Origin: Polytrichum commune
Taxonomy: Eukaryota; Streptophyta; Polytrichopsida; Polytrichales; Polytrichaceae
DNA length: 64,000 nucleotides
Direction: 5' to 3'
NCBI GenBank assembly: GCA_950295325.1
Contig: OX485807.1
Coordinates: 26,943,666 to 27,007,665 of the forward strand
The position numbers and the translations under genes are program-made. The number at the start of each line of letters is the position of its first letter. The stretch's first letter is position 1. Shown one piece after another: positions 1 through 64,000 of the stretch. The notes under the pieces are model-generated. The model was not told the DNA's origin, searched no databases, and saw only the letters and a list, made by a program, of their open reading frames with translations.

Positions 1-150
1 TCTAAACTAGGACATGTGTCATGGCTCTATTGGTTTGATCGAATCCTAGCCTAGCTGAAATTCGATCCCAACTTGATCGAAATTCTAGTACCCTATAGAT
101 TGCCAATGGGGTCGTGATCGGGAGCATGCGCCTCTACTATACTACTCTTG
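1..150 (-). repeat. Dispersed repeat, inverted copy of 38358-38515
   Basis: Read on the minus strand, this block matches 38358-38515 over most of its length. Both contain a tagtagaggcg start, a repeated GATCA-rich middle, and an end reading accatgacacatgtcctag (minus strand here, plus strand at 38.5 kb, with small differences). No coding capacity is seen. The family is not recognised. The rest of 150-660 shows nothing I can name. Confidence 0.5.
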
Positions 151-662
151 CTCATGTTCAAGTCTAATGTGTTTTGCCATGTGGATAATTTTGATTCAAC
201 ATAATTAGCTATTTTTCTGATTAATTCAAATATGGGAGTGTTTTTTCAACAAGTTTAAAGTGGAACATTTCCACAAACCAAAACTTGACATTTTTGCCTC
301 CGTAGTTTAGGGGTAGCAAATCCTAAACATGTCTTTTGATGATTCCCAATTAATATGAAAATTTGGACTGTGAGCAGTTAGATAGATAGAAACTCCGGTC
401 CCTTTTTAGCAAGGGGCCGGCGTGAATAAAGTGTCCGTTCGTAATGTCAATGACCCGATGCCCACCGGACAAGGGGACATTGGGGCAATACTACTCTGTG
501 AGCAGTCACCTCTAACTTGCAAACATCTATATGTTTGGATCCGTCAAAAAAGCTTCAGATTTCTAGTCATAACCAGTCACTCATCCAAATGAACAACACT
601 TGTAGAAGTTATTATGTGTTTTTCTAACCATGTAAAGAACATTTCATTCGTGAGGTCTTGAA

Positions 663-766
663 CATAACATTATTCAAATTCATAACAGTGTTATGTGGGA
701 CTGACAATATTCCATGGAATATTGTCAGTCCCACACAACATTGTTATGGATCTAAATAATGTTATG
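663..766. mobile_element. Short palindromic MITE-like element
   Basis: A near-perfect 104-bp palindrome. It starts with cataacattattca and ends with the inverse, and its centre is an inverted ggaatattgtcagtcccac arm. Related sequence lies at 15349-15396 (half copy) and inside each unit of the 10859-11779 tandem array. It has no coding capacity, so it is probably a non-autonomous DNA element. The superfamily is not determined. From 780 to 1690 I see no gene, only a weak inverted repeat (gtgaggctcaa at 1300 and its complement at 1394). Confidence 0.55.
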
Positions 767-1697
767 AAGTCTTTTCTATAAGTGGACTGGTGATGTTGCA
801 TTAACAATTTGAGAAGGTGGATATCTTGATGCCACTACCACAATACCACTCGTCAATGGCTATCATGCTATTGTGGATATTTGGTGCTATCATATCTTGC
901 GGAATGTGGATCATTTGAATTTACGTTTCACATACTATTTGAATCATTGACATAAAAAATCGGTGCCATAATTAGTAACTACTCCATTTATGTTATGGTT
1001 CTAAGTTTTGACATGAACATATCTATCATATGCCCTCAAGTACATGCCATGGTTAGATGTCTTGCTCATTGAACTAGGCCTCCACCAATCTTACATGAGA
1101 TTTTATTTTATTTATTAAAAAAAAACTAATCAACTATAAGACATTAAAACTATATCGTCATTAGCTCATCGAACATTGAAATCAACATTAAAAACCTCGA
1201 ATCAATCTAGTAATAAGATCCAATCCCATTGGAATGAATGAACCACCCACCAAAAGAGAAAAGAGTTTTTGCTATCACCCCTTTACCTCCATCGCATTCG
1301 TGAGGCTCAAAAGAGCGAGATATCTAGCCTTGGGCCGCCTCAAGCAATAGTAGGTGACCCTATTTTAAAGGTACGTTGTTCTACATTGTACGATTGAGCC
1401 TCACTTTAAAGTCAATAAGGCATATGTGGAAAACACATCGGTTGTTGAAGGAAAGAAAGTATTTGGGGGCTTCCCGCCTTAAATGCAAGAGCCCCAAGTC
1501 ATCTTCAAATCATTGCCTCAATTTCTTACATTAACACTTTCGTTCCACAGCCAGGAAGAGAAAGCCACAAAGTCTTTAGAATTTTTTTGAAAGGTGAAGG
1601 GCCAATCAATGTCTACATGAAAACTTTGGAATCCTTGTCATCGTGTTTGGGAATTAGGGTCACCAATGTGTATTTTGGTGGATGAATGAGAAGTATG

Positions 1698-1954
1698 CAC
1701 ACCTTTTATAGCCCATTAGCTAGCTGGGCTAACCCATATTGTTGAGGAATTAATCTTGCCATAGCTAGGCTAGCCCATATTTTTTGAGGCCTCAATCTAG
1801 CCATAGCTAGGCTAGCCCATATTTTCTAAGGCCTCGATCTAGCCATAGCTGGGCTAGCCCATTTTTTTTGAGAACCGTTTTCAGCCATAACTGTTAGCTA
1901 TTAGGTTAGCCGCTAGCCCAAAAAGTCCGTGGGCTAGCGGCTGTACAAGGTCTG
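1698..1954. mobile_element. hAT-type MITE with internal 42-bp tandem array
   Basis: A 257-bp element flanked by a perfect 8-bp duplication GAAGTATG (1690-1697 and 1955-1962). Its termini are imperfect inverted repeats: the right end in reverse reads CAGACCTTGTACAGCC, the left end CACACCTTTTATAGCC. An 8-bp duplication with short CA-type termini is typical of the hAT superfamily. The interior is five tandem copies of a 42-bp unit beginning at about 1716, 1758, 1800, 1842 and 1884, each with a GCTAGCCCATA-like core. Confidence 0.75.
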
Positions 1955-2035
1955 GAAGTATGTTCATATGCAATAATTCCCTCTCACCGCAACTGATGAC
2001 CAATACTAAAATATTGGCATCGAGTTGTGTATTGA

Positions 2036-2480
2036 GAACTCCTCTGTGCTAGAGAGGTTGGATCTTGAGCGCTCAGAGAAAGGAGCCTTTTCCCATTGGC
2101 GGAAAAGGCGTTTATGTTGCCCACTTGTTCACTCTCGTCCACTTCACATGTGAGCTTTCAACTTGAGAGCTTTGAATTTTTACCAAACTTACAACACTTA
2201 CATGGCGCCTTGTTGGACCCCATGTGGAATGACTATGGCAAGCTTTAGGGTCACGATCTTGAGCTACCTTGTGAAGGTCTTCTTGAAATGTAAAGAGCTG
2301 AAACTCTTGTTTTGTGGGTCCCAAACCAATGAGCTTCCAAGCATGCTTTAGATTGACATGAGTTCTTCAGTTTTTGGTGCCATTCCCCCCTTGGCATCTG
2401 ACTTTGAGCATCTTCCACTTTACACTTGTCCAAACTCTTGAGAGCTTGACAGCTGGTGAAGCTCTCAATCACGGGGAGGT
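2036..2480 (-). mobile_element. Degenerate MITE related to 48881-49337
   Basis: This block reads in parallel with the reverse complement of 48881-49337. Shared landmarks in order are the gagcgctcagagaaagga region, the ccacttcaca/ccactttaca block followed by a tcaact.gagagctt segment, and the final agctctcaat. It is diverged, and its ends lack the clean TAA-flanked termini of the other copy. Ends are approximate. No protein is encoded. Confidence 0.5.
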
Positions 2481-2973
2481 CACTTCATTGTCAAGTTGAC
2501 ACCATGTGCGGACAAAGTTTGCTACCCCTGTATTACATGCCATATATAATTTTAAAATTTATGATATTTTTTCTACATATACATAACCATTGATAGTATC
2601 TTTTGTATATTTTTTGAAATTTTTAGTCATCTTTATTTTTTTAAATAAATGTTTTAGTTCAATTCTGTGTCATTCTAGTTAGAAACGGTATGTTTTATGA
2701 AAAAAACAAATCATCAAATTTAGTTACCACTTTTACCTATGTCATAGGTACTGTGTATATCTACTCATGAAAAAAATTGATAAAATTTTGACCCATTTTG
2801 GTGGTGCAACTTACCAAAAGAAGATTTCTTTTGGTCGCACGTGGTGTTCAACTTGACAATGGAGTGATCTACCCGTGCTCTCAATAGTTTGAGGTTTGAA
2901 CAAAAACTTGAAGTCAAATTCAAGTAAGATTGTCGAACTCTCCAAAATCGCACGTTCGAGCTCTCCACCCCAA

Positions 2974-3256
2974 CTTTAAGATATGTGGATGTCATTTGGT
3001 TCATTTTTCATATTTTCCAACTTCTACCAATCAGATGCATACAATAAAAACTTGTGTTGTTGTAGCAAATCTACAATAAAGCATCAACAAACATTGAATT
3101 GAAAATCGGACTTCCCTTTATGTAGTTATGATTAATGAAAGTGCATACGAGTTGCTGATTCCTTAACCGAATATGTAGGTACTCCCAATTGTGTTTACTA
3201 CTCAATGTGGAAGAGTTTGTAACATTTGAAGGCGTTATCTTATCTATTTTGAACAT
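2974..3256 (+). repeat. Dispersed MITE-like repeat, copy 1 of 3
   Basis: Matches 33835-34203 and 36025-36418. All share the opening atgtggatgtcatttggtt (or close variant), then a ttctccaac/ttccaac block, an aaaatcggacttcc block and a ctcccaattgtgt block. This copy lacks the distal part ending in the inverted terminus. Confidence 0.5.
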
Positions 3257-3386
3257 GTATTATCCCAAAATTTATCCAACAATCAAAATTAGAAACCACC
3301 ACCCATTTGTGCCAATTTCTCGCAAAGAATGGTTAATAAACACCTAACGGGCAGCTCGTACTAACATGTTGGGTGGGTTCACTTTG

Positions 3387-3513
3387 CTACTAGGAAAGGT
3401 GGGTCTACATGACACGCCAATCTAACATGAAGAGTATGAAATGACACCAACTGATGTCATTTTGGACACTTTGTGTTAGATTGACATATCATACATCCAC
3501 CTTTCCTACTAGT
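3387..3513. repeat. Foldback (inverted-repeat) element
   Basis: Two arms of about 40 bp face each other: taggaaaggtggg at the left and its complement at the right, followed inward by a shared acatgacacgccaatctaaca-like segment. The central loop contains another small palindrome (aaatgacacc/tgatgtcattt). No coding potential. From 3520 to 4115 I see nothing else. Confidence 0.45.
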
Positions 3514-4473
3514 GGTCATCATGAATTTGGACCTCCTAAGGAATAACCTTTCACGGCATAAAATTCCACCAACCAAATTGACTTGGAGAAATAAGTATGA
3601 ACACGACATATCAAGGAAAGATTCAATCATTGTGCAAAATGATTTTGTGGTAATAACAATGTTCATATGGCATATAGGTGAATGTGTGGTAACATTTATA
3701 TAATGGTATCAATGAACCGACTCGTGGCCATCAAAATTGTAATACCATTCACAGATTGATATTTGGTCAGTATATCAAGGTGAGAGAATCATTTGTATAC
3801 TCGAGTTATCATATGGGTCAAGTCCTGAAAGGTAATTTGCATTTCCTCTCAAGATAACCCCCGCACTTAAAGAAACTTGTTCATTGCAAATCATCTGGTG
3901 CGACTTGGCCACTACAACTAATGGCAAGAAAATGCATAAATAATTTATTTTAGTTGTCAACCAGAGCGTTTTGGTTACCCATTGTCCAACAACTAGAGCC
4001 AAACACCTCCAGTTGACAACCAAAATGAATCATTTATGAATTTTCTCTGCACAAGTTGCAATGGGCCAAGTCACAACGGGTGGTTGTAATGAACAACTGT
4101 TTTTTTCTAGTGTTAGCCTCAATGAGGCAATCGCCCTAAGCACATGGGCAAGGAGGCCCGCCAGCCTCCGCCTGGCGCAAGCCAAGTGGCCCCCCGCGGA
4201 TGGCCGGCGGGGGGGGGGGCGGTCAAACCCGTGGGCCCTGGCTGACCCGCCAGGCTGGGCGGTCCCGCCCACGCCTACCGCCGCCCAGCCTCCGCCACCT
4301 ACCCCCCCGCGCCAGGAAATTTCCTAGGCTGCGGGACGAAAAAAAATTTCACAGATATTTTTTCTAAAATAATACAACTAAAGGCGGTTACCTTTTGGTC
4401 CACCCAAAGCTTAAATGGGTGAGGGAAGCCCAGCTCCTCACTCATATTTCATCGCTTTCAAATACAAGTCAAT

Positions 4474-5728
4474 ATGGCCACGAGGGAGGAGGATATGATT
4501 TTAGTTTTTTTTGCCTTCATGATGGTATTTCTCACATTTCCAATTCGTAGAGCGCGTGTGCGACCAACATTAGAATTGTTGGATGGAAGTGTAGGGGCTA
4601 GGTATTTTCCTTTAATTGTTGTTTATTCGTGGATGCTACGTTTCCCGCAAAGATTGTAGTGGATACAACCGAAACAAAATATTCATTATGATGTTGTTGA
4701 GGGAGATGTGTGGCATACTACCCCGGATATGTTAGATCGGAAATACCGGATGACCTATAGGATGAGTTTTCTAGCATTTGAACAGTTGGTTGCCGAACTA
4801 ACACCATTTTTGCGTCCTACTGCGCAGATGTTTGTCAGGCCTCCTATACCCATTAGGAAGCAAGTGTGTTTAGTTATATACCGATTAGTCCATGGTTTTT
4901 TTTGCAAAGCCATGAATATGTTGTATGGTTGTGGAGAATCTACTATTAGAAAATATACCCTAATTGTTTGTAGAGAATTGTCTTATAGAAATGGATTATT
5001 TGGTATGTACATTCACGCGCCTAGAGGGCATAGAGTAATGGATACTATCCGTAAGTTTAGGGATCTTACCGGCTTGCCCAATGTGGTGGATGTTATAGAT
5101 GGCACCCACATTCCTTTGTCTACTATGCCTCAAAAGGGTTTAACCCCTATGCCTTGTGATTTTTTCAATAGAAAAAAGTTTCATAGTGTATTATTGCAAA
5201 TAGTGTACGATGCAAAGGAATTTTTTTTAAATGTGTGTGCAGGACAGCCCGGTGGAGTGCATGATACCGCTCAGTTTGCTTGGTCCAAAATCTATACGCA
5301 ATTGAGGACACGAGAGATTTTACCAGAGCCAGTTTTGGAGATTGGTGGAGTAGAAGTTCGACCGTATTTGCTTGGAGATTCCGCCTATGCTAAACCGTCT
5401 CTATCTGCTGAAGAATTTTAAGCCCAGTGTCAATGATTTCAGGTGTCAAGATAAAAGAAGGTTTGATGAGTCTTTGAATTCTGGCAGAGTTGTGATTGAA
5501 CAAACTTTTGGAGCATTGAAGAATCGATGGAGAATTTTGAAAAATTTGAATATGGGAGTAGATAAAGACGCTACAATCACTCTTGCGTGTTGTATTTTGC
5601 ATAATTACTGCGAGATATTCTCAGAGCGAGTTTCATTGCCATACAATTTTGATCAACGTGCCGATCATTTTGTTGGAGTACGTAGGGGACCTCTAAGAGT
5701 ACTGGGGATGGTCATGCTGGTAAAGTAA
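4474..5728 (+). pseudogene. Harbinger (HARBI1-like) DDE transposase, disrupted
   Basis: This encodes a transposase of the IS5/PIF/Harbinger DDE family, which cuts and pastes the element at TWA targets. The conserved order is visible: a helix-turn-helix-like N-terminal part, the first Asp in VVDVIDGTHIPLS, the second Asp in QPGGVHDTAQF, GDSAYAKP, and the Glu in VVIEQTFGALKNRWRIL. Two lesions break it. An in-frame TAG at 4657-4659 separates MATREED...RFPQRL from the main body. A one-base frame change near 5390-5400, just after GDSAYAKP, moves the catalytic Glu segment into another frame. Downstream to 5728 the frame is open. With both lesions no full enzyme can be made. The partner Myb-like ORF at 7763 remains open. 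Confidence 0.85.
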
Positions 5729-5949
5729 CGGGAGAACAGATGAGGGCAACCCTGTTGAAGCTTGGGTTGCAAGAAACCCATCTTTATGATGTATAGGATT
5801 AGTCTATGTTGTATTGTTTTATTTTAAATTATATAAATAATTGGTATAAACATTATAAAATGTGCCTTCAGTAATTTTCTTCGTTGACTGATGAAAATAT
5901 AATATGCAAATGTTAATGTTTAGAAAATATCATGATTAGAATGATATTG

Positions 5950-7246
5950 TTCTTCGTCTTTGCTAAGACACCTTTGGGAAATGCAACAAATGTCGTATTG
6001 TGGAGGTGTCGTCTTCTCCTTAATATGACAAATGACCTAAAATTTTCGTACTATCAAGGAAACTAAAAGAGCACAACAAATATGACCTTTAAAACATATG
6101 CAACGAGTTTAAACAATATAGATTATATGAAATAAGAATTAGATAGTAATGATACATGACGTTTAACATCACTAAGCAAATTGCCGTTACAAAAAAAAAA
6201 TTGTAAGTGTCTTAAGATTGTTAGTTAGGGTGGTCTAAAGAACCACAATGGGGGCCACATTTGCGGTCATTTTTGGCATGGTTTTCCACTACACTAAGTA
6301 GGATTTCATACACTTCGTACGAACACATACACTAAATAACAATATCCCTATGAAAGTAGGTTACATGAAATATAAATTCAAATACTAAATATGAACTACG
6401 GTAATATGTAGAAATTGCATGTTTTAATGTAGTTCTTTTAGGGACATGAAAATAACGAACTACAATATAAAAAGAATCGCAACATTTTTGTAGCAAATAT
6501 TCCAACATTAATTACCAACAAATTGAGAATTCGTGTTAAACGAGATACGGTGGTGGCAACATAAAATGTAAACAAACCTTAAATATCCTATTTAATGTAG
6601 TGCCAACACATGGTACATGTCACATATTTCTTATATTGAACATGCACAAAATAAATTGCTCTTAAATTTTGTAAGAATTGTTGTGAAAAAAATTTGCGAG
6701 GCACATCTTCGACACATTAATAAGAAGTGAGGACAAGTGAAGCCCAAGAGAAGACAAAAGATAAGTCAAACTTGAATTTTTTCTCAAAATGGCCCTCTTT
6801 TGGGCATGTATCAAAAAAATCAATACGTTCGATTTTTGGTGCATGGTCATTCTTCTTCGTCGAGCTTTGGTTTACACGTAGTGAGGGGCCCAAGGCTTTC
6901 ATTTTATTTTTCAGGAAATCAAACCATGAAAGTTTGACCGTGAACTTACCTTGTCCATTGCACATTCGTTACCCCAATTATCATGAAGTTTCCAATGACA
7001 AGTGAAGCTTTGAAGTAGTTCCCAAGTGAAAATGGATGTAATGTACATGTACATAACATGGATGAAAAGAATTATAGCATTTATTCCCTTTTTAATATGA
7101 GATAATGTAAGCTCTACATGTCGTATTATCAAGTGCCGCAGACGTATGAAAGTGGGAGTGTTGAACCAAGAAGACGGTGCCGCAAAAATGTATCGTAATA
7201 TCGAGGGTGTCGTAGAAACGATTGTCGTACTAACGAGGTTGGACTG
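5950..7246 (-). mobile_element. pogo/Tigger-related fragment nested in the Harbinger element
   Basis: The right part (about 6975-7246) parallels 14819-15069 block by block: the ttcccaatgacaagtgaag region, the agttcccaagtgaaaat block, a gtacataacatggatgaaa block, then the terminal atcgagggtgtcgta and gaggttggactg end followed by TA. The left part (5955-6190) parallels 13085-13500. The middle shows no transposase catalytic motif that I can read. It sits between the Harbinger transposase and its Myb-like ORF. The right end at 7246 is followed by TA, as expected for pogo elements. The left end is not resolved. Confidence 0.5.
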
Positions 7247-7762
7247 TATGGGAGCTAACAGTTTTTAATAATTACAATGTGTATATTGTAACAAATACAT
7301 AAATTGTTACAGAACGTATGCTTGAGAATCTGACAGTATACTGTGAAGACAATTATATGGAATTATACAATTGTTAGGAAAAACCTTTATGTAGTAGGTG
7401 CATTGAATGAAGTGTATAGGTAATTACATGAACACGGATTTCTAGTGACACATAATGTAATTGTATTAGCAGATAATATTCATGACTTGGGTGTAATTTG
7501 CTAAGAAAACGAATACACTTGATTATGTATATTGTAGAAGTATGTCGTGCATTAACATTCACTGTATAAAAGAAACATGTACATTTTTAGTGAAGATTGT
7601 AATTTTTATTAAACATATACATATTATATGAACTCAAGGAAATGTAATAAGAAACATATATTAACTATGATATGTAAATGCATGGCAAAGAGATATTGTT
7701 ATATTGCAATAAAATATCAAGTACAATGAAATTGGAAACTTCCAATGACAACATTGCCATAT

Positions 7763-8548
7763 CTACTTATTTAGATTTTGCATTACACTTGCAAAAAGAC
7801 TTGCCATCCTCTCCTGTGATGCTTGAGTCAGTTTAAACATCTCCAACTCCAACTGTCTATTCTCTTTCTGCATTTCAATAGCTGCCTCTAACTTCAACTC
7901 TTCAATTCTACGGGTAGACTCACAAAACCAATCCAGAGAAGCTGCCATATCATTTGACAATCTTCTCTTCTTGACAGGTTGTCCCCGGACTCCAGGCAAG
8001 TTTGCAGCTCTAGTTCGAGGAGAATCCGGTTCCTCCTCTCGACCCTCTTGTGTTGCCTCTTTTTCTTGAGATGGAACTTGTTCTTCTACACCCACATGTT
8101 CGCCATTGTCCATCCCACCGGGCACACCATCCGCCTTGGTGGTACCAGAGAGTACCGCATCGATGATGTTAAACCAAATCCACTGGGATCCTGCATTGTC
8201 ACCCGTGACATTGTGGAGTTTCTTTTCCTTGTGATAGTGCCGCTTGAGCTTGCCCCATTTGTCCCTAATTTGACTCCAAGTCCTCCTTGCCTCATTAGGA
8301 TGCTCCCTCAAAATTTGCTCCCTAATCCTCTCCCAATTTTGTTGCTTAAACACAGTTGTGCCAAAGCTCTCAATCCTCTCCTTCACCAATTCTATGAGAA
8401 ATTTGGTGGCACCATGGGTCCACTCCCTAGCCGGAAGAGATGAGGAACCTAAACCCGAAATTTCGTCATTGGTAGGGAGAGATGGAGTCCCCAAAATTGG
8501 AGGGGATGCAAGTACTACTTTCCCCAAATAACCCAAGCCTTCCTCCAT
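7763..8548 (-). CDS. Myb/SANT-like (trihelix-type) protein of the Harbinger element
   Basis: An uninterrupted ORF of 261 codons from the ATG at 8548 (MEEGLGYLGK). An in-frame ATG lies further upstream at 8686, but the intervening residues are low-complexity His/Phe-rich and unlike the family, so I prefer the inner start. Residues about 39-130 form a Myb/SANT-like DNA-binding domain, with spaced aromatic residues in NWERIREQI, RRTWSQIRDKWGKLKRHY and WIWFNIID. An acidic spacer and a basic VKKRRLS patch follow. The C-terminus, with many Glu and Leu (RRIEELKLEAAIEMQKE...), is predicted to be coiled coil. In plant Harbinger elements this second protein binds the ends and helps bring the transposase into the nucleus. 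Here it is intact beside a broken transposase. A co-opted host gene cannot be excluded. Confidence 0.7.
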   Translation of the reverse strand: MEEGLGYLGKVVLASPPILGTPSLPTNDEISGLGSSSLPAREWTHGATKFLIELVKERIESFGTTVFKQQNWERIREQILREHPNEARRTWSQIRDKWGKLKRHYHKEKKLHNVTGDNAGSQWIWFNIIDAVLSGTTKADGVPGGMDNGEHVGVEEQVPSQEKEATQEGREEEPDSPRTRAANLPGVRGQPVKKRRLSNDMAASLDWFCESTRRIEELKLEAAIEMQKENRQLELEMFKLTQASQERMASLFASVMQNLNK

Positions 8549-8960
8549 GATTAAAAAAAAAAAATGCCCAACTTGAGGGTGTCGTGGAAGAAAGAAAGCC
8601 CAAATGTGGGTGTGAATATGAGAGAAGAGAAATGGGTGTGAGTATGAGTGAAGAGGAAGTGAATGATGTGGATGTTTAGTGTTCAAACTTGTGCTTAAGT
8701 ATGTTTTGGGGAGGGGATGGAGAGGGGTGCTAAAGTTACTTGTCTTGTCTTGCTGGGCTCATTAGTTACTGACAGCTGGGGTGAGATTTTTAAAGGACCT
8801 AGTGGCGGAGGGCGGCGAAGCCTGCAACCCCGGGGCTGGGGCGGAGGTCCGCCCTCGCCGGCGGAGGGCAGAGGGGTCTGTTCCGGCCGGATGAGATTCA
8901 TCCAGCCCGCCAGGCGGAGCGGCACAGAATGGCTCATGTGCGCGGCACCAATGTGGTCCC

Positions 8961-10850
8961 TTACACCTCTTTAGCAGCACACATTGTGTTTAGCCACCCT
9001 TCCACATGGGTGGCCATTGCCTCGTCGCCCTATAGCATTGGGCGTCACCCCGAGGTCCACTTCTACAAGGGCATCTCAGGTCACTCCAATTAGGAATATG
9101 ACATTCTTGGTGGCAACGCTTCTAAAAAAAAGTGAACACAAATAGATATTTGGTATAATGAAATTGGACCATGTGCATAAACTATATTATTAACTAGTCT
9201 ATATAACTATAGTTATTGCAATTGAAAGACCTATGTGATCATCAAAAAGAAAGAGACATATCAACTCTAATATTAGAGCTTAAGATGACGAGGATATTTG
9301 TGATACATAATGGCTCACCAAAATATTGTATTTTAGTAAAATTGGACACGTTTCAAGGTCTGGACCTTTTTTATTAGCTCAATTCTATGAGCCGATACAT
9401 TAATATCACACTTTCAAGTTATAGTATATTTGAATTTCCCTCATACATTTAAGACACATCGACCAAGTCGCACACATACTTGATCAAACAAGTTACACTT
9501 CATGGCATGCGAAAGAAGGTTCAAAACACTCGGCTCGCACAAGCTTTTAATCAAGGTGTGAGGATCCCCACTAAGTGTTGTCGTGCATTGCCAATTATGA
9601 TGGAGTTTTATAAGTATTTGGGACTCCATTGGTTTCATGATAACATTGCTACTTAAATGTTATGTATGCAACATGACATTTTAAGCATATTCTTTCACTA
9701 ATTCCAAAGCCCACATCCATGGCACCCTGGGGGTGCCGTTTTGATTCATAAACCCTTGAAGGTTTAACCTTGGATGACAAACACATGTTTATTTCAAAAC
9801 TCGTGTGATTCTCCAAGTGCACAAATTCCCATAATCAGTTTAGGTTGTGTGTATGGGCATAAATTCAGGTGGAAAAAAAATGCATTCCTATTTAAAATGT
9901 ATTTTCATAAGAAGACTTGATTTGACATGAAAAATATACAACATGAGATGATTTGGCCTACATAAATTTTTTGATGTAGTAGTAGATACATGAACTCTAA
10001 CAACACATTTTAAACAACACGATCTTAGATTCAATACAATTATGGTCCAAATTGTGTGGTTTTGGACCATGGTTGTGTCAATTCTACTAGTGTTGTTTGA
10101 AACATGGTTGTTTGGACCAATGCCATCTACTAGTGACCCAAAGAATAACCTTTCCAATGAGACACATGATGAGCACATGGAAACCACAAAACCACCTGGA
10201 AAAAGGCCCCGGATGACATGGTCTAACAAGTAGAGCTTTAAGGTGTCTATGTAAACTTGACATCCATTTGGAAGGTGAAAGCCTGGATAATTAATTATGG
10301 CATTGATTAAGTTTGTTAATTAATGTCCCTAAGTCTTGACTCTTGTTGCACTACTGTACTCTCCAATGCAACCACTCCATTTCCCGCCACTTCAACTACC
10401 TAAAAAGTGTAAACACTACAAACATATGAATCATGGGTAAGTGACGCACGACACTGAAAATTTATCCTACGTCACAAGAGGTTTGCAAACTACTGGTCAC
10501 AGTGATTAAATTTGCATATTTCTTCCAATGACGGAAAGGCCAATTGCCGAGGACTATGGCATGCTCCTAGTGACATATGACGTGTCACGAGTCGATTGAA
10601 CCGTGCACCGAATGTCACGAAAGCGTCATAAAAGTCAATAAAACAAATCCCAGTTCCTTGTCATTATTCTACTGGCAAGTATTTGTGACCTGTCATTTAG
10701 GACAGGCCAGAAATTGTGGTGAGCAGGATGCCAAGTCATCACGGCCCAATCCGGTCAAAGCACACGTGCAGTTAAAGGCGACTACATGGCAACTTTGAAG
10801 ATCTTCTTCGGTTAATTCCCGGCACTTACAAGGTGGTGGGGGGGGGGGGC
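8961..10850. other. Gene-free interval
   Basis: I see no credible gene, RNA gene or element boundary here. Open frames are short, lack recognisable motifs and overlap each other. A 12-base G run lies at 10838-10849, next to the start of the tandem array. Confidence 0.5.
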
Positions 10851-10858
10851 TAAATACT

Positions 10859-11779
10859 TACCACTTGGCCCCTATATGTTTGTTATTGATTCATCCATAT
10901 GTAACTTCAATAGAGTAATTTAGCATAACATTATTCATATCTATGACAGTGTTATGTGGGATTGACAATATTCCACAAAATGTTTTCCATATTTAGTATG
11001 AATGTGGGGATGTTTTGTGGAATATTGTCACTCGCACAGAACATTGTTATGGATCTGAATAATGTTATGAGGGTTTTTGAGCTCGATTTAGGTGTTAATT
11101 AAGATACAACATTAGCAGTCTACAAAGTGATCAACGTTTTCATTTTCCCTTTGGTAGGAGTTTAAAATTTGCCACTTGGCCCCTATATGTTTGTTATTGA
11201 TTCATCCATATGTAACTTCAATAGAGTAATTTAGCATAACATTATTCATATCTATGACAGTGTTATGTGGGATTGACAATATTCCACAAAATGTTTTCCA
11301 TATTTAGTATGAATGTGGGGATGTTTTGTGGAATATTGTCACTCCCACATAACATTGTTATGGATCTGAATGATGTTATGAGGGTTTTTGAGCTCGATTT
11401 AGGTGTTGATTAAGATACAACATTAGCAGTCTACAAAGTGATCAACGTTTTCATTTTCCCTTTGGTAGGAGTTAAAAACTTGCCACTTGGCCCCTCTATG
11501 TTTGTTATTGATTCATCGAAATTGACTTCAATGGAGTGATTTAGCATAACATTATTCGAATCCATGACATCTTTTGTGAGACTGATAATATTCCACAAAA
11601 TATTTCCCATATTTAGTCTGAATGTGGGGGATAATCCGTGGAATATTGTCACACAAAACACTATTATGGATCCGAATAATGTTATGAGGGTTTTTGAACC
11701 CATTTTGGGTGTTAATGAAGATACAACATTAGCAATCTACATAGTGATCAACATTTTCATTTCCCCTTTGGTAGGAGTT
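10859..11779. repeat. 311-bp tandem array, three units, with palindromic core
   Basis: The phrase ccacttggcccct recurs at 10861, 11172 and 11483, giving an exact 311-bp period twice. Units 1 and 2 are almost identical. Unit 3 is clearly more diverged and slightly shorter. Each unit contains an inverted pair of about 50 bp (cataacattattca ... and its complement) matching the palindromic element at 663-766. No protein is encoded. Confidence 0.85.
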
Positions 11780-11887
11780 ATGAATGTGTTGGTTTTGAAG
11801 TATGCCTACATCAACCTCAAGTGTACGAGAAGCCTAATCTAACTCTCTCAATGCACAAAGCCATGCATTTGAGCCACATTTTGAACC

Positions 11888-12216
11888 ACACTAAAAATGG
11901 TAGTTAGTGTTTGATTATATTTAATGTTGCTACCACCCTACCCTACTCAACACTAAATTTGAATTCCTTGACAATTAGTGTTAGACATAAATGTGCCGCT
12001 ACCTTCCACACTGCCACCTCCCTTCCTATGAAGCATTTCTTTTCTTCTCATATCCTTACTAAAACTAAATCTAAACATGCAACTTCCACATATTGCCATA
12101 GTTGATATTTAGTGCTTGAGTTAAACACTTGATGTTACTTACTTTCATAGGGTTATTGACATTTAGTGTACGTGTCCATATTTAGTGTACCAAACACTAA
12201 ACATCCTTTTTAGTGT
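11888..12216. mobile_element. Possible MITE with ACACTAAAAA termini
   Basis: The interval begins acactaaaaa and ends with the exact complement tttttagtgt. Inside each end is a related inverted tagtgtttg block. It is AT-rich with many internal tagtgt motifs and no coding capacity. I could not find a convincing target duplication, so this is tentative. From 12230 to 13080 I see nothing recognisable. Confidence 0.35.
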
Positions 12217-13299
12217 AGTTGTCATTCCTAGCACAAGTTACATCAACCTTCAAATCACTCAAATGCCCGTCAATTACCTTGATATCGATGAAGATCTTTG
12301 TTCAAACTTGAACACGTTGAAGGTGTATCCGATGGTCCTTTAGAGTCCTTTAGGAGTTAAAGGCTACCCAAGACAATGACACCAATAATACTATTGGCGG
12401 TATAAACTACCATCACGTTGGTGGCCGGGCGTACTCGGGTCAAGGGTCATAGAAAGTCATAGCTTATGTGGACTTGGGTCTTTAGCACGAGGCTCCTCTA
12501 TAACAATAGATCTACAACTATGTATCTAGACTATTGATATTCTCGAGTTTTGCTTTTCTTTTCCTCGGAGCTTTATAACTCCCTCGTGTGCCTTTTAATT
12601 GGGCCAAGCCCGTACACCGATAGCTTATATCACTCTCGGCCGCAACTTTGAGTGCCATGTGTCGTTTCACGATTGGCCTTTGTGAGGAGCAAGGCTAGCG
12701 GGCAATGATAAGCTAAGCAACTCGTTCACTAGACTAACATAGATATCTTGACGACACCCAATTTCGTGCACACGAGTAGAACTACTTACTTGTTATTTAT
12801 TTAGGGGTTCGAGAAGATGGGCTAAGAGTGGTGGGTTTTCCCTTGGTTTCCGGACGGGGGGTTATGTTATGAGGCCACATGGAAAAGTTTTTTTTGACTT
12901 TAAGTCATTACCGGGTTTTTTAAGCTCACGAGCGTGAATGGATGACGGCCTCCAATTAGAGAAGAACCGTGCATTCAGATTTTGTTCCCAACAAACAAGG
13001 GGGGGAGGTACACTTGGCACCATGACGTGGCACAACGCCATTGGTGGAGAGATGACACAAGCATACTCTTCTCCCTCTTTAGTATGACACGCTTGGGAAA
13101 CACAAACAAAAAAGGTCGTATTATTATCGAGGTGTCGTCTTTTAGTTAATATGACAATTGGCATAAAATTGTTGTACTGTCAAGGGAATACAAAAACATA
13201 AGCAATATGAGCTTTATATATATATATATATATATATATACAACGAGTTTAAGCAATAAAGATTGTATGAAATGATAACTTTTAACTCCAAACAAATAT

Positions 13300-14800
13300 A
13301 AATATTCTCAAGAACTCTTGAAATGGGAGTTCAAAAATCTCTGGTGTTGCCTATCCAAGTTAGCGATTGTCATCTTATCTATATTTCCTACTAACGTTTG
13401 AGAAGTAGTAATTTCATTAACACCAAAATGTGAAGAGTTGTATGATAAGAAATTAGACAACATTGATGCATGATGTTTAACATCACTAAGCTTTACTATA
13501 GGTGGAGCAACATCGTCCACACCTACTAAATCAAAACCTTGTGCATAATTGATTCCCAAAATAACATCCACCAACTCGTCAATACTCAATTCTAGCCTAG
13601 TAATCTCTTCCCCTTCCATCTAAATGTAAGTATCGATTGACATCTCATCATCACCCAATCGCAACTTTGAAATCAGAGCACCAAGTTCATTTGATGCTTC
13701 TTGCATTCTATTCGTCTCCCTTTCATCAACCAAGGCAAAAAAATCAACATTCCATGTTGCAGGTTGTATATGTGCCATCCTCCAACTCACTATGCAACTT
13801 CATACTTCCTAATTATCTATACATCCAACTCATTCCATACTTCATTACTCCACATATGATAGCAAGTCTAATGTTGGGCGCCACCTTCCTTAAGTCCTTC
13901 AATGTAGCATCCTCACACTGTGATAAAACCCACTACAAAAGCTTGTTCTTGTACTGAATTTTGAAAGATGCTATTATACCTTGATCCAAAGGTCGAAGTA
14001 TGCTTATAACATTGGGAGGAAGGAATACCAAAGTCATGTTGCTCAATTCCCAAGGTTGAAAAACCACGAGACTTACCAACTTTGGCAGAGCTAACAACAT
14101 GTGAAGATGCATTATCCAACATCCTCGGGGGGTTCGCTCCCTCTTATATTTTGCATACACGTGCGTTCGGGACCTATTTATTGGGGGGGGGTATCTACCT
14201 TGCAGAAAAGATTATAAGGTGATGGTATTTTACATGTAAAAGCCTGAAAATATTATATGTGATGGTATTTTACATGTAAACATGTTTCACTATTTTAAAA
14301 TCCCCTATTTTACATGTACATTTTTTACAAAATTTATCTACAATGAATATATTGGACCCTATTTTTTATCGCACGTTGTTCTACAATTTACTTAAGTGAA
14401 CCCCCCGAGCCAACATCATAATCACCTTTTGATTTTGGCCTTTGAACCGATTGTTGAGCTGCAAAATTAAAGCTTCAAATATATCCCCCTTCATCCAAGA
14501 TGTTTTTATTTAAGTGCCATTGAACATACTCATGAGGCTGCCACCTTCCAAAACATCGTGGTTGCTTAGACATATATATCACAATTAACTTCAACTTATC
14601 GGTCCCAAATGAATTAACAACAAGAGCCAGTGTTACACGCTCCTTCTGTAACTTCCGACCCTTCACCTTCCCTTGTGCTAATGTTTTATTAGGATGTACT
14701 CTAAAAATACAATCGAGTCTCAACCATGTTGTAAACATCTTCATGCTCGTAATTTGGCATAAGAATAAGAAGGAGGCCATTCTAATCCTAACGAGTTCCA
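13300..14800 (-). pseudogene. pogo/Tigger-like (DDE_1) transposase, broken
   Basis: Read on the minus strand, the family order is preserved in pieces: a YNMxET region near 14730, HPNKTLAQGKVKGRKLQKER, SKQPRCFGRW, LDNASSH (second catalytic Asp, near 14110), LPPNVISILRPLDQGIIASF, a WVLSQCEDATLKDLRKV block near 13930, and a C-terminal 103-codon open segment (13308-13619). It cannot be functional. The first catalytic Asp of the usual NMDETG motif reads Val. Several frame changes and stops separate the blocks. A 286-bp MITE interrupts the sequence just before LDNASSH. Confidence 0.75.
14124..14409. mobile_element. hAT-type MITE inside the pogo transposase
   Basis: A 286-bp insertion with 12-bp perfect inverted termini (CTCGGGGGGTTC) and a perfect 8-bp target duplication CCAACATC at 14116-14123 and 14410-14417. 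An 8-bp duplication is typical of hAT. Removing the insert and one duplication leaves the pogo frame running into LDNASSH, which confirms the boundaries. Inside is a near-identical direct repeat (gtgatggtattttacatg) at about 14220 and 14260. A G run lies at 14183-14191. Confidence 0.85.
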
Positions 14801-15414
14801 TTCTACACTAGTAACCCTAATTAACGTTAAGTTCCCAATGATAAGTGAAGTTCCCAAGTAGTTCCCAAGTGAAAATAGATGTATTTTAGATGTACATAAC
14901 ATAGATGAAAGGAATTTTAGCATGCATTACCCCTTTAATACGACAAAACAAAGATTCTAAATGTCGTATGAAAGAGGGAGTTTTGAACTAAAAACTTTGG
15001 TCGCGCAAAAATGTGTCATAATATCGAGGGTGTCGTATAAACGAGTGACATACTAATGAGGTTAGACTGTATGTTCTTAGATCCACACCTCACCACACAT
15101 TATCCATATATAGGCATGTGATTTGAGAGAACTAATTGAATAACACTCACATACCTTAGTATCATGCGCGCGGGCTTCACCTGACACATAGATTAGTAGA
15201 TTCTTACTCTCCAAACTTGTCATTATTTTAATCGTTCATTTTGTTTCTCAATGAGTAAATTTAGAATAAGCTCAACTAATATTGAGCTATTTTTTGTTAG
15301 CCATGGTATGTACAGACTGAATGTGGAGAATATATGGGAATACTAAGTGGAATATTGTCAGTCCCATAAAACATTGTTATGAATATGAACAATGTTATGT
15401 AAAGTCCCTCAAAG

Positions 15415-15790
15415 AGGGCCAAAATTGTGGATTGATTCTTCTTGGAGAAAAGTTTCTATTAAGAGCTCACTATTTGGATCCTATTTTGAAGGTTGGGTGC
15501 AAATTTTGGGACCTCCTTGTCCCACCTCTCAAACTTTGAGAGAAATTTCAAGTCTAAAAAAGGGTATGTGCATGGGACTCATTGTCCTAAATCTTGGATC
15601 GGCCTATGCAAAGCTAGCTTGGCCCACCCATCCAAATAGGACAAGCTAGAAAGTTTGTTTTTAATAGCCCGACATGACTCTTGTGGATGATAATTTAGGC
15701 ATGAAGAGGACTTGGGCGACTTTGTGTTAATTCTGGTAAATTCATGATTTGGGACTAAACCCATGGTTTCATCTACTTTATTTTACAAAT
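15415..15790 (-). repeat. Dispersed repeat, copy 1 of 3
   Basis: In reverse orientation it parallels 19870-20140 and, more weakly, 17490-17700. All share the tagtcccaaa/caaagtcaccc block, an aagctagctttgc/gctttctagcttgtcc region and a cccaaaa(t/c) plus gaggtggg/gaggagg block. A half copy of the 663-766 palindrome lies just before it at 15349-15396. The family is not recognised, and no gene is seen between 15800 and 17480. Confidence 0.4.
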
Positions 15791-17489
15791 TACTTTGATA
15801 GGATTAAACTTTGGGTTTAGCCCTTAAACCCAAGAAACTGGAGTTTACCTGTATAATAGGCCTTTATTAGTTCTTTTAATTATGTGCCAAGAAGCCGAAT
15901 ATAGGAGAAGGGCTACATTGCCTTCCTTGCCACCTAAGGTAGATGAGGCTAATGTGGACATCTCCATCTTTCTAGAATCATCCAACTCATGGATTTGAGC
16001 ATTAGAAGCTTAAGCATGTTAGCAATTACGAATCATGACCACATAAGTTGAGGAAGGTGTTGATCTAGGCTCCATAATCAAAGATTCTTTACTTCCCAAC
16101 GTGTTGTTTACATCAATGTTGTGTAAGTGGACAACATCATTAGTAGATTCTACATGAGTCATTTGCCAATGAAAACCAAGTTTAATGCCAATATTGGTTG
16201 TATCATGTCTCTAAAGTAGACACATGTATGGCAAAATGTTACGCCATTGTTATTTCATTATAGAATACCCACAATCCAAGTTGGTTGGCACCTCATAGCC
16301 ACATACCGCCTCTTAATTTGCCTCGGTGGATAGCACTCCTCATTACGAAGGATAGTGGATGTAGTTTGACTTTTACAAAGGTGATTAACCCAAATTTCAT
16401 CAAGGTGGTAGCTGAATGACCACGTATTACTCACCAACCAAATTAAAACAACCATATTGCCGATTAGGAGCCAAAAATACGTGTCCAATTAAGGAAGCTA
16501 ACCGAATTAGCCTCATCTAGCTTAAGCTTCCATCATAGGTGTGGGAACCTTGGAATTTGCAGATGCTCATGTCATGTGGCTTCTTGACTATATCTCCAAT
16601 GCCACCTAACTTCCCAATGAACAACTTCTTTGTCAACAATAGGCTTATAAGTGATATATGAGTAAAAAAAAAAAAACATTTTTTCTTTTCTTTCCATTCT
16701 CTATATTATGCATGTTCTTAATACTTTGGACACGGTGCATTCTATTTAGATTTACGATATAATGGAGAATGCTATGATGTTGTAAGGGAGTTCACACCAT
16801 ACAATGAATCGAGTCCATCTCACCGCAAAGTTGCAATCAAAGGCACACGGCTCTTTGCTTCACACTAGAAAGCACTTGGCAAGAGGAACGTTAGTTGACG
16901 TGTGGTACCAAACTAAGTCCACGTCCAAAATTATAAGATGTTGAAGTCTATCATAAGATCTTTTGCTTATGTATGCAGGTTGATGGTTATAATATAATAG
17001 TAGTTCATTTGAATATATTTTATTGTTAAACATTTAATTATATATATTCAACATCAAATAAAAATAAAATGTAGTTCTTCCATCATTTTAATATCATAGC
17101 ATTCAAGTTATAACTGAAGATTCACACATCCCCCTTGAATTTGGGCATAATAGAAGTGTATCAACAGAACTGCTAAAAATTTAGAGCAACCAAAAAGTCA
17201 AAATCTTGAAAATATATCTATATTTACTTAAATACAAGTTTAATGAAACCAAGACACAATTTTTTTTTATCCCAAAGCATGTGCCAAATATTGGGGCTCT
17301 CTTGAATGTGCTTTGAAATTATCACCATTTGTTTTAGGAATAGGGTCCAACACATGATTTGAGGTCATTCCTCCAAATAGTGGTGTTGCTCACAGTGGAA
17401 TCAAACTCAAAATTTGGTCCCTCTTTTCAAGAGCTACTTTATGCATAACTCTAAGAGAGTCGTCTACAAAGTAAAGCAGATTTAATCAC

Positions 17490-17700
17490 GGGTTTAGTCC
17501 CAAACCTTGAGATCATGTGTAATCAACACAAAGTCACCCAAGTTTTCTTATTGCTTATAAAAACATACACATAGAGTGGTGGTGGGCTAATAAAAAACCG
17601 GCTTCTAGTGTACTCTATTTCCATAGACCCTAAAACTCTCTCAAAGTTTTTGTGATGCAAAGAGGAGGTCCCAAAACGTTCATCCAACTTTCCAAACAGG
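17490..17700 (+). repeat. Dispersed repeat, copy 2 of 3
   Basis: It shares with 19870-20140 the blocks gtcccaaaccttgag, aacacaaagtcacccaag, a gggcta-type segment and an agaggaggtcccaaa segment, in the same order. No coding capacity. From 17710 to 18670 nothing else is recognised. Confidence 0.4.
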
Positions 17701-18679
17701 CTCCAATGGCAATGGAGCAACTTTAGAAAAAGATTGAACATTGGTGACCGGAACCTTTGATATAGGGAGTAAGAATAGACACTGGAACTCATAGAAACAA
17801 CATTTTCATTGGGTACTTTATTCTATATACAATGCCAACAAGGTTGCCACCCTAGCATAAGAAGATCTCCTTTGTCTTCCGGTCATGTGGTTTGAAGGGC
17901 CTTTGGGTTGACCAAATAGAAGAAGGAAAACGTCGAGGCATTTCGTCAACTTGAATTCTTGTCAATTGGATTTTTGTCCGCTTTAATTTGTCCAAGGAAT
18001 GCGACCAACCTTTAGTAGTGGGTCCCAACTGCAAGTTCCTTGCAACACACCGATTTCCATGCGACCCACTACTACTAATTAAGCCCTTCCCAATACGCCA
18101 ATTAAGGCCTAGGATACTTGCATGTGTTTTTGATGTTATTTTAATTTTAATTTTAATTTTCCCGGGTGGAGGGTTGCACACTTGTCCACACTAATATAGT
18201 GACGCTCCACACTATTTTGAGTGTTGCTCCCACAAGAACAAAACACAATGACTTATTTTACATTGGGATTGCTATACGCATAAACAACAAAGTTATATAA
18301 GCTTTGTAATCTAGTTTCAATCCAAGGTAAATTTTGTACGGGTAGTTTCCTCGACCCTTTCTCTATAAAGGGTTGAGGAAATTTTGGGGAACTTTGTTGG
18401 CTAGGTACCAAACAAGAATCTAGAGTACATGCTTGTTGCTCAACCTTGAGTACAATTCCCACCAAGTGGTCCTCTTGGAAACACCCCCAACTCCCTCCCA
18501 CATGACCCGTTACGCAACAAAAAGACCAAATTTTAGCACAATTAGTTCTCAACCGTACCCCGGACAACTCTCGCCAAGATTTTTGGGGAATATAAAAACT
18601 TTTCACAAACTTATAAAAGAGGGAAAATATAACATGATTTATGTGTGCTTGGTGTTGAGATTTCAAAAAGTGCCTCTAA

Positions 18680-19178
18680 GGGCCACTTCACACACGAGAC
18701 TAAGAGCCCGTGACCATTACACTCAAAGCACTCTCATTGGTGGAAAAGGCGGAGCCGGTCCGAGTTTGCTTCACACTACGCTTGAGGGACCAACGGAGTA
18801 TGTGAATGCAAGATGGATGTAAAGTCTACATGGATTCCTACATGGCATGAAATGGATCATGTTTCATGGTTACTTGGATTATTTTCAAATATTACGTCTA
18901 GGAGGTCGGCTGAACACAAAAACCGGGAGACTATGGCATTCCGAACGCTCACAACTGTTGGTGTATTCTATTTTATCATGTGTGAGGACCCACATGAATA
19001 GAAATTCATTGATATAGCATTTGGTTGAGGGCCAATCACATGTGGCCTCACACTACACTTGAGGGTCTGTGACCACACTACATGATTTTGGAGGTGTCTT
19101 GGGATGGCCTTTGAACACTTTCTTTTGGGCTCTCACAATTTCACGGTCATAGCTATTGGCTCGTGTGTGAAGTGGCCC
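18680..19178. mobile_element. Harbinger (Tourist-like) MITE, TAA-flanked
   Basis: A 499-bp element with inverted termini GGGCCACTTCACACACGAG and its complement, flanked by TAA at 18677-18679 and 19179-19181. A three-base TAA duplication with GGG termini fits PIF/Harbinger. A second, internal pair of terminus-like blocks (cttcacactacgcttgaggg near 18772, cctcacactacacttgaggg near 19048) suggests a composite built from two smaller units. It is non-coding. Confidence 0.75.
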
Positions 19179-19869
19179 TAATTCATCGACATTGCAACAT
19201 TATTTGGATACCTTTATTATCATAGTAACAAAACATAGTATGTTGACCGTTATCAGTAAGCATATGAGCAAACAAAGTTTTGAATTTTGTGATTTGATAT
19301 TGACCCGAGGTAGTTTACATGGATAAAGAAGAAACCTATTTGCAAAGGCAACCTAATGGCCCGTATTGTTTTGGATGATTGTTATTTTGTTATTGGTGGT
19401 ATATCCATATCAACATGTTTGTGTCATGACTTGTAATGACGCGACAAGATCATGTATCGTGACTTGTAATAAATTCTAAGGAATTGTAGATCTTCCACAC
19501 CACATGCTATGTGTTCCGGCATTGCAATCAATTGCTAAGCACATCGCTCAAATGATTGAAACTTGTGCCCACCTTGCAAATGGTGTGGGTCTTAATCTTG
19601 GCAAACTTGTAACGGAGTACCTATTAAAGTCCACCCAACAATAGTGGAGTGAACTTGGGAACTCATCCAAGAAGTGTGAGAACTTATTGGCTACCAAGTT
19701 TCTAACCCTTGAATAAATCTTGGGCGCAAAGAGAGGGAGGGGGGGGGGGGGGCACAATGAATGGGGAGCACAAGGTGAGATTCTCTTGTAGATTGAAACA
19801 AGAGGGAATCCTAATACAATTTATGTTACATAATAGAGTTATGTGTAAAGCAAAGGAGATGAAATGATG

Positions 19870-20140
19870 GGTGTAATCCCAAACCTTGAGTTGGTGAGAA
19901 TTAACACAAAGTCACCCAAGTTTTCCTTAATGCTTAAATTATTACACACAAAGAGCGGTTTCGGGCTATTTAAAAACTAGCTTTCTAGCTTGTCCTACAA
20001 GAATGAGTGGGCCAAGCTAGGCCAATCTCGGATTCAGGATGACGGACTTCCCATACACAAACCTTGTTGTAGATCCCAAAATTCAAGAGTCAAGGTTTAA
20101 GAGGTGGAAAGAGGAGGACCCAAATCTCACTCATTTTCAT
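19870..20140 (+). repeat. Dispersed repeat, copy 3 of 3
   Basis: The third member of the family at 15415-15790 (opposite strand) and 17490-17700. A 14-base G run lies shortly before it at 19739-19752. No gene is seen between 19200 and 20500. Confidence 0.4.
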
Positions 20141-20544
20141 GCTAAATCTTCTTACTGATAATTAAGCATCCATAAGGGTATGATTCTAGCACCTTACATG
20201 ACATATTCCTGGCCCCACCCAACTTGGACATTGAACTGGATAGTGTTATGAAAGCCCTAGCATGCACAATCATGTGCACCTATACATTTACTTAGAGTTT
20301 ATTATCGGCACATCATTCGAAGGCAATTTTGATACCCTCGTGTAGTCCAACTCTTTGCACTTAAACTGCTTTAGTGCCAGGTGGCATCCTTTGCAAGTGA
20401 CACCTGTCACTTGGCACAAATATCACACATGCCTGTGACTATGTTATGCCTTTAGAGGAGATATGAACCACAGACTCATGCCATGCAAAGTTGGAAAGAA
20501 TATACAAATATGTGTAAGTTGACTCACCGTCATCTAATGACTTC

Positions 20545-21300
20545 ACTAAAGATTGTATTTAGTGTCACTGATTCTATTTGTCTTGCTCAATACTAATTCT
20601 AAACCACCCGTGTTGTGTCACTAACACTAGATGTATACCTAACGTTTTTTTTGTCATTCCTTGTAGTAAAAACCAATTGGACATTACACTTAGTGATATT
20701 TCATCCAAATTGCAATCATCCATGACAAATATTTCATTACATAAATGGTAGGATGCAGAATACACCAAGCTTTGTTTCAATAATTGGCCTTTGAATGAAC
20801 TAAAGGTGACTTGGGGTCATACCGTTATTCAATTGCATGGTTGTGTTCCATTTTTATATTTAGCACCTGACATGGGCTTCCACTATCTTACTTTCATGAA
20901 TAATGAATAATAAGAATATTATGAATAGTGTTGGTATTTTTAATGATAGCTTTGCTTATTAATAGTGATTCTAGGGAATAACATTGGGTTAAACAATGTT
21001 TCTTGCGAATGATTAGGGGATGAACGGTAATTCTTGTGCATAATGATGGGAGTATAACTCCACCCAAATCTCCAAGTTCAGGTGGAATGTATGAATGGTA
21101 TAAAACAATTCCAACTTTTGTTTGAGAGGCCCACGTAATATAATTGACATATTCCACGGTCACAAATCCAACCCACACGGCTGAATAATGTTATTGGTTA
21201 TAGTTATGAACTTCTTCATAAAAAATGTCACTAGAAAAGTTAGCATAGCGACATAAAATACCACATGACACTAGATACAATATTTAGTGTATTGATCATG
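20545..21300 (+). repeat. Dispersed tagtgtca-rich repeat, copy 1 of 3
   Basis: It shares two separated blocks with 34750-35110 and 57735-57965: an early tactaatt(c/a)taaac block followed by gtgtcactaacact and gtcattccttgta, and a late ctagaaaagttagcatag/gacataaaataccacatgacac block. The spacing between blocks differs among copies, so the element has suffered internal indels. Probably an old non-autonomous DNA element. Confidence 0.45.
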
Positions 21301-23109
21301 TTTGGTAATTACTAAGCCTATGGTAAAATATGTGAGTCAAATATGTGGGTTTATGTTAAACAATCAATTCAAGAGCAAATACGAAACAAAAACCTATAAG
21401 TGTACAAAGAGAAATTGAGTTGGCATTGGTCTAAATATCAATGTTACTAGTGAATCGAGGCTTGTGGGCCTTATTTGGTCATTTTTCTTAATGGAAGACC
21501 TCTACAATGAGCTAAATCTATGTGTTCACAATATGTTAACCATCTTAGGTTCAATTCTTCAGAAACCTTGGATGGCCTACTATGTGATCACACAAAGAGA
21601 AAGTGGATCTTCACCTAATTCAACCCCCCATAATTTCTGACCCTCAAAATGACAATCCTTCCTCATAAGTTGAAGAACTTGCATGAAATTATATCCTATT
21701 CATTGTGGGAGTGAGGATTCTTTGAATTATGAAATGATCATATATGTCCCCCCCCCCCCCCCTCCCAACAATGATGTTTGACTATGGCATCTAGAATGAC
21801 TAACATATTCCAAACATGTAGTCCAATCTCTTGTCAACACGTGTCATCTTGATGTCCGGTCTCAAATTCACATTCAACCATACACACTCAAAAATAGGTG
21901 TTTGAGAGTGAAAAACCGAAATAAGCACGTGTACCTTATACTACGTTATATAGGGACTCACATGCGTCATTTTCTTCGCGAGGTCTTTTATTATTGCAAT
22001 GGAAAATGAGGTGGATCCTTGTACATGCATAGAGAGTCTTGAAGTCAATAAAGTGGAGTGCGAAAGTACTCAAAGCGGCTTCGGGGTCATCACGCATATC
22101 AAGTAAATGTACGGCTTCTCATTCTACTTTGCAACATACACATGTGTGTCCGAGTCACCCCCTTGAAGAAATATTTTGGATATCGAACTACAATTATACA
22201 ATTCGATATATATAGGCCCTAAGCTAATGATATTTATGCATGTTGGTAGAGCGAGTCTAGTAGATCCGCAAACCCGTGATCATCAATCTTTGTGACAATT
22301 TCTTAACTTAAAATATCCCATGCTTTTGTTGGATCAAATGGCACGAGTCGTTCATGGATAAAGGAAATTATCGTATATGAGCATACCTCTCATTCATCCA
22401 ACCTAAAAGTTCAGAAATAGTGTGCAACTCAGAGGTTTATTTTTCAAGTCAATTTGGCACCGAAATTAGCTTTCAAAACCACGGATTAGTGTACTCGAGC
22501 TCGTTTAAGATGATTCACCAGTAAACCTATAGGGGGTCAAGCTTTTATGTTGGATGGAAGAGAGGGACGCTCATATATGATAATTCCCTCCCTCCGTCTT
22601 TCACTATGTAGAAGAAATCTTGCCCATTTCAATTGTTTGTTGCAGCTAGTTTATTGCAAATCATGTCGGAAACCTCTCAAGGCCCAAACCCAAAGCTTCT
22701 CAAAATTGCCTAAACAATTTCAATCCAATCTAATAGCTTTATGAATAAATTCTTCAGCGGTTCTAGTGGTGGCTCTGATTGTCCAGATGGCATTGACTTA
22801 GGATTGTCCAAAAGAAACAATACAATTGTCCATGTGTCCCATGTTCATAAGATTATAACATGAATGTGCACAATGGTATGGACAAGTGGAGGTGGATGCT
22901 GGACACACAAAAAATCTTCTTGACTTTTAGGGGTTAAAAAATATCACTAATTCAATTTGGTTGCCAATGGTCCAAAAATCTCTTGATGGCAATCAAATTT
23001 ATTTGAACATATTATTACTTCTTTGTCATGTTTCGGAGGGTTGTACAATTGAGGTTTTAGCACACCTCCCCCCCCCCCCATTCTTGATCCTTTAAAGACT
23101 TCCTTCTCA

Positions 23110-23143
<34 letters not shown>

Positions 23144-24776
23144 GGCACAAATTGCAAAATCAATTGCAAGAAAAGAACCAAAATACACTTCCTTCTCAGT
23201 ACTAAGAAGATTTCTTGCTACTTTTTTAGTCAATGATGTGAAAAGTAACTAGATGTAATATAACAAACATATTAATCATATTTCCGAGTATACCTACACA
23301 TGAAAGAAAGAAAGATAGATAGACATATACAAATGCTAGCTTCCAAAAGAGGCAAGCATAGTTGGAGAGTCTCTTCACCCGAGGATGTAACCACCACTAC
23401 ATGTATGAAAGGGAAACTTCAAAAACACTTAAGCTCATATAAGTGATCTTCATTTACGATACCATGTAAGCATTATTGTACTTTCACTTCCTCTCGTACT
23501 AGATTATGTCAATATATGCTTCCAATCTCACAAAGTGAGTGAATAAATGCTATAGTAGATCCACCCAATACGGCTACTTGTCTAAATTGGACACCTAATA
23601 TATATTTTTCAGTGGTATGTGATTTGGTGTGATTCCAAGAACAACCACTAAAAATGTACGTGTTTAAAAGATATTGGATTGCTTGCTTAGAATATGATAA
23701 CCATGTTGGGGAGACCTATGTGACCATTTAATGAGCACAAGAATCTTCATTTTGGTAATGAATTTTAACAATATTCATATGAGCTCTCAAAATAATCAGG
23801 AAATCTTTATTACAACTTCGATTTGATACTACGCATCTCATACTAATGACATGTCTTGTATCCTAAAAAAAGTGGGCTAGTCGGAAAAATTAACCATTTA
23901 GGGTCCATCTACCTTAACGTTATACTTGCTTGGTGAGGGCTTTTACAATTTGTACGAAACCGACCGTGTGGATAAAATTTGATCGTATATTTAATTTGTT
24001 TTTAACTTAGTGCATCCATAGTTTCTAGTGGTAAGTTGGCCGTGGTTAGAGTATTGAGGGATGAGACCGCTAACTAACTTAGTGTGGATCACGTGTGGAT
24101 AAGTGTATGGAGATAAGTGTGGATAAAAAGCTTGGTTGTGCAGCTTTAGTTGTCACATGGTAGATAGAGCAAGTCCCGTGTGGGATTGTGACGGCTTTAA
24201 AACCTTTAAAGGATGTGGGGTCTCACTCATAATATACACGCCCATAATATACACAATTTATATGGGATTTACCACATTTTATATTTTATGTGTTTAAACC
24301 TTATCATATACATGGTCTTTACGTCAAGGAGAAGAAAAGAAATAAATCCACACTAGACATTGATGACCAAAATACAACATACGTATTTTGCACCTAAGGC
24401 ACCCAAGTTGCGTACTTGAACTTAAAACTTTAATAACATTGAGCTGTTTAACTTATTCAAATAATGCACTTCAAGAATAAGTTGGTTTTAGATAGCCATG
24501 TCACTTTTGACATGATTAGCTAAAACTAAAAGTATGTGGCTGGAATTATATATGGGCCTCTTAGACACTTAGGCATTAAGTTCATCCTCATTGCTACAAT
24601 ATGTTATGGGGGCACATATTCTTATTGAATCGGTTCATAAAATGTGTTATCTTGCAGCTCTGATGAAGGGTTAAGCGTTCCTCATTCGCACCAACATATG
24701 GTTGGCGTTGTAGGCTCTTTCTGAAATGTTGAGAAATTTAAAATCGTAGCTTATTATGCACCTTAAGGGCCAATTC
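21300..24776. other. Gene-free interval with simple repeats
   Basis: No gene, RNA gene or bounded element is supported. It contains C runs at 21748-21762 and 23068-23079, and a (CA)n followed by (TA)n microsatellite at about 23111-23143. Open frames are short and lack recognisable motifs. Confidence 0.5.
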
Positions 24777-25169
24777 ACATGGGGTTCCAAGTCCCAAGTC
24801 CCAATCATGTTAGCCAATCCTGACATGAAGACAAAATTTGAGCCTCGAGAAACCATTAAAATATGGTCTATCTTCATTGAAGATAATTCTTGATTATTTT
24901 AGGTAAAAAAATTGAGACTAATGTCGAGAGTTGGGTCTAGCTTTTTGCTCAACACAAGACTCTGAATACAAGACCCAAGTCCCGTGGCTCACCTCCGGAA
25001 TGTTTTACCATGTAGGCATCCAATGTCATAATTGGGACTTAGGACTTGGGATCCCATGTGAAGTGATAAGTCCCAACTTCCATGCTCTCAACGATTGAGA
25101 TTGCACATATTGACTTCATGTGACTCGGGACTTGGGACTTAGGACCTGGAACCCCATGTGAATCGGCCC
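24777..25169. mobile_element. MITE with long inverted termini
   Basis: A 393-bp element. Its left terminus gggccaattcacatggggtt continues for about 36 bp and is matched almost perfectly by the inverted right terminus. An internal terminus-like block lies near 25049 (gatcccatgtgaagtg). The left flank is TTAA, but the right flank is AAG, so the expected TAA duplication is not intact. The GGGCC termini resemble the Harbinger-type MITEs at 18680 and 58563. Confidence 0.6.
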
Positions 25170-25937
25170 AAGTTGTCTTCAACTTCTATGGTCGCAAAAA
25201 TTTCCACAAAATCTCTTGAGGGTGGGGGGTGTTTTAGAAAAAAAATTAAAATAGTTGGAATGGTGTGACCAAAGATCTAACTAGGATTTAAGCATGAATC
25301 TTGGACAATTCCAAAAACCAAAATGACATACACTACTAGCAAACCTACACAAATCTGATGGTTGGTGTGATTGTTTTGTTTTTGTTTTTGATGTTATTGA
25401 TTTCACAAATGCACTTCCCTTATTATTTTTGGACGAGTAGTTTGTCCTTATATACTTAAATAGTATTTATATGATGTATTTTATTATAAATGTAACTAGA
25501 AGTTTGAAATTTTTAGAGGTAATGGTAAATCATAAATGTAACTTCCACACATTTGTCCGGGTTGACATTGATTGTAGACACCATTGTGGCAAGTTTTCCT
25601 ACCCACTTCTCCTCCCAAGTTTGCATTGTGCGGTTGAAGCTCTTCTTGGTGATTGGTGGGTTGGTGAGTGTAGAGCTATGCATTGCTTAATTTTTTGTGC
25701 AATTGCCTTTCAAGTTGAGGTTTGGGCTAAGTGGATGGCAATTTGATTTGGTTCCAAACTATCATTGCTTCCGTGGTGAAGTATAAAGTTGACACGACTC
25801 CCGAGGATGTAGGTGGATTAGTTTAACCACTCAGTGTAGATTGCGGTGTTGAGACATTGTATGTGGAGACATTTTGTGACCAACTCAAAGTTCTTTTCAA
25901 CTTCACTGATGACCCGCTCTCCCCCTTCAAGTTCCAT

Positions 25938-26918
25938 TCATGAATTCACATTCTCTCTCAATAATGTTAATCCACCTTTGAGCTGGTGCTTAAGATGTAG
26001 CTTCAGAAAACCCACCGAATTCTTGGTGATTTGATTCAAGCCGATATCAATTGGGATTGAGTAGTCCATGGTAAGAAGTAAGTTCATTTTGTGTAGACAA
26101 TCGAGGCATGCACTTCGGACATCTCCTTTGCTTATGTTTTTAAATCCAGCGTCGAAGCGAATAGTGATGTGGAAGCACACGGACAACTTAATGTCTTGTT
26201 TCACCTATTCATGCCTTGGAAGTTGTGAAATGAAAGTAATATCCCATGACTGCATTTGGCCTCTTATGTGGGTATAAACCCTTGGGAATGCTTGGTGGAG
26301 AGTTCGGAATTCTTCAATTTCCGTGATTGGTGTCCCCATGTTGAAGAACCCCTCGCCCAATTGGGCCTCCTTCAAGATTGGTTTGCTTTGTTGAATGACA
26401 ATGGCTTCATGGATGGGATATCCATACCACATTTGTGCAACAATTTCAATGCTAGGGATTGCTACCTTGTGGCGTGTCCGACTTTGTGAGCCCTCCATGT
26501 TGCTTTTGGGGTATGAGGTTGCCGTTCCTTTGTCTCCTCCTACCTTTCTCCTCTTGGTGCTGATGGGTATGGTTTGTGTCTCTTGTTCTTGGGCTTTTGT
26601 GGGAGAGGATAAGGGCTTGTTTTCTGCCAAATGAATTACTCTTATCTCCTTGTTGGCAACTTGAATTGATTTCCGGCTGGACATTCTTGAGAAATGGATA
26701 GTTGTAGCGAGTTCCCTCTTGGGTGTGGTTGCTTCCAATTGCATGTTAATGTCTTCATTTTGGTGTGGGGTTGGGCTAGCAGCGCCAACTTGCTCTTTCT
26801 GCATGTTTGATGTTGTATTGTTGCTAGTTGCTTCAGATTGCTTGGGATTTGCTTCCTTCATATGCCCACTTTGGATTTTAATCTCATAAGTCTTGTCGAT
26901 CATGCCTCTATTGCCCAT
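25938..26918 (-). pseudogene. Unrecognised ORF of about 326 codons with one in-frame TAG
   Basis: From the ATG at 26918 a 237-codon frame runs to a TAG at 26205-26207. The same frame continues open for another 88 codons to 25938. The first part is polar and low-complexity (Gln, Asn, Thr, Lys, with a STKRRKVGGDK basic patch). The later part is more globular (IPSIEIVAQMWYGYPIHEA, ITIRFDAGFKNISKGDVRSA). I do not recognise the family. A flanking C/A-rich coding-like stretch on the same strand (26900-28050) and the gag-like remnant at 31.4-32.3 kb suggest a decayed retroelement ORF, but this is inference. Confidence 0.35.
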
Positions 26919-28050
26919 TTTTGTTGTTGTTGCGGGGTTTGTTTTGGTGGTGGTGGCTACAAATGCAAATTTTCTAATGCGATGTTTGTTGAGGATGGTT
27001 GTGAGGTGGGCTAATGTCGAGGTTGTTGTCCAGGTTGTGGCTTTGAGGGCCTCAATGGAGAATTACCGGTTTGTTGTTGGTTGTGAGACTTCATTAGTGG
27101 GAGTTGATGTTAGGCGGGAGGGGCCTTTGGAGAGGGTTTTTGGTAGTCTAGTGCAGGTTTGCAAGGATGTAAATCGTTCAAAAGGTTATACTGAGCAAAG
27201 AAATCCATAGTGTTTGCGGTGATGGTGAGGCCGGGAGTGGCAAGTGCGCATCTCTATCCCTATCCTTGGTGATTGTTAGGCTTGGTGATGGTGTTTTGGT
27301 TGCTAGGGTTTGTTGGTATTTGTATGTGATTGAGGGTGGTGGTGTGTGGATGGAAGGAGTGGCGATCCGTATTAGTTGGGTGGCAATTTTGGTGCCATGT
27401 AGGTATTAAGCTAGTGTGTGTTGTTGTATTTGCACCGATTTGTTGTTTTTTCCCTGTTGTATTTGGGTTTTGGGGAATCCCTTGTTGTGTTGTGAGGTGG
27501 TTTGCATATGTGGGATGGATAATGGCGTCCTTACAAGGTGTGGGGGATGTTATTTTTGGCATGAATGATGAGGCTGTTGTGGTGGGTTGTGGGGTTGGTT
27601 TTGTTGGTATTAGTTGGCATTTTGCTTCTTTTTGATGTAGTCGTTATGATTTTTTTTCTCAAATGCGGTATTTTTTTGTTGTGTATGGGCTGGTGTTGCT
27701 GATCTTGGTGGTGGTTTGTGTAGGTTGCACTTGTAAGACGAAGGTTTCTTTTTGGGGTTGGACGTGGATTTAGGAAGGTGAATTGCATATGTTCTCAGGT
27801 TAGAGTTAGGTTAAGGAGCGGTTGGGGGCAGTGTACCTTGTACCCAATATGAAGAATATTGTTGAATAGCTTGGGGATCTTCTTTACGGTTTGAGAGGAT
27901 GCATATCGGTTTAGATCTTTGTTGATGGTTGGTGGTGGATGTTTTGTTGAGATTATGGGGTCGGTGCCTGGCGGCAAGGAGATCGGTGGCATGCTTGGTG
28001 GCGCAATTTGATGGAACAACTTTGGAGAAGGTTTAGCGCAATGGTGACAT
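26900..28050. other. Strongly GT-skewed stretch, possible low-complexity ORF remnant
   Basis: The plus strand is unusually rich in G and T and poor in C. Read on the minus strand it gives broken open frames rich in Asn, Thr, His, Pro and Gln (for example TPCKDAIIHPTYANHLTTQQ). It directly precedes the 25938-26918 ORF in minus-strand order. I interpret it as a decayed linker of a retroelement protein. No intact gene. Confidence 0.3.
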
Positions 28051-29470
28051 TAGGTTTAGGAAAAGGAATTCATGTAGATCTAGTTTGAGTGAGTGGGTAT
28101 TGTTGTGTATTGATGGATCACGAACAAATAGTGAGGAATAGCACCAACATGTTATCTAGGATAGCAAGCATATTTGTATGAGTATGTTGAGAAACCCTAT
28201 TATGATGCAGTAAAGCATATTTACACCCACAACGCTGCAAATTTGGAATGAACATGAAAAATGAATGCCATTGAAATTCTTCCGCATAGTAGTCACTTCT
28301 TCTTCTTCTTCTTGCTTCACTGCATGCAATTGGACACTATTGATAGCATGGTTCTTTAATATCACGTGTCATGATGGGTGATCACGTTTCCTCACATCTT
28401 TACCAAAATCACCGAAAGCGCAAGGCTTGCGCCGTGGGAGGGGGAGTGAGGACAAATATTATCTTTGCATGGAGACTTTAACCATCTTGTACGTTATCTT
28501 GTATGGTCAATTCTCGGCCAGATAGTAGTCTACCTTCAACTTTTTATACTAAATAATAACCAACAAACCAAGTTGAGCCACATTACATTGCCACCGATTG
28601 GTCAGACAAAGCCAGTTGAAATCGACCAAGTTGGTTCCAATCCTCTGCAATTTCCACCCCTTCATCCCTTTGGGTAACCACGAGTGCTTATAGATTTTTT
28701 GCATCGTGGATCTATTGTGATTACCACACTAGATAGTCTTATTAGTATCGGCATCTATAACTGATGATATAAGAGAGTTTGCGTTTCCACTTCTACATTC
28801 ACCAGTAATGCCTTATCATGTTAGACACCATGCTTGTCAAAAATGAAGTTGATTTCATGCCACATCAACTTTCTCTCTTGCACAACCAACCACGACTTGA
28901 CACATGGCAATTTCACTCAAGATATTGTATTCGTGAAATCAACTGTTGAGTGAGTGACTGCGTGATCTCAATGCACAAGTATTGTAAGTACGTTTAGGAG
29001 GTGTAATACAGTAACAGGGAATTGGTTTTACTTGCAAAGAGAAACGAATTCTAAGGAGAGTGCAAATCTAATTGAATTTTTTAATGAACATGAAAGTTGT
29101 TATAAATTTTGAAGCGGTAAAGTTGACTGGTACACACAATCAATCTATAGGTTAATCCATAACCACTCATCTAAATGCTAATTTTTGGCTACGACGATTG
29201 TCAGAACTCTTATGAGAGTAAGCAGTTACAAGCCATCACCATATAAACCTTAACTCTCTTGGTCTAAAAAATATAAACCAACAACAAATCTCATCCATAT
29301 TGGCATTACAAGTGCCCTAGTGAGCAATAAAATGGACCTGGTGAACTATGGATGCCTTGGCCTTACTAACTATTGCAAATCATAAGGTAATTCCTCATGA
29401 TTTGTTTGAAGAAATACCATACCTAACATCAGGCATTTTCAAATTTATAATACTAGGTAAACCAAGCAAT
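28050..29470. other. Gene-free interval
   Basis: No gene or bounded element is recognised. A short (CTT)n tract lies near 28296-28312. Confidence 0.45.
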
Positions 29471-29475
29471 GAAAA

Positions 29476-29667
29476 GGGAGCACCGACCACTAGTTACACA
29501 TGAACCAGTTGAGTTATTTGAGAAATAACCGGTTGAAGGTCAAGACTTCAGGAAAAATACTGAACATTCTAGAGGAAAATACCTCAAAGTTATAAAGAAA
29601 AACTAAAAGATGTCAACGTGTAACCAATTGGACTTGGAAACACTAAAATTTTGACTACTAATACTCC
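29476..29667 (+). repeat. ACCGGTTGAG interspersed repeat, copy 1 of 5
   Basis: The first of five copies of a repeat of about 190-240 bp, all in the same orientation, between 29.4 and 36.1 kb. The shared order is ctagttacacatgaacc, gttgag...gagaaataacc, gttgaag.tcaagact.caggaaaa, a tttagaggaa-like block, then ttgga.ttg.aaacacta. No coding capacity and no obvious RNA polymerase III box was identified. Confidence 0.65.
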
Positions 29668-30568
29668 TTCTCTTGTTTTTGGGTTTTGGAGACATAAGGC
29701 CAGAAAGCCAACACCAAATGCACAAAGAACCAAAGTGCCAAACAACCTAAATACGTTGACATTTCTAGTTCCAAGTGACTCTCATTCTATCCCGCCTATA
29801 GAGGACGTCCCTAACCCTCACGTTTGATTGAAACCTTTGAGAAGGGCCTCGGCCAAGTAAGCACTAATCTCAACTAATTTAACCACCCTAACCCCCACGC
29901 CATTGTGTTATACAAAATGAGGTCATCCCAAATATGGTCTTTTACCTTGGATTCACGCTATTGTTCTTGGTTGAACACCCTACTATTACATTCAATCAAA
30001 ATTATCCAAAGTGTAATGCCATGAAGGAGGTGACAAATTTAGATTTTCTTAACAAAGTTCTTAAGAGTCTTTTCCCCCAAGGAGAGTTTGTTTCCGGTTA
30101 AAACTATCCTAGTGGCCCGATTAAACCCCACAAAACTCGCACATGATGAAAGTCACCTACCGCCAATGTAGTCCCAAAACTTATGCTTCACTAATTAATT
30201 CACTAGTGCTAGGGAGGCAAAGAATGCATTGCTTGGAAATGAAAACCAAGGCAATGGAGGCTCTCCATTCACTGACCGTGACCGCGTTATGCCAAATGGA
30301 CCACATAAAAATGGCCTCTTTGCCAGAACGTACATAATCCCAAACATGTGACCAAGAAGTCTGGTAGTACCTTGCCATGTGTTCACTGCCCTGGTTGTGT
30401 CCATGATCATGTTAATGACTTCGTCTCTACCCATCTTTGTGGTATAATTAAGAAAGCAAGAATCCCATGCCCATCTCCAATGGTTTGGATCCCCAGTCAA
30501 GTGTGGCAATTTTGCCCTATAAGAAGGTAAATTCTTCCTTCTTATGGCCCCTACTGGTATGAATAATT

Positions 30569-30620
30569 TCTCCTTTTCTCCCTTTTCTCCCTTTTCTCCC
30601 TTTCTCCCTCTTCTCCCCCT
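30569..30620. repeat. Pyrimidine tandem repeat (tctcccttt)n
   Basis: A run of imperfect tctcccttt units forms a pure pyrimidine tract on the plus strand. The surrounding interval 29670-31400 shows no credible gene. Confidence 0.6.
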
Positions 30621-31421
30621 TTAACTTCTTCTACTTTCTCGTATTGTTCTTCTTCTGCCTCCTCCAATTTGACCTCAACCTCCCCTCCAGACAATGAATC
30701 TTTGGCCAATTTGCCTTCTTCCCTCTTGGCTTCTTTTGTGCTTCCTCTTCATCCATTACTTCATCTTCATTGTCCAATGTGTCCTTCATGCCAAAGAGGT
30801 GATGTAGAGCCTTTTCCCCCCCCTAAATCTTTCTAGGTGACCATGCCATTTGTGCCTCAATACCCTCAGCTTATGAATATGAGATCCTAGGAGGGGGGCC
30901 ACTTACGTACTACTCATGTTGTGTTGTTGCCACCCAAAGGTGAGCGTTTGTGGCCATTGGCTACAAGGAACTTGATTCATGTTGCTGCAAGAGGTGGGCC
31001 ACTAATTGCTGCTCTTGCTAGTGTTCACTGACCATTTGTGGTTGTTGTGTTTTAATTACTTGTTGATGTCTCGGTATTGCATGTGGTTGCAACATTGATC
31101 TTACAATTGGTTGTTATTGGTTTTTGACCTCTTGTGGGTGCTTCAGTGCTGTAGATGATTGTTGTTGGCTGCTTCTTTCGACATGCAATTGTGTCTCAGA
31201 GGCTAGGTGGTGAAGTTCATTATCAAGGGCCCATGATACCCGTTAGTGGGTTTGCTACCACTCGAGGTGCCTTGGTGCATGTTAGGAGGGCCTCCTAGGG
31301 AATCATCTTTCATCTTTTGAGTTGCGGTGGTAGTCACAACTCCAATTGCTTTAGATGTACCTTTGGTTGTTTTGAACAACCCTATTACTGCCCTTGACTT
31401 GCTTGTGGTGTTTTTCCTAGG

Positions 31422-32284
31422 CTACAGATCTTGCCTTGTCCGTTGTTCATATGCTTGTACTCGACGCTCATATGTGTCTTCTCTTGTGTCAAAAACATTT
31501 CTTGTAATTTTTCTACTCCTTATTTTTTGGAATTTATCTTGGTCAATGTCAATCCCCTTCCCTTTGCCTTGTTGGAGTGAGTGAAAGACATAGGGTGGTC
31601 TCCTTTCTCCCCTATATGGTTTTTTTCTAGGTTTCTTTGCATTTTTTTTTACTTTGTGAGCATAGCTATAACATGCTCTACATCTCAAGGGTAGGTTGTC
31701 ATAATCTATCACAATTGTCTGTGGAGGTAGAATACATTCTTATGCTTCTAAGGTAATGCTCATTACTCATCCTTTGCTCACCATAAGATTGATACAAAAC
31801 CTTGGGTCTCTAGCTTTGTCATTCAATGCATATACTCCTATGATTTCCCCTAGGGTTTTAACAATGACATGAGCCTGACCATGGTGTTTGTAGGCCAAGT
31901 TCCTAAAGAAACCCATGTGAGAAATCTAATCCCAACAACCTAGTGCTAGGTTGTTGGGATTATCCGGGTTGAACCTTGGGATCCAACTTTGAAACATGCA
32001 CGTTCCCCACTTCGATTTAAAAGGTGACAACATTAATGCTTTGTGTGATGTGTCAAATCCTACCTCACCAAGAAAAAAAATCCTTCATCTACATTCCTAC
32101 ACACAGTAAAAAAATGTTCTCCAAGCTCTTGATTTAGGGTTTGCAACCATAGATATTTCAAAACTTTAGGAATTGGTTTACGTCCTACAAACTTTGTAAC
32201 CAACAGTTGTTCTTTCAACAATGCAATGCAAGCACATAGCATTTGAGAGTTTGCTTTGAAGGTGACCGCTTCTTTCTGCACCAT
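31422..32284 (-). pseudogene. DUF4283/zf-CCHC_4 gag-like remnant of a retroelement
   Basis: Read on the minus strand, 32284-32060 gives an N-terminal segment (MVQKEAVTFKANSQMLCAC...). Broken frames then carry SWIPRFNPDN and KTLGEIIGVY-like pieces. A 96-codon open segment (31712-31422) begins IDYDNLPLRCRACYSYAHKV. This order resembles the DUF4283 domain followed by the knuckle preceded by Y-[DE]-x-[LI]-P found in plant LINE/gag-like proteins. The knuckle lacks its last Cys (Lys-Asn instead), and stops and frame changes break the region. No reverse transcriptase is seen nearby. A 36-bp perfect hairpin interrupts it at 31927-31962. Confidence 0.5.
31927..31962. repeat. Perfect hairpin, 17-bp arms with 2-bp loop
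   Basis: The left arm taatcccaacaacctag and its exact complement are separated only by TG. It lies within the gag-like remnant, where it adds sequence that does not fit the expected protein. Confidence 0.9.
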
Positions 32285-32751
32285 GAAACCACTAAAATTT
32301 ATCTCTACATTTGATGGGAGGATCTCACCACTTTGACTTTTTGGAAAGGCCGATCCCTGCTCCCAAGATCATTTGGCTAACTATTGTTGTTACTTCTAAT
32401 ACTGCATCAGATGTTCAACATGACGTCGTGGCGCCTCTCCCGAGATCCACCCTCCTTTCTCCTCCATCATCGGATCAAAACACACTCCACCTCCATCACG
32501 AATCTTCGCAACAAACGACTCCATCTTAGCCATCCATCGCCGCTCTTTTGCCCCTTTGATTCAAAATGGTGCCTTCCTTTCGCTTCACCTAATTGATCCA
32601 GACCAATGGCACTGATTTTGAGCTTCCTCTACCCCATCTTGGAAGTGTTCCTGCTTTCTGGGGTCTGGATCTGTCTGTTGCAATGTAATCCGAACTCGTT
32701 TTCAAGGCAAAACCCTAAACTGCACTTCTCCTACTGCACAATCCTGAGCCC

Positions 32752-32984
32752 ATGATCGGGGAGAACCGGCAGTTAGTTACAAATGAACCGGTTGAGTTTG
32801 AGAAATAACCAGTTGAAGTGTAAAGACTTCAGGCAAATTACCGATCATTTTAGAGGAATTTATAGAATATACCCTAATTTAATAAAGCAAAACCGGAGGA
32901 TGTCAACATATAATTGGTTGGACTTGCAAACACTAGGATCTCAACTGATTATGCCCAAAAATCTCCCCAATCACTGTTCTGAGC
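32752..32984 (+). repeat. ACCGGTTGAG interspersed repeat, copy 2 of 5
   Basis: One of the fuller copies. It begins gatcggggagaaccggcag and ends in the cccaaaaatctcccc block. It shares all landmarks with 33103-33343. Confidence 0.7.
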
Positions 32985-33102
32985 TTATCAAATCAGCTGC
33001 ATTTGATGGCTAAAATGGCTCAGATCTAGCCCATTTCCAACAGTGCAGGAGCATTTAAAGCAGAGATCTCGAAAAAGCTTCTGGCCGGGGGCTCAGCCCA
33101 AT

Positions 33103-33343
33103 GATCGGGGAGAACTGGCAGTTAGTTACAAATGAACCGGTTGAGTTTGAGAAATACTGTAACCAGTTGAAGTTCATCAAGACTGCAGGAAAATTACCCA
33201 TCATTTTGGAGGAATTTATAGAATATACCCCAATTTATTAAAGGAAAACCGGAGGTTGTCATCAACATGTGACCGGTTGGACTTGCAAACACTAGGATCT
33301 CAACCGATCATGACCAAAAATCTCCCCGATCTCTGGCTCAGCC
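33103..33343 (+). repeat. ACCGGTTGAG interspersed repeat, copy 3 of 5
   Basis: Closest to copy 2, starting gatcggggagaactggcag about 350 bp after it. It has small insertions (for example in the gagaaatactgtaacc block). Confidence 0.7.
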
Positions 33344-33834
33344 TCTCTCTTCCGACAAGTTAAGCCAGCCATCGGATACTGTATTCTACTGCATGCTGAT
33401 CATCAGATTGATTGGCTCGAGTGCAGCTTTAAATCTGCCTGCGAGGGGAAGTGAAAAGTAAGAATGTCTAACTTAATGCCCCAAAATCTCCCCAGACACT
33501 TCAACCAAGGCGAAGGATCCAGATGCTGTGATGATTGAGGTATTGAATTGCGGCCATAGCTAAAAATGAGATGAAAGGACAAACAACATCTCCCTGGCCC
33601 AGCTAAAAGAATAGCTTCTCCAGCCTAGTGGCTTCATTTTATAAAGAAAAGCAAACGAATGCAATACAGTATTGGTGACTGGCTTTCGTGTATCCGACCA
33701 CGATGGTGGTGAACTGGCACCTGGTTCAAACGAAAATATGCTTTGGTTTCTAATTACCTGGAAAAGCTCAGGGCCGGGGTTTGGCTGAGGAGTTCTAACA
33801 TGAGGAGGTTGTTGAGTTGATTTTGTTACAAATT

Positions 33835-34203
33835 CTAAGGTATGTGGGTGTTATATGGTTCCTTTTTTATGTTCTCCAACCTTTACCAATTAGATTTACA
33901 CAACAAAAATTGTGTTGCATTAGTAGATTCATGCAAAAATTGGGTTGAAAGTCAAATGTCCGTTGATGTAGTTATGGTTATTGGAAATGCATGTTTGATG
34001 ATTTCTCAACTAAATACATAGATCCTCCCAATTGTGTTCACTATTGAATGTAGACTAGTTGTTGATATTGGAAGACGTAGTCCAATCTCTTATAACCATG
34101 TGCCTTTATTTATGACGTTTGCTCTTTGATCCTCACCAAACCACATACCAATCAAATCTAGAGGTCCGATCAAGAAAACGAGCCATTCAAGACCCCACCT
34201 AAG
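33835..34203 (+). repeat. Dispersed MITE-like repeat, copy 2 of 3
   Basis: It parallels 36025-36418 from gtatgtgggtgttat to the accaaaccacatacc and gtccgatcaagaaaa blocks. The distal terminus is degraded. Confidence 0.55.
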
Positions 34204-34749
34204 GTAAGTGCGCCAATGACCGCACGATCAATCTTCAAGTCCTTGTAAGTACAAATTTATAAGCTTAAATTGTTTCAAATTTTGAAGGATTGTTAATTGT
34301 GAAGTGAGGATTCTCTTACAAAAAAATAAAAATGAAAGATATTTTGATTTGTGAAAGCTATTACAAAATGAATCCAAACATACACAGGTGGATCTCAAGA
34401 GCTTAGTGAGCCCTTCATCGCACAGTGTGCGGTACCTGTACATTCACGTTCTCTCCGAAATTCCTTGAACGATCCCGAAGTTCCCGCGAGAGTTCTCAAG
34501 ATTGAAAACTGTGCGGTGGCTGTGCGGTCCATGGGGCGCGTTCGGTCAATGGCGCACTTACCCTACCTTATATGTCGCTCGCTCGCTCATTACATACCCC
34601 GGGCCTGTATCCCCACCAAAGCTACATTTCTACTGCAGTCAACTGCAGTCCTCGTACAGTCAAGGTCATTACTACCTTGCCCATCCTCCTTGGGATGTCT
34701 CGTGATCCATGTTTATTAATCGCCTCAATCATTCAATGTTAGGTCTCCA

Positions 34750-35110
34750 TCTCATTATACTTATTAGGTTTGTAACACTCAATGTATAGAGTAACCACCT
34801 CACTGATTGTAGCCTCGATACTAATCGTAAACCGCATGTGTAGTGTCACCAACACTAAATGTGAACTGAACATAACTTGTCATTTCTTGTAAATGTTTTG
34901 GGGCATTATAGAATTTACGATTTTGCAATTACTATCACTGATGATTTTTCATCCTAATTTCCAATCCTCCATGATGACAACATATGACTACACCCAAATT
35001 TGAATTATCCATTCAGACACTACTTGTAACCTTTCATAAGAAGTGATCTTAGGAAAGTTACCACAATGACATAAACTACCACATGACACACTAGAATTTG
35101 GAGCCTTCAA
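34750..35110 (+). repeat. Dispersed tagtgtca-rich repeat, copy 2 of 3
   Basis: It shares the tactaat...taaac, gtgtcaccaacact, gtcatttcttgta and ataaactaccacatgacac blocks with 20545-21300 and 57735-57965. No gene is seen between 34210 and 35560. Confidence 0.45.
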
Positions 35111-35571
35111 AGCTACACTAATTTGTCTAACTAGTGTGGGTTACCGTTCGGAGTTATGTGTTGCTATAACTTTTTGCCGACGTTAATTATCATATTCTTG
35201 TCAACTAAATTATATCATATTCTTTGGTGTGCACACTACCTACTCATGTTATTTGGGTAAAAATTGATATTATGTAAAAATTGTTATTACAACACATAAC
35301 TCCAATTGCAAAACCCACACTTATTAGACAAAACAATGCGATTCCAGGGTCAATTCCACCCAAAAGAGCACTAACCTCCGAGCTGCATACTATTTCAGGA
35401 CTTTAATGTTGGATGAATGAGATGGAGGTAAGCTCTTATACAATTATAATTCCCTGTCTTCGAGAAGTGGCAGGTAGTCAGGCTTAGCAATGTTGTTATG
35501 GTAACTGAGTGATTCAAGCCCCAGTGATTCGAGCTTACCTTATGTGGAACTGAAGTTGTCCAGCAATGAAC

Positions 35572-35812
35572 TGGGAGAATGGGCTGCTAGTTACAGATCA
35601 ACCGGTTGAGTTTGAGAAATAACTGGTTGAAGTTCAAGACTCCAGGAAAATTACCCATCATTTTAGAGAAGTATACAGAATATGCCTCGAATTAATAAAG
35701 AAAAACCTATAGATGTCGACAAGTGACTGGTTCCACTTGGAAACACAGGAGCTCCACCAATTATGTCCAAAAATCTTCCCAGACACTCTGACTCACTCAC
35801 TCACAATTCTTC
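35572..35812 (+). repeat. ACCGGTTGAG interspersed repeat, copy 4 of 5
   Basis: It has the shared landmarks in order, ending in gtccaaaaatcttcccagac. A (GA)n tract separates it from copy 5. Confidence 0.65.
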
Positions 35813-35870
35813 TTAGTAGATGCTATTACCTTCTTTTTCTTGTGACTTCGAATGAAGAGAGAGAGAGAGA

Positions 35871-36025
35871 GCCCATCGCTAGTTACAGATGAGCCAGTTG
35901 AAGGTCGAGGCTCCAGGAGAATTACCCATCCTTTTAGAGGAATCTATGGAATATGCCTCAAATCAACAAAGAAAACTGACCGATCACAACATGCAACCAG
36001 CTGCACTTGATCTCGACCGATTAAA
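35871..36025 (+). repeat. ACCGGTTGAG interspersed repeat, copy 5 of 5
   Basis: A shorter copy lacking the gttgagtttgagaaataa block. It directly abuts the dispersed MITE-like element starting at 36025. Confidence 0.55.
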
Positions 36026-36418
36026 GGGTACTGTGTGGGTGTTATTTGGTTCGTTTTTCATCTTCTCCAACTTCGACCAGCTAGAATTACACAACTAAAC
36101 CCATGTTGCATTTAGTAGACCTACGATGAAACATATGCAAAAATCGGATTGAAAATCGGACTTCCCCTGCTTTAGTTATGGTTAGCAGAGGTGCATGTTT
36201 GTTGAATCCTTAACTAGATACATGCTAGGTGCTCCCAAATTGTACGTGGTCACTATTCAGTGCATAGTAGTTATTAATCTGTGTAGACATAGTCCAATCT
36301 CTTTTGAACATGTGTCTTTACATGATGTTCGCTCTTTGATCCTCACCAAACCACATATCAATCAAATCTAAGGGTCCAATCAAGAAAAGCTACCGCATAA
36401 CACCCACATAACTTAAGG
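36025..36418 (+). mobile_element. MITE-like repeat with gtgggtgtta termini, copy 3 of 3
   Basis: About 394 bp. The start tgtgtgggtgttatttgg is matched by the inverted end gcataacacccacataac. The interior matches 33835-34203 and the start of 2974-3256. The target duplication is not clear. Confidence 0.55.
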
Positions 36419-36419
36419 T

Positions 36420-38350
36420 AGATATACGGAAAATGATGAAATAAGTCGATTTAGCCATAAAGAGTGGCTTGAAATTTGTGCAATATTTTTCAAAGGTGGA
36501 GCAGAGGAACTTATGAGGAATGCAAGTTGTTTCATAATTTTATTCCATGTGAATAATTAGTTACATTTTTCCAAAGAGGCGAGTAAGTTGAACCCCCTAA
36601 TTGGCATAGAGTAGAGTCTCCCTAGTTTGAGCATCAAAATATGATAATCCTACTTTGCATACAAATGCACACAAAACAATTCACAATGGCACCCAAAAGT
36701 AATCGCAAGTGTTGTGAAATAACATCTATATGGCCAATCACTGCTCCGCAAGGGGGGGGGGGTAGACTCTTCATACCACATATGAACAAACATGAATTTA
36801 AGAAGTGGTAATACGTGTGGCATTAGCGTACATAGTATACTTGACGGAGAGGTATTATCTTTCTTTAATGTGTACATCTAAAAAGGCTATTAATTTTTTT
36901 TTAAGTAAAGGTAGATGTACAAAAGGGGCCATGAGGTTTAGGGAAAAAATTGGCAATAGTTGTCTTAGTTTCATCCATTGTTGTTGTATGGTCCTAGTCC
37001 ATAATAACTATCATGCATGTTCTTGTTAAGGTTTGGATTTGGGTTTGAGGTCTTTACAAACTAGAGGCTCTTGGAGCACTCATGAGCTTCCTTGAGTTTT
37101 GCGCATGGATTGTGGCTAAATTTTTGTGCTCTTGTCTTTGTTTATTTGATACCATTGTTCAATTACATGCTATAGATGGAAATCATTCAATAACTCTCTC
37201 ATTAGAAAGTGAAAGGAATTTAATGCGTAATAAAAGCCTATTTAATTCATGATTTTTGTTGTGTATATGTAGTGGAAGCATTTATCACATTAAATTGAAA
37301 AGCTTGGTACAAATACACGAGTCCATTTCCTAGCATGCCATTAGTACGTATATGTTTGTTTTCCTCTGCAAACTTCTAGTACATAGGGGTTTTAATTTCA
37401 TAGTGACCCACGCACGTCATTTAGGTTTCCAATCAATAATCCATCCCCTGGGATCACTGCATCCTTTTCGAGCCACCACTTTTACAATTATCCATATCGG
37501 GTCCACACAAAAATCATTCTACACTCTAACCTCCCTAATATCATGCATGTGGCAACCATGGCACATGTGATATTAAGGAGGTCTATAGTGAACATTGACA
37601 TGGATATTTGATAATAGAAAATTAGTATAGCATGTTACATTATGGAATAACACAAAGTCAACACTACAACAATGACAATGATGATAATGTTGATGTGTGC
37701 GAGTGTGTGGTATGAATTCTTTGGTGGATTACTTCGATGTCAAAACTTGTGAAAAAAGTGGGAGGGAAATATAACTACAAGGAGGAAGATTTGAATTGGG
37801 CATATCCAGTCCCTAGAGTTTAAGATATAGAAGAAGGGGTGACATTACGGAGAGTGACATTACAAAGGTTACGATGTACCCCTAGTCTAGTGCACCGGTA
37901 CACCGTTTATGATATTTAGTGTCACATGCGCAATAGTGTCACCTACCCTATTTTGAGGCGTATGCTAGTTACAAGAATGATCAACAACTTTACCATAAGT
38001 GTCACCCCATGACACTTGGCATTCAAGTGCGCTTACTAATATCTTGGCATGAGTATGTTCAACAATGTTATGAGGTGCATGCCTCGGTTACACAATGCTC
38101 TACAAGTTCATGAAAGTGTACACAAATGACACTTGTCATTAGTATGCGAAAGAATATCTTCCTCTTGCATACTAAAATGTAAACACATATGACACTTGCC
38201 ATTAAAACCCTTAAAAAAATATCTTCCCCTTGCATACTGAAACACAACTTGACTGTCATCTAAAGTATCACAGGATCGTGCCACTGTAATAGTCATAATG
38301 TAGATGTTTTTTCCACTTTAAGAAGTTACTTATGTTAACGATTGGGATCA
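36420..38350. other. Gene-free interval
   Basis: No gene is supported. A G run lies at 36752-36762. Around 37900-38260 there are repeated gacactt/gtgtca motifs on both strands, resembling the tagtgtca-rich repeats but without clear boundaries. Confidence 0.45.
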
Positions 38351-38357
38351 TATCGAC

Positions 38358-38515
38358 AATTATAGTAGAGGCGTCTATTCTCAATCACGAACCCATTAAC
38401 AAGGTATAGATTATCGTAATATCAATCACGCCGGGACTCAATTTCGATCACGTTGGACTGAACATCGATCAAGCCGGAACCAATAGCACCATGACACATG
38501 TCCTAGTTTCGAGTG
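38358..38515 (+). repeat. Dispersed repeat, partner of 1-150
   Basis: The inverted counterpart of the window's first 150 bases, with the same block order and the same accatgacacatgtcctag end. Confidence 0.5.
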
Positions 38516-38987
38516 CTAAAGTGAGGAGGAATGAGCAGTTTAAGTGAGCAGTTATGGTAGACTCCAGATATGTTTGGACCAACTTTTGGCTTCAACAATT
38601 CACAGTACTCTCAACTCAACGAATAAAACTACCCGAAAAATTGCAATCCTCCTGATTTCTATCTCCCTAAGTGGGGAAAACTTTACACCACCTTACACTT
38701 CTCCAAACTTGGTGTGGAATTTCTTTGATCAATTGGATATGGGTGCCTCTACTCTAGTGGGCGTGACACTTTGAAACCTCTAGGCATCAATTCGGTTAGG
38801 CTGTTCGGGGAAAAGTGTTATTGACACATAGTGGTCATTCTTCAATGTTTTTCCAGTTTTTCTAGCTTAATATGCCCAAAAATCTCTAGGGACATTTGTA
38901 ACTTCGGAGCAGGTGGAGTAAAGGAGCCACCCATGACACCATGCAGCCAAAAAAACAAGTGCGGGCCCCGCTCCGACGACGAAGAAG

Positions 38988-39024
38988 ACGATCGATCGAT
39001 CGATCGCCTGCCTGCCTGCCTGAC
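38988..39024. repeat. (GATC)n and (CTGC)n microsatellites
   Basis: Short runs of gatc units followed by gcct/ctgc units. The 39050-40525 region downstream is richer in GC than the intergenic DNA and probably holds the 5' UTR and promoter of the sugar transporter gene, but I cannot place a TATA box or transcription start with confidence. Confidence 0.6.
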
Positions 39025-40525
39025 GGCCTGACGCTCCAGAAACGTGCGAATTAATAAGTGTTTATATGTCTCCGTAGCATTCCCTGGGAAGACTCTTAAT
39101 TACTCACTCACTCACCCACCCGGCAGTGACGATGCTGTAGAGATCGACTTCATCCTCATCTCATCTGCAGCCGCTCGCCCACGACACTAGTTCTAGTGTC
39201 AGACAACGACCTGTCGATTGACCTGGCTGCTACGGATCAGGAACAGCGCCCAACGCCGGTGTTTATCTGCAGGCTGATCATGGCAACAACTTCCTTCTTG
39301 CGACTCATCCATGATCGCTGCGAATCTGCAAACGTTGCGCGCAGGAGGAATCCAGGTTGCGAGCAAGTCTAGGTAGTGGCGCGGTAGTGAGGTTTGGCGG
39401 GGTGAGGTAGACTGCGACAATTTGCACAACAAGCTGCTTAGCTGCTTAGCTGCTGGCTGCAGGGTGGATTCGTTCTGAACTCAGACCGCAAGCAGCCATT
39501 TTTGGAGTCACAGAAGAGGTTGAAGCTGTATGTGTATGTGATATGAGAAGGTGAGGTTCAGTGTGAAGGTGTGAAGATTCTGGGTATAAGTGTTGGGGAT
39601 TATCTTCACCTGTTGCGGAGGACTGGAGTGAGGCATCATCAGTTGCAAAATTTAGAGCAGGGTGCTGGGTTTTGAGTTGATGGGACTCTTTCTAGGTTGC
39701 TCATGCGCAAAAGGCTTGTTCTGTTGTAGTTGCAGGAAGAATCCAGCTTGTGAATTACCTTACTACTGTAGCGGGGCGGGAACACCGTTTGGGTACTGGT
39801 AGGAGTTCTTGTGGATTGAATAGGAGTAAGGCTGGGTCTTTAGGCTGATGGATTCTTTATTTCGTTGTTCATGGATGGGGTAATTATAGACGTCTGTGGC
39901 GGTGTTGGAACTTGGAAGCCTTCCGGTGAACTTGCTTGAGGGTGAGAGACGTTAGAACGAGCCTAGTGGGTGTGGGAGCTGCTTTATCAGTTCTAGTGCG
40001 GAGTTTACTGTCAATGAACCCTTACCAGAAGTATCGGTCCTTCTCTAGCAGTTTGTTGGGGGAGGTTACTCTGACCGCCGCAAGGCACATGTAAAGATTT
40101 GAACAGAATATGTTAGTCTGAGGTTTTTGTGTTGATTGAACATTCAAAGCCTGGATTTTTTGAAGTTTAGTTTTTGCCAAGATGATCAGCTCTTGTTGGT
40201 AAAGGCTCGTCATCACGTTCTGTCGACGGAAGAATACCTCCTAGTTCTAGTGGAGAGGGCTCTGCAAGGAGTTCAGAAGTGAGTTTGTCGTGAAATCAGA
40301 TATTTTCAAGTGCATCATGCTTTCAGTTGTTGATGATTCCAAGTGCTCTTGTTACCTTCAGGTAATTCTATGCAAGACTGAAGTTTTGCCAACAATTGAA
40401 GTAATCCATTACATGCGAGTGAACATTATCCGTACTCGCATTTCCTTCTTCGACTTCGACTTCAGCGAATTGAGAAACTGTTTGTTGGAGTTTCACCGCT
40501 AGGGTGAACAATCTGCACAGGAGTC

Positions 40526-43500
40526 ATGGCAGGAGGAGGCGTTGTCTCGATGGGGGAGGTGAAGCACTATGATGGCAGGACCACATTCTTCGTCCTGCTC
40601 ACTTGTGTCCTGGCAGCTTCCGGAGGCCTCATGTTCGGCTACGATGTCGGAATCTCTGGTACTTACATTCTTGACCCCGGCTTTGCCAACTTAAAACACG
40701 GCCTAGACATTTCTCCACTAAATCATCATGTCAGAACACAACCATGTAAGAAATCCCGGTAGCTTACAGGAAAGCAACATAAAGTGGTGTCAATGGAACC
40801 GAACAAAGAATCCAGCGACCACGAGCTTGACGAACTCCTGTCAGGAAGGTGGTACATCGAGACTTAAGGTTAAGATGACATTTGAAATGTGTAATCGAGC
40901 AAGCAAACCCAGCTCAACATGGTGGATTTAGTCACGGCACAGTTTTCTTTAGTAAATCACCGGCCATGTCTTATCGAGATTTTAAGGCTAAGATGACATG
41001 CAAATGTGTAATCCGGCAAAGGAGCTCAGGACAACATGGTGGATTTGGTGACGGCACAGTTTCTCCAATAAGTCATGATGTCTCAACACAAATCTATAAA
41101 AAAAAAGCACAGTATCAGCTTGCAGAAAAGCAACAGAATGTTTTGTCAAATCCTTCCAGGAAGGCAGTTGAAAATTCAACGACATTGAGAGGTTAAGATG
41201 ACACTCAACCGTGCAGTCGAGCAAGTAAGCTCACCTTATCATGGCGGAATAATGGCTTTGATGTTCAGGTGGAGTTACGTCGATGGACGATTTCTTGGGG
41301 AAGTTCTTCCCACAGGTGCTTAAAAAGAAGCTTGCAGCGAAAGAGGACGCATACTGTAAATTCAATGACCAAAAACTGCAAGCCTTCACATCGTCACTCT
41401 ACCTTGCGGGCCTGGTCTCCACCTTCTTCGCTTCCTGGGTGACCAGAAGGTACGGCAGAAAAGCCACCATGCTCAGTGCCGGTGTGGCATTTTGCGTAGG
41501 GGTGGTTCTCAATGCGGCTGCACAAGAGATTGTGATGCTCATCCTCGGTCGTGTCTTGCTCGGTTGTGGTGTCGGCTTCGCTAATCAGGTACTTATTTTA
41601 CACCGTTCCATCAGATTACACATTGAAGGAATCCAGTACTTGAATGAATGCCTGAACGTTTACTTAACCTGTTTCTTTATCCTTTAGAGAACAGTCCTCG
41701 CAGCTGTTGATTTTTGCTGTATGTGTGTGTGAAAAAAGTGCTTGGATTGAAATCCAGGAAGAAATTTTAAACTCTTTCTGGCCGTTGTAAAAACAGACTA
41801 AAACCCTGTATGTACTTAAAGAAATGCCTGATTGACTACTTAACTTGTTCCTTTCTTGCTTCGAGAACAGTAATCTCAGCTGTTGATGTTTACAGTGTGT
41901 GTAGAAAGTACTCGGATTGTAATCCAGGAAAAAAATTCCACTCCTTGTGGCCATTGTAAAATCGGATTAAAATCCTGAACGTACGTGAATGAAAGCCTTA
42001 ATGTCCACTTAACCTGTTTCTTTATCTTTCAGAGAACTGTCCTCGCAGCTGTTGATGTTTGATGTGTATGTGAAAAAATTCTCAGATTAAAATCCGAGAA
42101 GAAATTTTCAACTCCTTGTGGTCGTTCAGAAACAGACGAAAAGCCTTAATGTAGCTGAAGAAATGCCTGATTTGTCTACTTGCCTATTTGTCCTCGCAGC
42201 TGTTGATGTTTGCTCTGTATGTGTGTGAACAAAGCAAATGAATATCTCAGCAGAACTTCGATTGAAATCCAGGAAACATATTAAATCAGATCAGCCGTCA
42301 AACTCAAGGATGTTCCGGACAGATTCCACTATGTACAGATTAAGCAAACAATATCGGTTTGACATGCATACTTGTCGGTTTAATATGGTAAATGAGAGAT
42401 TGAAACCGTGTTTTGGCAGGCCGTCCCACTCTATCTCTCGGAGATGGCGCCCTCAAAGTGGCGGGGAGGATTGAACATTCTGTTCCAGTTGGCAGTGACG
42501 GTGGGCATTCTGTTCGCAAACTGCGTCAACTATGGAACAAACAAGATGAAGTCAAACGGGTGGCGAGTGTCACTCGGAGTTGCTGGTTTTCCTGCAGTTC
42601 TCATCACAATTGGGGGTCTCATCCTGCCAGACACACCAAACAGCCTGGTACAACGGGGGCATCTCGAAAGAGGCAGGCGAGTGTTGCAAAAGATTCGTGG
42701 CATAGACAACGTGGATGTGGAGTTCGACGATATTGTGATGGCCAGCAACGAGGCCGCACTCATCAAAGACCCATACCGAAACGTGATAAGGCGCCATAAC
42801 CGACCACAGCTGGTGATTTCGACACTCCTTCAAATTTTCCAGCAGTTCACAGGGATCAATGCCATCATGTTCTACGCCCCTGTGCTGTTTCAAACCCTAG
42901 GGTTCGGAAGTTCTGCGTCCCTGTACTCAGCAGTCATCGTGGGAGCTGTCAATGTGGTCTCTACCTTAATCGCCATCGGTGTTGTCGATCGACTTGGCCG
43001 CCGAATACTACTCTTGGAAGCTGGCGTCCAAATGTTCCTCGCCCAGGTACGAGAAATCATCACACCTTCATATTCATGATAAATCTATACGAAGAAACAT
43101 CCATTTCTCTGTTAGAGAGAGAGAGAGACAGAGAGAGAGAGAGAGGCTAGAATTTAGAGAAGTCACATAAGTTGATGCATGATTTTCCTCTCTCACTCCT
43201 GAGCCTCATCTTTCATTCATATGTAGATTGCACTTGTAATCACTTGACACTAACTCGTGTCAAGATACTAGAACATTTCCAGTACTTGGTTGTTCATGCA
43301 TCTACTCTAAAGCTTAAGTTCCTCATCTAGAATGTCTAAGAACACTTGACACCTATTGGTGATTGAGATGACTTAGACTCTTCGAATTCCAAGATTCTCT
43401 TTGTTTTCAGAATTGGAAGAACCACCATTTCTTTTTTGATGTTTTGAGCGACTCAAACCAGGAAACCAAGTTGGGGTTGAGCAGACGGTGACAGCCAAGT

Positions 43501-44977
43501 AGAGCACCTAACACTTATTGTGTAGATGCTGTGAAAGCAAAGTTCGCATTCCGGCAGTATAATGAGAGTAAGCGAGTGTAAGTAGTAATGGCATTTTAAA
43601 GACTGTTACTTATAAAACATTAGTGCAGGTAATATAACGCAAGAAGGAAGGGAATGACTCCAATGGGCACAAACCTTACAAAGCTTAAGAGAATTAATTT
43701 ACACATATAAGAACTTAACTTTCCGGCACGAGGCTTACATGTAGCTAAATTCTTTGAAAACAGAACTAAAGTTTTTAGCCTTTTCCAGATGTTGTATAAC
43801 TTATTAGGTTCAGTCAATCATGATGACTTTCAACTACTTTGAGCCTGATTCTGAGAGTAACTGGTTTCAGTAAACAATCGACAAACTCACCTAATCTTCT
43901 GGTCTCACCAAAATTTAGCAAGCAAAATGCCGCATGTCGATATCTCGAAGTTTATAAGATGCGGTGAAAGCAAAGTTTGGATTCCGACAGTGCATTTGGA
44001 GTAAGTACTTGTTGCTTACTTGACTACGAGGATTTCACTGTAGAGAGGAAGTTTGATTAAGATGGTCAAACCGGCTAATTCATTCATCGGCATCAACAAG
44101 TGTAAGGCAAAGAAAGTCCTCTTGAAAATGGATAATTTTTTCGACGCCGGTGATGTGGATGAGAGCCGAAAGGTAAGAGATGAAGGTTGCGCACTTAAGG
44201 GAGCGGGTCTTGACATGTTGGACTGGATGCAAGAAAGTGAAAGGGATCTCGGGTGGACTCGCTTACTTGGCCCGAGTTCATGGCATTGCTTATTGATCGA
44301 TTCACCCGGAGTACGGTATTATGCGAGACGAAATTGCGTGATTAAGGTTGAAGCAAACGGGAGGCCTTAAAGACCTATGTACAGAAATTTAACGCAATTT
44401 TGAGTAACCAAGCAGCACGAAACAAGAAGAAAATTGGCTGAATCATTTGAGTGATGTTGTATCTGTGCAGGTGGCGCTTGCAATCATCTTGGCAGTGGGA
44501 ATGACATCCAACAACACCTTACCGACAGCGATGGGAAGCGGTTCGGTCGCCTTGATTTGCATCTACATCTCCTCGTTCGCATGGTCCTACGGCCCTCTGG
44601 GATGGCTAATACCAAGTGAAATCTACCCCCTGGAGACACGCTCCGCAGGGCAGAGTATCACGGTGTCCACCAACTTGCTCTTCACATTCTTGATTGCACA
44701 GAGCTTCTTGTCAATGTTGTGCTCCATGAAATGGGGCATCTTTTTGTTCTTTGCCGCCTGGGTGGTGATCATGCAGTTCTTTACCTTCTTCTTCATCCCG
44801 GAGACGAAGGGTATTCCAATTGAGGAAATGGATCTTGTTTGGACCCGGCACTGGTTCTGGAAGCGCTATGTCCCAGTCTCTCACCACAATATGGGGGTGC
44901 CAATGAGCGATGTGAAGGCCAACAAGCTTGAGAATGGAGCAAACGGAACAAATGGAGCAAATGGACACCAACTTTAG
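40526..44977 (+). CDS. STP: Monosaccharide/H+ symporter, plant STP family (4 exons)
   Basis: Exons 40526-40658, 41269-41588, 42420-43046 and 44471-44977 join in frame with GT-AG introns to 528 residues, the usual STP length. The product is a 12-helix major facilitator that imports hexoses with protons at the plasma membrane. Family marks are [13 protein letters not shown] (Asp40, the expected proton-coupling Asp), YCKF in the lid (Cys74) with a partner Cys in [27 protein letters not shown] (Arg139), [53 protein letters not shown] and [11 protein letters not shown]. The start MAGGGVV is the standard STP N-terminus. The C-terminal tail has repeated Asn-Gly ([12 protein letters not shown]). Introns 1 and 2 contain tandem repeats, and a decayed duplicate of the gene's end follows at 45355-45640. 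The precise sugar preference cannot be told. Confidence 0.93.
40860..41260 (+). repeat. Degenerate repeats in STP intron 1
   Basis: A block beginning ttaagatgaca and running through a cg(a/g)gcaa(g/a) segment to caacatggtggattt occurs near 40868, 40984 and, shortened, 41193. All lie between exons 1 and 2. They are non-coding. Confidence 0.6.
41640..42235 (+). repeat. Tandem repeat in STP intron 2, four units
   Basis: The phrase cagctgttgat recurs at about 41701, 41877, 42046 and 42197, with units of roughly 150-176 bp. Each unit carries a pyrimidine-rich stretch ending in AG (for example ttctttatctttcag) before that phrase, so it looks like a splice acceptor. Unit 4 is truncated. Confidence 0.75.
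43110..43145. repeat. (GA)n microsatellite in STP intron 3
   Basis: A run of GA dinucleotides interrupted once. It lies 60-100 bp after the exon 3 donor. Confidence 0.85.
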
Positions 44978-45354
44978 AGAGCAGTAAAATTATCAAAGAC
45001 AACAAGTAATCTTACAAATACTTCACTGTCCGGCATGAGACTTAATCATGATGTAGCTCAACAATCTTCAGAAAGTTGATTGTAACAGGAATTCTTATCC
45101 GTTTTACAGATGTTGTATAGGTAGGCCAATCAAACATCAGTGATGGCTCTCAACTAGTTTCTGCCTGATTCTGAGAGTTACTTCAATGTACAATTAGCGA
45201 ATTTCTCTTACCTTGGGAAGAATGCCATGTGCGGGAGCTGAGCAAGTGGCTCTCGTGCTCGTCACAAACGTAGTCCTCCAAGAGTGACAGAATTGGAATG
45301 TAAAGGGTATCAATCTTATGACATTTTGCAGACACTGGGATACGATGAGTGATT

Positions 45355-45640
45355 TATAGGTCAATAAACTTGAGAATGGTGCAAATGTGGACACCATCTT
45401 TAAAGGGCACTTGGCAGTCATCAAAAGACTGCAAGGAATTTGACAAATACTTCATTTTCAGGCATGAGACTTACTTCATGTAGCTGGATTGTTTGTAGTA
45501 TTCCTGACAAGATTCCTAGTGTAATCCTCTTCAGAGGTGTTGTATGGATTCAGTCACAGATCATGATTCTCAATTAGTTTCAGCCTGATTTTGGGTTTAC
45601 TTTGTACCATTTTTTAAGTTTACATAAGCAGGATCTTTCC
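45355..45640 (+). pseudogene. Decayed duplicate of the STP gene 3' end
   Basis: The text from aaacttgagaatggtgcaaatg through tggacacca and the following 3' flank (atacttca.t.tc.ggcatgagactta, then tgatt.tcaa.tagttt..gcctgatt) repeats 44925-45190, which holds the last codons and the 3' UTR of the transporter. A further tcctccaagagtgac block repeats at 45271 and 45670, about 399 bp apart. A third copy of the UTR-like part lies inside intron 3 (43660-43870). This duplicate holds no intact coding exon. Confidence 0.6.
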
Positions 45641-46298
45641 AAGTGCCTCTTGTGCATTCCACAAACTTAGTCCTCCAAGAGTGACGGAATTGGAATGTAA
45701 CGGCATCAATTTTGTGACATTGTGCAGACACTGGAATACAAAGCAGAATTAAACTTGCACACCAAACAACTGGCTTGACCGAAATGCATTCTTATAACAT
45801 CAGTACACAATATTCAAATCCCATGTCTGAGGTTGCTTAGACCTTATCCTACTGAGTCAAATCTATCATTTACTTGCATGCATGTCTAAATGTCCCTTGG
45901 ATACAAAACACAACACACGTCTCGATATTTGTGCAAAGGAGGGTTGCATGGTGCATAACATTGAAATGCAATTTAAAACTTACACAACTGCATCCCCCCA
46001 GGATATTTAACTGCTGAACTCATCTTGAATTCTGAGGAAATTACATGAATGGAAGTCTAAGTCACATAACTAGATATTTCGTATCCTATGAGTTGACTGG
46101 CCTCAGTCACATGAGAGTATCCATGGAATTATTGAGTCATACATTTTTATGTATCTGCAAATGCAGACATTCATCCATCAGAAACTCAAATGAAGATGAT
46201 GATGATAATGTACAAAGGAACAAATATGGGTCTTACTCAAAACCACTTAACTGACCCAGAACTGAACAACAAAACATCTGCCATGCAAGGACTTGTGC

Positions 46299-49200
46299 CT
46301 ATTTGAGTTCATAATAGCGGTTTGTTTTCGGGTCATAGTAGCAATCTAAAGTAGGGTCATAAAGTAGATCTAAGTCCTCCTCCAGTCGTCCATTAACATA
46401 AAGACCTGCAGGCAACGAAGAAAACTTCAAGATTAATCAAACAAATAGGTAACTCCAGCTACATTGGGCAATTTTTTCTGTTACAACAATCTGTCCTTGA
46501 CCATGGCCATTCCAATTTGTCCACAGCTCCCCAATAATAGGCTCCCTTACAATAAATTATGGTCTATAGATCAGTTTGCATCAATTTCTTTTCTGACTTG
46601 AAGTGGAAGACACCTTACTAAGCAAATTTAGACATTGTACAACAATCGAGTTATAGGGTGCATTGAATATGCCTATGATGATAACCGTATTAGCATATTC
46701 ATTACCATATCCCCAGATACATTCCCTTCTGTTAACCACCAGCACTACACTAAACATCTAATTTAGTGTGGCCCACACTATTCATCATCAACCCACATTA
46801 ATTGTCTCGCAATCGCTGGGTGGCAACTAGAGCGGGTGTCACAAGACACTTGGTGTTACATGACAAGCCATGAGACCACTTTAATTAACATGCCACAACA
46901 ATTTTAATGCCACGCTACTTAGATTTGTAAAGTACACTTATAAAGAGGCTAAATCAAATAAAACCAAAACGCTTTGAGGAACACTGAGACAATCTACTTA
47001 CAGCCGTTTTGTTGACTTAAAATCATCTGGTACCCATATTTGATTGATGCCAAAGTCACACATTATGTCAATCACACAAGCCTGGCTAAGAGCAACTCCT
47101 ATGGTCACTGTAAAATGATTCTCCCAATAATCAGCTTTCAATGTTTTTTGGGCCAATGTTTGCAAGCTCATCCCACCCATAAAGTTCATAAATATATATC
47201 ATGTTCATTATCCGCCAATAATTGAGAGTGACAACCTGCTAAAGTGGACATTTGATTTTTGAGGGTGGCTAGGGGTTTAGAAAGTTGCCTCTCTCTCAAT
47301 AATCGTTGGCAATAAAGATTTGGATAAACTTTGGGCTTTGTGGGTGGGAAGTGTATGCAACTTTGCTTCCAAAAACCCTACAAAGCCGATTCTTGAGAGA
47401 AGCAATACACAGTAGTTGTTGAAGAAGCTCTAACAAAAGATGTGAATAAGGATCAGATGAATCCAAGGTGAAGAAAAAACAATACCTTCCCTTTCTGAAC
47501 TTTCCTTATCTTGCTTTGCAGGTCCTGCTTCTTCAGTTTCCAATGAGAAGGAGGCAACTGAATGTTGTCCACAATTCTCTGTGAATTGCCAGGAGGATGA
47601 CAAAGTTGGAATATCTCGTGTCTCCAACTGGTTATTACCAACTGACAAATTGATGTCCCTGCAGCCCATATTCAGAGCTCTGAGCAAGTTTCAAAACTTC
47701 AATACTCTGACAAGCCAAAGTATCTATTTAACCCTTAATGTCGCAAAAGCACCGACAGGGCTTTGGGGGCAAGAAAAATGAAATTTTGTTGTTCATGACT
47801 TCATTTTTTTTGTCATTTCTTAGAATAGTTACCCTATATCTCTATTTTTTTAGTGAGATTCTCCGATTGAAAAAATAAGTTGAATTTAGGGTGCAATACA
47901 ATCACATACCAAAAGGAATACAAAGTACAATATCTAATATTTATAGCCACCATTTCTACAAATGATTGTAATTTTTTTTCTTTCAGACTATGTTGTACAC
48001 GTGTTAGTTTTGGGCCTTGGGACACAATTCATCAAATAATACCTTGCTGTGAATTTTCCCTGCATATTTGCACTCAAAGTCTTATGCATATCTATCTCTC
48101 AACCTCATTGTGTAATGTTTCAAGTGATTTGTAACAACTTTTCTTTCAACATAAACACCAATCCAGCATTGAAAGTCTTTCATTAGAAGTCATCTCAATA
48201 ATAAAAAAACCACCCTTTGAAATTTAAGAGTTAAGCACTGCTTTGTCAACTAATCCAGCAGGGTCAGATTGTGTAGATGAACCATTTTGACCCTACTTGG
48301 GAAGAGTACGGACCTTGGTATTTTCAAATGTGGCCGAGAAATTGTTGGAGACAATGCCAGCTCTTTGTTCTGATAGTCGAGACCACTGTCAAAGTTGAAA
48401 GAGTCATGGTCCCTGACATTTCCTGTTGCTGAAATTGAGAGATGACTAGGTGATGTGTTACCATCATCATCTTCCTCCTGCAAGATGCAGAAATGTGCGT
48501 GAGTCTGAAACTCCAGGAATATTGGATGTTGAAGAGCAATTACAATTCCATTTAAAATGTGTCATTTGCAATGAGTCAACTTGCAAATTGACATACCTAA
48601 TTAGGATGAAGATTGCACGGCAAACCTGATCATTCAATGTCCAGTGCTGCTGCTCAAGGCTCCCAAACTCTTCATCTGTCATTGTCAGAGAAAGAAAAAA
48701 TATTACACTTATTTCTCCAGCATTTTTTAAACATCAAACTCTAATTTCTGCTTATATCACCAGGTTTACCAGGCCTGTTCTGTAGAGTCTTACACAGACA
48801 CCCAGGAGGTAGCTCAAGAGTAAAGATTCTTATATATTGCAACAGGAGGACACATCTCAGTTTTGACAATGTCATGATAAGACCCCCTTCACACTAGAGT
48901 TCACATTGAGAGCTTGAACTTGCAATTAACGGGACTTTGATACGTGAAGTTGACAAGCTTTCATCCAAAGCTCTCAATAATTTGAGCCAGTGACCATGCT
49001 CGACATGCCAGGGAATGCCTGGAAGCCCATTGCCTTGGGGCCCACAAAATGAAAGGTCAAGCTCTCAACAATTTCTAAGCTACCTTGTGGAGGTACCTTA
49101 GGATTCTTGACACCGAGTTTATCAAAAATGACCGAGAGCTTGTCGTAGTAGTTCCACATATTTCCTTCAAGGTGGCATCTAAGCGTTGTAAGCCCGGTAG

Positions 49201-52200
49201 AAAGTTTAAGCTCTCGAGTTGAAGGCTCAAGTGTAAAGTGGATTGGAGTAAACAAGCACTCTTATGAGGCTCCTCATTGCCAATGAGAACGCTCCTCTCT
49301 TTGAGCTCTTAAATCAAGCTCTAGTGTAAAGGAGGCCTAAGTCTACAACATGCAAACCTACAAATACATAGAAGAATGAACTGGGTATCCCTTCGGTGGA
49401 GTCGGTTACGGCTGGTAGTCACAGTGGCCCAGCATGCCCCAGGCCGCCATGGCTACCGATCGGCAGTAACCTGTATCCACTAAAGATTACCCGACATAAC
49501 ATGTTTTCTCCAGATCTTGAGCCGTCAATCTCTCATAGCCGAATGGAACTTCACCGTTCATTTGGACCCCGCCAATTCTGCCACTTCTGCCCCTTCTGTC
49601 CCCATTTCCTTATTATGTTCGTTGTAGGTTCGGAGGCGTGTGGACGGGAGGATTCTCTGGTTACGGACTTTAACCCCTATCCTCTCTGCCAATCCAGAGA
49701 TGCCACGAAGGCAAGAGATCTGAAGAAACCGGTGCTGAACTGATGGAAAATGAAGCTATGAGCACAAATAATACCGTGTTCGCCCTCTTTGTTGTCTGAA
49801 CATTCCAGGTTCCAGGTGATCCCTGAATCATCTTCATCATTCAAGAAAGTAGAGGTTTCCGGAAACGGTGCGAGCAGATCCCCTGAATCACCCTGATGAT
49901 GTTGTTGTTGTTGTTGAGAGCTCCCCGAGGACCAGCTCTGTCCCACACTGAAATCATCATCCGACATTGCTGCAAACGCCGAATCTTGAAACACAAAATT
50001 GTCATCATTTCCCAAGTCAAACTTTTCATGCGCCACTCCCACAGGCCTTGGTCTGTCTTCGATAAAATTGGCAGAACTCTCCTCCGAAACTCGATTCACC
50101 AACTCTCGCAACGAGAGAGGGTTGTCCAAAATACCCGACGAGTCCTTATTTAATATCAGAGATTTGAGGCTCTGCTCATCTGGCGAAGAGTGTTTTGAAG
50201 AGCAAGAACTCAATGTGCCACTCGCTGGCGACCCGGGAGTATCTTTGTTTGGTGCAATGGGGTCATTGAGCTCACCGGGTTTACTAAACAGAGACAATCC
50301 TTCAAAGACACGCTCGCTGAATGACTTCTCTTCATTTGCGTCGTCATCAATGCAGCTGGTCCACCCGCAAGGGGGGCTCTCAGGTGGCGAGTCCATGTAC
50401 CTGGCCCAGGTACTCAACTCCCGTATTATATGGTGCAGGTTTTGATTACTTATAACGAATTCTAATGCAACATGAAGTCTTATGAGTTGTGTTCTAGTCT
50501 AGGATATTCTTGTGGTCCTTGCATTGAGGAATTCAAAACATCTATCCATAAAAAATTGATCAATTATTTACACGACAAAGTGCTTTCAGAACTAAAATGC
50601 ATGACCTTTTTGTATACACGGGTCATAGGACAAAAACTACCCAACAATTTGGACCTTATGTTGAACTTTGAAAAGGAATATTTGGAATCCAACTTTTGGA
50701 AGGGGCTTCCCTGTACTCATTGTGGCATTATTTATGTCCAGACGAGGTTTAGGAGGGTTACTATAGGGTTAATTCTGCAAGCACTATAGCTGTGAAAGTA
50801 ATCAACACTGGAAGATAATAAATGCCAAGGTTCTTTTAGTAGTAAAATCTGGATGCAACTTTTTTGGAGCTTTTAATTTTGCATATTGTTTTCTTAAATT
50901 GAACAAACCCAACCTCCAATAAGTTTAAATGCCAATAACCCCTGCATAAATACACGAGTTGTGGAATACCTGGTTTGCCTATACTCTTTCCCTCGACTGC
51001 TTTCCATGTACGAATCCCGCCGTGTGTATTTCCCTAACCCTGCCGCAGCTTGATCACGCTTCGTGGTCGATTCGTCCCTTTTCTTGACCACTTTCGTCCA
51101 CTTTCCTCCAGGAACCGATTTGTGTGCATCCATCCCAACATCCTCATCGACATCCTCATTTTCCAAGAAACTTGGATCCGGTGGCTGATATGTAGGAGCA
51201 ATAACTTCCTCATCAACAGGCTTTGAGCATTCCGTCGCAGGATGTAAAGCATCAAACTCTTTCATAGTTAATGATGTTAGTGCAGCGATACCCCCCGGCA
51301 CAACATCCTCTTTCGCTGCATCCGACGAGAGTTTCAAGTCGGATGCTGCTGCTTCTTTCCGTAAATCGTTGTTTACGATGTTGGCACGTTTCAAGAGGCT
51401 CTGTACAGTCTCAGCTTTGAGGTCTCTTCTCTGCTCTTGTGTGATCGCAGGTGCCTCATGAACGTTTCGAACGAGGCGGTCTTTCGAAAAACCTCCGACT
51501 GTGTGAGGTTTGCTGTCACCTGGAAGATTGGTGTTGATTTGAACTGTGGACAGTGGCAATGGCATCCTGGACCCAAAAGCAACATGGACCTGGAACAAGA
51601 ACCAGAACGAACCAATTTACTCAAGGATCTGAAGAATACTACTTACCCTTGATTTTTCAAGCTTAACTCCAGAATTAGAGCCCAACGAACTGGTACACAC
51701 AGATATCCTGTGGATTTTAAAGTCGAAGAGCTACTTATCATGCATGATTTGGACCTCAAGAGATTGCTGTCATTCACCTGCCGGGGTTCCAATTTGTTCT
51801 GTCCTGGCTTTCGTGCAGTCAAGCCATTGTGAACACCTGCATGGTGACAGAATTACTGAGCTATGTGCATTCGAATCATCAGATTAACTATGTGCTCACC
51901 TTCTAATTTGCACAATCGTCAAGAAGATGGTAATAGAATTCTGCTTTAGATCAATGGGACTATTCGTCAAGAGGGGAGTTGGTCCACAAATTAGCAATTT
52001 CTTTCCACTTGTGATGCAAGCTCGGAGGTAATGTTTGAATTTGAATGAGGAGCAACCTATTTCGGTTCATTGAGGACCAAAATAAGTTTGACCCCTCCAT
52101 GAACCGTTGTAGAATGTTCTTCATTCAAATCTTCACTCTACCTCCAAGCATGCCCCGAGAACTTACCGTGTTGTATGCAAAACAACCAATATATGCCTAT

Positions 52201-55200
52201 GTGACTACAACTGGAGGTTAGTACATATGATTACCATAAGGAGAGTCGGCGACGCCCGTTATAGCCATCTGCAGAGCTGCCATATCCAGAACTTGGATGG
52301 TAGCATCCACAGCTAAGGCAAACATGTGTTCTGGAGGTAAAGATTCTTCACCTCCAAACTCCACCACCCCACACGTACCACTACCTAGTTCCACTAGCCG
52401 GCTGCGCATGGTGAAAATCTTCCGCAGCTTGCACACTGGCCCCAGCACTATCACATCCACAGACCTGCCCTTGCCACTGGTCTAAGTTACTAAGGTGCCA
52501 CAAATCCTTGGCCACTAAATGCTCATGATTAGAGTTTACATCAGGGTTCGGGTCCGAACAACTTGAGGTCCAAAGCACTCTTCAATGGACATTACTTCCA
52601 GACTTGAGACTGGAACCAAGCTTGAGGATTCGTCTCTCAAACAGGTTTGGCCCAACAAAAGTTGTATGGAAAGTGGTGTCACATTGGCGCCACTCCGTTC
52701 TTTCACACTTTGGACTCGGACCCTACAGAGTCCAATCTCATATTCCATGGTACAGCTTTTGGATGAGTTTCAAGGGCCTCACAATTTCATGGTGATGGCC
52801 CTTGGCCATAGTGTAAAGTGGCCCTCATATATCAACTAATCAAATTGTCTAAAAGGAGCTAATAACACAATAAGGACTGTGTAGACACCACTAATACAAA
52901 GGCTTGCACACTTCTGATAATGTTCATTTGAACAACTGGAAACAGTAGGTCACATGCCAATAAAAACTTGACCTCCCTACATACAATGTGATTTGTTCAG
53001 TTGCTGGTATTTGGTTCCAATTGTAACACTTGCTTACATAACAAAGTAACTTCTAAGATAACCTCATTGTTCAGAATATGCATACAAGATCAAGGAAAAG
53101 AATCCTTGCCTTTAAACAATACAGAGGGTATCCAGGGCTAACACATGTAACAGGATTCATTCACAAGGTTTGACCATTACCGGAAGCTCATACCCCGAAA
53201 GATGTGGTAGAAGAGGTCTGCCACATGTATCGACAAACTGAGCCAAATATTACGGGTCACCTGAAGATTCAACCATCCAACCCTATTAATATGTGCAAGT
53301 TGTAAAAAAAAAAAAACAACTACCTCATTCTTGACTGCTATCCACAGGTGAATTACAGTACTACCTTAGCACTTTAGGCATTTGGCTTGCCAAAATGGAA
53401 CTCTCCTCATGCCACATCAACTTTTTCACAACCAACCATTGCATGACACATGGCACTGCACTCAAGAAAATAGTTTTGTTTTGCTGAAACTGAGAACTCC
53501 AAGGATTAAAGCACCACAGCAATGTACCAGTGCCAATGGGATCTGACAATGAAGTGGCGTAGATTTAATGTCATTAAACGATGTTGAGAAGTACATCTTT
53601 CGCCTTGTATTTGCTGTATCCGTGACCCTGTAAATACAACAGGAGTTTACTCCTGCCTCAGTCATACATACATGTGGACAGATGGCAATACATTGCAAGC
53701 ATAATTCTAATCCAGTTTTAAATCATCAAATTTTCCAGCAGGTAGCACTTGATGCTTTGTAGGACATGGTAAAACCGTGCCAATCTGCGGCGTGAGCTTT
53801 ACAAGCACAAAGCGCACTTCAGGGCAAGACAATGGAAATTACAAAATATGTTAAATTAATTGTGGCATTAACATCAATTTGCCACATATTTATCATGGGT
53901 CACTTTAATACTCAAACTCTTTGAATTTCATGCGCTGTCTGTTACAAATTACTGGAGCCTCTTGTCTTTGTGCCACCTGCCATATTATCTCTGCCACTTC
54001 TCATACTTTACTGACCCACATTAATCATATTGCCCACAATAATAAGCTGTACTGAGAAAAGGTGTCACTAGAAAAATAATGCTGCCCATGATATTAGCCT
54101 AATGTTCATTATCGTGGGTCGATGATTGAATAGTGTGGCCCACACTTAATCAGATTATTAGTGTAGGATGAGCGCCATGAGGTTTAACAGAAGCCCGTGC
54201 AAATAGATAGGTTCCACCTTCACCAAATAGAAGGAAACTCTACCTGAGCTCCAGTGACAAGTGTTGGCCTGCTGGAACAAACAGCTGAAACACCAGAAAA
54301 TGCTGTAGCAACTGTAAACCTGTTTCATGCTCACAGACTACATTATCAGAAATATGGCCTTCAAACCCAGCAGCCATAGGATTCTTAAGCACGTGTAAGG
54401 ACGACCTCTTTCTATTCTAGGTTCAAGAATAACAAATCAAGAATCAAGGCCCTTAAGTAAATGCATGAGTGCCGAGCATGGTCAAGTGGCAAGCTCATTA
54501 ATCGACACCTCATTGTTGCCTATCTTCGGACACAAAGCCTTCTTCCATCTATCAAGATTCAATTGAAGAGGTGCGTTCCCAATGAAAAGATGCTAGGTTT
54601 TCTGGACTACCTAAGAAATATTCCATTTGCACTTGGAACCTAAATCGGCTACTCAAGAATGTTATAAAAGGCTGAGTGACTGCATCATCAAGTGTTTGTT
54701 GTCCAGGAGACGGTGTACCCAGGAATTTGTACGATCAGATGTAGTAGGCATCCAGTACATGTTTCGAAATCACACCTAGTCAGGCACATACCAGCTTTGG
54801 TGTCATCTTTGGGAAGTTGGAGTTTTGATGCCGGTCCACCATTGAGGCTATACACATAGCCCTTGACTGTTTTATCATACACCTGCAATCACCACCAGTC
54901 CAAGGCTCTGGTGACATCGTGTGACTCTTTTCTCAAGCTTCCCTACACACTCGGGGCATTTAATGGATCCCCTTATAACGTGTGTAGGTATGTGACGAAA
55001 TACGTGAGCCTCCCAAAAAGTACTTGCAGAACCCAGATAAATAACAGGTCGAGAAGTACTGGCAAGGGTGGTCCATCTGCAATGCAGGTGATTCAGTCCA
55101 AATGTTCAGAATCTAAGGTATGTGAGCCTTATGTGGTGAGTCTTCTTAAACGGACAACTATATTTGAGTTGTGTATGGGAAGGCTTGTAGTTAAGAACGG

Positions 55201-57250
55201 ACACCAAAATGACAGCTATTACGATACCATTGGATAATGTGCTCAGAAATATAGACACCATTCTAGGTTCACTAATCAACACAATGGGCAGGGCTTGTGG
55301 GAGATCACATTGCGAGAAAGAGAATCTTCACTTTGACCTCTTATTAAGTTTGCACCTCATGAAACTCCGATTCTGAAACCTGAAATGACAATCTTCGTGG
55401 GTTGCAATTGCTAACCAGATGAAAGAATTCCTGATCCAATCCAACGGCCAAAATTGCACGTGGAGTTGAAAGTCCCCACAACAGGGCCACATACCTCACT
55501 TCTGATTGTTGGTTGGGTGAAATCCCAGACGGGTAACAAAAGTACTTGGGCACTCCAGGTAGAGGGCCCTTCCTCATACCCAGCATGAGTCTACGCCCTC
55601 TTGACATTTCTGAAAGTCACTTTTTATGAAAAGACACCACATAAAAAATCAAGTGTCTCAGATTGACCTGAATTGGAGATGCCAGTCACAGAATTTTCCC
55701 TTAATTTATGAAACACTCAGGATGTAAACCTAATGAAGAGGAGGACACACCTTCTGAACCCCCTTGCCGCAAACTTTGCAGTCGCCTGTCGGATTGCTTC
55801 CCTGCAATGCCAGAAGTCCAACAACATTTGTCAAATGCCTCATCGTTTCTCTGTTCAAAAACATCCAAGTCGCAATTTTCCCAGTGGCTGTCACCAGTTT
55901 TTGGGCTCAACTTAGGGTAAGATGAGTGTTTCAAAATGATCAGCAAGTGACATATCTGACGAACCTTCTGTCATTCTAAAACAACCCACAAATGTTGCAA
56001 ATATGCATCAGACATTCTTGACAAATCTTTCACAACTGCTGCAAATTCACAAGAAATAGGGTACACAAAACTATCTGTGTCTATATTTTGAGCACATTGT
56101 CCAATCTGTGTGGCACTATGTAGGTATCGTATGCGATATTCGAAATCAACCAACTTCAACATTCTTACCTATCTCAGAGGTTATCAATCAGTTGGCATAG
56201 TTGCCTCATGACTGCCAAAACTGCAGCAAGGAGTGTTGATAGAAAAATGGACCCCTGTAGGTAAGATGGACAAAATACTCGTCCTACAAGAATCCTTCTT
56301 CGGTTCAGTTCACAGATTTTTGATCGACAACGCTATAAGACTTCACTGGAAGCTCAGAAAGGTTGACAATGAAAGGCACGAATGCAAATTCAAACTTAAC
56401 ATGACATGTAGAAATACGAAATCTGCAAAGTATTGCAGAATTTGTAATGGAGATGACACAAAAGGCATTAGCCATGTGGAGGACATACAGGAGGAGAAGG
56501 TTATGCAATAACAACCTTGACCTCGACTACCAAGACAAGAAACGCAAGAATTCAAATAAAGGATGGGGCAAGAGAACATTAGAAAGCGAAGTCCAAACTT
56601 GAAGAAGAAAGGTTTTTTACAATCACTGCATTCAAGGGGAGAAGAGAAGGAAAAAAAAAAACATAGTATCCGGAAGGCTTATTAACCTAATGTTTGACCC
56701 TTCATCCTACCCTTCTGAGAATGTAAGATTCAAATTACATCATAAACCTAAAACCATACTACGAGTTCCAAAGCAGTACCACGAAAATGAGAACCACTAC
56801 GTAATCACTGAGTGATCAAATTGCGTTTGATGCCAAAAAGTGAATGAAAATCAAGGGAGGCAGACAAATAATGACTGAATGACATCGTCTCAAAATACAA
56901 GCAAGCAAGTAACCACCGTTGTTTCATGTTGAGCCAGTGTTGTTGATACTCTCTTATCCTATCCTCAGGGTTTAATAATTTTAATTCCAGTGCTACCTTA
57001 ACATTCAGCTAATGATTCGTTCAAACTTGATTCACCTCACGATTATTGAAGCACGAGATGAAAATTGCAACGCTATGTTTGGTGGGCAGTGATTCAATGT
57101 TGTGTGTAGTTGAATTAACGTGATTGAATCTTGAATGTGAAATCAATGTTGATGGTATGAGAATTTATGGCGGTTTGTCATGTTGTTGATTACTTGAGCG
57201 CTGAAAACGTTGAAGGAGGCGCCGCCTTGGTAGCGAGATCGATTGGCCAT
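46299..57250 (-). CDS. CFAP20DC: CFAP20 domain-containing protein homologue (CFAP20DC/C3orf67-like), about 15 exons
   Basis: Minus-strand exons: 57194-57250, 55751-55801, 54792-54882, 54244-54319, 53528-53627, 53181-53260, 52235-52464, 51755-51836, 51647-51689, 50970-51589, 49775-50400, 48626-48675, 48314-48477, 47486-47679 and 46299-46405. Phases agree at every junction, giving about 856 residues; the 51755-51836/51647-51689 junction is the least certain. The N-terminal 170 residues are a CFAP20-like domain: [82 protein letters not shown] and [12 protein letters not shown] all parallel animal CFAP20[10 protein letters not shown] marks a second conserved point. A long acidic, Ser-rich and Gln-rich linker follows, ending in [27 protein letters not shown]20 relatives act at axonemal doublet microtubules, so a sperm-flagellum role is inferred. 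A MITE sits in an intron. Confidence 0.85.
48881..49337. mobile_element. Harbinger-type MITE in an intron of the CFAP20DC-like gene
   Basis: 457 bp. The termini are gacccccttcacactagag at the left and, in reverse, ggcctcctttacactagag at the right. TAA flanks both sides (48878-48880 and 49338-49340). The interior has repeated gagagctt motifs. A diverged relative lies at 2036-2480. It sits between the exons at 49775-50400 and 48626-48675 and leaves the splice sites intact. Confidence 0.7.
52690..52817 (-). repeat. Diverged copy of the 58563-58700 MITE unit
   Basis: In the same orientation as the reverse of 58563-58700 it shares tttcacact, the atggtaca.cttttggatgag block and the final gtaaagtggccc. 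It lies in an intron of the CFAP20DC-like gene. No clear target duplication. Confidence 0.5.
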
Positions 57251-57734
57251 GTTGGAAGCGGAGGAATTTGGACTAAGTTACTCGGCCATAGCCATCATCT
57301 TCCTTCTTCAATTCCTCCGAAAGCTTAAGTACTTCTTCCAAGAACTCCCTTCCTTCTTCTCTCTATTCCCCCTCATAAGTTCCCACCAATCCCTTCTCAT
57401 TCTTGGCACCCACCAAGTTGTTGCTTTTCAAAATTTGTCTCTCTTGATACCAATAAGGTAGAGCTTCTAACTCCACATACGATTTTGGCCATTGGATCAG
57501 ATTGGAAATGGATGTCATCCGGTTAGCAACTGCGGATCACGCAAATTGTCACTTCCCACTTTTGGAATTGAAGTTTGTATGCTAAGATTAGGTATACATG
57601 CTCAAAGTTCAAAACATTCTTTAATCATGATAAACTATTAAATTTGGAATCCAATCGCATTGTAACAAGTGTATTTTCAGTGTTTGTTCTTGACTGAATT
57701 CCATGCCATATAGATCCCCTTCAAATATAGGTGT

Positions 57735-57965
57735 TTACATTAAATGTTGTATCCAGTGTCATCAATTCTATTTGTCTTACTCGATACTAATTATAAACTG
57801 CCAATGTAGTGTTGCTAACACTAATTGTAAACCCAACATTATTTGTCACTCCTTGTACAAAAAAGTGCAAGTTGGGATGATAGTACTTGTAAACTTATTC
57901 ATGAGAAGTATCATTAGAAAAATTACCATAGTGACATGGTACACCATACAACACTAGATAAAAAA
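57735..57965 (+). repeat. Dispersed tagtgtca-rich repeat, copy 3 of 3
   Basis: It shares tgtatccagtgtcatcaattc, tactaattataaac, gctaacactaattgtaaac, gtcactccttgta and the tagaaaaattaccatag block with 20545-21300 and 34750-35110. Confidence 0.45.
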
Positions 57966-58562
57966 ATTAGCATAGTTAAGAAAAAGAGACCATATAACGA
58001 GGTTCACATGTTGTACACTATATATATTGACGTGCATGTTGATAGGAGTGGTCTCCATGACCAGTCATGTAGCAACAAGTGTTATGCATGCCACCTTCTT
58101 TGGTGGGCAACCTACAGTTGCATTATAATTTACACAGTTGATGATGAATAGTGTGGGAAATTCAATTGGTCATGGGCTCTCAAGTGCCCCTAAACATAAA
58201 AGACCATGACACTTCAAGATTTCACAAACCTTGATTTATTACAACTCATTATGCAACACTTCATTTCTTGGTTCATATCATTAGTGATTCCCTCCAAAAT
58301 GACCCATTGTAGAAGATTCCATAGTACCTTTACCACTTCAACACTAATTAAACTATTGTTAGGAAAAACCTATTTTTTTGAAAATCATATTTTAATAAAT
58401 CCCAAAATTTAATATGAGGAATTTGATTTTTTTTCCTTTTAATCCAAAATCTAAGAATCTAAAATAGAAAGTCTAATCATGTATTGCCTATGTATAGCCA
58501 AAGTGGTAAGGAGACTATGGTACCTTGCTTTGCCTCTTCTTGGTCTTGCAACCCTCATCTAA

Positions 58563-59128
58563 GGGCCACTTCACACATGAGCCAAGAGCCGTGACCTTGT
58601 AATGGTGAGGACCCTTGACTCTCATCCAAAGGTTGTACCATGGGTGTTGGGAGAGTCGTTTTATGTAGTCTCGGGCCCTCAAGCATAGTGTGAAGTGAGA
58701 ATGGACCATGTTGTGGGATCATTGCATATTTTGTTGGCGGAAAAAGAGGAGAGGATTTGGTTTAATATAATATGTCACAAACTCTATCAATTTGAGAGAA
58801 TTATTTGGTGTTGTTTGTTTGTCCTAGAATCTATCATGAAATTTGCCCTGCAATTTGTCTTGTTGGAAAAAATATTAAAAAAATCACATTCTCCTGGAAT
58901 TTGCATGAGGCCCACCTCTTGGAGGCCAAGAAATGGACCTGACAAAAATTCCGGGAGACCATGAAATCTTATCCATAGTCCGCCATGTAGACTTTTCATC
59001 CATGAAGTCTTCTTTAGGCCTTCACCTTTGTGTGTGAAGTGAACTTGAACGGTCTCCGCCCTTTCGACCAATGAGAGCTCTTAGATTGCAATGGTCACGG
59101 GCCTTCAGTCTTGTGTGTGAAGTGGCCC
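58563..59128. mobile_element. Harbinger (Tourist-like) MITE upstream of SPCS2
   Basis: 566 bp, with inverted termini GGGCCACTTCACACATGAGCC / CTTGTGTGTGAAGTGGCCC and TAA at 58560-58562 and 59129-59131. It is the same family as 18680-19178. The first 135 bp look like a separate smaller unit ending near agtgtgaagtgagaatgg, which also occurs alone at 52690-52817. Non-coding. Confidence 0.75.
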
Positions 59129-59370
59129 TAAAGGCCTTCGGTTCAATTTACACCTCTTGACCAATAGGGTTGCTCCATTTGGACCCCAGCTAAAGCGCCC
59201 TTTAGTGTGTTCACTATCTCCCAAGTGGAGGAAACCTAAATCTGTGGAGACCTTGACTTGAAGGTTCGCTGCGAGCTTTCCAATACTAAGACGAGCTGGC
59301 AACGAGGCCACGAACTTGGAAGCAAGCGTCTAGGAGGAGGAGGAGGAGGAGGAGCTCGCAGTGAGCAGCG

Positions 59371-62300
59371 ATGGCGGCACTCCCAGCGAAGGACGCAGCG
59401 ACCATCACTGCCAGTAACAACCAGAAGAAAGGCGTCAACCTCCAAGACCCCTACTGTCTGAAGCGCGTGCTGGATGATGCCACTTCCGAGGTTCGTGACC
59501 CGATTCTCCTTCTCTACGTGATTTTACAGTATTTGTAACCCCGTGCAAACCCTAAGGGAGACCAGGGGCACATAAATTGGCTATCGAAATCCAACGCAGA
59601 GTTGGCATATCTACATTGAGATTATCCCTCTCGGGTCTCCTGTCCTGTTGCGACTGATTGCCGCATTGTCTTCACAATTCAGGCTCTTAGGGTAAGATGA
59701 TCAGTAAGATCAATAGCACTTTCGGAGGACAGCGACATTGGTGTAGTGCAGAACGATAGGTAAGTTTTGAGGTGTTCTGTTGACGGCAAGCGAACTTAGA
59801 TTTTAATTGCTGGTCTATGTTCGTGAGCTTACGTGAGCTCAACGAGCTTGCGACACCACCGACATCTTCAATTGCAACGTGTCGTGTTTATAATAGAGTC
59901 TATGCTCTCGGGTATCTGTCCTGTTGTGATTGATTGCCACGTTGTTTTCACAATTCAGACCATTAGGGTAAGATGATCGCTAATATCAATAGCACTTCGG
60001 AATACAGTGAGATTGGTGTAGTGCAGAATGGTACGTAAGTTCTGACGTGTTCTGTTTCTGGCAATTGAACTTGGATTTTCATTGCTAGTCCGTGTTCCTT
60101 AGCTTTCACGAGCTCAACATGCTTGCGAAATCACCTACATCTCAAATTGTAGAGTGTCGTATGTATAATAGAGTCTGGGCTCTCGGGTATCTGTCATGTT
60201 GCGATTGATTTGTGGGGCGCGGATTTGTGGTTGTTGTCGCAGTGCATCATACTATGCCAGGTTTTCTTTTCGTTAGCAGCATATTTTTTTTTTTCATTGA
60301 CTACCAATGTGCAACTCCCAGTCTTATGCGTTTGCCAGTCTCTATCCCTCAGCGTATATGACCTCAAGGAGCTCGCAAAAATTATCACATCTGAATTTGA
60401 TATTGCATTACGCCATGATTTTGTGCATCTGTTATAAGGTTTCAGATGGCATCTTCCTATCTCCTCTCTTGTCATATTTTGGGCTTATTAGGTCTGTCTT
60501 AAAAGTGTGCTGCATGCGCCAGTGACTTGGAATATATAATTGAACCCTATCCAGTATTCTTGTCTGCAGAGTATGGTTGTCAAGTTTTCTTGTGATGGCT
60601 AGCATTTGTCATTGATATTGTGTCCAAGGCTATGTTCATAGTGCTGAAATTTATGGATGGAATTGGCATTGGTCATGACATATAATTCATGAATTCTATT
60701 GCATGTGCAGGTAATACTGGGAAGGGGATACGTTGAGAATGTAAGCTTAAGCAATCTGAAGATGGTCATTGGCGTCATCACTTGTGCCATAGCCTTGGCT
60801 GCTCAATTTTACCCCAAGAAGTTTCCTGAGAACAAGAACTTCCTCATTGGCTGCATCATCTTATATCCTCCTCATGCAAGTACTATTTACTTGATTTGAA
60901 AAGTGTTTATAAGTATAAAAATGCTTCACACGGGATAGTTTGTGTCAAGTAATTTTGTCAAAGTGCACTTATTCTTTGTGGGATGCAGCACATTGCAGAT
61001 AGTTTTTAGGGGTTTCAACTTTATGGTGTCATAATCTGGCAACTTTAACCCGATTGAGAATGGAGATTTTCACTTTCAGTGACTCTTTACTGCTTAACAA
61101 CCAATTATATCGGGGTTTTCTGGGTTTTCATGCATCATGAGTGAAGTGTCACTACAGAATTGCAGGGTTTAGTTCGATATGCATCTCTGTAGGTACGTAT
61201 TGTTTCAAGACAAGAATGCCCTTGACTATGGCAAGTATGTGATATTCAATATCCTTTTGCAGTATATTATTCTCACAAGAGAGAAGCAACATATACTTTT
61301 CACTCATCCCTTCCCAGTAAGTACTCTTTCTTGTACTGATCATTTGATGGGCTATTGGGGGATGTTCTCATGGTGATCAATTTTTTCATGTAATAAACAG
61401 CGTTCTATTTGTAAGGTCTCTGTAGAATGTGGTGCTACAGAGATCGATTAATTTCACTAATTACTGAACTGTCAGCTTCATTGGTAAGTCTTTCCTTGAA
61501 GGACGTCTCATACTTTCAGACACATGTATGCACATTGAATCAAGCAGTCAGCTCAACTTGAACTCTGTCATTTGTCTTATATCTTCCCAAGTACAATTGC
61601 CTTATTGCACTCTCTTCTCATCACTTTTAATTTAGCAATCTTAATTATCTAGACCTAAGATGCAGCTGGATTTGGCAGGGGTCTTTTAGCAGTACAGGGT
61701 TGGCAATCACCTCAAAACTGCCACGGCATTCTGACATGTATACTTTGCGGATAGCAAGCGCTGATCCACTCTCTAAAGCTGCTCACCCCCCTGTTGAACT
61801 TACAAAGAGTGTGACCAAGTGGTAAGTCATTTTCTAAATTTGTATTTCAGTCAACATGTATACATCCTCAACAAGAGCTAGTTTTGACACTGAAGATGAC
61901 ATTGATATTCATCATCTGTATCACGATCTGCTCCTTCACGTCATTGCTCTGCTAGTAAATAGGTAAAAAAGGAAGAACAAGATGGGAGTAGATTGATGCT
62001 GAATGGCTCTGCTTTTTATTAAAAGCATTGCTTTTAGGTTCACACGATCTTTGCCTAGTGACTTGTAGCTTGTGACCCAAAGAACAGCACAAGTGGAACA
62101 GAACACAGAACATCCTCGGGAGTTGCATTCATATGTGAGGATTTTTTCTTGACAGCTAATATCCTGGAAGTCTGTTAGTGTTGCTAGTTGAGCAAGAAGT
62201 ATCCTCTGGTCTGAGTAAGCTATGGTTCAAGTACACAAATTATTGCAAATCTTTCACCTAATGCTAGGATATGCCACTCATATATAGAGTTCACTTTATT

Positions 62301-62518
62301 AAAAAACTCTGAATTCTCCATGATAGGCTCTTGAGTTGTTATCCTACTTCTCACTTTCAGATGTGTTGGTTTTGCATGTACATAATTGAGACACTAATGA
62401 CATGGTCGTGTCTTTTCACAGGTTTACAAAAGATGGTGTGTTGGCAGAGGGCATCTTCTGGGATGATGTTGAGAACCTACTAGATGACTATGAAAGTGAG
62501 CCACGCAAGTCCAAGTGA
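59371..62518 (+). CDS. SPCS2: Signal peptidase complex subunit 2 (SPC25 family), 5 exons
   Basis: Exons 59371-59490, 60711-60862, 61235-61316, 61679-61821 and 62422-62518 join to 197 residues, close to the plant family length. The protein is a non-catalytic ER-membrane subunit of signal peptidase, with both ends in the cytosol. Seen here: a charged N-terminus with NLQDPYCLKRVLDDA, RGYVENVSLSNLK, two membrane segments (about residues 57-74 and 84-104), FPENKNFLIGCIIL, LTREKQHILFTHP, FSSTGLAITSKLPRHSDMYTL, ELTKSVTKWFTKDGVLAEG and a basic C-terminus. The start ATG follows a (GGA)n tract and gives the family N-terminus. Intron 2 does not begin with GT and looks U12-type; its exact ends are ambiguous by one base, with the same protein either way. 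Divergent neighbour of the CFAP20DC-like gene. Confidence 0.9.
59640..60205 (+). repeat. 276-bp tandem duplication in SPCS2 intron 1
   Basis: The block beginning ttcacaattcag at 59671 recurs at 59947. It runs through ggtgtagtgcagaa, aagtt.tga.gtgttctgtt and gctctcgggtatctgtc. Two full copies are present with the start of a third (gcgattgattt) at 60200. It lies wholly inside the intron. Confidence 0.75.
60863..61234 (+). other. Probable U12-type (minor spliceosome) intron 2 of SPCS2
   Basis: The intron starts ATATCCTCC, very close to the U12 donor consensus ATATCCTT. A cccttgac motif at 61219-61226 fits the U12 branch-site consensus (TTCCTTRAC), with the branch A at 61225, about 10 bases before the acceptor. 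No GT donor gives the conserved protein. Cutting at AT...AA (or one base later, TA...AG) joins CIIL to YVIFNILLQ as in other SPC25 proteins. An alternative AT...AG acceptor at 61192 would add 14 in-frame residues. Confidence 0.6.
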
Positions 62519-64000
62519 AGATGTTTTCACAAGACTAACCATCTTTTAGCTTCATGTGTTATGCATTGTGGCATCTTGTATACTCCACTTGCCCTTACTT
62601 CTTACTCCTGATTTGTTCTCTTATAGGAGAAAACCTATTGGCAACATTTCTTTGAAGTCTATATGATTTGTTGCAGGAATAGAGACTCTCGATCATCTTG
62701 ATTAACAGTTGGAAGTAAGATGGGTAGGACAAGGTTATCCCTTATGAGCTGAACCCGACTGAGTCTTGGAAAGTTCTCATTTGTGCTGTCACCCTGAATT
62801 GCTGCTCTTCCCATGATGTACTGCACAAAGTTATTGATGCATTTGGGTCTGGCAATCAACTCCACTCTCTATTCTATTGAGTGTGAGTTAGTAGAATTTT
62901 TTGCAAAAATCATGATGTGTCAGCAAGTGCATCACAACTCACCATTGAGAAATTGTGTATTGTGGATCAGATAGAATTGTAAATCTGGGGTAGGTAAATT
63001 TGTCGTCTGTTTCCTGCACAAGAGAGGTTTTCTTCTGGGGGTTTTTGAAGCCTTCACCAGGTTCCATGATTTGTCAAGTCAAAATGTGCCCCTTGTCCAT
63101 ACTTGCTGGGAAATGAAAAAGGTCAGTGGTTGCTGGCAATATCCAGCACTTTGTTGTCGAGAGTGGGCACAAAAGTACACAGCAGATGCACGTGTCTGAT
63201 CACAACAGCAAAGATTGTGTTGTTGGCTTTTGTGATGATACATAAGCTTACCATCCTTTGCCACTCGATTGGAAGCGTTGGAAGTTCTTCATTTCAATGA
63301 AAATACTCATCTCTTTGCAAAAGATGCCAAGAAGGCTTAAGCCGCAATAATAGGGACTGTGAACCTTGCCCAATAAATGCTTACTTGGTTTGTGTACAGA
63401 ACACTCTTCAATAAAGATGATGCTTACAGAAGAAATGGAGAACCTCATTTATGCAGGGTGATTTGAACACAGGATATTGTATAGTGGCAAAAAATTAATC
63501 ATATCTAGTCATCCCTGGAACATCTTAGAAAGTTCATCAGGTTCTCAAAGGACAGGTCCTAGTGGTTTAAGTGGATGATGTTCCTTCGAAGGAGGTGGTT
63601 GTCTTCAGTGGGAATTGCTCAGGGAGTTATTGTTTTACCCTCGAATGTTTGATCTAACAGTGAAGAGGATTTTTATGGTATTCCTATTCCTTGTATTGAT
63701 GGGGTTGTAGCCAAACTTGAGACAATAACAACATCAGCTGCACGAAAGTTGGAAAAGACATAGTCTGAAACCTTCACGAATAGCACGATTGATTGATTTA
63801 TTGGTGATTTGGTTGCTGCTCAAGAATTGTTGCTCATGAAGGATGGATTTCCAGAATTGGTGCTTCATACTTGTCATGTGCATTGGCATCCCCTGGTGCC
63901 AAATAGGTCTTCATTCATGCAACAAGTGCTGAGAAGTGTTTCTTTCTTTCTTTTTATTATTATTGATGATGATGAATGTTTAGTTGGTTCTGCTCACGAA
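62519..64000. other. 3' flank of SPCS2, no further gene recognised
   Basis: After the stop codon there is presumably a 3' UTR. I see no polyadenylation site I would defend and no further coding region with recognisable motifs to the end of the window. Confidence 0.45.

Follow-up and report, generated by a model that had tools for sequence, protein, structure and literature searches.

The CFA20 domain is common to CFAP20/FAP20/BUG22, WDR90/POC16 and CFAP20DC (C3orf67). FAP20, which sits at the inner junction, was described as having a beta jelly-roll fold (PMC6994238), and for seven species the DUF667 domain of POC16/WDR90 was reported to bind microtubules and tubulin (PMC7500955). In WDR90/POC16, the DUF667 (CFA20) domain lies at the N-terminus of a longer protein (PMC7500955). 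BUG22 was counted as one of 21 ciliary-conserved proteins that are kept in land plants without cilia, and it was suggested that one land-plant copy may have become co-opted for other roles (PMC3268115). Human CFAP20DC appears in a set of genes studied in primary ciliary dyskinesia (PMC13410081) and, beside axonemal genes, in a male-infertility panel (PMC7602585), both of which are gene lists and not functional tests. In a cattle fertility association study, CFAP20DC is named once, as a table entry for an intronic variant (PMC9052698), and no weight is given to it here. Titles on CFAP20DC function or on its occurrence in plants were absent among the matches listed in a literature search. Here, a gene of the moss Polytrichum commune is described, the product of which belongs to this already known kind and is probably of the little-studied CFAP20DC type.

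Gene model and coding support

The gene lies on the minus strand of a 64-kb window, which is the whole stretch of DNA that was analysed. Its ATG begins at 57250 and its TAG finishes at 46299, exactly the end points given in a preliminary description, which had counted 15 exons where 14 were found (Table 1). The coding sequence comprises 2,505 bases and encodes 834 amino acids, with no internal stop and no frameshift. All 13 introns are of the GT-AG type and the phases agree throughout, so the phase-consistent joined protein described earlier holds. Phase consistency is partly built into the model, because the splice sites were picked by hand with phase in view. Support independent of phase comes from the CFA20_dom match (E 3.9e-24), which spans exons 1-7. 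The open frames that contain the two large linker exons, 9 and 10, are 240 and 273 amino acids long, and 40 dinucleotide shuffles of the window yielded no open reading frame of at least 240 amino acids (longest, 216). The frame of the model is open in 14/14 exons and, of the three frames, obtains the best codon-usage score in 11 of them, the exceptions being exons 1, 2 and 8.

Table 1. Exons of the probable CFAP20DC-type gene, in positions of the 64-kb window.
Feature	Positions	Strand	Content and support
Exon 1	57194..57250	-	Start codon and first part of CFAP20 domain (domain from residue 5)
Exon 2	55751..55801	-	Lies in DNA that has partial copies on two other contigs; raises domain score by 9 to 13 bits
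Exon 3	54792..54882	-	CFAP20 domain; gene model and Pfam match
Exon 4	54244..54319	-	CFAP20 domain; gene model and Pfam match
Exon 5	53528..53627	-	CFAP20 domain; gene model and Pfam match
Exon 6	53181..53260	-	CFAP20 domain; gene model and Pfam match
Exon 7	52235..52464	-	End of CFAP20 domain (CKLRKIFT) and next segment
Exon 8	51778..51836	-	Phase-consistent; weakly aligned within alignment to presumed human CFAP20DC
Exon 9	50970..51589	-	AFGS..PLS segment and linker start; first residues align with presumed human CFAP20DC
Exon 10	49775..50400	-	Acidic, serine-rich linker
Exon 11	48626..48675	-	Linker; phase and frame only, no homology
Exon 12	48314..48477	-	Linker; donor GTCCGT; no homology
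Exon 13	47486..47679	-	Linker; no homology
Exon 14	46299..46405	-	OCRE-like C-terminal tail and stop codon

Exons 11-13 are the weakest part of the model, which is supported there by phase and frame and not by homology. The donor of exon 12 is unusual, the model frame of exon 13 scores best by a narrow margin (-4.1 vs -4.2), and the codon scores of exons 13 and 14 are slightly below zero. Together with the hand-picked splice sites and the partly copied DNA around exon 2, these features would suit a decaying or mis-joined gene, in which some exons, above all 2 and 11 to 13, are unused and no protein of the modelled form is made. This is improbable in view of the 2,505 bases that are free of frameshifts and internal stops with all phases in agreement, the contribution of exon 2 to the domain match, and the recognisable motif that lies in frame in exon 14. 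Partial copies of the DNA that contains exon 2 occur in the same genome at C3:2.836 Mb (88%) and C2:18.103 Mb (85-90%). That the exon is itself a repeat artefact was rejected because the domain score drops when it is deleted or shuffled: the CFA20 domain scored 89.5 bits with exon 2, 76.8 bits without it, and 76.8 and 80.5 bits with two shuffled versions, the test consisting of this one deletion and two shuffles only. The locus looks like a real, apparently intact gene.

The CFAP20 domain and family assignment

Residues 5-171 match the Pfam family CFA20_dom (PF05018) with 85.8 bits over profile positions 4-168 of 185, exceeding the curated cut-off of 24 bits, and the E-value of 3.9e-24 confirms a CFAP20-like N-terminal domain, which had been proposed subject to an HMM search. 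In the PDB, seven sequences match with an E-value of 1 or less, and every one of them is a CFAP20/FAP20-type chain (E 9.1e-4 to 0.059). Since the CFA20 domain is common to all three kinds of protein and the PDB matches are uniformly CFAP20-type, a divergent CFAP20/BUG22 or WDR90/POC16 gene was considered in place of CFAP20DC, and is very improbable on grounds of length, sequence identity and domain content. CFAP20 proteins among the PDB matches have 190 to 214 amino acids and are without linker or tail, whereas the moss protein has 834. With the three CFAP20 loci of its own genome it shares 19.4, 20.1 and 20.1% identity (139 columns, from a comparison that took residues 33-176 and left out the first part of the domain), whereas these loci share 86.2 to 92.5% identity among themselves. 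Length and low identity rule out CFAP20/BUG22. WDR90/POC16, which has WD40 repeats, is ruled out by the lack of any WD40 match in the 834-residue protein, in which no Pfam families other than CFA20_dom and OCRE came up at E-values as high as 10.

A sequence that we take to be the N-terminus of human CFAP20DC aligns to the moss protein with 36% identity over 275 columns (E 3e-53) and is regarded as a lead. The alignment covers exons 1-8 and extends into exon 9 as far as its AFGS..PLS segment, and the CFAP20-like N-terminus and this segment are what the two sequences have in common, the presumed human reference being limited to the N-terminus. Of the CFAP20DC identity assigned earlier, a CFAP20-domain protein with a long tail that is neither CFAP20 nor WDR90 has stood, and the name itself presumes that the reference sequence is indeed that of human CFAP20DC. 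In the CFAP20DC family, the CFAP20 domain is followed by a long extension in which no clear domain is known. In the moss protein, 663 residues follow the domain, and the whole-protein scan finds there only a sub-threshold OCRE match. Relatives were also sought in contig collections: 57 stretches of the prokaryote collection (genome_contigs) and 3 of the viral collection (viral_contigs) fit a pattern, with none confirmed in either, and the tail pattern fits no stretch of the viral collection. As these collections hold prokaryotes and viruses, nothing follows on distribution among plants.

Linker and C-terminal tail

The linker contains 96 D+E vs 52 K+R in 534 residues, so the long acidic linker reported earlier is acidic overall and not uniformly so. 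In a 278-residue piece of it, the Pfam scan turned up nothing beyond a weak match to Calcipressin (E 0.084), and the linker is probably disordered.

The C-terminal motif DLLYDP...YYDPKT of the preliminary description is present and can be placed more precisely: by sequence, the tail resembles half of an OCRE domain, below the Pfam cut-off. The last 53 residues score 21.9 bits against OCRE (PF17780; E 1.8e-4) and the whole protein 18.5 bits, the curated cut-off of 24.7 bits not being reached. Among PDB sequences, the same 53 residues match up to E 10 only the OCRE domain of RBM5 (E 0.8). What is common to the tail and RBM5 OCRE (PDB 5mf9) is a 25-residue stretch with Y..DP..YYDP...YY spacing, and 0/20,000 shuffles of the moss stretch equalled its similarity to that of RBM5. 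In the inferred register, the positions of RBM5 Tyr472, Tyr479, Asp481 and Tyr488 are kept, Tyr822 corresponding to Tyr479 and Tyr831 to Tyr488. The moss tail differs from RBM5 OCRE in having half its length, in the replacement of Tyr470 by Leu and of Tyr486 by Arg, and in that the position of Tyr495 falls beyond the C-terminus, past residue 834; two of the three key ligand tyrosines are kept. An AlphaFold model of the 34-residue tail, made without an alignment, has a mean pLDDT of 75.8, a pTM of 0.42 and three short strands. A Foldseek search of this model against the PDB found nothing at or below E 0.001, the best hit having E 3.8, with no OCRE entry in any of the 34 rows, and VIA-align placed one of 51 chains at Z 2 or more, a ribosome fragment (Z 2.4). 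The Pfam scan found no RNA-binding domain in the protein.

Proposed function and flagellar genes

We consider it likely that the locus is a functional, single-copy plant gene of the CFAP20DC type, whose product has a microtubule-binding head, an acidic linker and a peptide-binding tail and serves in the flagella or basal bodies of sperm. In this reading, the CFAP20-like jelly roll of the N-terminus would bind sperm microtubules at or near the A-B tubule junction, in the flagellum or the basal body. The linker, which is long, for the most part acidic and probably disordered, would carry the short OCRE-like tail, which may capture a second, probably proline-rich, protein, and the whole molecule would act as a tether from the microtubule wall to another component. 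The gene model, the domain, the motile-flagellum genes of the same genome and the tail-OCRE resemblance are demonstrated, and from there we infer the place in sperm and the peptide binding by the tail. By analogy with CFAP20 and the DUF667 domain of WDR90/POC16, the moss domain probably binds microtubules, and the tubulin contacts may not be kept because it is only 19-20% identical to CFAP20.

A rather unlikely alternative is a CFAP20-domain protein with a non-flagellar job, for example on cytoplasmic microtubules or in the nucleus, kept in the manner of BUG22 in cilia-less plants. It would fit the retention and possible co-option of BUG22 noted above (PMC3268115), the likeness of the tail to a splicing-factor domain, and the promoter. 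RRCSGTT, given as the DUO1 motif (PMC6290024), is absent from the 1,000 bases that precede the start codon (57251-58250), and its 17 matches in the 64-kb window are fewer than the mean of 28.4 in 100 shuffles, so the promoter lends no support to sperm expression. AACCGYC, another form of the DUO1 motif, which is absent from the main text of PMC6290024, has 3 matches vs a mean of 5.57. Against a non-flagellar job, each of the four flagellar families looked for (dynein heavy chains, RSP4/6, RSP3 and PACRG) is in the genome, and there is therefore no loss of cilia that would force a new role.

Under the preferred reading, a sperm protein of the CFAP20DC type, the gene is a useful candidate for sperm biology, and its OCRE-like tail supplies a concrete binding hypothesis. 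A plant that has flagella only in sperm, if the gene set guides rightly, is a clean setting in which to find the job of CFAP20DC, and a knockout should disturb spermatids alone, since flagella, going by that gene set, are built only there. A wider and speculative proposal, which we hold to be doubtful, is that CFAP20DC in general is a two-ended tether, its CFAP20 head sitting on doublet or triplet microtubules and its OCRE-like aromatic tail gripping a proline-rich partner, and that such a half-OCRE, standing apart from RNA-splicing factors, would be a ciliary peptide-binding module, retained among land plants only by those whose spermatids form flagella and basal bodies.

Matches to the dynein heavy-chain stalk occur at 8 places in the genome and alone do not prove a motile axoneme, because the stalk family is not known to distinguish axonemal from cytoplasmic dyneins. 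In the preliminary description, the CFAP20DC-type gene was expected in plants only where sperm swim and was proposed to date the lineage, which it may do; the dynein, radial-spoke and PACRG genes are more informative on swimming sperm than it is. A check of rRNA gene linkage in the genome scored 47 of 15,430 5S and 39 of 8,957 5.8S candidates.

A probable CFAP20DC-type gene and its N-terminal domain

The putative CFAP20DC-type locus of Polytrichum commune is a real gene. A preliminary description made by eye had recognised it correctly and placed it well, and both end points given there agree exactly with those of the joined model. On the minus strand from 57250 to 46299, the model comprises 14 exons and 13 GT-AG introns with consistent phases and one terminal stop, giving 2,505 coding bases and 834 residues. 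The phase-consistent protein joined earlier was recovered with no internal stop, and the count of 15 exons was reduced to 14. The splice sites were picked by hand with phase considered, so phase agreement is not independent evidence. The model frame stays open in 14/14 exons, and for 11 of these its codon score is the best (the exceptions being exons 1, 2, and 8). Five stop-free frames of at least 240 amino acids were found in the window, two of them within the gene, and none of this length occurred in 40 dinucleotide shuffles of the window. The gene adjoins sugar transporter exons tail to tail. Elsewhere in the window, the DDE_Tnp_4 and Myb/SANT-like frames together resemble a PIF/Harbinger-type DNA transposon pair, and 10851-11780 contains stretches of 300-600 bases that are locally duplicated at 86-92% identity, along with ~147-base copies in inverted orientation.

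Coordinates of the features in the window and of the related stretches on contigs C2 and C3 of the same genome
Feature	Position	Strand	Remark
DDE_Tnp_4 transposase frame	4660-5418	+	
Myb/SANT-like frame	7766-8758	-	
Sugar transporter exons	41262-44974	+	PF00083, up to 215 bits
CFAP20DC-type gene	57250-46299	-	exon 1 to exon 14
Partly copied stretch around exon 2	54978-56200		
First partial copy	C3:2835898-2837089		
Second partial copy	C2:18103093-18103870		85-90% identity
Dispersed repeat	55114-55496		~380 bases, intron 2

The profile search proposed along with the naming of the gene as a CFAP20DC homologue returned a match to CFA20_dom (residues 5-171, 85.8 bits, E 3.9e-24; Pfam scan of the whole protein), and up to E 10 nothing was found beyond this domain and a sub-cut-off OCRE match. 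A phmmer search of the PDB at E up to 1 yielded seven distinct sequences (E 9.1e-4 to 0.059), each annotated either as CFAP20/FAP20 or as a CFA20 domain-containing protein. The naming also agrees with an alignment to a provisional sequence of the human CFAP20DC N-terminus (36% identity, 275 columns, E 3e-53). This alignment extends beyond the domain as far as the AFGS..PLS stretch in exon 9 and serves as a lead only. An identity as WDR90/POC16 was rejected because WD40 repeats are absent behind the domain in the Pfam scan. As for CFAP20 itself, the genome holds three CFAP20-like loci (six exon matches among nine scored candidates) with a mutual identity of 86.2 to 92.5%, whereas the window protein is just 19-20% identical to them over 139 aligned columns. 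Four BUG22 copies in two clades are described for Physcomitrella in a passage of PMC3268115.

The window protein belongs to a kind that is known but has received little study. No paper title on CFAP20DC/C3orf67 function or plant occurrence was among the matches listed. A list of genes studied in primary ciliary dyskinesia includes CFAP20DC (PMC13410081), as do a male-infertility panel, where it stands beside axonemal genes (PMC7602585), and one table in an association study on cattle (PMC9052698); the passages concerned report no function. The value of the gene is that a CFAP20DC-type protein becomes testable in a plant, and it lies also in the OCRE-like tail.

Exon 2 and its partial copies

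The whole-protein search of the genome (E up to 1) gave 15 matches from 15 scored candidates, 14 being exons of the window locus and the remaining one (C3:2836642-2836743) belonging to a partial copy, which is 88% identical to window 54978-56097 (1,131 alignment columns) and 87% identical to 56141-56200 (60 bases). Exon 2 is the sole exon found in the 3.4 to 4.1 kb around each partial copy. The C2 and C3 copies share sequence also outside the part found in the window, and therefore a mobile element may have carried this stretch. The repeat in intron 2 had 4,074 candidates in the genome, and most of the 40 scored were 74-77% identical across its length. Since exon 2 sits in copied DNA, its effect on the domain score was assayed: the N-terminal 245 residues scored 89.5 bits with exon 2 and 76.8 without it, and two shuffled versions of the exon gave 76.8 and 80.5 bits. 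On these scores, we take exon 2 to be part of the CFA20 domain.

The tail, the linker and a proposed mechanism

The tail, encoded by exon 14, matched OCRE below the cut-off of 24.7 bits, with 18.5 bits (E 0.002) at residues 809-832 of the whole protein and 21.9 bits (E 1.8e-4) for the last 53 residues. Against 177,635 distinct PDB sequences, the sole match of these 53 residues up to E 10 was the RBM5 OCRE domain (E 0.8). A 25-residue stretch shared 11 identities with RBM5 at an ungapped score of 64, the best of 20,000 shuffles of this stretch reaching 50. The alignment register was inferred from RBM5 residue names in a passage of PMC5127646, seven of which (Tyr470, Tyr472, Tyr479, Asp481, Ser484, Tyr486, and Tyr488) fit one offset. 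In this register, Tyr472, Tyr479, Asp481, and Tyr488 correspond to Tyr815, Tyr822, Asp824, and Tyr831, and Ser484, Tyr470, and Tyr486 to Thr827, Leu813, and Arg829, respectively. The same passage describes Tyr479, Tyr488, and Tyr495 as crucial for proline-rich peptide binding; equivalents of the first two are kept, but that of Tyr495 is missing, because the window protein stops at 834. By the sequence tests made, the tail is OCRE-like, not an OCRE family member. AlphaFold predicted three short strands for the tail alone (mean pLDDT 75.8), and fold searches with this short isolated model were uninformative. The linker (residues 263-796: 96 D+E, 52 K+R, 67 serines) is probably disordered, judging from composition and the absence of a clear family match, and its net charge is uneven: -11 (351-400), +6 (401-450), -10 (601-650), and -13 (651-700).

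The proposed mechanism starts from the CFA20 domain, which is present. The domain would bind microtubules or tubulin, since such binding is reported for the same domain of POC16/WDR90 from seven species (PMC7500955) and for FAP20 at the inner junction (PMC6994238). According to a passage of PMC12218126, CFAP20 alone forms the transition-zone inner junction in mouse ependymal cells, and an earlier proposal for what the WDR90 DUF667 domain does at the basal-body junction has been revised. The tail would then bind a peptide partner, and in a land plant the process would occur in spermatids, a step for which a DUO1-type motif scan of the 1,000 bases upstream of the start codon gave no promoter support.

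Flagellar and light-harvesting genes in the genome

The four flagellar families sought in the genome were all present: the dynein heavy-chain stalk, a family that also takes in cytoplasmic dyneins (eight places, 19 matches from 27 scored candidates), RSP4/6 (5 from 11), RSP3 (4 from 8) and PACRG (8 from 10), the inner-junction partner of CFAP20. A passage of PMC9023351 reports that many flagellar structural genes were lost in Gnetum, conifers and angiosperms, and that Ginkgo lacks RSP3, among others. With all four families, swimming sperm would be expected; the idea that the CFAP20DC gene alone dates the lineage was not borne out. Of the 408 Mb, 393 are accounted for by summing the highest coordinates seen on seven contigs. 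The genome therefore seems to have seven large chromosomes, a number that might indicate a polytrichaceous moss. Chlorophyll a/b-binding genes gave 58 matches from 74 scored candidates, and this large set therefore marks a photosynthetic eukaryote, a plant. A large tandem light-harvesting array, with 14 uninterrupted matches of equal score, lies at C5:1751760-1846160 (~95 kb), and two further matches with an E-value close to that set were observed at C7:40324947-40327742.
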